Shown piece after piece: positions 1-34,592 of a stretch of DNA of 34,592 nt. Positions within the stretch are counted from its first letter, which is position 1. Each line of letters starts with the position of its first letter. The notes beneath the pieces were generated by a model that was given only the letters and a program-made list of their open reading frames with translations, was not told the DNA's origin and did no database searches. The DNA is from a virus: the IMG/VR virus record IMGVR_UViG_3300011253_000717, positions 1 to 34,592 of that record; one strand, 5' to 3'. A program made the position numbers and the translations under genes.

Positions 1-13
1 CCGTTGAATTACC
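1..13. repeat. 13-bp direct terminal repeat, left copy
   Basis: The first 13 bases (ccgttgaattacc) are identical to the last 13 (34580-34592). This marks either a circular assembly overlap or both copies of a cohesive end. The right copy lies 42 bp upstream of the small terminase start, where lambda-type phages usually carry cos. Confidence 0.9.
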
Positions 14-115
14 CATTAGCGGCTTACGCCATAGTACCTTTATAGCCCCCCCACACAGCTCTGTAATGCCCTTACAGGCGTTTTCTTTGAGCACCCTATA
101 CCTACCCACTACCAC
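1..115 (-). CDS. Small ORF crossing the contig junction (5' part)
   Basis: If the two 13-bp ends are joined, a minus-strand ORF runs from a GTG at 115 through position 1 into 34579 and stops at 34530-34532, encoding 54 residues without interruption. It begins just after the stop of the gpZ-like gene and ends 8 nt inside the small terminase gene, an arrangement typical of translational coupling in this genome. No domain is recognised. Two cysteines flank a glycine-rich stretch, and a 7-G run lies inside it. A GTG at 94 is an alternative start, and neither has a strong SD. It may be a chance ORF. Confidence 0.35.
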   Translation of the reverse strand, partial: MVVGRYRVLKENACKGITELCGGAIKVLWRKPLMGNST

Positions 116-116
116 G

Positions 117-770
117 TCACTTACTTGTATTTAGAGCTTGATTTAGGCGGTTAAAAAAGTGCTTGTCGAATGTGTTTTTAATGACGTTTGTAACTATCTT
201 GTCAAATGGGTATCTGGCTTTGTATCTGGCAAATTGAACAAAGGAAAATTCTTTGCGAATATTAGTCCCTCCAGACTTCTTCTTGATATTCATGCGCTGC
301 CATATTCCGTCGTTTTTTGCCATGCCCTTGGGTGTCCCAACAAAAAATTTTGTTTTGTCTGACAGCATAGTGTTCAGCTTTTCCGTCTTGCGCGGTACGT
401 TACCGTATTTGTTCAGGCGCGCCTTTGTTGGCACAGCAAGATACTTCCCTTTTGGTAGTCTGGTCCCGCCTTCCGTCTGTATAGATATATAGTCGTTGCG
501 GTCTTGATCCACACCGGGCAACCCCGGCACTCCCGCCATGTACACCGCACCAGACAAATCTTTTTTCTTAGCCTTTTTGACCCTTACGCCTCGAACCGTC
601 CAAGGTGTTGGGTTGTCCAGATACTGCTTCATGCCGCGTTTAGCTGCGCGCTGTCCAGCAAACGCCGTATCATTGATCGCCAGCATTGTAGCGAACGGCA
701 GTTGCTTGCGCTCCAGATGTGTCATTTCCTTCATCACATCATCAATATTGCTCTTGATACTAACTTGCAC
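117..770 (-). CDS. Tail completion protein, distant gpZ-like
   Basis: The 217-aa product resembles the minor tail protein Z layout of lambda. An N-terminal segment with LPFATMLAINDTAF corresponds to the conserved small-residue AIN motif. A basic middle (residues 45-72) follows, then an FVGTPKG strand and a C-terminal helix starting at RYPFDKI. gpZ-type proteins act at the head-proximal end of the tail so that it can join the head. The start is a GTG with a clear GGAGG nine bases upstream. It overlaps the preceding small gene by 11 nt. Its location is odd: lambda Z lies between FII and U, whereas here it lies upstream of the small terminase, far from the other tail genes. The family call rests on pattern resemblance only. 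Confidence 0.55.
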   Translation of the reverse strand: MQVSIKSNIDDVMKEMTHLERKQLPFATMLAINDTAFAGQRAAKRGMKQYLDNPTPWTVRGVRVKKAKKKDLSGAVYMAGVPGLPGVDQDRNDYISIQTEGGTRLPKGKYLAVPTKARLNKYGNVPRKTEKLNTMLSDKTKFFVGTPKGMAKNDGIWQRMNIKKKSGGTNIRKEFSFVQFARYKARYPFDKIVTNVIKNTFDKHFFNRLNQALNTSK

Positions 771-903
771 CGCTTACACCCTCCCGTGCTGTCCATCCAG
801 CCAGAAAGCACAACCACGCTGTATGCGTGGCATCAGGGCCAAATAGCTTGTCAAACTCAATCCGTGCAAGAGATCTCTCCCGCTCGATAGGCTGGCCATC
901 CAT
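760..903 (-). CDS. Small hypothetical protein, 47 aa
   Basis: An ATG at 903 opens a 47-aa frame overlapping the 3' end of the upstream gene by 47 nt and the gpZ-like gene by 11 nt. The product has an acidic/basic N-terminal helix and a tryptophan- and alanine-rich C-terminus (TAWLCFLAGWTAREG). The same frame is open upstream to 1005, but that part shadows the 60-aa gene. The SD is weak (GGTGG). Tight packing and a protein-like composition support it, but no family is recognised. Confidence 0.5.
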   Translation of the reverse strand: MDGQPIERERSLARIEFDKLFGPDATHTAWLCFLAGWTAREGVSGAS

Positions 904-1039
904 CAGAACCACCACTTGTTTTGTATAGGTCAACCATAGTGCAATACCTGTCCTGAGTATACACCTCGTCATCAAAGTCCAGCGTACCCATGAGCGCCAG
1001 CCCAATCAGAGCCAACCCGCCGATCAAATAATCTCTCAT
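857..1039 (-). CDS. Small membrane-anchored phage protein, 60 aa
   Basis: The ATG at 1037-1039 overlaps the previous stop as ATGA. The N-terminus has one hydrophobic segment (about residues 4-19, LIGGLALIGLALMG), so the protein is probably inserted in or exported through the inner membrane. It is followed by a short polar tail with two cysteines in a YCTMVDLYK...GWP.Y...C pattern. I recall similar short YC-MV-W/Y-GGWPDY proteins as unnamed phage genes. No function can be assigned. Confidence 0.65.
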   Translation of the reverse strand: MRDYLIGGLALIGLALMGTLDFDDEVYTQDRYCTMVDLYKTSGGSDGWPAYRAGEISCTD

Positions 1040-1323
1040 TTTTTTACCCTCTTAGCGCGCTTAGTTTCCCTAAGGAATTGAACGCTTGAAGCCTTCTCCT
1101 TGACCTGCATAGCATCCCTTACAATACTGGGCGACACGCAAAGATATTCTGCAATGTCGTGAGTGCTGAGCTGCGTTCTGGTCACGTAGTTTGTCACTTG
1201 TGTTTGCAAGCTTTTCTCGATTAGATGTTTATTCTCAGCACGAAAGCGCTTGTTGAAACGTTCGATGTGCTGCTTGTTTCCAGCACTCAACAGGCTAAGC
1301 AAGAATAGGTTAGCAGTCATCAT
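1036..1323 (-). CDS. Putative HTH DNA-binding protein, 95 aa
   Basis: The 95-aa basic protein contains a helix-turn-helix-like segment near residues 53-73 (THDIAEYLCVSPSIVRDAM) and a lysine/arginine-rich C-terminus. Its start has adjacent ATG codons at 1323 and 1320 behind a GAGGGGG stretch. It overlaps the ribbon-helix-helix gene by 14 nt and hands over to the next gene by ATGA. It is likely a phage transcription regulator. The HTH call is by eye. Confidence 0.6.
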   Translation of the reverse strand: MMTANLFLLSLLSAGNKQHIERFNKRFRAENKHLIEKSLQTQVTNYVTRTQLSTHDIAEYLCVSPSIVRDAMQVKEKASSVQFLRETKRAKRVKK

Positions 1324-1546
1324 CTAACCCCCTCTGTAACTGCTGGTGTATCCAAGCACTAAGCTTCAACCCCTTGCGGCTTGCTTGCCCTCGCCAAGAA
1401 TCTTTCTGGTCTTGGCTGCATCGGAAATTGACTAAAGTCTCAAAACCGCCGATATAGTGGTTTTTTTGGCCGGTCATACCATGCACCTTTGGCGAAGGAT
1501 TTAAAATCTCTGCCGCCACATCTGAATAATCTTTTCGGTTTCGCAT
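1310..1546 (-). CDS. Putative ribbon-helix-helix protein
   Basis: The C-terminal half reads as a ribbon-helix-helix fold: a short strand (VNFRCS) followed by two helices (KDSWRGQASRKG and LSAWIHQQL). That arrangement is seen in Arc/MetJ/CopG-type DNA-binding proteins. I chose the ATG at 1546 because AAGG sits eight bases upstream; ATGs at 1552 and 1579 are also in frame, and the last would overlap the previous gene. The product would be 78 aa. It sits in a run of small genes behind the promoter at 1837-1864 and is probably regulatory. Confidence 0.6.
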   Translation of the reverse strand: MRNRKDYSDVAAEILNPSPKVHGMTGQKNHYIGGFETLVNFRCSQDQKDSWRGQASRKGLKLSAWIHQQLQRGLDDDC

Positions 1547-1565
1547 AATCATATCCTTGAAATCG

Positions 1566-1808
1566 CTAGAGTGACACATAGCTGCACGCGCTCACAGTTG
1601 GCACTTTTGTTTTTTGGTGGTGCCATTCCTTGACCTCCAATTGAATCTTCAAAGCATTCTGTGGTGTCAGCTTTTTAATCAAATTAACCCTAGCCTTATC
1701 ATTCCGACCGTCTAACCCCCAGAACTCATCGGGTTTAACCCTACCTCGCTTTTGCATGGACAATCGCATAACTGCATAATCTCGCAACTCCTGACCTGCT
1801 ATCAACAT
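1566..1808 (-). CDS. Small hypothetical protein, 80 aa (first gene after promoter)
   Basis: The ATG at 1808 has GAGAGG eight bases upstream and lies about 20 nt downstream of the predicted transcription start of the promoter at 1837-1864. A TTG-started version from 1823 is less likely. The basic product shares a layout with the 68-aa protein encoded just upstream (AG..LR..A...L, then R...I.KLT), so the two may be diverged copies. No known domain is recognised. Confidence 0.6.
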   Translation of the reverse strand: MLIAGQELRDYAVMRLSMQKRGRVKPDEFWGLDGRNDKARVNLIKKLTPQNALKIQLEVKEWHHQKTKVPTVSACSYVSL

Positions 1809-1836
1809 CTTCAAACCTCTCAATTAACATACGCCA

Positions 1837-1864
1837 AGTATACACATTGCGCCAAAAGTGTAAA
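1837..1864 (-). promoter_or_regulatory. Sigma70-like promoter
   Basis: On the minus strand, TTTACA (1859-1864) and TATACT (1837-1842) are separated by 16 bp. The -10 side carries the same GTGTATA context as the three early promoters near 9.3-10.5 kb. It sits in the gap between the 68-aa and 80-aa genes and would drive the small regulator cluster leftward. Confidence 0.6.
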
Positions 1865-1867
1865 CAA

Positions 1868-2074
1868 TTAAATTTGGTCGTCGTCGCAATGCCGTAATTT
1901 CATCGCCAGCGCAAACGTCGGGAAAGTTTGATCAGACAATTTTCTGATCATGCCGATCCGCTCCTTGATATTCTTACACTCAGCCCCTCGCCACCTTTTG
2001 TCCTCGCCTTCCTGCTGCAAAACAAAAATTGCGCGATTCCTAAGCTTTTTCCCAGCAAATTTCACATCGTCCAT
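1868..2074 (-). CDS. Small hypothetical protein, 68 aa
   Basis: The start is taken at ATG 2074, preceded by AAAGG eight bases upstream; the frame is open to 2110 but without an SD. The product is highly basic in its first half (AGKKLRNRAIF) and has an IKERIGMIRKLS segment resembling the corresponding part of the next gene's product. It lies immediately downstream of the repeat-rich region at 2115-2231. A DNA-binding or replication-control role is conceivable but not shown. Confidence 0.55.
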   Translation of the reverse strand: MDDVKFAGKKLRNRAIFVLQQEGEDKRWRGAECKNIKERIGMIRKLSDQTFPTFALAMKLRHCDDDQI

Positions 2075-2114
2075 TTTCTTGCCTTTGTTGATTAAACACA
2101 CCGACCGCACGCAA

Positions 2115-2231
2115 GGGTATCATTGGGTAACACTCCTAAGGAGTGTGTTACCCGTTGATACCCCTAATTTGCGCTTTTTGCCCCCCTAGGGGTAACAAAA
2201 TAAAAAGTGTTATGTTACCCGTTGATACCCC
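2115..2231. repeat. Iteron-like repeats and hairpin, candidate replication origin or operator
   Basis: The 19-mer TGTTACCCGTTGATACCCC occurs perfectly twice (2146-2164 and 2213-2231). An inverted variant (GGGTATCATTGGGTAACAC) lies at 2115-2133 and a partial inverted copy (GGGGTAACA) at 2189-2197. The inverted and first direct copies form a strong stem (GGGTAAC-ACTCCT against AGGAGTGT-GTTACCC) with a 2-nt bulge. The region also holds CCCCTAGGGG. It lies between the primase-helicase and small regulator genes, the usual place for a replication origin or repressor sites. No gene fits here. Confidence 0.6.
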
Positions 2232-2235
2232 TGTT

Positions 2236-4215
2236 TTATGTCACAATTCCTGTCAATAACCGTGATTTTAAGACCTCAGAAGTTGGCTCCCATCCAGATT
2301 GCAATTCGTTCTTTTGTATCAAATCGCTATCTTGCAAAAGGTTTAAAACGCCCCTTTTGAGCTTATTGGTGGCGTAACTTTTTGCTGTTGATTCGGCTTT
2401 ACCGTCCTGTAAAAACCAAGTTTCTGCCGCTGAATATTTCACAATCGGCATACCTGAGACAAGAATCTGGCCACCTAGTGCAAACATATTCTGGAAAGCT
2501 CGCTCGGCATATTTTAGCTTGTCGTCAGCTTTACTGACTTTAACTGGTGCTGCGCCAGCCACTAAAATGGCGCTGGAGACTGGCGCGCCATCCTCATCAA
2601 ACCAACCCTGGATGTCTATGCTCTGCAATTCGACATAGACCGGGTCAACCATTTCAGAGTCTTTTGACTTGCGCTGCACGATCTCGATAGGACCGTTGTC
2701 CTTACTGGGCACCACCGACACTTCTATATCGAGCGCGCCACGCCATGCAGACGACCCTCTAGCCCTGTGCTGGGCCTCGTCACTCACGCCAGTATGGTGG
2801 ACCAAAATCACGCTGCAATTGTAGTCCTGCATAAGTTTTGAGCAGGCGTCGAGCATTGTTTTTGCGTCTTGCGCGCTGTTCTCATCACCCAACAGAAAGC
2901 GGTGCAGGGTGTCAACGACAATGACTCTAGGCAGACTTTCAAGATCTTCCAGCGAGTCCACCACCTTCTGATAGCCCTCTGGCGTGTTCAAATCGCAGCC
3001 TGATCCGCTTAGCCAAACGTTATCGAGATCCATGCCCGTGTGCTGCCTCCACCCCGCAAGGCGCGAGCGCAGACCGTGGTGGCCCTCACCCGCCAAATAA
3101 ACCACCGTGCCTCCGCGAACCTTGTGCCCAAGCCAATCAGTTGCCCTCGCCGCAATCCGTAAGCACCAATCAAGCACCACGAACGTCTTGCCGCCGCCAC
3201 TTGGGCCGTGGACCATAATCAGCGCATTGTCTTGAACCCAACCCTTCACCATCCACGACAACGGCGCTGGTTGAGCGCTAAAGTCAGTTCCTCTCACTAA
3301 CCACTTGCCTGTGTCCGGCATCAGAAGCTCCCGCAAATCACCACCAGCCTGTGCAAAATCATTGGCGTCTGTATCTAATTCCGGCGGGACTACAACCGTA
3401 GCACCGTACTTTTTCGCCGCCTCCTCGGCATACTTTTGCCCAGTGCCGCTCTCGTCGTTGTCGGCAATAATGACAATTTTGCCCTTGTGGTTAGACCTCG
3501 CAAACTGCACAGTGCTAGGAATGTTGGCTGCGTTAAAAGCAACGTAGGTGAACGTTTTGGTTGCTTCGTACACGGTAGCTGCCGTGGCAAACCCCTCGCA
3601 GATGTATATTGTGCGCGTAGGCTTCCCGAGCGCCCAAAAACAGCCGCCAGTCTTTGCTCCGGGGTGAAACTTCTTTTCGCCCTCGCCCGTGATGTATTGC
3701 AGGCTGGCTACATCGCCAAACTGGTCGTATATAGGCACAACAATCCTGCCATCGCCGGTCACCTTTGTGCCGTGGGCATCGATTCCTTTTGCCACTAAAT
3801 AGGGGTGATCTCGGCTCGCCTCGATGCACTCCGCCCAAATCTGATCGACCGCAAAGCTTGCTACCTCCTGACGCTTTGCCTTCTCCTCGTCCCGCAGCTT
3901 CCTCGATTCTGTGAGCCTTTGGCTCAGAGCCATGCGGTCAATATCCGTAAGGTCGCGGTCAACTTCCGCTCGCCACGTAACGTCAAGCCCTAGCTTCCAG
4001 TCACCAAAACGCCCGGCGGGTACACCATCGCCAAACGCCACATACCAGCACGAATTTTTAGGCCCAAATCGGTATATTTTGCCGTCCAAATAAAGGTGCT
4101 CTGGTGGGTCAAGATCCGCCTCAAGCATGGCATTCATAAGCTGAATGTCGGGGGCTTTTTTTCTGGTCGGCGTCGGCCTAAACGGCCCGCCGAATATGTT
4201 TGTTAAGTCAGCCAT
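2236..4215 (-). CDS. Toprim / RepA-like primase-helicase
   Basis: The 659-aa protein combines a Toprim domain with a RecA-like helicase and probably primes and unwinds DNA at the phage origin. Toprim residues are visible as ICEGFA (E207) and ADND (D252, D254). The helicase half has Walker A GPSGGGKT (337-344), Walker B VIVVDT (431-436) and the HHTG motif (473-476) typical of the AAA_25/RepA family. An N-terminal domain precedes the Toprim, but no zinc finger is visible. The C-terminus beyond about 560 may be a winged helix. The ATG overlaps the VRR-NUC stop by 8 nt. The gene closes the replication operon next to the origin-like repeats. No DNA polymerase is encoded, so host polymerase is presumably recruited. 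Confidence 0.85.
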   Translation of the reverse strand: MADLTNIFGGPFRPTPTRKKAPDIQLMNAMLEADLDPPEHLYLDGKIYRFGPKNSCWYVAFGDGVPAGRFGDWKLGLDVTWRAEVDRDLTDIDRMALSQRLTESRKLRDEEKAKRQEVASFAVDQIWAECIEASRDHPYLVAKGIDAHGTKVTGDGRIVVPIYDQFGDVASLQYITGEGEKKFHPGAKTGGCFWALGKPTRTIYICEGFATAATVYEATKTFTYVAFNAANIPSTVQFARSNHKGKIVIIADNDESGTGQKYAEEAAKKYGATVVVPPELDTDANDFAQAGGDLRELLMPDTGKWLVRGTDFSAQPAPLSWMVKGWVQDNALIMVHGPSGGGKTFVVLDWCLRIAARATDWLGHKVRGGTVVYLAGEGHHGLRSRLAGWRQHTGMDLDNVWLSGSGCDLNTPEGYQKVVDSLEDLESLPRVIVVDTLHRFLLGDENSAQDAKTMLDACSKLMQDYNCSVILVHHTGVSDEAQHRARGSSAWRGALDIEVSVVPSKDNGPIEIVQRKSKDSEMVDPVYVELQSIDIQGWFDEDGAPVSSAILVAGAAPVKVSKADDKLKYAERAFQNMFALGGQILVSGMPIVKYSAAETWFLQDGKAESTAKSYATNKLKRGVLNLLQDSDLIQKNELQSGWEPTSEVLKSRLLTGIVT

Positions 4216-4549
4216 TTAATTGTCCTCTCGTCAAAAAATTTAAAACCTGTTCCTTTGCATCGTCCAACCCTCGGCAGACCAGAACCGCATAGCCTATATC
4301 ACCTAAATATCCAAGCCAATCGCGCTGCTCTGGTGACACCACCCCACCCTTTTCGCGTTTCATCTCTATCCATAAATACAGTTCTGGACAAAACAAGTCA
4401 GGAACGCCTCGGCTCACGCCCTCCACCTTCAGCCTAGCGCCTTGAGCCTTGGACCTGCCGCCGCCGTTGGGTATAGCGAAAATTCGTATGGTTGGGAGAG
4501 TTTGCCGGAACCACTTCACAAACTCCCGTTGCACTTCGTGCTCAGTCAT
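4208..4549 (-). CDS. VRR-NUC domain nuclease
   Basis: This is a compact PD-(D/E)XK nuclease of the VRR-NUC family. The signature elements are the IPNGGGRS loop, GVPDLF (catalytic Asp, residue 51) and IEMKR (Glu62, Lys64), then SPEQ..W and a GY..LVC strand. Such proteins are thought to cut branched or recombination-intermediate DNA and often accompany phage helicases. I chose ATG 4549, which forms an ATGA overlap with the preceding stop and begins right at the conserved TEHEVQ.EFVKWFR helix, giving 113 aa. An upstream ATG at 4636 would add 29 basic residues overlapping the zinc-peptide gene. Confidence 0.85.
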   Translation of the reverse strand: MTEHEVQREFVKWFRQTLPTIRIFAIPNGGGRSKAQGARLKVEGVSRGVPDLFCPELYLWIEMKREKGGVVSPEQRDWLGYLGDIGYAVLVCRGLDDAKEQVLNFLTRGQLNG

Positions 4550-4740
4550 CAGAACGGAATCACTTGCAACCACTGATCGCAAGCGTTTTGTTTTTGGTCG
4601 AACCCGGATGGGGGTCTTTCGTTGAAATGCTGGCACAAGCCGTCCTCGTCATAAAAGTCACAAGTGTGACAGCATTTTGGCTGTTGTAAATCATAGTAGC
4701 TTTTAACAAACGCTGGCGGTTCTGGTTTCTCTGGTTTCAT
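4549..4740 (-). CDS. Small four-cysteine (zinc-binding-like) protein
   Basis: This 63-aa protein has a C-x2-C pair (CHTC), a third cysteine after the acidic DEDGLC stretch and a fourth in NACDQW, consistent with a single zinc site. The pattern resembles the C-terminal module of the Cas4-like nuclease (residues 226-265). The gene overlaps the end of the helicase gene by 38 nt and the VRR-NUC gene by ATGA. GGGA lies about five bases before the ATG. It may be an accessory DNA-binding peptide of the replication complex; that is inference. Confidence 0.65.
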   Translation of the reverse strand: MKPEKPEPPAFVKSYYDLQQPKCCHTCDFYDEDGLCQHFNERPPSGFDQKQNACDQWLQVIPF

Positions 4741-6328
4741 AAGTGTCCCAAATTCGTTTAGTTACTCTGTACCATTTTCCGTCTTTTTGAAAACTGATTC
4801 TTGATGGCGGTGAGCTTTGGTTTAAATTCTGGCACATCTCTGGCAGGTCAAATCCGTGAGGGTCTGCCTCAGAGCCTGATTTTTTTATAATCGAAAACAG
4901 CAGTGCGCGAGCCTTGTTGCCTGCATAGCCGTCGTGCAATATCGGGTAATACTCAGTAATTGGCTCTTTATCGAAGCTCATCAAATACCTAACCTTAACC
5001 ATAGATTTGCCGCTAGCTCGGCTAACGTGCGGTGACCAATACCACTCAGACACTTTTACGTCGTTGTCTTTTAAACCCATGATGTCTGAGCTTTTGTCTA
5101 GGCCAAGCGCAATCTTTCTTGCCTCAAACTGCGCGCCGCATGACGGGCAAACCATGACGGACAAGTGCACAATCTCTTGGCATTCGGGGCAACTTTTTAC
5201 CGGCGCTTCACCCTCGCCATTTCCACTTTTTTTAGATGGCGGGACAACGTGCGTGATAGGTCCATGCCTTTGTATGACTTCAGCGAAATCCAGGACCATG
5301 CAATCGTCAGCGTGACTTTTTGGCCGCATCCCTCGACCAACCATTTGCACGTATAGCCCAGGTGACATCGTAGGCCGGCAAAGCGCAATCAGGTCAATGT
5401 CTGGATAGTCAAACCCGGTGGTCAAGACATTCGCGTTTGTAAGAGCTTGGATCATCCCGCTCTTGAACTGCGAGATGATGTCCTGCCGCTCATCGGCTGG
5501 GGTTGACCCGGTGATTGTTTCTGCGCTTACACCTTGAGATCTTAGCGAGTCGCGCATTGCGTAAGCATGTTTTACCCCAGCACAAAAAAACAGCCAATGC
5601 CTCCGGTCTTGCGCGTAGCGGATGACCTCACTAACCACATCAGTAGTTACCTCGTCGTCATCGACGGCTCGCTGTAAGTCACTTTCTACAAACTCACCGC
5701 CCCGTTTTTTAACGCCATCCAAATTGAAATGCGTGTCGGTCAGCTTGGACTTGAGCGGAGCAAGATAGCCTTTTTCAACGAGCGCGGGGATCGGCGCGAT
5801 CTCATCCAGCAGATCGTCAAAGATTGCATCGCCTTTATGGATCTCGCCATGCCCCAGCCTATAAGGTGTGGCGGTAAGTCCGATTACCCTAAGATACGGG
5901 TTGACTTTTGTGAGCTGGTCGATGAGCTTGCGATAACCGCCCTCGGCCCCGTGGTTGATCAGGTGACACTCGTCAACAATGATTAAGTCAATGTGCCCAA
6001 TCTCATCCGCTCGATCTCTTACAGACTGAATGCCTGCAAACGTGATCGAGTCGAAATTTCTCTGCTTGAGTCCAGCGCTGTAAATCCCTAACGGCGCTCT
6101 AGGCCACGCGTCAAGCATTTTGCCGGCGTTTTGCTCGATTAGTTCTTTCACGTGGGTAAGCATCAAAATGCGCGTCTCTGGCCACGTCTGGACGCTGTGG
6201 CGGCATATTTCTGCTACGATGTGGCTTTTGCCCGATCCAGTAGGCAGCACAAGGCAAGGATTGCCGTCATACTTTTCCAAATAATCGTGCAGATCATCAA
6301 TCGCACGCTGCTGGTAGTCTCTCAACAT
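4703..6328 (-). CDS. SF2 DEAD/DEAH-type helicase
   Basis: The 541-aa protein is a superfamily 2 helicase of the type III restriction/UvsW-like group. Visible motifs are Walker A PTGSGKS (29-35), DECH (119-122), TATP (152-155) and motif VI QMVGRGMRP (328-336). A four-cysteine zinc finger follows (C380, C383, C394, C397) and then a C-terminal domain that recurs in phage versions. It probably remodels replication forks or recombination intermediates. It lies 12 nt after the nuclease gene, with GAGAG before the ATG, and overlaps the zinc-peptide gene at its end. Confidence 0.88.
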   Translation of the reverse strand: MLRDYQQRAIDDLHDYLEKYDGNPCLVLPTGSGKSHIVAEICRHSVQTWPETRILMLTHVKELIEQNAGKMLDAWPRAPLGIYSAGLKQRNFDSITFAGIQSVRDRADEIGHIDLIIVDECHLINHGAEGGYRKLIDQLTKVNPYLRVIGLTATPYRLGHGEIHKGDAIFDDLLDEIAPIPALVEKGYLAPLKSKLTDTHFNLDGVKKRGGEFVESDLQRAVDDDEVTTDVVSEVIRYAQDRRHWLFFCAGVKHAYAMRDSLRSQGVSAETITGSTPADERQDIISQFKSGMIQALTNANVLTTGFDYPDIDLIALCRPTMSPGLYVQMVGRGMRPKSHADDCMVLDFAEVIQRHGPITHVVPPSKKSGNGEGEAPVKSCPECQEIVHLSVMVCPSCGAQFEARKIALGLDKSSDIMGLKDNDVKVSEWYWSPHVSRASGKSMVKVRYLMSFDKEPITEYYPILHDGYAGNKARALLFSIIKKSGSEADPHGFDLPEMCQNLNQSSPPSRISFQKDGKWYRVTKRIWDTYETRETRTASVC

Positions 6329-6340
6329 ATCTTATCTCTC

Positions 6341-7330
6341 TTAACCGTAAATTTTGGCGCCGACAAAATCGGCCTTGATTTGCGCCGTCTCGCTAGCAGC
6401 GCAAGCGGGTGCGTTTGCAATCAGTTCGCTGCTCGTTAGGTTTTCTGGGCCATTTTTTACCGTGTGGCCGTTGACATCAAAAGCCGCGACGGTAGGCGTT
6501 GACTCGCTTGCCACAATTTGCCACGGCACCAGGTCCGGGTGCAACACATGCTTGTCACAGCCCTTTAGCTGAAAATCGAAAGGCACAACATCGTCGAACT
6601 GGTTGCAATGCCACGTAGAGTCGCCCCTAGCTGTGCTGTGCGCACAGGTACGACAGTTGACCTCCTTGGTCAATTTTGTCTTGTGGCAAAATTCATGCGC
6701 TGGACAGAATTTGCACTGATACCAGCTCGGGTCAGTTGATATCGGCTCTGGCATCCTCTCGGCTTGTGCGATCCTGTGACCCTTCGCGACCAGCGCCGCC
6801 GCTTCTTCAGGGTCAAACTCAACTGACTCTATATAGTATTGGTCATCATTTTTGCACACCGCAACATATAAGCCCTTACTGATCTTTAGACCAAGCATGT
6901 AAAGCTGCATCTGCGCCCAGTGCGTCGGCTTTGACTTTTTTACACCGTTTTTTTTAACATCCTTAAAGCTAGCCAAAGCATGCGTCTTGAACTCGGCCAC
7001 ATGTCGATCATCTGGTGAGCCCGGCACCCCACGCTCAATAATCAAATCTGCGCTGCCCTTTACATGCGATCCAAAATCAACCGCAGCCTGATCAGTCCCG
7101 ACCTCGATGCCTGCAAGTATCAAATCTCGGATTATCTGCGGTTCTTCGAGGTGACCCCGACGAAACAAGCGCAGGATTCTGCCGGGAAACTTTTGGATAA
7201 CAGCTAACCTAAAATTTAGCCAAACCCACCTGTCGCATGGATGACCGAGGTTGGAGCAACCCAAGTGCGCCCGTGGGCGCTCCTGAGTCGCTTCGTGAGC
7301 CTCATCAATCAACGTGATTAACGCTTCCAC
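6341..7330 (-). CDS. Cas4/RecB-like PD-(D/E)XK exonuclease with extra zinc module
   Basis: The 329-aa protein has the RecB-type nuclease core: D95 in GSADLI, E113 and K115 in AEFKTH, and a QMQLY helix at 140-144. One or two N-terminal cysteines (C25, C32) and a C-terminal triplet (C206, C209, C215) match the iron-sulphur cluster arrangement of Cas4-like exonucleases. A second four-cysteine module follows (C226, C229, C242, C258), then a low-similarity tail. It probably resects DNA ends for the Sak4-like annealing pathway encoded upstream. The start is GTG, overlapping the SSB-like gene by 13 nt, with no obvious SD. Confidence 0.8.
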   Translation of the reverse strand: MEALITLIDEAHEATQERPRAHLGCSNLGHPCDRWVWLNFRLAVIQKFPGRILRLFRRGHLEEPQIIRDLILAGIEVGTDQAAVDFGSHVKGSADLIIERGVPGSPDDRHVAEFKTHALASFKDVKKNGVKKSKPTHWAQMQLYMLGLKISKGLYVAVCKNDDQYYIESVEFDPEEAAALVAKGHRIAQAERMPEPISTDPSWYQCKFCPAHEFCHKTKLTKEVNCRTCAHSTARGDSTWHCNQFDDVVPFDFQLKGCDKHVLHPDLVPWQIVASESTPTVAAFDVNGHTVKNGPENLTSSELIANAPACAASETAQIKADFVGAKIYG

Positions 7331-7779
7331 GGCGGTGCCGATTGGTTATCAGCGGGTGAGGGCGTAGCTTTGAACTCTCCAAAATCAGCGGGTTTATACT
7401 CTCTGACCTCATTGCGATCACCCCACTCCTCCGAGCGTCGAATCGAGAGCTTTATGCCGATGGCATGTCCAACAAACACATCGGAGTTACCCGCTTCTTT
7501 CAGTTTTAAAATGCTCATAATTTTGCCAATCTGCTCTCGGCCAATCCTCTCCGCCTTTTCGCTGGGGTTGACCACAGTAATGTTGGCGAACACGACTCGA
7601 CCTTGACTCGTCGGGCCAGTTATGTCATATCGAACTGACAAATACTTGCCAGTGCCCGCCTTTGTATCCTTGAGCTCGACATTGCTTATGATTGCTGTGT
7701 ACCAGCCTTCGGCAAGCGGCGCGTAGGTGTCCTCGGCAACCGGCATCTCTGATGCCGTCAAAGTAAATCCAAAATCCAT
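7318..7779 (-). CDS. DUF669-family protein, likely single-strand DNA-binding
   Basis: The 153-aa product fits DUF669 phage proteins in length and features. These include an N-terminal beta-rich part with the GWYTAII.NVELKDTK pattern, a YDITGP strand, the VNPSEKA..IG...I motif, and a short PPWKR tail that ends many members. These proteins are linked to recombination and are thought to bind single-stranded DNA. A strong SD (GAGGAAG) precedes the ATG, and the stop of the upstream gene is 2 nt away. It lies between the DUF7173-like gene and the exonuclease. Confidence 0.75.
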   Translation of the reverse strand: MDFGFTLTASEMPVAEDTYAPLAEGWYTAIISNVELKDTKAGTGKYLSVRYDITGPTSQGRVVFANITVVNPSEKAERIGREQIGKIMSILKLKEAGNSDVFVGHAIGIKLSIRRSEEWGDRNEVREYKPADFGEFKATPSPADNQSAPPWKR

Positions 7780-7781
7780 AA

Positions 7782-8150
7782 TTAATCTTCCTCAATATGT
7801 AAAGAAGCCCTGCCGGGCGTCGTGGTAATGGCTTGCGCCAACTTTTGCTTAGCCGACTCATCTGCCGACTGCCATTCCTTTAATTTGATCTCAGGTTTCC
7901 ACCGGAAAAGCACCGGCAACAGGTGATCAAGACCTTCCTCTGTTGCAATGTCTTGCAGCAAGTCGCTGTCAACTTTACGGTTGTAACGGTTTGTGACGCG
8001 GACCTTAAACCCTTCACGCTTGAGCGTCTGGCTACCTTCGACATCATCGACCTGCAACTGCCTTAGCATCTCATCTTCGATCTCTCTACGCTTTGCAACG
8101 GCTTCGCGCTCCACATTTTTGATAATCATCCAATCGCTGTATATGCTCAC
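7782..8150 (-). CDS. Conserved phage protein, DUF7173-like
   Basis: The 122-aa protein has an N-terminal coiled-coil-like helix (NVEREAVAKRREIEDEML), then EGFKVRVTNR.NRKVD, LFRWKPEIKLKEW and an ITTTPGRASL ending. I recall this as a conserved unnamed family in replication modules of T7-like and other phages. No enzymatic residues are evident. It starts at GTG, overlapping the Sak4-like stop as GTGA. Probably a partner of the recombination proteins, but its function is not established. Confidence 0.65.
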   Translation of the reverse strand: MSIYSDWMIIKNVEREAVAKRREIEDEMLRQLQVDDVEGSQTLKREGFKVRVTNRYNRKVDSDLLQDIATEEGLDHLLPVLFRWKPEIKLKEWQSADESAKQKLAQAITTTPGRASLHIEED

Positions 8151-8821
8151 CTTGCACCACCGATTTTACCGATTATTTCTCCAAGATCGGCAGGCTCCCA
8201 CGCGTCAAGTCGACCACTGCGATCTTTAGCCTGCCAAAGCCCATCACTAGATGTGAGCAGTGCGCGTTGCGTAGTGCCATCCTCGTCTCGCTCCACGCGC
8301 ATCGCAAGCACTTCGTCGAAAAAATAAGGCAGTGATTGCGCTAACTTGTTCCCGGGCATGGCTGGCGCGTACAGTAGCCGTCCCGTCTCGTCTGCGGTTT
8401 TTTCGCACTTTGCAGTGAAGTAGACGTGTTTCGGCAGATCCCGGAATGCGCGCACGATGTACGCCATCGCGTCTTGCAGTGCGCCATAAGCCTGCCGTGG
8501 GTCTTTTGCTTCCGATTTTTCATGGGCTAAAACCACCTCCGCAATTTCGCTGATTGAATCGAGGGCGAAGCTATCGAACTTCTGCGCCTCCCCTGATCCT
8601 TTCGCCCACTCCAACGCTTCGATCAACGTGGGCATGTCGGTGACTTCGACGAAAGGCGTTGCAGTATCGCTGATTGATAACAACCCGCCCTCCGCGCTCA
8701 AAACCACCGGGTTAGGCAGTGTTTTTATTAAGCTGGTTTTGCCAGACCCAGCGTGTCCATAGACCAAGATGTTAACGCCCTGCGCGCTCAGACCTTGAGT
8801 AGTTTGTAAATTAATAGCCAT
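8147..8821 (-). CDS. Sak4-like RecA-type ATPase (AAA_24), single-strand annealing
   Basis: The 224-aa protein has a minimal RecA-like core: Walker A GHAGSGKT (22-29), a Walker-B-like FDSFALDSI strand near residue 83, and a FTAKCEK strand near 140. Length and motifs match AAA_24 phage nucleotide-binding proteins, including Sak4 recombinases that promote annealing of single strands with SSB. The neighbouring SSB-like protein and exonuclease complete a recombination set. GAGAGAAG precedes the ATG. It is the first gene after the terminator at 8965-8988 and may have its own weak promoter in the 167-nt gap. Confidence 0.8.
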   Translation of the reverse strand: MAINLQTTQGLSAQGVNILVYGHAGSGKTSLIKTLPNPVVLSAEGGLLSISDTATPFVEVTDMPTLIEALEWAKGSGEAQKFDSFALDSISEIAEVVLAHEKSEAKDPRQAYGALQDAMAYIVRAFRDLPKHVYFTAKCEKTADETGRLLYAPAMPGNKLAQSLPYFFDEVLAMRVERDEDGTTQRALLTSSDGLWQAKDRSGRLDAWEPADLGEIIGKIGGAR

Positions 8822-8988
8822 TGGCTTCTCTCTTTTTTGGTTGTGCCTCGGTTCGTAAATCGATTTGAGGCGGGTTTAAAAATTTAACTCGTGTGCCGTT
8901 CCAAGTAAAGGTTTTTTTTATTATCTCCTTTTTTTAAGTTTGGGTTGCCCTACTTCTTTGCTGTAAAAAAGTAGGGGCCGAAGCCCCG
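8822..8988 (-). other. Intergenic region with terminator and diverged cassette
   Basis: No gene fits this gap. After the terminator it carries the same TTTTTTACAGCAAAGAAGT-type sequence found in the cassettes upstream. A TTTACT...TTAAAT pair spaced 16 bp is only a weak promoter candidate. The 11-mer aatttaactcg also occurs before the metallophosphoesterase start. An isolated AAGGAG at about 8930 has no start codon at the right distance. Confidence 0.4.
8965..8988 (-). terminator. Rho-independent terminator with UUCG loop
   Basis: The minus strand reads GGGGC-TTCG-GCCCC (8974-8987) followed by TACTTTTTT. It begins directly after the stop of the 103-aa gene and ends that early transcript. Confidence 0.85.
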
Positions 8989-9300
8989 CTAAGCTTCCTC
9001 GATATTTGGCGGGTTTGATATAAAAAGCTCTGCTAAATTTTTCACAGCTTCTATAGCGTGTTCCCTTTTCGTGTGGCTGTCGCACCAACCTAATTGGTAG
9101 CCAAAAACTTGACCGCCGACAGTGACCGTTTTGTCTCTCGTTCCGCCCTCTACCACAACGTACATAGAATCAATCGGACGTCTTTTAGAAAATTCTAGGT
9201 CGATGTAACACCGAACCTTGTCACCTCCACGCCACATTCTGGCGGCTGTTATCGTCGCCTCTATAGTTTTGACACCGTTTAAAAATGATACTGACTGCAT
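8989..9300 (-). CDS. Hypothetical early protein, 103 aa
   Basis: The reading frame extends to 9369, but its upstream part overlaps the promoter at 9337-9364. The ATG at 9300, with AGAGGG upstream, is therefore the start. The product looks like a compact alpha/beta protein (VKTIEATITAARMWRGGDK, then RCYIDLEFSKR). No family is recognised. It forms a single-gene unit between its own promoter and terminator, like the other small early genes here. Confidence 0.7.
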   Translation of the reverse strand: MQSVSFLNGVKTIEATITAARMWRGGDKVRCYIDLEFSKRRPIDSMYVVVEGGTRDKTVTVGGQVFGYQLGWCDSHTKREHAIEAVKNLAELFISNPPNIEEA

Positions 9301-9336
9301 TTCTCTAACCCTCTCGTTTCGTTGTTGATGAAGTCT

Positions 9337-9364
9337 ATTATATACACAATAGATATAATGTAAA
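9337..9364 (-). promoter_or_regulatory. Early sigma70-like promoter, copy 3
   Basis: TTTACA (9359-9364), a 16-bp spacer and TATAAT (9337-9342) lie on the minus strand. The repeat unit is present as aacacatttg at 9363-9372 and a degenerate tacacaatag at 9343-9352, again 20 bp apart. It drives the 103-aa gene. Confidence 0.75.
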
Positions 9365-9375
9365 CACATTTGGTT

Positions 9376-9445
9376 AAAATAACCCTACTTTTTTGCAGTA
9401 AAAAAAAAGGGGCATCACTTTATCCTCCGGGCCGCTTACACGGCC
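9376..9445 (-). other. Degenerate cassette with orphan ribosome binding site and stop-codon hairpin
   Basis: The stop codon of the 66-aa gene (9436-9438) lies in the loop of a GGCCG/CGGCC hairpin (9430-9445). It is followed by GGAGGATAAAGTGATG, an SD plus start leading into only a dozen codons of T-rich sequence. Only the right arm (GCCCC) of a terminator remains before the T-run. This looks like the remains of a deleted gene. Confidence 0.5.
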
Positions 9446-9636
9446 TCTCTGACAACTTCAGTTCTGTGGTATTCGCCCAAGGCGTTATTCAAACTTTCGT
9501 CGAGCGTCCCAGCGCCAGCGGCGGAGCACCACGTCACCAAAAACTCTTTCATGGTCTCGTCGGTTTCGAGGTCATCCATGTAGGCGCGGATGACCTTGGG
9601 GTCAACGTCAATCGTGAAGTCTATTCGTACTTTCAT
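9436..9636 (-). CDS. Hypothetical early protein, 66 aa
   Basis: The 66-aa acidic product begins MKVRIDFTIDVDPKVIRAYM, a strand-helix start followed by helical segments; no domain is recognised. The SD is strong (GGAGGAG before the ATG), and its own stop codon sits in a hairpin. It is co-transcribed with the 108-aa gene from promoter copy 2. Confidence 0.65.
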   Translation of the reverse strand: MKVRIDFTIDVDPKVIRAYMDDLETDETMKEFLVTWCSAAGAGTLDESLNNALGEYHRTEVVREAV

Positions 9637-9643
9637 GTTTATC

Positions 9644-9666
9644 TCCTCCGGGCCGCTTACGCGGCC
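9644..9666 (-). promoter_or_regulatory. Hairpin enclosing a stop codon, followed by SD
   Basis: GGCCGC-GTAA-GCGGCC places the stop codon of the 108-aa gene in a tetraloop. It is followed at once by GGAGGAG, the SD of the 66-aa gene. The 16-mer TAAGCGGCCCGGAGGA (9644-9659) recurs exactly at 9423-9438. The arrangement suggests translational coupling: terminating ribosomes open the hairpin. Confidence 0.55.
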
Positions 9667-9983
9667 ACCGTTATTTCAAATGACGCGATGGGAGAATTCC
9701 ATTTGCCACCATTGCCCAACTGCTTTACGCCTGCCTTATTGTTAAAGGCGCAAAACTTGGCATTATCCGCGCCTATGGCGGCGTTCCCATTACAATCAAA
9801 GTCAAAGACGTTTACGAATGCCTTGAGGTTTCCGCCCTTTTTGATAACGATCTCGCTGCCGTCTTTCATCTGAGCAATGACCTTATATCCCTTGCCGGCT
9901 TTGGCAGCAATTACGCTGCTGATGTTAGATACAAATGTAAGCGCCTTAGCTTCGTTGCGTGCGAGGTGTGCTTGATAGTCCAT
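9657..9983 (-). CDS. Hypothetical early protein, 108 aa
   Basis: The 108-aa product has a helical N-terminus (LARNEAKALTFVSNISSVIAA) followed by a beta-rich half (YKVIAQMKDGSEIVIKKGG) with two cysteines. I recognise no family. The ATG follows GAGAGAACG, about 30 nt downstream of the -10 of promoter copy 2. It forms a two-gene unit with the 66-aa gene. Confidence 0.65.
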   Translation of the reverse strand: MDYQAHLARNEAKALTFVSNISSVIAAKAGKGYKVIAQMKDGSEIVIKKGGNLKAFVNVFDFDCNGNAAIGADNAKFCAFNNKAGVKQLGNGGKWNSPIASFEITVAA

Positions 9984-10013
9984 GTCCGTTCTCTCTCTGT
10001 TTGTGTGGGATCT

Positions 10014-10041
10014 ATTATATACACATTTGATTTAATGTCTA
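10014..10041 (-). promoter_or_regulatory. Early sigma70-like promoter, copy 2
   Basis: TAGACA (10036-10041), 16 bp, TATAAT (10014-10019) on the minus strand. The direct repeats are tacacatttg at 10020-10029 and tacacgtttg (one mismatch) at 10040-10049, exactly 20 bp apart. It drives the 108-aa and 66-aa genes. Confidence 0.8.
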
Positions 10042-10076
10042 CACGTTTGGTTAAAATAACCCTACTTTTTTACTGC

Positions 10077-10099
10077 AAAAAAAAAGGGGCCGCAGCCCC
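10077..10099 (-). terminator. Rho-independent terminator
   Basis: GGGGC-TGCG-GCCCC followed by nine T on the minus strand. It lies about 30 nt after the stop of the 93-aa gene and immediately before promoter copy 2. Confidence 0.88.
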
Positions 10100-10130
10100 C
10101 TTAACTTTCATTAACCGATTCCTCTATATG

Positions 10131-10412
10131 TCAAACCTTCCAGCCGGAAGGGGTTTTGTGCTGTCGGGTGATGGGGTTTGCTTGCATCACTTGAGTTAGA
10201 TCCTCAAAAAACATTGAGCGACCGTTGCCGCACGTTGGCGTTTCAGACACTAATGAATAACGATTTTGAGGCATGTCAACGCTTATTCTTAAGTTTGGGC
10301 TTAAACGGTTCCACCAAAAAACTTCGGTCCCACTTTTCCGTTGGCTGACATAAAAATTCGTGTTCCTTCCGCCTAGCACAATGTTTCCGTTTGCATTTAT
10401 TTCGTTTTGCAT
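10131..10412 (-). CDS. Hypothetical early protein, 93 aa
   Basis: The 93-aa basic product contains no motif I recognise. It is probably beta-rich (NIVLGGRNTNFYVS, then TEVFWWNRLSP). A CGGAGA SD lies eight bases before the ATG. Promoter copy 1 is directly upstream and a strong terminator directly downstream, so it is an independent transcription unit. Such isolated phage early genes often act on the host, but nothing here shows what this one does. Confidence 0.65.
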   Translation of the reverse strand: MQNEINANGNIVLGGRNTNFYVSQRKSGTEVFWWNRLSPNLRISVDMPQNRYSLVSETPTCGNGRSMFFEDLTQVMQANPITRQHKTPSGWKV

Positions 10413-10441
10413 GTTAGCGATCTCCGTTGTTGATGGGATCT

Positions 10442-10469
10442 ATTATATACACATTTGATTTAATGTCTA
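10442..10469 (-). promoter_or_regulatory. Early sigma70-like promoter, copy 1, with phased direct repeats
   Basis: TAGACA (10464-10469) and TATAAT (10442-10447) are separated by 16 bp on the minus strand. The 10-mer tacacatttg occurs exactly at 10448-10457 (abutting the -10) and 10468-10477 (overlapping the -35 edge). These are 20 bp apart, about two helical turns. The pattern suggests an operator for a regulator that binds one DNA face. Confidence 0.82.
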
Positions 10470-10490
10470 CACATTTGGTTAAAATAAATT

Positions 10491-10515
10491 AAAAAAAACC
10501 CCGGACGTGCCGGGG
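10491..10515 (-). terminator. Rho-independent terminator
   Basis: CCCCGG-CACGT-CCGGGG followed by eight T on the minus strand, about 20 nt after the DUF3310 gene. It separates the metallophosphoesterase/DUF3310 transcript from promoter copy 1. Confidence 0.9.
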
Positions 10516-10534
10516 CGGTAACCTTGAAAAACGT

Positions 10535-10738
10535 TTAGCCTTCAGACTCAATCAGAAAATCGATGTACTGCCTAGCCTTGAGCAAGTCTTGCACCCCAGC
10601 TTTATCCCGCCATCGAGTGACGTACTTGACGATGTTGCCCTCACAAAACCCCAGCTTGTTTTGCATGATGTAGTCTATCGGCTGGATTGCCATTTTTTGG
10701 TAATGGTCGCCGCCCTCCTGATACTCTGTGCTTTTCAC
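10535..10738 (-). CDS. DUF3310 family protein
   Basis: The 67-aa product matches the DUF3310 pattern of phage nucleotide-metabolism-associated proteins: GGDHY, IQPIDYI..N.L.F.EGN, VKYV.RW..K.G..DL.KA..YI. Members occur widely in phages, sometimes annotated as nucleotide kinase-like, but their reaction is not established. It starts with GTG overlapping the phosphoesterase stop as GTGA and is followed by a strong terminator. Confidence 0.85.
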   Translation of the reverse strand: MKSTEYQEGGDHYQKMAIQPIDYIMQNKLGFCEGNIVKYVTRWRDKAGVQDLLKARQYIDFLIESEG

Positions 10739-11904
10739 TCGATTGGCCTTACTGTTGTTCTATGAATTTCTCCGTGAGCCGAATGATAAGTGATTACCTT
10801 TGCTCCGCGCAAGCTCACATGCCCGAGTCTTGCGGCATAGGCATCTCTACCGGAGAGCGTAGGGTGTTGTTCGACGATAGCCCCAGCGTCCTCAACCACT
10901 CGCTCGTGATGCATGTGCCCAGTGTGTATGTAGCACTGTTTGGCCTTTCCCCACATCTCTCTGAATCTAGGCTCTGAACTAAAAATCTTTTGTAAGCTGC
11001 CCATCTTAACCTTGTGCCCGTGATGGAATCCCAGCATAGTTTGGCCGTGCAGGTATGCGTAATACGGGAAGTCATTATCAATGACCTCCAGTCGAGGGTT
11101 CTTGCTAAACACATGCTTAATATGCTTTCTCAGCCAGACGCTGCTGGCTAGATCGTGATTCCCTTCCGCTTGGATAACCACCACCTTGTCGAATTTCTCC
11201 AGCATCATCTCGACCGCGCGGGTCATAACATTTATGGTCATCTCGACGAGCTTACTGTAACGCGTGTCGGAATCTAAAAGATTTCCACCTGTAGGCGTCA
11301 CCGCCAGCAGTCCGTCAAAATGCAAAAAATCGCCCAGCTGACAAAAAACGCCGGTTTGCGCTGGCGGCGTGGCATTGATCATATCCGCCACAGAGCTTAA
11401 AAAAACGCGTTCTGCAATTTGCGAATCCCAATTACTGCCCGTCTCGGCCTCCCACGCGTACATGCCTAAGTGAAAATCCGTGATAGTGAGCAAAGCCAGC
11501 ACGTCGGAATCTGTGCCCGCAGGTTTTTTGATACGCTCAAAAGGCTTTAAATTTTCGTGAGCGGACTCGATAGCTTCCAGAAGCATGGCCATTTGCCGCT
11601 CACGATCTTGGGTGCTTTTGACCCACTGCATAACCGGTGAGCCGTCCTTATAAAGCGTGCTCGTGCCTTTTACACTGAAACCGTCAGGCACCACATGTAC
11701 CATATCGTGGTCTGGCGAGTGGCCTTGCCGAGCTGCAATTTTGGCGACACGCGCGCAAAGCGCATGCACATTGCGTTCGGCAACGCCGAGCTCATTAGCT
11801 GCTTGAATCGCTGTATAGCCTCGGGATCTAAGGCCTACAACTGTGCGCTGCGTCTCTGTTACGCAAAAAGGCAGAAGATCCTGATACTTTTTGGATTGAC
11901 CCAT
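10735..11904 (-). CDS. HTH-metallophosphoesterase fusion protein
   Basis: The 389-aa protein begins with a helix-turn-helix-like region (residues 17-57, YTAIQAANELGVAERNVHAL). It continues into a calcineurin-like metallophosphoesterase with DFH (D143, H145), GDFLHFD (D192), GNHD (N249, H250), HHGH (294-297) and HTGHMHH (327-333). All metal ligands appear intact, so a phosphodiesterase or nuclease activity is likely, but the substrate is unknown. Similar winged-HTH/metallophosphoesterase proteins occur in other phages. The SD is weak (CGAG), and a small inverted repeat (TTAAC-CGA-GTTAA) sits just before the ATG. Confidence 0.82.
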   Translation of the reverse strand: MGQSKKYQDLLPFCVTETQRTVVGLRSRGYTAIQAANELGVAERNVHALCARVAKIAARQGHSPDHDMVHVVPDGFSVKGTSTLYKDGSPVMQWVKSTQDRERQMAMLLEAIESAHENLKPFERIKKPAGTDSDVLALLTITDFHLGMYAWEAETGSNWDSQIAERVFLSSVADMINATPPAQTGVFCQLGDFLHFDGLLAVTPTGGNLLDSDTRYSKLVEMTINVMTRAVEMMLEKFDKVVVIQAEGNHDLASSVWLRKHIKHVFSKNPRLEVIDNDFPYYAYLHGQTMLGFHHGHKVKMGSLQKIFSSEPRFREMWGKAKQCYIHTGHMHHERVVEDAGAIVEQHPTLSGRDAYAARLGHVSLRGAKVITYHSAHGEIHRTTVRPIE

Positions 11905-11994
11905 AATTTAACTCGGTTAAAATGATTGCGTTGGGCGTCCCTCTCGCGCCCAACCCCTGCCCCGCCAGATTTCGGAATTCGGTCTGCGCGGGGC
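11905..11994 (-). promoter_or_regulatory. Structured gap: two hairpins after the endolysin gene
   Basis: Reading leftward there is a GC-rich stem (GCCCCGC/GCGGGGC at 11988-11994 and 11959-11965, extended by CAGA/TCTG), then a perfect 8-bp stem GTTGGGCG/CGCCCAAC (11930-11954). After these comes a short T stretch and the palindrome TTAAC-CGA-GTTAA before the next ATG. Likely a late-transcript terminator, possibly with a regulatory site. I see no convincing -10/-35 pair. Confidence 0.55.
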
Positions 11995-11997
11995 GCT

Positions 11998-12417
11998 TTA
12001 AGGGTAGACCCCTAGCTCAATCATCGAAGCCACCTCAACGGCTCGATCACCAACCTGCCTTGCCCACCGAGAGTCTAAAGCTTCGGCAGCCGCAAGATTA
12101 AAGTCTTTTTTCTGTAGAGCATCGATCATGTTCTTAAAATGCAGCAGGCGCGTTAAGCCCAAGTTAAAGCACATGTTTATCAGCGCATCTTGGCGCACGT
12201 CATCAAGCTCCGAAAACCAGGTGAAAGGTTCAAGCTCACTGAAACAGCGATCAACGTCGTTGTGCAAAAGATAGTCTATCTCGTCAGCTGAAAGACCAAG
12301 ACCGCCATCGCAGTCGATGTTCCTGCCGGCTCCGATTGTCAAATAGCCAGCATTGTCCCTGTAAGCGTGAGATCTAACGCCTTCGTGCCGCTTCAATTGA
12401 TCGATCAAACCTGTCAT
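11998..12417 (-). CDS. T4-type lysozyme endolysin (GH24)
   Basis: The 139-aa enzyme should hydrolyse the glycan strands of peptidoglycan at the end of infection. The catalytic triad has the T4 lysozyme spacing: E12 (KRHEG), D21 (YRDNAG) and T27 (LTIGAG). The C-terminal half has the family's ALINMCFNLG and FK.M..AL segments. It has no signal peptide or N-terminal membrane segment, so release through the holin is expected. Its ATG overlaps the holin stop as ATGA. Confidence 0.92.
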   Translation of the reverse strand: MTGLIDQLKRHEGVRSHAYRDNAGYLTIGAGRNIDCDGGLGLSADEIDYLLHNDVDRCFSELEPFTWFSELDDVRQDALINMCFNLGLTRLLHFKNMIDALQKKDFNLAAAEALDSRWARQVGDRAVEVASMIELGVYP

Positions 12418-12803
12418 TTAACCACCATTTTAACGCCTTTTTCAACAGACCGGCCAACTACATAACCTCCCAAGCCTATCTGTAAAAGAAGCCATGCTTC
12501 ATCGCGCAGAGGGTTAGGAAGCCATCCAAGCGCATCGCTTGTTGCCAGAGCTAGAAAAACTAGCATGGTGATTGGTCGCCAGTTTGCGGTCAGCCAGTGA
12601 TTGCTGACAGCTTCCGCGTGAATGATTTTTGATTTTGATTCGAGTAACTGGGACTCATATTGCAGGGCTGAATCAATCGCAGCCGACTGGATTTCAAGCA
12701 GTCGAGCTTTTTGCTGGAGTTTTTCTTCGGTCGATGTGTGCAGGTTGTCAATCAAATCTGCGGCAGGCTTAAAGACACCAGCAACTAAATCAATAATTTT
12801 CAT
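12414..12803 (-). CDS. Holin, 3TM gene-transfer-agent type
   Basis: The frame is open to 12851, but ATG 12803 overlaps the previous stop as ATGA and gives a typical 129-aa product. After an amphipathic/coiled N-terminal half it has the WRPITMLVFLALA membrane segment that characterises the GTA_holin_3TM family, then a second hydrophobic stretch (LLLQIGLGGYVVG) and a basic tail. It should form the inner-membrane lesion that releases the endolysin encoded immediately downstream. Confidence 0.8.
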   Translation of the reverse strand: MKIIDLVAGVFKPAADLIDNLHTSTEEKLQQKARLLEIQSAAIDSALQYESQLLESKSKIIHAEAVSNHWLTANWRPITMLVFLALATSDALGWLPNPLRDEAWLLLQIGLGGYVVGRSVEKGVKMVVK

Positions 12804-13069
12804 CTGAAGTAGTAAGCTGCCAGACCTACAGCCGCCGTTACTACAGCCCAAAAAAAACGCTCGGTTGTGCTAAAGAAAACCCCTCGCTTATCGCTGGTCT
12901 TTTCTAAAACCTCGATCCTTTCGCTGGCGCTCGCCTGCCGCTTCTCTATTGATTCCATGCGCTGGAAAATGGTAACAATCCTTTCTTCGGCTCTAGCCAA
13001 GGACACGATGGCGTCACCAATTTCATCAAGTTTTTTGTCTACGCGATTCATCCACGCCTGCGCATCCAT
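12800..13069 (-). CDS. XhlA-like membrane-anchored coiled-coil protein
   Basis: The 89-aa product has a long charged helical region with heptad character (residues 8-63, including RMESIEKRQASASERIEVLEK) and one C-terminal membrane segment (FFWAVVTAAVGLAAYYF). This layout is that of haemolysin XhlA-like proteins of phage lysis cassettes. It lies directly before the holin with ATGA overlaps on both sides, supporting a role in membrane disruption or lysis timing. Confidence 0.7.
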   Translation of the reverse strand: MDAQAWMNRVDKKLDEIGDAIVSLARAEERIVTIFQRMESIEKRQASASERIEVLEKTSDKRGVFFSTTERFFWAVVTAAVGLAAYYFR

Positions 13070-13263
13070 CAGCGGTTGACTCTTGTGTGAATCAACTCAA
13101 TCGCGTAAACATGCTCACGCTTTAGCGCGCTAGGGTGGTTGATTCGATAGGTTAGGGTTGAGTGCTTGATGCCCAGCTGTCTTGCCAACGCGCGTTGTGA
13201 GCCGAACTTTTGAGTGCAATCTTCAACCATAAATCTGTAACGCTCTAGCTGCTCATTGTTCAT
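13069..13263 (-). CDS. Small HTH DNA-binding protein within the lysis region
   Basis: The 64-aa protein contains a clear helix-turn-helix: QRALARQLGIKHSTLTYRI (residues 28-46), resembling Cro-, YdaS- or Fis-like recognition helices. It overlaps both neighbours by ATGA, so it is translated with the lysis genes. A late-expressed regulator, perhaps shutting down early promoters, is possible. Its target is unknown. Confidence 0.7.
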   Translation of the reverse strand: MNNEQLERYRFMVEDCTQKFGSQRALARQLGIKHSTLTYRINHPSALKREHVYAIELIHTRVNR

Positions 13264-13511
13264 ACGTGCCCCGGATCGATTGAGTTAATGAGCCTAGACC
13301 ACTTTTGAGCTTTTAGCCTTTGGTTCACGTCATCGCTTCCCAACTGCCTTCGAACTCTTGCGGTAAAAAGCCACTCTTTTGGTCTTTCTTTAAAAATTAT
13401 AGTGCCTGCAATTGCGTTGAAAATAGCATCAGCCAGCGCACCTCCGCACAAAAAAATATAAAGCGGGGCAGCGACAACTGGCGAAAATACAATGCCTTTT
13501 TGCTTAAGCAT
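13260..13511 (-). CDS. Small membrane protein of the lysis region, 83 aa
   Basis: The N-terminal half is hydrophobic (VVAAPLYIFLCGGALADAIFNAIAGTIIF, probably one long or two short membrane segments), followed by a basic cytoplasmic-like tail with PKEWLFTARVRR. I recall similar ADxxxN..GTI/VxF..P+EW..T.R proteins in marine phages, unnamed. Given its position before the XhlA-like protein and holin, it may help lysis. The SD is weak. Confidence 0.6.
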   Translation of the reverse strand: MLKQKGIVFSPVVAAPLYIFLCGGALADAIFNAIAGTIIFKERPKEWLFTARVRRQLGSDDVNQRLKAQKWSRLINSIDPGHV

Positions 13512-13535
13512 GCGGCTGTAATTCAGAGCAAAAAC

Positions 13536-13607
13536 TCACCAACTGTCGTCGCATGCGATCAAGAAAAGATAACTGCAAAACAGAATCACAATAATTTCTA
13601 AAACCAT
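13536..13607 (-). CDS. Possible 23-aa membrane or lipoprotein peptide
   Basis: A 23-codon frame begins at ATG 13607 with GAGG eight bases upstream and fills the gap between the 178-aa gene and the 83-aa gene. The peptide is almost entirely hydrophobic and ends LFLIACDDSW. The LIAC stretch fits a lipobox, so an Rz1-like or toxin-like lytic peptide is conceivable. It is very short and could be chance. Confidence 0.3.
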   Translation of the reverse strand: MVLEIIVILFCSYLFLIACDDSW

Positions 13608-13617
13608 ATCATTAACC

Positions 13618-14154
13618 TCAAAGCCATACGCGCTTGGGCGTGTCAATCGACTCCGGATCAATTAGGCCAACGTCCTCAACGATCAAAGCCGACTCGTGCG
13701 AGTTAATTTCTGTATCTGCAACGCCGCTTTCAGTCCACAAGATTGCTGTGGTCTGCCAGTCAGGATAGCCGTTCTCATCAGCAGCAGTTAGCGCTGCGCC
13801 TGCCATGCGCAGGTTTACGTGGTAGCGATTATCCATGACCGGCGGTGTGAGTTCGTTACCTTCGTCATCGTACGTTGCTGGCACAACAACCACGGGGCCA
13901 ATAACGCTGACATTAACGCCAGCCGCTGGTCGGATAATCTCGTTGCCGTCCTCATCTAGCACAAGTTCTTCTGTTTCAACGCCATCTTCATCTACAACTG
14001 TTTGCGTTTCTTTGACGTATATACCTTGCTGCAAAGCGGCTGCCACAAAAGCAGCCTCATCAGTTGCCCTAACTTCTGCGTCAATCATTCCGCCTGACCA
14101 CTTCAAATTTACCGAAACGTCATCTCCGTTGGGGTCTTGGATTACTATGCTCAT
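13618..14154 (-). CDS. Acidic hypothetical protein downstream of fibre genes, 178 aa
   Basis: As sequenced, this frame is continuous with the third fibre gene. However, the internal ATG 14154 has its own GGAG eight bases upstream and would overlap the fibre stop as ATGA once the apparent one-base insertion at 14188 is removed. The product starts MSIVIQDPNG, is acidic (DEDGVETEELVLDEDGNE) and is probably beta-rich. No family is recognised. It may be a fibre assembly protein or a small receptor-binding attachment. Confidence 0.65.
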   Translation of the reverse strand: MSIVIQDPNGDDVSVNLKWSGGMIDAEVRATDEAAFVAAALQQGIYVKETQTVVDEDGVETEELVLDEDGNEIIRPAAGVNVSVIGPVVVVPATYDDEGNELTPPVMDNRYHVNLRMAGAALTAADENGYPDWQTTAILWTESGVADTEINSHESALIVEDVGLIDPESIDTPKRVWL

Positions 14155-15666
14155 GTTGTTAACTCCTGCAGTTGTGCGTCTGTTAAGTCGGCGAGGGTAG
14201 TATTGGATCGACTTGATGTGTATTTTTCCAGAAACTTGGTTAATAGCCGAACTAGCTATATTTAATTTGGTGATAGACACAGGTATATTCTGGGACGTAT
14301 CCGTAGACACAGGGCCGCCATTCACAGTCAATCCTATGTCGTCGGTTTTAAATCCCATTGACGTTTTGAAGGGAACGATTGGCGCTCCAGAAACAGTTAA
14401 AAACGACCCCGAATCACCAGTAGATTGAACATAACCACTAACATTTGATGCAGATGCCCGAATTTGTGCGCGATTAGTATCACTTCCGCTACTCAAAACA
14501 AGTAAAAATGGGCTTCCTTCATAAGAAGAAGTTTCAACAAGCAACGCCCCTGCCGTTTTATTATACCCAAACTCCCCCACACCAATGCTTGCCACATCAG
14601 CAGCCCTCGTGGCCGTAGTACCTGTAGTTTCTATGTAGCTTGTTGGGAAGGAGCCTGCTTCGAGTTGAGCACCCCAAACGTAAAAATCTACCTGCAATCC
14701 GCTATAAGAAGCTACAGATACCGTAACTGTTGTGCATCCAGCGGGAGTGGTAAATGTAATAACCTGCTGCCTGAACTCAGTAGTACTAACATCAGGCCAA
14801 TCTGCACTCACAATATTTGCACTGTTTGACACATCACGTATAACATATTTAGGAACTCCAGCGCCACCAGCGTCTTTGCCCCAAAAAGAAAACGTATAAG
14901 TTGTTCCAGCAGTCACCGTTACATTTCGATCTTCAAGAAAATGATTATGGTCAACTGACGTAAACCTGTAAGCTAAGGTCCCCTCAAAAGGCCCCGTTAC
15001 TGTTTCTGATGACAACCCATTGCTGGGCAATTTAACCCATTCAGAATTACTAAAATCCTCCGAATACGTCAGCAGATTAGTCTGCGCTTCCTCAATTAAC
15101 AAACCCTCGGCAGTACCATCTATGTTGTACTCAATGCGCGGCTTGTTTTCAGGGTGATAGATTAGCTTTAGGGTTGCTGATGGGTCGCTGGAGTTGTAGA
15201 GGACTTCGCGCATAGAAAGGCTACCTACGGTAAACGTAGAGGCGGTGACACTCCGTATTAATATGCGTATTGGGGAAAAACTTTGCGTTGAAAAAAACAC
15301 TGTTGTAGTTTGAGAGGTGCCAGCCGTAATGGAATAATTATGCAAAAGAGTTCCATAAGACTCATCATAAACTTGAGCAACTATCTGTCCAGAACCTGCC
15401 GCTATATCAAAACTGTATTCAACAAATGTATTTGGATTAGCTGGAATTATTTGGTTAAACCCACCGTAAGCACTTGTTGCAACAACTTGTAAGCGCCCGG
15501 AAACAACCGAAAGTGTGGCACTAGATGCGGTCCACCCCGTACTCCCATCCGAAAAATCACCGTTAGAAACTAACTCCGACCCATAACCAACCTTGGTAAG
15601 ACCATACGCTCCACTCGCTCGGCTAAAAGTAATTAAATCTTCTGCTTCATTAACTGTCTTACCCAT
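14151..15666 (-). CDS. Tail fibre / receptor-binding paralogue 3 (frameshifted end)
   Basis: The start is ATG 15666 with GGAGG upstream, rather than the longer frame from 15702. The product shares a DLITFSRASGAYGLTKV N-terminus with paralogue 2, then a GYGSELVSNGDFSDG...W carbohydrate-binding-like module, EVLYNSSDPSATLKLIYHP and an AQTNLLTYSEDFSNSEWV module of the phage head-spike-fibre type, ending at YYPRRL. Relative to paralogue 2 there is one extra base (CGCCGACTTAAC versus CGCCGCTTAAC) at 14188. Removing it restores RRLTDAQLQELTT and a stop at 14151. As read, the protein continues into the 178-aa frame. Confidence 0.75.
14188..14188 (-). other. One-base insertion relative to paralogue (frameshift)
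   Basis: Comparison with the homologous stretch at about 15764-15780 shows one additional T (plus strand) here. It converts the expected LTDAQLQ ending into NRRTTAG and joins two genes. It could be a real mutation, a sequencing error or, less likely, recoding. Confidence 0.7.
15152..15207. repeat. 56-bp near-identical repeat within fibre genes, copy in paralogue 3
   Basis: This stretch matches 16821-16876 in paralogue 2 at 53 of 56 positions. It encodes the shared VLYNSSDPSATLKLIYHP segment. High nucleotide identity between otherwise diverged paralogues suggests recent duplication or gene conversion. Confidence 0.85.
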
Positions 15667-17317
15667 GAATTGAGTCCTCCGTAAAACTGGTCGCCTGCCC
15701 ATCGAAGGTGAGACTCAAGGTTGGTGTAGATATAGGTTGAGTTAGTCGCTGTATTTGTGCGTCTGTTAAGCGGCGAGGGTAATAGGTAATAGATTTGATG
15801 TGGCCGTTGAGTTTTTGGCTTGCACTCGCACCACCAATTGATAGCGTAGGGGCGGCCTCAATATTCGTCATCAAAGCAGTGCCCGATGTGCTAGTAGTTA
15901 CTATATCCCCGTTTTTAGCTGTAGATATATTAGAGTCTGTTTTTATTGCAACTGCTAATTTGTAAACTTCTCCTGAATCAACAGCGCCAAAATGAGTTGC
16001 TGCGCTACCATCGTAGGAATACCAATCGCTACTTCCGGGGTTGTTATAAAAAACACGTACGTTTGCAACCCCCCCTAAAGCGTAATTACCGTCTACGTTT
16101 GTAGGATCAGAATAATTGAAAGTAGCAAGAAAAGTTCCGGCGGACTTATTTATAAAGTTGCTTACATTAATTTGCGGTAAATCTAAAGCCCTCGTGGCCG
16201 GAGCACCTGTAGTTTTTATTAACGATGTCCTAAATTCTCCTTGCTCAATCTGCATTGCTGTTGCCGCTACAGATGACGTACCATCGCCCATATAGCTGCT
16301 AGTAGCTCCATCAGTAAGCCGCCAAATTACGCTACAGTTTGTCACCGTAGTAGAAACAATACCGCTTGCACTAATTCTATAGATACCGTTGCCTAAATTT
16401 TCAATGGTAGCAGTTCCAGCAGTTCCAGTGCCGCCTTTGGATACGCTTCCAGTTTCGGCGTCTAAGTCAAAAGAGCCTAAAAAGTTATCGCCACCTGAAT
16501 AAATCATCATTTGCACATTTCGAGTGCCTGATATGCGCTTTACCAAACAAGAAATAGTCGCGTAAGAGCCAGCAGGTATTGTTACTACGTTAGCACCGAC
16601 AAGCCTGTGTTGTCCCGTCGCTGTGTCTTCAGTAAACTTGCGCCAAGTGCCTTGATAGACTCCGTTGGAAACTTCCTCATTACCAACTGTTAAACTTTGT
16701 ACCGATGTAAGAGTAGAGTCTACAGCATCACTGTTAGTAAAAAGATTAGTCCGCGCTTCCTCAATCAATATTCCTTTAGCACTTCCGTCTACGTTGTACT
16801 CAATTCGAGGGACATCATTGGGGTGGTAGATTAGCTTTAGGGTTGCTGATGGATCGCTGGAGTTGTACAGGACTTCCTTGACGGAAACGTTGTCGATGGA
16901 GCCTATAAAATTATTGCTTGCCGTCATTCTTAAATCATCTGTCCCAGCACAGGTAATAATCTCAATGTATGTTCCTGTAGCCGATCTTGCTGTTCCTGCA
17001 CCGTTGGTTCCTGCCCTTGGTGTTATAACTCCAGCCGATATATTTACAATTGTAAAAGTAACTTCGTACACTTTACCAATGGTCAATATGTCTACCGACT
17101 GCAAAGCACTAGACGAAGATTGTGAGCCATCACAACTAGCAACCCCTCCACTAATCGTCCAGCCAGTTCCTTTAGTCCAATCACTGTCAGTATCAAACCC
17201 ACCATTTGTCACCAACTCCGGCCCATAACTAACCTTAGTAAGACCATAGCCTCCACTAGCTCTGGAGAAGGTGATCATGTCAGAAGCATTGTCAAAACTT
17301 TTTGTATTAACTCCCAT
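15659..17317 (-). CDS. Tail fibre / receptor-binding paralogue 2
   Basis: The 552-aa protein is modular. It has SDMITFSRASGGYGLTKV (12-29), a GPELVTNGGFD...W carbohydrate-binding-like module (32-145), the EVLYNSSDPSATLKLIYHP linker (148-166), an EARTNL-type spike-fibre domain to about 370, and a concanavalin/LamG-like C-terminal part ending ITYYPRRLTDAQIQRL. A SLTFDGQATSFT tail follows and is shared with paralogue 1. It probably forms part of the receptor-binding fibre. GGGAG precedes the ATG, and the stop of paralogue 1 is 1 nt upstream. It overlaps paralogue 3 by 8 nt. Confidence 0.75.
   Translation of the reverse strand: MGVNTKSFDNASDMITFSRASGGYGLTKVSYGPELVTNGGFDTDSDWTKGTGWTISGGVASCDGSQSSSSALQSVDILTIGKVYEVTFTIVNISAGVITPRAGTNGAGTARSATGTYIEIITCAGTDDLRMTASNNFIGSIDNVSVKEVLYNSSDPSATLKLIYHPNDVPRIEYNVDGSAKGILIEEARTNLFTNSDAVDSTLTSVQSLTVGNEEVSNGVYQGTWRKFTEDTATGQHRLVGANVVTIPAGSYATISCLVKRISGTRNVQMMIYSGGDNFLGSFDLDAETGSVSKGGTGTAGTATIENLGNGIYRISASGIVSTTVTNCSVIWRLTDGATSSYMGDGTSSVAATAMQIEQGEFRTSLIKTTGAPATRALDLPQINVSNFINKSAGTFLATFNYSDPTNVDGNYALGGVANVRVFYNNPGSSDWYSYDGSAATHFGAVDSGEVYKLAVAIKTDSNISTAKNGDIVTTSTSGTALMTNIEAAPTLSIGGASASQKLNGHIKSITYYPRRLTDAQIQRLTQPISTPTLSLTFDGQATSFTEDSIHG
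16821..16876. repeat. 56-bp near-identical repeat within fibre genes, copy in paralogue 2
   Basis: Partner of 15152-15207, with three mismatches in 56 bp and no gaps. Confidence 0.85.
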
Positions 17318-17318
17318 G

Positions 17319-20291
17319 TTATTGCTCCCAATCCTGAACGGTAAATGATGTTTCGCTATTATCGAAAGTTAGCTGCAGGCTTGGTACTTCACTCGGCTCT
17401 GTAGCTTCAACTATTCCCGCATCCGCCAAGTCATCTGCCCAGACTCTAAGCATGGAGATTGTGCCCATGTAGTCGTAGCCAAGGTTGAAATCAGTTGCTG
17501 AGAGATCTGGCAAGTAGACAGGTGTTGAGTCTTCTATGGCAGCTATACCGTCTACCGCGTGGTTGACAAAGGAGCTTCCGTTTCGACTACTGACGTTGAA
17601 AGCGGATAACACACCGGGATCAACAAACTCACTTGAAGAGAAATTAGTGCCACCGGAGTCAATGAGGATCGACTGAAATAGATTCGAGACCCCTGATGTT
17701 TGTATGTGGGAGAATATAGAATTGCCCCACCTGAAAGGTTGAGATACTACAGCACCTGTATCCGCATACGTCATCCTCCCTTGCATCTGGATAGACACAG
17801 CGAGCGGGTCGATCTGTTCAAACGTGATGTCAGAAATATTAACATTGATTCCTGTTTCAACTTGTCGCCACATCAACCCTGCTGACGTAACAATAATCGC
17901 TTCAAACGTACCATTTCCGTTGTAGTACGTCATAGCTTGAACATCTGCGCTGTTAGTCGCGTTGCGGTATCTCATCCTTGTTCTAGTGCCTGTGTTAATG
18001 GTCTGCGTCCACTTAACACGAACAACCTTAGTTGTACTATCGTCTGCAATAGTTGGCGTAAAGGTGTGATCGCCATTAATCGTTATAGGATCAGCACCAC
18101 TGTAAAGGTTGCCTGTAATTGTTTTAGGCTCTGGCCAAGGCATGTTTGCTGCTGGGATTGTCAGAGTCTCTAAAGCTCTGGAGACGGTTGCACTGTTGGT
18201 TGGTATTAGAGATGACGGTGTGGAGCCTGCTTCTACTTGTGCGCCATAAATTAAGATGGATGATGTACCATCCCGAGCGACGTTTGGATCTAAGTCATCC
18301 TGCGCAACAAATATGTCTAATCGCCCAGTTCCATCTGCTTCGGTTGTAAAAGACAAAGCGCAGCGATACCAGCCGTTGCCTACATCCTGAATCGTTGCAG
18401 AGTAAGCTGCGTCTTCGACTGTTCCGACAGTGCCACTTGATAAATCAAAAAAGGCACCACCATTAGGCAGTGTTGCATAACTAGCTGCCCGTAAGTATCC
18501 CCAACTCAGCTGGTCAGCTTTTAGATAGCACGAAAAAGTATGGGCAGTGGTTGTGGCTAAAGTTAAATTGGTATAAGCAATTACGCTCCCTGTGCCCGAA
18601 TCGTTACTATCGATCAGCTTAACAGCTGAGTTTGCTTGTCCGTCTGGCCCAACTGAATCTAAAGCCAAGGTTGCTGTGTTAGCTTTGACCCAACTAGAAT
18701 CAGTAAAGTCTTGCGAATAACTAAGCAAATTAGTCCGTGCTTCACTCTCATGCAGAACCCCCTCATTTACCCATGCAGAGCCGTTGTAGACGTGGTGGTT
18801 TCGGCGGGGGAGGTATCGGGCTACGGCGGGGTTAGCGTCGAGTCTTTTGACTGATACGTTGTCAATACTCATCGACGCTGGGTTTCCACCCGTTTGTAAA
18901 AGAAATGTTTGGGGAGAAGCTGTCGTAACAACAGTCTGCTTATGTAGTCCGTTGGAGCCAAACCAAGTTGTTGTACCGCCTACCTGCCCCCGAATAAGTC
19001 CAGAAACATAATCCGAAATTGTGAAAGATATTTCGTAAGCCTGCCCCAATTCAACGGGAATTTGTTGGCTTGTGCCTTGGTTTTGTGTGTTAACCAACAG
19101 CTTTCCGCCAGAAATTGTAAAGCCTGTACCTAAAGTCCAATCGGTATTAGTCGAAAAATCCCCATTTGTAATTAAATTAGACCCAATCAGTATTCCAGCA
19201 GTTCTCACATACGAATCGCCAGTCTCTGGATTGTCTACCATGCCGCCGAGGTCTGAGCGATAGGCGTGTGCGAAAGCAACATAGATAGTAGCAAGATCGC
19301 CGCTTGCCCTGTAAAGATAAGGGGAATAAAATCCTGAAATTGCTTGACTGCCTGTGCTGACAAGAGTCCATTCTGTTGTGACGTTGACGTTTACAGAAAA
19401 ACCACCTGAACTGGCGTCTGAAAGTGTAATTGTGCCTGACGTATCGCCTTTGACCCACAAGGCAAATGTATAATCACCCGCCGCATTTGCATAAGTCTGA
19501 AAGATGCCGTCGCTTACGTCCAATTCAAGTTTTGTGGCGGTGGTATTACCGGAAGGATCTAACTGCCCCGGCGTAAGCACAGGTGTCGATGATTGCAACC
19601 AAGCCGGATTACTGAAATCCTCACTATACCTCAGCAGATTATGCGGTGCCCATTTGATTGCTGGAACTTCGCGGACTGAGATGGGACCAAAGCTGACCGT
19701 CTTGCCTGCGGTGGTCACGTTGTTTGCTAAATATATATATGTGGTCGCATCAAGAGCGGTGAATGTTAACGTGCTATTAGCATCGGGAGAGTTTGCTTGA
19801 ACAAGGATTGTGCCTGCGTATGAGTTTGTTCGCACAACGCGGATTGTAGCCGCAAGGACTCCACTGTCTCCATTATCAATCAGCCCGAGATCTAATTCGT
19901 AAGTTTTGCCGATCTCCGTCTGAAAGCCCTGAGAAAGGGTCGCTCTGGTAGATACGTTTGTCAGTGTAACAATATTAGACGCTACTGACGCAGTGCCGCC
20001 CGCAAGTGTCCACCCCGTAGTGCCGTTTGAGAAGTTTCCATTAGTAATTAACCCAGGCCCATAACCATCGGTCATTGTCGCATTGCCAGCACGGCTGTGT
20101 GTGATCAGTTCTGCAAAGGTATCTACATTTCCGCCAGCGTCATAAAATTCGGTGCCAGTATTTAGACTGCCATTAAAATCAGCAACGAGGTCTGGCGTCA
20201 GGTCGTTAATTTTATAAGCAGCTAGCAACCCGCCGATGGCGTTAAGCAAGACTGCCGATACTTTGGGTAGGGTCAGACCGACGCCAAACAT
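17319..20291 (-). CDS. Large tail fibre / receptor-binding protein, paralogue 1
   Basis: The 990-aa protein starts with a hydrophobic stretch (residues 9-25). It then has an ELITHSRAGNATMTDGYGPGLITNGNFSN..GW module (61-95) paralogous to the next two genes. Two spike-fibre-type domains begin at HNLLRYSEDFSNPAW (217-231) and ARTNLLSYSQDFTDSSW (518-534), and a second NGDFS carbohydrate-binding-like module begins at 375. The C-terminal region has a concanavalin-like fold signature (MGTISMLRVW) and a SLQLTFDNSETSFT end. Repeated sugar-binding-like modules point to adsorption to surface glycans. It follows the spike-base-like gene with almost no spacing. Confidence 0.75.
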   Translation of the reverse strand: MFGVGLTLPKVSAVLLNAIGGLLAAYKINDLTPDLVADFNGSLNTGTEFYDAGGNVDTFAELITHSRAGNATMTDGYGPGLITNGNFSNGTTGWTLAGGTASVASNIVTLTNVSTRATLSQGFQTEIGKTYELDLGLIDNGDSGVLAATIRVVRTNSYAGTILVQANSPDANSTLTFTALDATTYIYLANNVTTAGKTVSFGPISVREVPAIKWAPHNLLRYSEDFSNPAWLQSSTPVLTPGQLDPSGNTTATKLELDVSDGIFQTYANAAGDYTFALWVKGDTSGTITLSDASSGGFSVNVNVTTEWTLVSTGSQAISGFYSPYLYRASGDLATIYVAFAHAYRSDLGGMVDNPETGDSYVRTAGILIGSNLITNGDFSTNTDWTLGTGFTISGGKLLVNTQNQGTSQQIPVELGQAYEISFTISDYVSGLIRGQVGGTTTWFGSNGLHKQTVVTTASPQTFLLQTGGNPASMSIDNVSVKRLDANPAVARYLPRRNHHVYNGSAWVNEGVLHESEARTNLLSYSQDFTDSSWVKANTATLALDSVGPDGQANSAVKLIDSNDSGTGSVIAYTNLTLATTTAHTFSCYLKADQLSWGYLRAASYATLPNGGAFFDLSSGTVGTVEDAAYSATIQDVGNGWYRCALSFTTEADGTGRLDIFVAQDDLDPNVARDGTSSILIYGAQVEAGSTPSSLIPTNSATVSRALETLTIPAANMPWPEPKTITGNLYSGADPITINGDHTFTPTIADDSTTKVVRVKWTQTINTGTRTRMRYRNATNSADVQAMTYYNGNGTFEAIIVTSAGLMWRQVETGINVNISDITFEQIDPLAVSIQMQGRMTYADTGAVVSQPFRWGNSIFSHIQTSGVSNLFQSILIDSGGTNFSSSEFVDPGVLSAFNVSSRNGSSFVNHAVDGIAAIEDSTPVYLPDLSATDFNLGYDYMGTISMLRVWADDLADAGIVEATEPSEVPSLQLTFDNSETSFTVQDWEQ

Positions 20292-20292
20292 T

Positions 20293-20577
20293 TTAAACCA
20301 CCATCGCGTGAATGCCGGTGGCAGTTGTTCCAGTCAGCAACACCCGCTTAACACTGCACACTAAATAAAAGTTTGCTGGAACCGTCACGGTTCTTGTCAC
20401 GCCATCTTTGTTGTGAAAGCTGACATCACCCGCAGCGGTGCAATAAAGCCCGATTGCGATGTTACCTGCACCCACATTATCTGCGCCGTCCGCCGGCGTG
20501 ACAGGAACCATGTCGTAGACCAAGCCGGTAGAGTTTGGCGCTGAGCCTTGGCCGGAATAGAGAAAAGGGTTAGCCAT
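20293..20577 (-). CDS. Spike base protein-like (RCAP_Rcc01079 family)
   Basis: The 94-aa product resembles the small spike-base proteins of Rhodobacter gene transfer agents and related phages in layout. The shared features are MANPF, VTPADGADN, a short strand with GLYCTAAGDVSF, VPANFYLV and a final VKRVLLTGTTATGI segment. These proteins attach fibres or spikes. Its place between the gpJ-like tip protein and the fibre genes fits. GAGGAC precedes the ATG. Confidence 0.7.
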   Translation of the reverse strand: MANPFLYSGQGSAPNSTGLVYDMVPVTPADGADNVGAGNIAIGLYCTAAGDVSFHNKDGVTRTVTVPANFYLVCSVKRVLLTGTTATGIHAMVV

Positions 20578-20615
20578 TTTTATGTCCTCGGTTTAAGGCA
20601 TTATAGCCTTGGTTG

Positions 20616-22748
20616 CTACAGATTGAAAACTTCTACGCTTGCAGTGACGTTGACCGTCTCCCCACTAGCCGTATGAGTCACAGTTATTGTCTTCGATGAT
20701 ACGTCGCCGGTTGGCGCTTGAGATAAAGTGAAAGCGGTGCCGGTTATTGTAACGGTTCCAGAAATTGCGTTTGCCAATCGCGTGACCGTTAAAGTTTCCG
20801 TCACGCTGGTCGCTCCAGAAAATTTTATGCTAGACGTTTGCGTTAAAGCCGATGGCGAATAGGTCGAACCGTTGTCAATGCTAACCCAGCCTAGATTACT
20901 AGGGCTGGCAGTGATTGATATTGATGGGGTCTGACTGGTTGCGGAAATCGTCGAGACCAAATTGTTTGGGTAAAAATCGCTAATCGCCGCAGAAGAATCA
21001 CCTGCGGAATAAGCTCTTGACCTAACCCAATAATACCGCGTCACTTCTCCAAAAATCGGATCAACCGGGTTGCTTGCGTCGTGAATAAACTGCGTTGATA
21101 CAGTCTCTCCGATTTTTTGAATCTGCGCGGCGTTACTGGTTGGTGACGCCCAAACCTCAATCGTCAACACGTTTGACATGTTCGCCGGGTTTGACCATGT
21201 GACCTCAATGCTTCCTTGAGATCCAAAAGCCGCCAGCGCTGTTGGCGCGGTCACCCCACGGGATACGCTTAAATCGCGCTGAGTGATCGTGGTTTGATCA
21301 TAGTCCCCAACCGCCGGGTCGGCGTAAGCCGTGCTCGCGTCCTCCCGCAAGATCAGGTTCACACCACCATCTCCCGAATCGCTAAAAGTCCAACCTATGC
21401 ACAAAAATACTTTGTCTGTCCAGCCGAAATCGCTCAGCGTAACATTGACTCGACTGCCCACAGCCACCTGTATGCCGGCAAGGTTTGTCGGAAAGGTGAT
21501 CACTTGTTGCAAAAATGACTGAAGACACAGCTTGTAACCAAGTCGTTGAGCCATGTAACTGGAGTTGGTTAAAGATAACTGTATCTCTTTTTTTAGCACC
21601 TCGCCGTTATCCCGCGTTAGTGCGGAGGATAACTGAACTTGCGGGAACTCCATTGCTTTGTAACGGCTTGATGGATCTACAAAAGTTCCGGTTGTAGTGT
21701 TAAACCTGTCACTGCGCTCCAAAGCTGTTTTGACGGAGACAGCGCCTTGCAAATGGCTCTCATTCAGACTAACCGTAGGAGCCTCATACGCTCCAGCTCG
21801 AATCACAAAAACGCCGTTTGTGTATGACAGCATGCCATTCATCGCAGACAAAAGTTTGTTGATGTTTGTCTTGTGGCTGTCGGTCGCCAGCAAGACGCCG
21901 TTTGCCGTGTACCTTTTTTCAGTTCCGCCCGGAACGGCAACTGTTGCATCACAAATTGCTGCCGCCACGTCAGCAGCGGCAAAATCGATGCTTGCGGTGT
22001 CAATGCCCATGCCGTAATTCGTATCGCGCATATAATCGATTAAACACCACACCGGGTTGTCACTAAACGCCGTAGTGCCTGTCAGGTTGTTATATACTTT
22101 TTTACCTTCGACCACCGCCATAATATTGGTCGGCATGTACTTGTCCCACAGCTCCTGCGTGTCATCCCAAAGCGTCCATTTCGTGACGATGTAAGCAAGG
22201 CCAGTGCCTTTGTGGGAATTCGTATAACTTGTGAAAGCTGCTACCAAATCAGCATCAGCCGTTTGACCGGACTCTCCAAGATGCTTGTTAACTTTGACAA
22301 CGGTGTTGCTATTAACCGGCCCAAACCGACCGACTGTGACATTCCCACTACCATCCATTTGAACGTTAGTGATCACCTCATTATCAAAGTGAATATCAGT
22401 TATCGCGTTCACCTCGTGGCCCGCTAAAACCACCGAGTGATATAGATCCCGGTTTTTGATCCCAGTAGCGCCCAAGAAACTGACCGGACCAGAAACCAAT
22501 GCGGTTCCGTAAACGATTTTTTGCGGCTCAACCGTGCCGCGAACCGTGCGTTGTTTGTCAACTTCAAGTGATGGGATTTCGTATAAAGAGGCCATGAGCT
22601 TGTTTGCGGCAATAGCGCCAGCAGCAATCACGCCAGCGCCTATGGCAAAAGACGCGCCTAAGCCGGTCGTCAAACCAAAAGCATTGAACGCGACTGTACT
22701 GCCAACGGTGGCGATCCACGCGCCTGCCGCAATTATTGCGTTTGCCAT
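20616..22748 (-). CDS. gpJ-like tail tip / host specificity protein
   Basis: The product is 710 aa from ATG 22748; a GTG at 22757 would add three residues. The N-terminus is hydrophobic and alanine/glycine-rich (residues 3-50), as in the gpI-like part fused to some tip proteins. The central region has gpJ/phage-tail_3-type segments (TVRGTVEPQKIVYG, WCLIDYMRDTNYGMG, then KLLSAMNGMLSYTNG and VRAGAY). A fibronectin-III-like domain lies around 500-600 and an Ig-like C-terminal domain at about 610-710. It forms the base of the tail tip and contacts the fibres. It is shorter than lambda J (over 1,100 aa). Confidence 0.82.
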   Translation of the reverse strand: MANAIIAAGAWIATVGSTVAFNAFGLTTGLGASFAIGAGVIAAGAIAANKLMASLYEIPSLEVDKQRTVRGTVEPQKIVYGTALVSGPVSFLGATGIKNRDLYHSVVLAGHEVNAITDIHFDNEVITNVQMDGSGNVTVGRFGPVNSNTVVKVNKHLGESGQTADADLVAAFTSYTNSHKGTGLAYIVTKWTLWDDTQELWDKYMPTNIMAVVEGKKVYNNLTGTTAFSDNPVWCLIDYMRDTNYGMGIDTASIDFAAADVAAAICDATVAVPGGTEKRYTANGVLLATDSHKTNINKLLSAMNGMLSYTNGVFVIRAGAYEAPTVSLNESHLQGAVSVKTALERSDRFNTTTGTFVDPSSRYKAMEFPQVQLSSALTRDNGEVLKKEIQLSLTNSSYMAQRLGYKLCLQSFLQQVITFPTNLAGIQVAVGSRVNVTLSDFGWTDKVFLCIGWTFSDSGDGGVNLILREDASTAYADPAVGDYDQTTITQRDLSVSRGVTAPTALAAFGSQGSIEVTWSNPANMSNVLTIEVWASPTSNAAQIQKIGETVSTQFIHDASNPVDPIFGEVTRYYWVRSRAYSAGDSSAAISDFYPNNLVSTISATSQTPSISITASPSNLGWVSIDNGSTYSPSALTQTSSIKFSGATSVTETLTVTRLANAISGTVTITGTAFTLSQAPTGDVSSKTITVTHTASGETVNVTASVEVFNL

Positions 22749-23125
22749 AAGTCCCACCCCGCAACTGTGTACCTAGCAGGCACCCTAGCCAAACCGTTTT
22801 GGGTTAAACAAACCACATCTCGGCCTAGCTTAACTCCCATCAATGCGCTGGCGAGTGGCATTTTCACCAAGCACGGACTGCCATCGCTGACGCCCTTGGA
22901 CGGCTGACCTAGAACGCTTTCAATGACTTGCAGTAACCCGCCTTTCTGCTTGATTATTTCTTCGGCCTCAGCCTCATTGCTCCAGTCGAACTGGTCTGAG
23001 TAGTCTTTGCCAGTCAATTCTTTAACCATAAAAATAGTAAACCGGCAGCAGTCTGCAACTCCATACTGAAATGGTTGACGCTCCCAGTTACAAAGAGCTA
23101 GAAGTATTTGCTGCCTTTTAATCAT
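22733..23125 (-). CDS. DUF6950-like tail assembly protein
   Basis: The 130-aa protein carries the W...PFQYGVADCCRFT pattern near residues 14-28 and a LTGKDY segment, typical of DUF6950 phage proteins. These are reminiscent of NlpC/P60-type folds encoded next to tail tip genes. The cysteine in ADC could be a nucleophile, but the matching histidine is not obvious. It occupies the position of lambda gpK. It overlaps its neighbours (ATGA upstream; 16 nt with the tip gene). Confidence 0.65.
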   Translation of the reverse strand: MIKRQQILLALCNWERQPFQYGVADCCRFTIFMVKELTGKDYSDQFDWSNEAEAEEIIKQKGGLLQVIESVLGQPSKGVSDGSPCLVKMPLASALMGVKLGRDVVCLTQNGLARVPARYTVAGWDLWQTQ

Positions 23126-23754
23126 CTCGGGTCCACATATCTAGGATTCCCCGGCCTGAGATCTCCCGCATCGCCAACACCAATTATGTCTGGCCCACGC
23201 CCACGCCAGACGACTTTGGCGCCTTCGATATCTTGCAAAAATTCAAAAAACAAATCGTTTGGATCGACTCGCTGTTGCTGGCGGTGAGTATATTTCAAGC
23301 TTGCTGATCGGTCGAATTTTGACATATCAGATTCAGCAACCAGACTGATCGAGTCGTTATCTGAGCCTGCCGTGATAGTCATTACATCCATATGCCCAGA
23401 CCAAATTTGTGACGGTGTAGCTATCAGCGCATCAGAAGAATCCAGAAGCCCTAAATATATTTTGACTGGACGCATAAAGTAGTTCTCTGTCAGCGCACTT
23501 GCAGACATCGTGGAGTCTAAAGCCGATAGCGTAAGGGTTAGTGAGTATGGGCTGATCTCGGTGCCTTCCTCAATAGCGGATATACTGCCCAACGTCCCAA
23601 GGCCAATCCAGTTCTGGCCACCCCATGTATATGTACCAAGCCCATCGTGGACGTACTGAGTAGCCGCAGAAAACTGCAATTCTGCGAAAGTAACCAGCTG
23701 CACAAAGTCACTTTGCAAAGCGGTGTTGACAGCGGCTGGCAAACCTCTACTCAT
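23122..23754 (-). CDS. Minor tail / hub protein (DUF2163-like)
   Basis: The 210-aa beta-rich protein contains QYVHDGLGTYTWGGQNWIGLG, an ISPYSLTLTLSALD strand pair and a C-terminal YTHRQQQRVDPNDLFFE motif. Similar proteins in phage tail operons sit between the distal tail protein and the tip protein (lambda gpL position). It probably forms part of the baseplate-like hub. The family name is tentative. Confidence 0.65.
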   Translation of the reverse strand: MSRGLPAAVNTALQSDFVQLVTFAELQFSAATQYVHDGLGTYTWGGQNWIGLGTLGSISAIEEGTEISPYSLTLTLSALDSTMSASALTENYFMRPVKIYLGLLDSSDALIATPSQIWSGHMDVMTITAGSDNDSISLVAESDMSKFDRSASLKYTHRQQQRVDPNDLFFEFLQDIEGAKVVWRGRGPDIIGVGDAGDLRPGNPRYVDPR

Positions 23755-24374
23755 TATGTACCCGCCAAAACATCTTCGATGGCCTCGATGGTCATACTAG
23801 AAAACCCGCCGGGTTGACTCCGCCATGCCGGATTGTTCGTAACAATGAACGTGCCAAAAGCATCGCCGACCTCAAACAGCACCGGATCGTTATCAATTGT
23901 GGGTTTTCTGATTGGCGGAGCGACTTGTACTGCAAGATTCCCAGAAGCGTCTGAGTTGAAATTTGCGACTATAGTATGCAATTCTTCATTAAAAACAATC
24001 TGCGCACCTACTCGAAAATAGTTTGAGATGCTTGCTGATGCGCCTTTGATATTCAGATTTATGCCCGTTTGACCAGCCCCATCAATCAACAAAGTATCCG
24101 CTCCAGCAACGTACTCTCCGCGTTTTATGGAGCCAAAATCGCGTATTTTTAGACGATGTTCTTGGCCGTTAAGCCTGCTCAAAAGCGCTTGAATCCAAGA
24201 CCGATCGCCACCCTCAATGTTTTGCAGCTCGATGGTTGTTTTCCAATACGATCCCTTGCGGCTTGAGGTTTGCACCGCACTGTTTATCGGGCTTTGAAAA
24301 GTTCGAGTGTTAGTCACAAGCTCAAAAGTTTGTAAAGATGGTTCGATGGACGCAGGCCAGTTATAAGTGCTCAA
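23754..24374 (-). CDS. Distal tail protein-like
   Basis: This is a 206-aa protein with the N-terminal YNWPASIEPSLQTFELVTNTRTFQSP pattern in two blocks, RKGSYWKTT and LNGQEHRLKIRD. These features recur in phage proteins encoded immediately downstream of the tape measure. It likely forms the distal end of the tail tube (gpM/Dit position). The start appears to be TTG, overlapping the tape measure stop as TTGA; no ATG is well placed. Confidence 0.7.
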   Translation of the reverse strand: MSTYNWPASIEPSLQTFELVTNTRTFQSPINSAVQTSSRKGSYWKTTIELQNIEGGDRSWIQALLSRLNGQEHRLKIRDFGSIKRGEYVAGADTLLIDGAGQTGINLNIKGASASISNYFRVGAQIVFNEELHTIVANFNSDASGNLAVQVAPPIRKPTIDNDPVLFEVGDAFGTFIVTNNPAWRSQPGGFSSMTIEAIEDVLAGT

Positions 24375-26074
24375 ACCAAACGCCTCCTACGCAAAAGATC
24401 TTGCACGCTAGCCACTGTTTGCTGACCAGCAGCGGTTACAGCAGCCCGTATTCTTTGATCAACATCAGCGCCACCACCAGACGCATCAATATTGTTAACA
24501 ATGTTTATGCCGCCGGAGTCTTGAGCGTTAGGTATTATTGAACCGCTTTGGTTCGGCGCAAACAGTTCTGGTCCGCGCTCCCCAACAATGTAAGACTTGC
24601 CGCGCGAGACCGAACCGCCATCAGCTTTAAACCCACCAAAAACACTTTTAAAGAGTCCTCCGAAAGATCCAAAGCCGCCGCCGCCCATTCCTGCGAGCAA
24701 GTCGAATATTCCAGAGCTTAGAGCTTTGAACATCATTTGCTGCAATGTTCTTGCCCAAGAGTCTAACACTGACTTAAACCCTGTTTCTGCGGCCATAACC
24801 ATATTGTCTTGGAATAAATCTTGAAAGGATGCCTTGCTGTCCTCATATATTTTTTGATTCAATTTTAACTGTTCTTCTGCCGCCTTATTTTGGGCGTCTT
24901 TTAATTCTTGATTCTGCTCTAGTTTTGCAAAAAACAAATTACTTTGAAAATTAAACATTTCTGTCTGTATTTTGTAAAAATCGTTTTTTTCTGCCTGAGT
25001 GGTAGAAGCAAGCAACGCAAGGCTAGGTTGATCGACGAATGTTTCTGTTGAGGAATTTGTAAATCTAGGCTGAAAAACAGGCTTATCAATGGCAGAGATC
25101 TCGCTAAAAATTTGATCCCGCCGACTCAAAATCTGCTTCTTATTTCTTTCGAGTTCGGCTAATGATTCTGCGGCTGAGCCTCCAAAAAAGTCTAAAAACC
25201 CGCCTTTCATGGGAGTCAGGTTTTTTATCTTTTGGTCTACGAAAAACAACTCTGAATTGAGGTCGCCTAAGCTATCCAGTAGCTCTGCTTTTTTTCCGAT
25301 TCCGAATAACTCAAGCAGACTGCTGGTCGCGTCAGCAATAACAGGGATTAACTCTATGGCAGCTTCGGTAACAGCAATTATTGACGGAGCGATTTTCCCC
25401 ATGTTCTCAGCAATTTTGCCCTGCAAAACTCGCTGTAAAATGTCTAGCTGGTCGTTGAACTTTTCAGCGGCGGCAATCGTATTGCCTGATATGACTAGTC
25501 CTAAACTTTCAGCTTGTCTCTCAAAATCTTCTATCACCTCCGTCCCTTGGCCAAAAGCCAAAGTCATTTTCCGGGCATTCGCCCCGAACAGATCGGTTAT
25601 TGCCGATGTCCGCTCCTGCGCACTTCCTAAAGAATCAAGCGCTCTAAAATAATCTCTCAAGATGGATTCTTGATCACGCATATCGCCATCAACTGTCCGC
25701 AGTGACACTCCTAATTTTTCAAGAGACTTTGCCGCTGCCCCTGTGCCTCTCGCCGCAAACTCACCTATGCGCTTCTGCGCCCTACCGAGCGATGCCGCAA
25801 ATTCTTCAGCGCTAACCCCAGATTGACTAGCTGCGAATTGCCATTTCTGAAAAGTTTCCACGCCTATCTGCGCATCTTTAGCCGACTTGCCCAGCTTGTC
25901 TAAGTCTTTCTGAACCTTCACGAAAGCCGCGCCAAGACCTACAGCCGCGCCAACGCCGACTTTTGCCAAGGTTTTGAAAACGCTTGTTAGACCCTTAGCT
26001 CTTTCTCTAGCGCTTTTAAAGGCGCGAGCGGTTTTATCTTGCGCTAAAATTTCAACTTTTACGTTTTTGGCCAT
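24371..26074 (-). CDS. Tape measure protein
   Basis: This 567-aa protein sits after the gpG/gpGT pair. It is rich in helices and coiled coil, with a small hydrophobic segment (VGVGAAVGLGAAF near 37-50) and a FADGGSV.RGKSYIVGERGPELFAP-type ending, in two adjoining pieces near residues 475-500, that marks many tape measure C-termini. It sets tail length. At about 1.5 angstrom per residue the tail should be near 80-85 nm. The ATG overlaps the gpGT frame by 23 nt. Confidence 0.9.
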   Translation of the reverse strand: MAKNVKVEILAQDKTARAFKSARERAKGLTSVFKTLAKVGVGAAVGLGAAFVKVQKDLDKLGKSAKDAQIGVETFQKWQFAASQSGVSAEEFAASLGRAQKRIGEFAARGTGAAAKSLEKLGVSLRTVDGDMRDQESILRDYFRALDSLGSAQERTSAITDLFGANARKMTLAFGQGTEVIEDFERQAESLGLVISGNTIAAAEKFNDQLDILQRVLQGKIAENMGKIAPSIIAVTEAAIELIPVIADATSSLLELFGIGKKAELLDSLGDLNSELFFVDQKIKNLTPMKGGFLDFFGGSAAESLAELERNKKQILSRRDQIFSEISAIDKPVFQPRFTNSSTETFVDQPSLALLASTTQAEKNDFYKIQTEMFNFQSNLFFAKLEQNQELKDAQNKAAEEQLKLNQKIYEDSKASFQDLFQDNMVMAAETGFKSVLDSWARTLQQMMFKALSSGIFDLLAGMGGGGFGSFGGLFKSVFGGFKADGGSVSRGKSYIVGERGPELFAPNQSGSIIPNAQDSGGINIVNNIDASGGGADVDQRIRAAVTAAGQQTVASVQDLLRRRRLV

Positions 26075-26542
26075 TTTCGTCCTTTAGCTTGAGCCAAGCG
26101 CCCCAGCCCATAAACTCGCGCACATCCATCTGGTTGATTTCGCCGACCGTCTTTCCGAGCAACTCTGCTAAGTAAAACTTGAATTGCAGGTCAGGGTCGG
26201 CTCTTAGTTTCCCGCAACATCCTCATCATCTGGGTCTGATTCGTTAATCTCGCCGACAACGCGCGCAAGCACGTCAGGGTCAACCGAGCGCATAATCTCT
26301 ACTCGCTCAGCCTTCCTGAATAGCGGTTTGCCGGATTCATCTATTAGTCGATAAACCAGCGTAAGCGCCATCGCTTCGGCTATTTTCCCAGATTGACTCA
26401 GCTCCATAATCTCACCGAGCTGGTGCAAATTTATGCCCGGCTTGATATACGCGGTTTCGTCCCATTCAGGGATCTCAATCTTGCGCGGCTCAGCTTCCAG
26501 CTTTGCTCGATAATGACTTTTTGCTTTTTCAAGTAGGCTCAT
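26052..26542 (-). CDS. gpGT-like tail assembly chaperone made by -1 frameshift
   Basis: The gpG frame ends at 26204, but a -1 shift at GGGAAAC (26207-26213) enters a 51-codon extension that starts LRADPDLQFKFYLAELLG, contains INQMDVREF and ends at 26052. The fusion would be 163 aa. The extension reads like the T part of lambda gpGT, which links the chaperone to tail tube subunits. No independent start of suitable length precedes it, so recoding is the natural route. Confidence 0.88.
26204..26542 (-). CDS. gpG-like tail assembly chaperone
   Basis: The 112-aa product is helical and acidic at its end (ESDPDDEDVAGN). It has the IPEWDETAYIKP and DPDVLARVV segments common in gpG-type chaperones, which coat the tape measure during tail assembly. 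It follows the tail tube gene by 3 nt and terminates directly after the slippery heptamer. Confidence 0.82.
   Translation of the reverse strand: MSLLEKAKSHYRAKLEAEPRKIEIPEWDETAYIKPGINLHQLGEIMELSQSGKIAEAMALTLVYRLIDESGKPLFRKAERVEIMRSVDPDVLARVVGEINESDPDDEDVAGN
26207..26213 (-). promoter_or_regulatory. -1 frameshift slippery heptamer GGGAAAC
   Basis: In the zero frame it reads G-GGA-AAC and is followed immediately by TAA, a perfect X-XXY-YYZ site like lambda's GGGAAAG. Slippage yields the gpGT-type fusion. Confidence 0.9.
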
Positions 26543-26545
26543 AAA

Positions 26546-26935
26546 TTAAACCGTTGTGGTAGTCAGTGCGCCATTGCCTTGGAAAGTGATGGATGATTCA
26601 ACCATGCCATCAAAGCTTGAGGTCAAGCTAACTCCAGTCACAATCGCCGACCCAGTTTTATATGTATCGCCAGCGGTGTCGCCTTCAGGATACGCATTGA
26701 TGGTTATTTCAGCGCCAACGGTCAACGCGCCTTGTCCGGTGGTGTCGGTTTCATCATAGAAGACATCGACAGAACCAGAAAAGCTGGTCAAGCTGCTTTT
26801 GTAAGTCCTAGCCGTATCTCCCATCGTCGTGTCTTCGAGGGTATCGCCAGTTTCGTCGATGCTGAAACTGCGAATTTCAGCAATTGTATTTGCTCCGACT
26901 TTTACTGTGCCTTCAGAACCTGTGTGAGTAGCCAT
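26546..26935 (-). CDS. Major tail (tube) protein
   Basis: The 129-aa beta-rich protein has the tail tube signature: IAEIRSFSIDETGD, DTTMGDTART and FSGSVDVFYDETD, ending FDGMVESSITFQGNG. It polymerises into the tail tube around the tape measure. A strong SD (GGAGG) lies nine bases upstream. It is directly followed by the chaperone gene, as usual. Confidence 0.88.
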   Translation of the reverse strand: MATHTGSEGTVKVGANTIAEIRSFSIDETGDTLEDTTMGDTARTYKSSLTSFSGSVDVFYDETDTTGQGALTVGAEITINAYPEGDTAGDTYKTGSAIVTGVSLTSSFDGMVESSITFQGNGALTTTTV

Positions 26936-26938
26936 TTT

Positions 26939-27088
26939 TTAATCCTCCGTTGGATCTTGATCAATATTTATTTCTGGCTCGTCATCGCCAGATGGGTCGA
27001 TTGTCCAGCCACGCTCAAGCATTATGGCTAGTTTTTGCTCCAGAACCACAATGGTGGTGTCTCCGTGTGTCATTTGTATTCGTTTCAT
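26939..27088 (-). CDS. Small protein between gpU-like and tail tube genes, 49 aa
   Basis: The ATG at 27088 overlaps the gpU-like stop as ATGA and has GGAGG seven bases upstream. The 49-aa product begins MKRIQMTHGDTTIVV, continues with a helix containing LERGWT and ends very acidic. Similar short proteins with a GW motif occur near tail tube genes of other phages, with no defined role. Confidence 0.65.
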   Translation of the reverse strand: MKRIQMTHGDTTIVVLEQKLAIMLERGWTIDPSGDDEPEINIDQDPTED

Positions 27089-27528
27089 CGCGCAACCTCC
27101 GCGCTGTTTTCAAGAGTTTGGTAGTCAACTTCGACCTGCAAAACCGCTGACCCTACCGGCTGGTCTGGGTCGCCAGAAAATTGCGCTTCGAAACTAACAA
27201 CGCGCGTATCTCTGGCATGACCTGCGCGAGTCCTATCAGCGTTTAGCGCAGCCTCCACTTCAGCGCTGATATTGTCGATAAGATCATCGTAGCCGCTGAC
27301 GGCTTTAACGTAAATTTCAACCGATGCCGTAATCGTCCGCATGACCGTTCTCGGCGGACTCATAGTTGCGTAATCGCTCGCCTCGCTCGTCGTGTAAATT
27401 GCCAATCCGGGCAACTTGTCCTCGGCCAGCGGGTAAACCCGTGTCTCGTAAACATTTGCACCCGTCGTAGCCAACCCTGTTAAGGTTGAAACTAAATTGC
27501 TTCTAATCGACTGCCTAACGTGGGTCAC
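27085..27528 (-). CDS. Tail terminator, gpU-like
   Basis: The 147-aa product fits gpU-like tail terminators. It has an N-terminal helix (IRSNLVSTLTGL), VYETRVYPL, a LPGLAIYT strand, and the long pattern TITASVEIYVKA..YDDLIDNI...VE. It caps the tail tube and helps join the tail to the head. It overlaps the head-tail joining gene at its ATG. Confidence 0.82.
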   Translation of the reverse strand: MTHVRQSIRSNLVSTLTGLATTGANVYETRVYPLAEDKLPGLAIYTTSEASDYATMSPPRTVMRTITASVEIYVKAVSGYDDLIDNISAEVEAALNADRTRAGHARDTRVVSFEAQFSGDPDQPVGSAVLQVEVDYQTLENSAEVAR

Positions 27529-27833
27529 TAGGGCGCCTCTAGCATAAATTCAGTCATTCCAGTGCCGTCTGGCATTACCACGCGGATTGTGTATGTCGTG
27601 CCGTCCAGCGCCAAAGTTGCGCCCTCGCTCACGCTTACAAAATCCGCCGTGCGCCCAAACGCCTTTGGCTGTTGCATTGCAAAAACCACGCTTCCCGCCC
27701 CGTCAACCGGAAAATATTCGTTGTCAAAAATTACAGTGACGGTCGTCGAGGCCCCGCCAACTGGCGTATAAGTTGCGCTTACGCCAAAGTCCGAGAGCAA
27801 ATAACTGCGGTCTATGGCAGTCTCAACTGGCAC
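27528..27833 (-). CDS. Head-tail joining protein, gpFII-like
   Basis: The 101-aa beta-rich product includes SYLLSDFGVSATYTP, VIFDNEYFPVDG and a GATLALDGTTYTIRV strand. This pattern is shared by small head-tail stopper or adapter proteins of the gpFII type. Position between capsid and tail terminator supports this. The start is GTG, with AAGGG eight bases upstream. Confidence 0.78.
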   Translation of the reverse strand: MPVETAIDRSYLLSDFGVSATYTPVGGASTTVTVIFDNEYFPVDGAGSVVFAMQQPKAFGRTADFVSVSEGATLALDGTTYTIRVVMPDGTGMTEFMLEAP

Positions 27834-27999
27834 GCGCTGGCCCTTTTTTTGCTTTAGGCTTTTTCACCGGCTCGACGTACTCGACAAGTCGTTTGGTCTG
27901 AACCAACAACCTAGCATCTCGATTTTCTAATTCGACAACATCACCCACAGAGACTCGCTCGCGGTTGATGATTGTGTTTTTGATTACTTGATATTTCAT
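27823..27999 (-). CDS. Small protein downstream of capsid gene, 58 aa
   Basis: The ATG at 27999 opens a 58-codon frame overlapping the next gene by 11 nt. The product (MKYQVIKNTIINRERVSVGD, then VVELENRDARLLVQ) looks like a small SH3-like barrel followed by a lysine-rich tail. Comparable short proteins sit after the capsid gene in many phages, with unproven connector or decoration roles. Confidence 0.7.
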   Translation of the reverse strand: MKYQVIKNTIINRERVSVGDVVELENRDARLLVQTKRLVEYVEPVKKPKAKKGPARAS

Positions 28000-28008
28000 A
28001 TAATTCTC

Positions 28009-28038
28009 AAGGGAAAGCCCCCGCCCGAAGGCGAGGGC
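28009..28038 (-). terminator. UUCG hairpin just after capsid gene, attenuator-like
   Basis: On the minus strand a 9-bp stem with one G-U pair (GCCCTCGCC/GGCGGGGGC) closes a TTCG loop eight bases after the capsid stop, followed by TTTCCC. The short T-run suggests partial termination or 3' end protection, which would favour high capsid mRNA. Confidence 0.65.
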
Positions 28039-28046
28039 AAACCGTT

Positions 28047-30200
28047 TTAGCTGCCGCCGTCGTTGCCTAAGCAGAAGCTGACTGCGTGACGTACTGCCAC
28101 ATCAACAGACTGCAAAGCCACAACCCTGACAGTTCCAGACTTGCTGTGCGTGTATGGATCTACAACTAAATCCAGACCGCCAAACATGCCAACCAGCAAA
28201 TCAGAGAAGTTGCCAAAGTAGGCATCACCAGCCGAAGCTTGGTTGCTAACGATTGTTCGATAGCCGTTAACCGTGCCGCCCGGCTCAACTACAAACTGCG
28301 CGGTTCCTGTCGCTTTTTCCGTGGTTTTTAGGCCACCGTACATTGCCGCAGGGAGAATGTAAGCCAAATTGCCCAGAAGCGCATTGTCTTCTGCCACCTT
28401 GGTTTCCATCTCCACGACCTTTGCGTAGCTCGGTACGGTGATTGGCGCGGTGCCGAAATCAACGGTATTAATGCCAGAGGTCAGCTTGATACCAGTTGGT
28501 TGACCAGATGAACCAGAGCCTGCCAAAGCACCCAAGTCGATGGCCAACGCAATTGCTTGCGCGAGGTCATCTCGAATTAGGTTTTCAACATCCAAGGAAC
28601 TTTGGATCAGAAGTTGTCGTGTGCAATCCGTATGCGCACCCAACGTTTTCGGAGACATAGTTATTGAACCTACAGTCATTTCTGACTCTGAAGAATCACC
28701 GCCCTCGGTTGCAATCCAACCAGCAGCAGCAGCAGTATTCTTTCTTGGGATAGCCACATCGCCAGACAAGCCGCCGAGCATTCTTGCGCCAGCCTGCATC
28801 ACGCTGGATGAGTTGCGCAGAACGTCTACGAAATCACCGCCACGAAAGTCGTCTGAAAACAAAGCCGAATCGTCTGAGCTGTTCAGATCACGAGTCCAAT
28901 TCCGCAAAACTTCCGCAGGCAACATAATGCCTTGAGCCGTTTTGCCGTATTGCTCTCCCGCCGCCCTCGAACACTCAAACTCAAACGCGGCAGCTTCCTG
29001 CGCACGTCGGTCGGTTGGATTTGCTAAAGCATGGATAGCGCGGACGATTGAAAAGCGCTTAACTTCTTTTTTGGTCAGCCCGGTGTTTTGTTCTTCAAGC
29101 GCTTTTTGTGATCCAACAACCTCAAGCAATTCGCCACGGAATTCCTCGATGCTGCGGCCTTCGCTGATTGCGCGCTGCGCTAGGTCTGACTTATTATGCC
29201 GTGCTCCAAGCTCGACAATTTGTGCAGCATTTTTTTGTGCTGCTTGACGCGCTTGCGTTTCAACCGCAGCCACATCAATTTGATTTTCTTCTGACATTTT
29301 TCTGTCCTTTTTAACAGTAGGTTCAGGATTAATAATTTCTTTTACAACTGGCTCTGGTGCTTCCTCTGATCGACCCACCCCACATGACACGTCGGCAGGA
29401 ATCGAAACCAGCGAGCACTCCACGGGACGCCAAGACTTGGCCACAAAAGTGTCCTTGTCCGAGCGCTCTAACTTATTGATGGAATAGCCAACGCTAATAT
29501 TTCCGCGAATGCCATCAATAACATCGTCGAACGCTTCATTGGCGAGTGCGCTTTTTCCAAAGCGAACCGTCGCGCGGAGTCGCCGCGCCAAGCCGTCAAG
29601 GTCGACAGATTCAATAACGCCGATTTGCTTTTCTGGGTCGTGGTCCAATAAAAGCGGCGCTCGACCACTCGAAATAAAATCCATATCAATGGCGTTTTCC
29701 GAGTGCTCTAAAACTTCCATCCCAAAAGATCGGCTGACGGGTTCTTCACTACTTATAGCAATGCGTACCCGGCGCTCATCTTCATTTATTGGGCTGGCAT
29801 CAACGCCCATAGCCCTGTGCTCAATTTTCATATCCATAGATCTGCCTTTTTTTTCTTCATCTATCGAATCCAATTTTTCTGTGATTCGTTTTGCCCATGA
29901 CTCCGCATTTCTACCCCCCCAAAGCTCCCAAGCTATCCGCCCGGCGCTTGGAAATCCTTTTTCACCGGAGTTGAATCCTTCCGCTTCGGCATCGACAGAA
30001 TGTCTAGCAAAGTAACTGCGCATGCGACGGACAGTACTAATAGACAAATTAGTGCGATTAGACAGGTCGCGAGCGCGCGCAACGCCCACAGCAGTACCTC
30101 CGCGACCGTATTTCTCGCGCCAATCCAAGCCGCGCTTAGCATTTTCAGCAATTGCCTCAGTAGGTTTAGTGTCAATCTCCTCTCCCTTATACTTGGCCAT
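28047..30200 (-). CDS. Fused prohead protease and major capsid protein with extra N-terminal domain
   Basis: The 717-aa product from ATG 30200 (preceded by GAGGG; GTG 30209 also in frame) has three parts. Residues 1-115 form a domain with KRGLDWREKYGRGGTAVGVA and FPSAGRIAWELWGG, seen in other phage head proteins but unnamed to me. Residues 125-280 are an HK97-type S78 prohead protease with probable catalytic His187 (LLLDHD), Ser236 (NISVGY) and Glu261 (PVECSL). Residues from about 302 are a helical delta-like scaffold and an HK97-fold capsid (AAAAGWIATEGGDSSES, then GALAGSGSSGQPTG). The protease probably cuts itself and the scaffold away. It overlaps the portal gene by 14 nt. Confidence 0.9.
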   Translation of the reverse strand: MAKYKGEEIDTKPTEAIAENAKRGLDWREKYGRGGTAVGVARARDLSNRTNLSISTVRRMRSYFARHSVDAEAEGFNSGEKGFPSAGRIAWELWGGRNAESWAKRITEKLDSIDEEKKGRSMDMKIEHRAMGVDASPINEDERRVRIAISSEEPVSRSFGMEVLEHSENAIDMDFISSGRAPLLLDHDPEKQIGVIESVDLDGLARRLRATVRFGKSALANEAFDDVIDGIRGNISVGYSINKLERSDKDTFVAKSWRPVECSLVSIPADVSCGVGRSEEAPEPVVKEIINPEPTVKKDRKMSEENQIDVAAVETQARQAAQKNAAQIVELGARHNKSDLAQRAISEGRSIEEFRGELLEVVGSQKALEEQNTGLTKKEVKRFSIVRAIHALANPTDRRAQEAAAFEFECSRAAGEQYGKTAQGIMLPAEVLRNWTRDLNSSDDSALFSDDFRGGDFVDVLRNSSSVMQAGARMLGGLSGDVAIPRKNTAAAAGWIATEGGDSSESEMTVGSITMSPKTLGAHTDCTRQLLIQSSLDVENLIRDDLAQAIALAIDLGALAGSGSSGQPTGIKLTSGINTVDFGTAPITVPSYAKVVEMETKVAEDNALLGNLAYILPAAMYGGLKTTEKATGTAQFVVEPGGTVNGYRTIVSNQASAGDAYFGNFSDLLVGMFGGLDLVVDPYTHSKSGTVRVVALQSVDVAVRHAVSFCLGNDGGS
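29295..29309 (-). promoter_or_regulatory. Internal ribosome binding site for separate capsid protein
   Basis: AAGGACAGAAAATG places AGGA six bases before an in-frame ATG at 29297, exactly at the boundary between protease and scaffold-capsid. It would give a 416-aa capsid precursor (MSEENQID...) in addition to the fusion. Confidence 0.6.
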
Positions 30201-31668
30201 CGTCTTCACCCTCTGGAATTACCGGCATTTTTTGGACTCCATACGGTTCCAGCGCATAGCTGACCCCGAACTGTTCCATCAGCGCGCGATCCCTTTGAAT
30301 TTGCCCCAGCAATTCCTCTGTATCTTTGCCGTATTGACCAGCCACATCCTGCAAGCTGAGAATCCCGGCTTGCATTCCGCCGATAGCCGCGTTCATTTCT
30401 TTTTGAGGGTCAACCCATGACCAGCTGCGGCCTCGGAATTCTGCTGCGTTTGAAAATTTGTCAAACTGCCGAACAGGTATACCGAAAGAATCCATCTCCA
30501 TCGCGGCTTCTAGCCAAGCATCGAAAACTGGCCTTATGAAGTGATCAACCATAAAGCGCTGGGTATTTGCGTACTGATCGCGTTCTTCCAACGCGCCTTG
30601 GCGGATGCTTGAATAGCTCGTTGCCTCGAGGTCATTAGCAAGGGATGTGTAAGAAACGCCAAGCGCCGACGCTACGCCTTTCAAAACAGACTTATGGAAG
30701 CTGTCAAATTCTGATGTAGGGTATTGCGGGTCAAAACTTTTAAACTCTACACCGGCAGGGAGCTGGTGCATTGACCCAGGTTCCGCCGAAATTATTGGCA
30801 CGGATTGATCTAAGTCGTCAGCAACAAACCCGTCTCCGGCTGGAGATGTAAAAAATCCCATTTTGCTAGCGCCCATACGCGCTGCAACAATCGAAGCCTC
30901 ACGAAAACCATCCAGCTGCTTTATCGAAGCGATGGCCGCCGCCGCCCACGGCTCACCGCGAGTTTGGCCCGCTCGGCGCTGCTCAAAAATGTGTATCATT
31001 TTTTCTGCTGGGACTCGCACATGTTTGGGCGAGGCGCTTCTGTTGGTGAAGTCATAATCGCCGGGGTGGTACGTGAGCAAGTGATAAGCCACAGGCTTGC
31101 GGAATCTGTTCAACTCCACGCCCATGCGGATTTCGTTGCCATTCGGCAACCGTTCGCTCATCTGCTCGTCAACCTGATCCGCTTCTATGAACTCAAGCGC
31201 GAAAGAATCGTAAAAGCTGGCGCCACGGTGCTTGATGATGAATACCTCACCATCACGCGCCAGTGTCTCAATCACCAGTTTTTGCGCGTCAACAAACGAC
31301 AGCTTGCCATCGGCGGTGCAATTTCCACACCTGGCCCAGCTTTTGAACGCATTTTCTACCGCCTGGTTTCCGATTTGGTCTAGCTGGCCGTTGGAATTTG
31401 TCGCTTTTGATTGATAAGAAAAGCCACGCTGACCGACGACATTTGTGCGCAAAAGCATTAAATATCTGCGCATGTAAGCGTTATTACGCGCTAAATCCCG
31501 GCTCCTTGCCCGCATGCGCGTGATGACAGGGTGCAGCTCACTGTCAGCAGATTGCTCAGAGTCTTTGAAGTCAGCAAAAAGCCTGCCGGTGTTGGCGGCT
31601 TGATAAGATCTTTTGAAAACTTTGCGATCGGTTTCAGGCTTCGGCCTTAAAAAATCAAACAGCCCCAT
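30187..31668 (-). CDS. Portal protein, lambda gpB-like
   Basis: The 493-aa protein matches the lambda-type portal family (Phage_portal_2). It has R.RARDLARNNAYMRRYL...NVVG near residues 52-80, a WARCGNCTADG region, FALEFIEADQVDE, and the AALGVSYTSLANDLEATSYSS region. It forms the DNA entry ring at one capsid vertex and is the site where terminase docks. The ATG overlaps the connector stop as ATGA, and the gene overlaps the capsid fusion by 14 nt. Confidence 0.92.
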   Translation of the reverse strand: MGLFDFLRPKPETDRKVFKRSYQAANTGRLFADFKDSEQSADSELHPVITRMRARSRDLARNNAYMRRYLMLLRTNVVGQRGFSYQSKATNSNGQLDQIGNQAVENAFKSWARCGNCTADGKLSFVDAQKLVIETLARDGEVFIIKHRGASFYDSFALEFIEADQVDEQMSERLPNGNEIRMGVELNRFRKPVAYHLLTYHPGDYDFTNRSASPKHVRVPAEKMIHIFEQRRAGQTRGEPWAAAAIASIKQLDGFREASIVAARMGASKMGFFTSPAGDGFVADDLDQSVPIISAEPGSMHQLPAGVEFKSFDPQYPTSEFDSFHKSVLKGVASALGVSYTSLANDLEATSYSSIRQGALEERDQYANTQRFMVDHFIRPVFDAWLEAAMEMDSFGIPVRQFDKFSNAAEFRGRSWSWVDPQKEMNAAIGGMQAGILSLQDVAGQYGKDTEELLGQIQRDRALMEQFGVSYALEPYGVQKMPVIPEGEDDGQV

Positions 31669-32252
31669 CAGAATCTGACCTTAATTGTTGAGCTTGTCTG
31701 CTTGCCGCGCTTGATTAACGCGTCGTTTTTCTCTTTGTTTACCTCTTGTTGATACTTATCGCGCGCATCCTCTAGCTCTTGAAAAGATAATTTGGTAAGA
31801 GAACGGCCTTGCACCGAATAACTGCTAACGTCGGAATCCGCCTTGCCCTGCAACAACGTTTGTATTTTGTTGAGCATGATCTCGGCATGCGTTCTGGGGT
31901 CGGCTTGATTGTCGTCAAGATCGGGCAGAATTTGCCAATAGCCAATATCGACAACGGCCTTGTTAGTGCTAGAGGTTTGGGTTATTTCTAACTGCCAGTG
32001 GTAATTACCTGCGGCATATGTGCCACTAGTTGCTGTATCAACCGTGAAAAGGTAGGTTCCGCCGGTTTCGGTGGCCGCAATCTTAAACTCGGTCGATCCG
32101 CCGTGCGTGATCCGTGCGACGTATTCGGCTGAGTAATCAGCTAAGGGGTAGTCATCAACTAAATTGGTGCGTTTCCATTGCAAGAAATCGCCGACAGTAA
32201 ACTGTACAGGCTCGCCTTCGGGAGCTTGAGACGGATCAAAAATGTTAGCCAA
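31668..32252 (-). CDS. Two-domain head-tail connector with gpW-like C-terminus
   Basis: This is a 194-aa protein between terminase and portal, where lambda carries gpW (68 aa). Residues 12-110 look like an Ig-like or BppU-N-like beta domain (FTVGDFLQWKRTNLVDDYP, YHWQLEI). Residues 116-194 carry the gpW-like pattern SYSVQGRSLTKLSFQELEDARD and a basic KRG...KVRF end. gpW-type proteins stabilise packaged DNA and accept the tail adaptor. The start appears to be TTG, because no ATG or GTG lies in frame before the previous stop. Confidence 0.72.
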   Translation of the reverse strand: MANIFDPSQAPEGEPVQFTVGDFLQWKRTNLVDDYPLADYSAEYVARITHGGSTEFKIAATETGGTYLFTVDTATSGTYAAGNYHWQLEITQTSSTNKAVVDIGYWQILPDLDDNQADPRTHAEIMLNKIQTLLQGKADSDVSSYSVQGRSLTKLSFQELEDARDKYQQEVNKEKNDALIKRGKQTSSTIKVRF

Positions 32253-32256
32253 ATTC

Positions 32257-34077
32257 TCATCGCCATGCGTTTAAAAACCCTCCCGAATTGGAAGGCATAA
32301 ACCTCTCTTTGATCTTCGGCTTTGGATCTTCAGCAACCGGCATCTGCGACACTTTTGCCGCCATCGCGTTGATGTTAACGCCGATTATTGCATACGCTGC
32401 AATCGCGTAGGCAAAACAGTCTAAAGCCTCGTTGCGCGGTCTCGTTTTAACAAAATCGCGCCTCTTGAAGCCCTTATGGAAACGTGTAACAATTTTTTCT
32501 GCTGTGAGCTGTTTAAAATACTCATCTTGTAAAACGTCAGAAAAATGCACGTATCCGGGGCCTTCTTCCCCGATTCTCAGCCGAGCAAACAACAAATCTT
32601 TGATCGTGTTCACGCCTACTGGAAACAAAGGACATTTAACCACGTTGTTTTTGCTTGGCCTACCGGCGATGGCCCGCCCTGAACCACCTACGCCTTTAAT
32701 TGCAAAGATCCTTCGGCCTTGGTTTTTCTTGCAGTAATGGTAAACGCTGTTGGTAAAGTGTCCGCCAGAGTCAACGGCAGCGGCTCGAATGGCCATATTG
32801 CGCCCCGTCATGTTTTTAAACTGAGTCATCAAGAAAGAATCAAGGTCACCCCAAAGCTGTGGGGTAGACGGGTCGCCGTAGAAAGTTTTGTGGTCGAGAA
32901 CCCACGATTCGTCATCACGGCCCCAGCCGATTAAACTAGCCTCAAGACGATTATCTTGGCAGTCTATCCCAGCCGTTAGCAATATCACTTCCTCGGGAAT
33001 TTCCGGCATCGGCTCCCGGCGGTCTGCCAGCATCCAGTCATCTACTTTTTCGCCCGCGTCCTCCCAACTCTCAGCCAAATAAGTATTTGTCCAAACCCGC
33101 AATTGCTCTGGGTTTTTTTTAACACTTAGAAAATCTCGAACGCCGTCAGCCAATGGCGTCCACGGGGAGTACAGGCCATTGATCCAAAAACCTGCAATAC
33201 CTTTAAAATCAGCCTCGGCCTTCCATTTGCCATTTCTGATAGACCACAGCCTGTCACTGTCCGACCAGAGAACCGCGCAATGCTCACACATGTACTGCGC
33301 TGTCTCTGGCTGATCTTTTTGCCATTGAACATTAGCCCATCTCAGGGTTTGGTATTCCTCACAATGCTTGCACGGCACATAATATCTGCGCTGGTCAGAC
33401 CTCTCGAAAGCTTCCTCGATTCGGCTTGCGTCCTTGTTAGTTGGCGTACTGACCAAAATTATCTTCCGGTTCCAAAACGTGGCGGATCTTTTTCTAGCCA
33501 ACTGAATCGGGTCACCCTCACTGCCAGCACTGGCTGGGTAGCGGTCAACCTCATCACACAGAACCACGCGAATTGGCCTCGACGCAAGACCGGATGGCGA
33601 GTTTGCACCAACAATAGATATTGCCCCGCCGGGAAATATCTTGTGCAGCGTCGTATTCCCAGAGTCTCGCGCGCGCGGGTCTCGCACTTTTTCTTTTAAG
33701 CACGGCGTAGAGTTAAGCAGTCCTGCCGCAACCCGGTCTTTGCTGAATGCCTGCGCCATTTCCAGCGTAGGCTGCAACACCAGTATCGGTGACGGGTCGT
33801 TGTCGATGTGGTAGCCGATAACGTTAAGTAGCGCCTCAGTTTTTCCAAGCTGAGCGCCTGACATTATAACCACCTCTTGAATGCTTGAATCACTGCAAGC
33901 ATCCATCATACCGCGCTGATATTCTGCCCGGCTGGTATACCACTGCCCCGGCTCAGCGCTGGACTGGCCGTCGAGTTTCCTATTTTGGTCTGCCCAGTCG
34001 CTTACCTTTAACCTTGGGGGTGGGGTCCACGCCTTCATCCCCGATTTGATTATCAACTGTGCTTTCGTCTGGCTCAT
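32257..34077 (-). CDS. Terminase large subunit, GpA family
   Basis: The 606-aa ATPase-nuclease packages DNA into the prohead and cuts concatemers. It has a Walker-A-like SGAQLGKT (73-80), a Walker B VVLCDE (171-176), ISTP-type motif III (VSTPTNK), a CxxC...CxxC zinc-like pair (PCKHC, MCEHC), and the nuclease-domain start LTAGIDCQDN (Asp372). ATG 34077 has AAGGAAG just upstream and is preferred over 34122. It overlaps the small terminase gene by 98 nt. GpA-family enzymes normally make cohesive ends, which bears on the contig termini. Confidence 0.93.
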   Translation of the reverse strand: MSQTKAQLIIKSGMKAWTPPPRLKVSDWADQNRKLDGQSSAEPGQWYTSRAEYQRGMMDACSDSSIQEVVIMSGAQLGKTEALLNVIGYHIDNDPSPILVLQPTLEMAQAFSKDRVAAGLLNSTPCLKEKVRDPRARDSGNTTLHKIFPGGAISIVGANSPSGLASRPIRVVLCDEVDRYPASAGSEGDPIQLARKRSATFWNRKIILVSTPTNKDASRIEEAFERSDQRRYYVPCKHCEEYQTLRWANVQWQKDQPETAQYMCEHCAVLWSDSDRLWSIRNGKWKAEADFKGIAGFWINGLYSPWTPLADGVRDFLSVKKNPEQLRVWTNTYLAESWEDAGEKVDDWMLADRREPMPEIPEEVILLTAGIDCQDNRLEASLIGWGRDDESWVLDHKTFYGDPSTPQLWGDLDSFLMTQFKNMTGRNMAIRAAAVDSGGHFTNSVYHYCKKNQGRRIFAIKGVGGSGRAIAGRPSKNNVVKCPLFPVGVNTIKDLLFARLRIGEEGPGYVHFSDVLQDEYFKQLTAEKIVTRFHKGFKRRDFVKTRPRNEALDCFAYAIAAYAIIGVNINAMAAKVSQMPVAEDPKPKIKERFMPSNSGGFLNAWR

Positions 34078-34537
34078 CTGCTTCCTTCGATAACTCTGTA
34101 AGCGCCTCACGAACCAAATCATCGAGGACGCCTTGCACTATCGCCGGGTTGGTTTCGTTGGCCACAATTGGCGCGGCTTTGCTGGGTATCGATAACAGCC
34201 TGTTTTTACAATCCGTAATCGCCGAATAAAGTTCTTTTTTGACCTCATCAACCCGAACAAGTTTTCCGCCCAGCTCATCAACCTCAATCTGCGCTTTGTC
34301 AGCTTGAAGTTTTACCAGTCTAGCTTTTTCAACGTGAAAATCTGCTGGGGTTGCTGCATTTCCTACAGTTCGTTCCTGAAGGTATTTGATGTAACCTTGA
34401 ACGCACGGCGCTATCTCGTACCTTCCTCGATCCGATTTCGGTATTACCCCATCGCTTACCAACTGCTGCACACGGCGGTCAGTCATCAGCAGCAACCGGG
34501 ATATTGTGCCGACCGGATGTGTGGCTTGATCACTCAT
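33980..34537 (-). CDS. Terminase small subunit, Nu1-like
   Basis: The 185-aa protein has an N-terminal winged-HTH (TISRLLLMTDRRVQQLVSDG, then GRYEIAPCVQGYIKYL) that should recognise the packaging site. A helical linker (VEKARLVKLQADKAQIEVDE) and an acidic/basic tail follow. This matches Nu1-type small terminases. No clear SD precedes the ATG; the gene may be translated by coupling from the junction ORF, whose stop lies 8 nt inside it. The 3' end is deeply overlapped by the large subunit gene. Confidence 0.88.
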   Translation of the reverse strand: MSDQATHPVGTISRLLLMTDRRVQQLVSDGVIPKSDRGRYEIAPCVQGYIKYLQERTVGNAATPADFHVEKARLVKLQADKAQIEVDELGGKLVRVDEVKKELYSAITDCKNRLLSIPSKAAPIVANETNPAIVQGVLDDLVREALTELSKEADEPDESTVDNQIGDEGVDPTPKVKGKRLGRPK

Positions 34538-34592
34538 GCGAAACGATCGAGATTTTTCTGTCGCTAGAAAAAACGTGCGCCGTTGAATTACC
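34530..34592 (-). CDS. Small ORF crossing the contig junction (3' part)
   Basis: Continuation of the frame that begins at 115. After position 1 it resumes at 34579 and reads AHVFSSDRKISIVSHE before the stop at 34530-34532. Positions 34580-34592 duplicate 1-13. The stop overlaps the terminase start region. Confidence 0.35.
   Translation of the reverse strand, partial: GNSTAHVFSSDRKISIVSHE
34580..34592. repeat. 13-bp direct terminal repeat, right copy
   Basis: Identical to positions 1-13, and 42 bp upstream of the small terminase start codon. Confidence 0.9.

Follow-up and report, generated by a model that had tools for sequence, protein, structure and literature searches.

A putative hypervariable accessory-gene array with repeated terminator–promoter–leader blocks in a small tailed phage

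The interval between the DUF3310 and Sak4 genes

The window, by which we mean the whole stretch of DNA analysed, is a 34.6-kb virus record of 34,592 nt and stems from a small, probably marine tailed phage. It carries four small genes, here called A to D, between the conserved genes of a DUF3310 protein and of a Sak4-like protein, and all genes of this interval are read on the minus strand. The array and the surrounding genes comprise:

11904–10735, minus strand: exonuclease gene, left of the DUF3310 gene
10535–10738, minus strand: DUF3310 gene, conserved left flank (PF11753, 2.2e-13)
10131–10412, minus strand: gene A, 93 aa, in all four arrangements of the array described below (64–97% amino acid identity)
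9657–9983, minus strand: gene B, 108 aa, missing in the related contigs L007, L008, L009 and L089
9436–9636, minus strand: gene C, 66 aa, alone and first in L008 and L009
8989–9300, minus strand: gene D, 103 aa, also in L008 and L009
8147–8821, minus strand: Sak4-like single-stranded DNA annealing protein gene, conserved right flank (phrog_124, 1.5e-54)
6341–7330, minus strand: Cas4-domain exonuclease gene (phrog_1990, 2.2e-91)

As stated in the original prediction, the four genes form three units, namely the single genes A and D and the two-gene unit B–C. The start of gene D given by the open reading frame caller (9369) falls within a promoter; the start that has a ribosome site lies at 9300. 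On one side the array is bordered by the lysis, exonuclease and DUF3310 genes and on the other side by a replication–recombination operon, in which Sak4 is followed by a DUF7173 gene, an SSB-like/DUF669 gene, the Cas4-domain exonuclease and the genes of a helicase and a primase/helicase. Sak4 is a candidate recombinase and the Cas4-domain exonuclease its candidate partner. No integrase was found among the large open reading frames of the window that were searched.

It had also been claimed that none of the four products matches a known family. Indeed A, B, C and D have no match above the cut-offs in Pfam, PHROGs and NCBIfam, and this holds for the known anti-defence and host-takeover families in these collections as well. 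Searches of A, B and D against phage records with tblastn gave nothing convincing (the hit of gene B in Vibrio phages is weak and partial, E 0.03), and relatives of gene A were looked for in bacterial genomes and not found. Gene C has a homologue (37%) in contig L161. A supposed homologue of D in contig L097 was dropped, as the match is to a repetitive protein. The AlphaFold models of A and B have a pLDDT of 46 (4 sequences) and 48 (1 sequence), respectively, and were therefore unusable and left out of the fold search.

The best matches of the terminase, with 57% identity, are found in the Roseobacter phage CRP-823 and its relatives, which are siphovirus-like. In these phages small genes are likewise clustered at the equivalent position between the lysis and replication genes; they are closely packed and lie on the strand opposite to that of the window array. 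In the contigs L161 and L164, whose exonucleases are only 49–51% identical to that of the window (49% for L161), small genes adjoin the exonuclease and DUF3310 genes (L161, 6079–6423; L164, 1091–2041), each with its own repeated leaders, which are unrelated in sequence to the leaders of the window. As small genes occupy the same place in the CRP-823 group and in L161 and L164, the place between DUF3310 and Sak4 seems to be a general location of accessory genes, with repeated control elements that differ in sequence. Elsewhere in the window, an open reading frame of 720 aa (30209–28047) has family matches to major head proteins and weak ones to head maturation proteases, and is thus an apparent protease–capsid fusion.

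Predicted promoters and composite hairpins

The following signals were identified in the interval:

10498–10516, minus strand: terminator-like hairpin with T-run after DUF3310 (−13 kcal/mol, z −2.0)
10440–10478, minus strand: predicted promoter 1 (TAGACA-16-TATAAT), precedes A
10083–10102, minus strand: putative terminator 1, GC hairpin with T-run after A (z −2.2)
10060–10088, minus strand: second hairpin after A; the T-run of terminator 1 serves as its 5′ arm, and its 3′ arm with TTATTTT is the "linker" discussed below
10012–10050, minus strand: predicted promoter 2, precedes B–C
9644–9666, minus strand: B–C joint, stop codon within a GC hairpin, then a ribosome site
9383–9411, minus strand: hairpin of the second type after C, without a preceding GC hairpin
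9335–9373, minus strand: predicted promoter 3 (TTTACA-16-TATAAT), precedes D
8948–8987, minus strand: closing junction and right boundary of the array, with a GC hairpin that overlaps a second hairpin of perfect 12-bp stem

The near-identical promoters that had been noticed before are three sigma-70-type promoters with TAGACA or TTTACA, a spacer of 16 nt and TATAAT, each agreeing with the consensus at 11 of 12 bases, and from their sequence they would drive A, B–C and D. Terminator-like hairpins lie ahead of each of them. Their 34-nt core occurs three times in the window vs 0.00 times expected in shuffles, and the 80-nt blocks at 9334–9413 and 10011–10090 are 89% identical. The stretch GGGTTATTTTAACCAAA agrees in part with an UP-element, as judged by eye.

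The conservation goes past the hexamers into the 16-nt spacer, which holds the tandem element CAAATGTGTnnAnATTA. Moreover, parts of the tandem AATGTGT elements are found again ahead of what may be a regulator operon, so that joint regulation is possible too: a promoter at 1880–1823 on the minus strand (TTTACA-16-TATACT) has AATGTGTATA in common with the cassette promoters and precedes a mini-operon with a weakly Arc/NikA-like open reading frame (1579–1310), which might encode a common regulator. The conserved promoter could accordingly be read as the operator of a phage regulator that keeps the copies alike, the exchange of genes being a by-product. Yet the conservation extends beyond the promoter to the hairpin and the leader, no repressor was identified, and the promoter motif does not recur at a comparable score elsewhere in the window. 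We regard this explanation as rather unlikely; it is compatible with the shuffling of genes at repeated blocks which we propose below and does not exclude it. Apart from the array, a repeated GGGGTATCAACGGGTAACA and a further hairpin lie in the gap after the start of the primase gene (2240–2120, minus strand), possibly a site for replication or control.

The claim that each unit is bounded by a GC hairpin with T-run holds after DUF3310, A and D but not for the B–C unit, which ends with the second hairpin only. Taken singly, these three GC hairpins stand out only moderately from shuffles (z about −2.0, −2.2 and −2.5). The hairpin after DUF3310 marks the constant left boundary of the array; all relatives have it, L089 with two changes in the loop. 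After gene A the GC hairpin is followed by nine T, and this T-run together with the preceding CCC forms the 5′ arm of the second hairpin, whose 3′ arm is AAAAAAGTAGGG, followed by TTATTTT. Since the 3′ arm and the T-tract match the sequence AAAAAAGTAGGGTTATTTT, which had been described as a linker shared by all units, the linker is the second half of this hairpin together with its T-tract; moreover, it is present at the A/B and C/D junctions but absent from the other two of the four junctions. Copies of the 17-mer in L087 and L088 have neither promoter nor cassette and are unrelated chance matches; the linker was thus dismissed as a general phage motif.

At the closing junction the GC hairpin with its T-run (8987–8974, z −2.5) overlaps the second hairpin (8976–8948), which is devoid of the T-tract. 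The second hairpin exists in two forms: the form CCCTACTTTTTTACAGCAAAGAAGTAGGG with its perfect 12-bp stem (z −5.0) is found at the last junction of the window and at the C/A junction of L008, and the other form is a long stem with a U–U mismatch and a z of only −1.5 to −1.8. The changes between both forms are, by eye, one-sided, so covariation gives no support. After C in the window and after gene H in L089 the GC hairpin is absent and the second hairpin alone remains. The overlap would permit the second hairpin to act as an anti-terminator; we do not favour this, as it forms only once the T-run has been transcribed.

The B–C joint is repeated after C (9445–9423, 96% identity). Gene E of the relatives L007 and L089 ends like B and C, with the stop codon in a GC hairpin and a ribosome site thereafter. 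The stop-codon hairpin with the ribosome site is possibly a gene-joining element of its own.

Gene exchange among close relatives

Sak4, the exonuclease, the linker and the promoter, each used to scan viral contigs, led to the same five close contigs, and the comparison comprises six sequences, namely the window, L006, L007, L008, L009 and L089. Their flanking proteins are 94–100% identical and the flanking DNA about 90–100%. Comparison of the interval across relatives had been named beforehand as the test of the predicted architecture, and gene exchange between conserved flanks is in fact seen, with four arrangements: A, B–C and D in the window and L006; C, A and D in L008 and L009; E, A′ and H in L089; and E and A′–F–G in L007. 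Thus gene C is second behind B in the window and stands alone behind the first promoter in L008 and L009, and the counterpart of D is H in L089 and F–G in L007. The array is therefore not an invariant set of the same four genes serving core functions, as contents and orders vary. Given that the relatives have the same and also different little genes in another order, the repeated signals seem to function as joints for the swapping of genes. In L007 the closing hairpin is absent, and hence not every exchange uses the repeated block.

Genes E, F and G have no family match (for G there are weak partial matches in a few phages), and gene H is LPD29-like (PF18847), with 25.6 bits vs the Pfam gathering score of 27 (E 2.1e-5). 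In the unrelated phage contig L093 we observed an 86-nt repeated promoter region (2824–2909 and 4196–4281) whose CRP-type sites are perfect (TGTGAACTGCGTCACA, TGTGACATGGTTCACA); one of the two copies sits before an LPD29-like homologue of H.

Repeats of 60–80 nt with 83–100% identity are where short-read assemblers misjoin, and two of the arrangements, those of L007 and L089, are each known from one metagenome contig, so that the arrangements might be products of misassembly at the repeats. We consider this very improbable. The arrangement of the window recurs in L006 and that of L008 in L009, the two contigs of each pair coming from differently numbered metagenomes. Moreover, E, F, G and H consist of new rather than rearranged sequence, and the internal variants of the leaders match no simple join.

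These leaders have a mosaic history. The two copies of gene E, in L007 and L089, share 96.8% identity, yet the leaders in front of them only 78%. The L007 leader of E instead resembles the leader of A′ in L089 (89% identity), and the latter is 90% like the leader of B in the window and 85% like the leader of A′ in L007. Leaders thus recombine independently of their genes. In L008 the block in front of C and the block in front of A agree without a difference over 67 nt. The flanks point in the same direction: in the 1.9 kb left of the array 48 sites pair the window with L009, and the other pairings have 7 and 2, whereas in the 0.4 kb on the right the window pairs with L089 at 18 sites, with L007 at 2 and with L009 at 0. 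The two flanks favour different trees (48:7:2 vs 0:2:18), and so recombination has taken place within the interval. Between the window and L008, D is 99.7% identical but Sak4 only 90.7%, which places one switch in the last junction; these breakpoints are inferred from few genomes and have limited resolution.

Gene A evolves fast. Between the window and L007 the ratio of non-synonymous to synonymous changes is 24:11 for gene A vs 19:81 for the exonuclease (p 3e-7), and dN/dS is about 0.5–0.6 vs 0.03–0.09 in the neighbouring exonuclease. These values fit either diversifying pressure or weak constraint; they are consistent with a role in host takeover or anti-defence but not specific to it. Four contents and orders, leaders of mosaic make-up, flanks with discordant trees and the fast evolution of a cassette gene together give strong support to the predicted swappable plug-in architecture.

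Lambdoid morons are small genes with their own promoter and terminator between conserved genes, and they bring unlike promoters. The units of the window could be ordinary morons, that is single genes inserted independently, with the repeats playing no part in exchange. Every unit shows the moron layout, with its own predicted promoter and terminator between conserved neighbours, gene E bears an extra terminator-like hairpin of its own, and gene C has its homologue in the distant phage L161. Independent arrivals predict unlike promoters, however, and all eleven promoter–leader blocks are homologous. Unlike morons, the units have one homologous block in common and are rearranged among themselves, and the leaders recombine among the units. 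We therefore give independent insertion little chance.

Proposed mechanism and comparison with known systems

We suggest, with a probability of roughly 0.78, that the interval holds accessory genes in a hypervariable array, whose composite terminator–promoter–leader repeats provide the homology for shuffling. Each unit would be insulated in transcription, with a promoter and a short leader that carries a ribosome site at its head, a composite terminator at its end and one or two small genes in between. The host RNA polymerase would read the strong sigma-70-type promoter of each unit, and the hairpins would insulate neighbouring units; promoter and terminator activity are here deduced from the sequence. 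The repeated block of about 70–110 nt, comprising second hairpin, T-tract, promoter and leader, would double as shared homology, and non-allelic copies could recombine within one genome or between co-infecting relatives. Such exchange would delete, reorder or replace genes and leave the transcription of the neighbours undisturbed. As phage annealing systems work with short homologies, Sak4, the Cas4-type exonuclease and the SSB-like protein of the phage itself are candidates for carrying out the exchange; we infer homologous exchange with these proteins as its agents. The cassette genes may act early against the host or its defence, host takeover or anti-defence being a plausible role of the cargo. 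It is a more doubtful idea that the array is a dedicated, self-maintaining exchange device, in which gene conversion by Sak4, exonuclease and SSB keeps the blocks alike and the units form a pool, at the level of the population, of fast-evolving counter-defence proteins that belong to no known family.

The array supplies natural recombinants with visible breakpoints. In addition, the junction sequence can serve as an address for the systematic collection of fast-changing accessory genes without known family, which are candidates for anti-defence.

Several known systems resemble the array in part. In the descriptions of later papers (PMC4503421), the promoter early stem-loops or PeSLs (Arbiol 2010; Comeau 2014) mediate gene shuffling between closely related T4-type phages. 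As far as these descriptions go, both systems are composites of a stem–loop and an early promoter which occur in several copies among small genes without known function and are tied to gene shuffling between close relatives (PMC4503421). Like PeSLs, the array has a stem–loop and an early-type promoter as a predicted repeated block, a variable region between conserved genes, and recombination at the block between close relatives, as far as breakpoints from few genomes tell. On the contrary, terminase and gene order place the window phage in a lineage of small phages that is not related to T4, a common sequence is not known to us from these descriptions, and the motif scan of viral contigs returned only close relatives. 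The window also differs in having two overlapping hairpins with a common T-run, only three copies and one genome site. The array thus works like a PeSL but is not a PeSL by descent.

In the archaeal virus HGTV-1 a promoter element and an inverted repeat precede many small genes, and shuffling has been suggested (PMC3950731). The window too has a motif of promoter and inverted repeat before small genes, whereas HGTV-1 is a large myovirus with an archaeal TATA-type promoter, and its shuffling was suggested by likeness (PMC3950731). The SAS and ESAS elements of Cluster K mycobacteriophages are repeats before accessory genes of various families, SAS being 13 bp at translation starts (PMC3203893). 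They share with the array the repeat before accessory genes and, in the extended form, an inverted repeat; a terminator–promoter unit is not described for them (PMC3203893). Thus, the principle of shuffling cassettes is known and its instance in a small non-T4 lineage is new: promoter–terminator shuffling, known from T4-type phages and suggested in one archaeal virus, is extended to a small lineage unrelated to T4.
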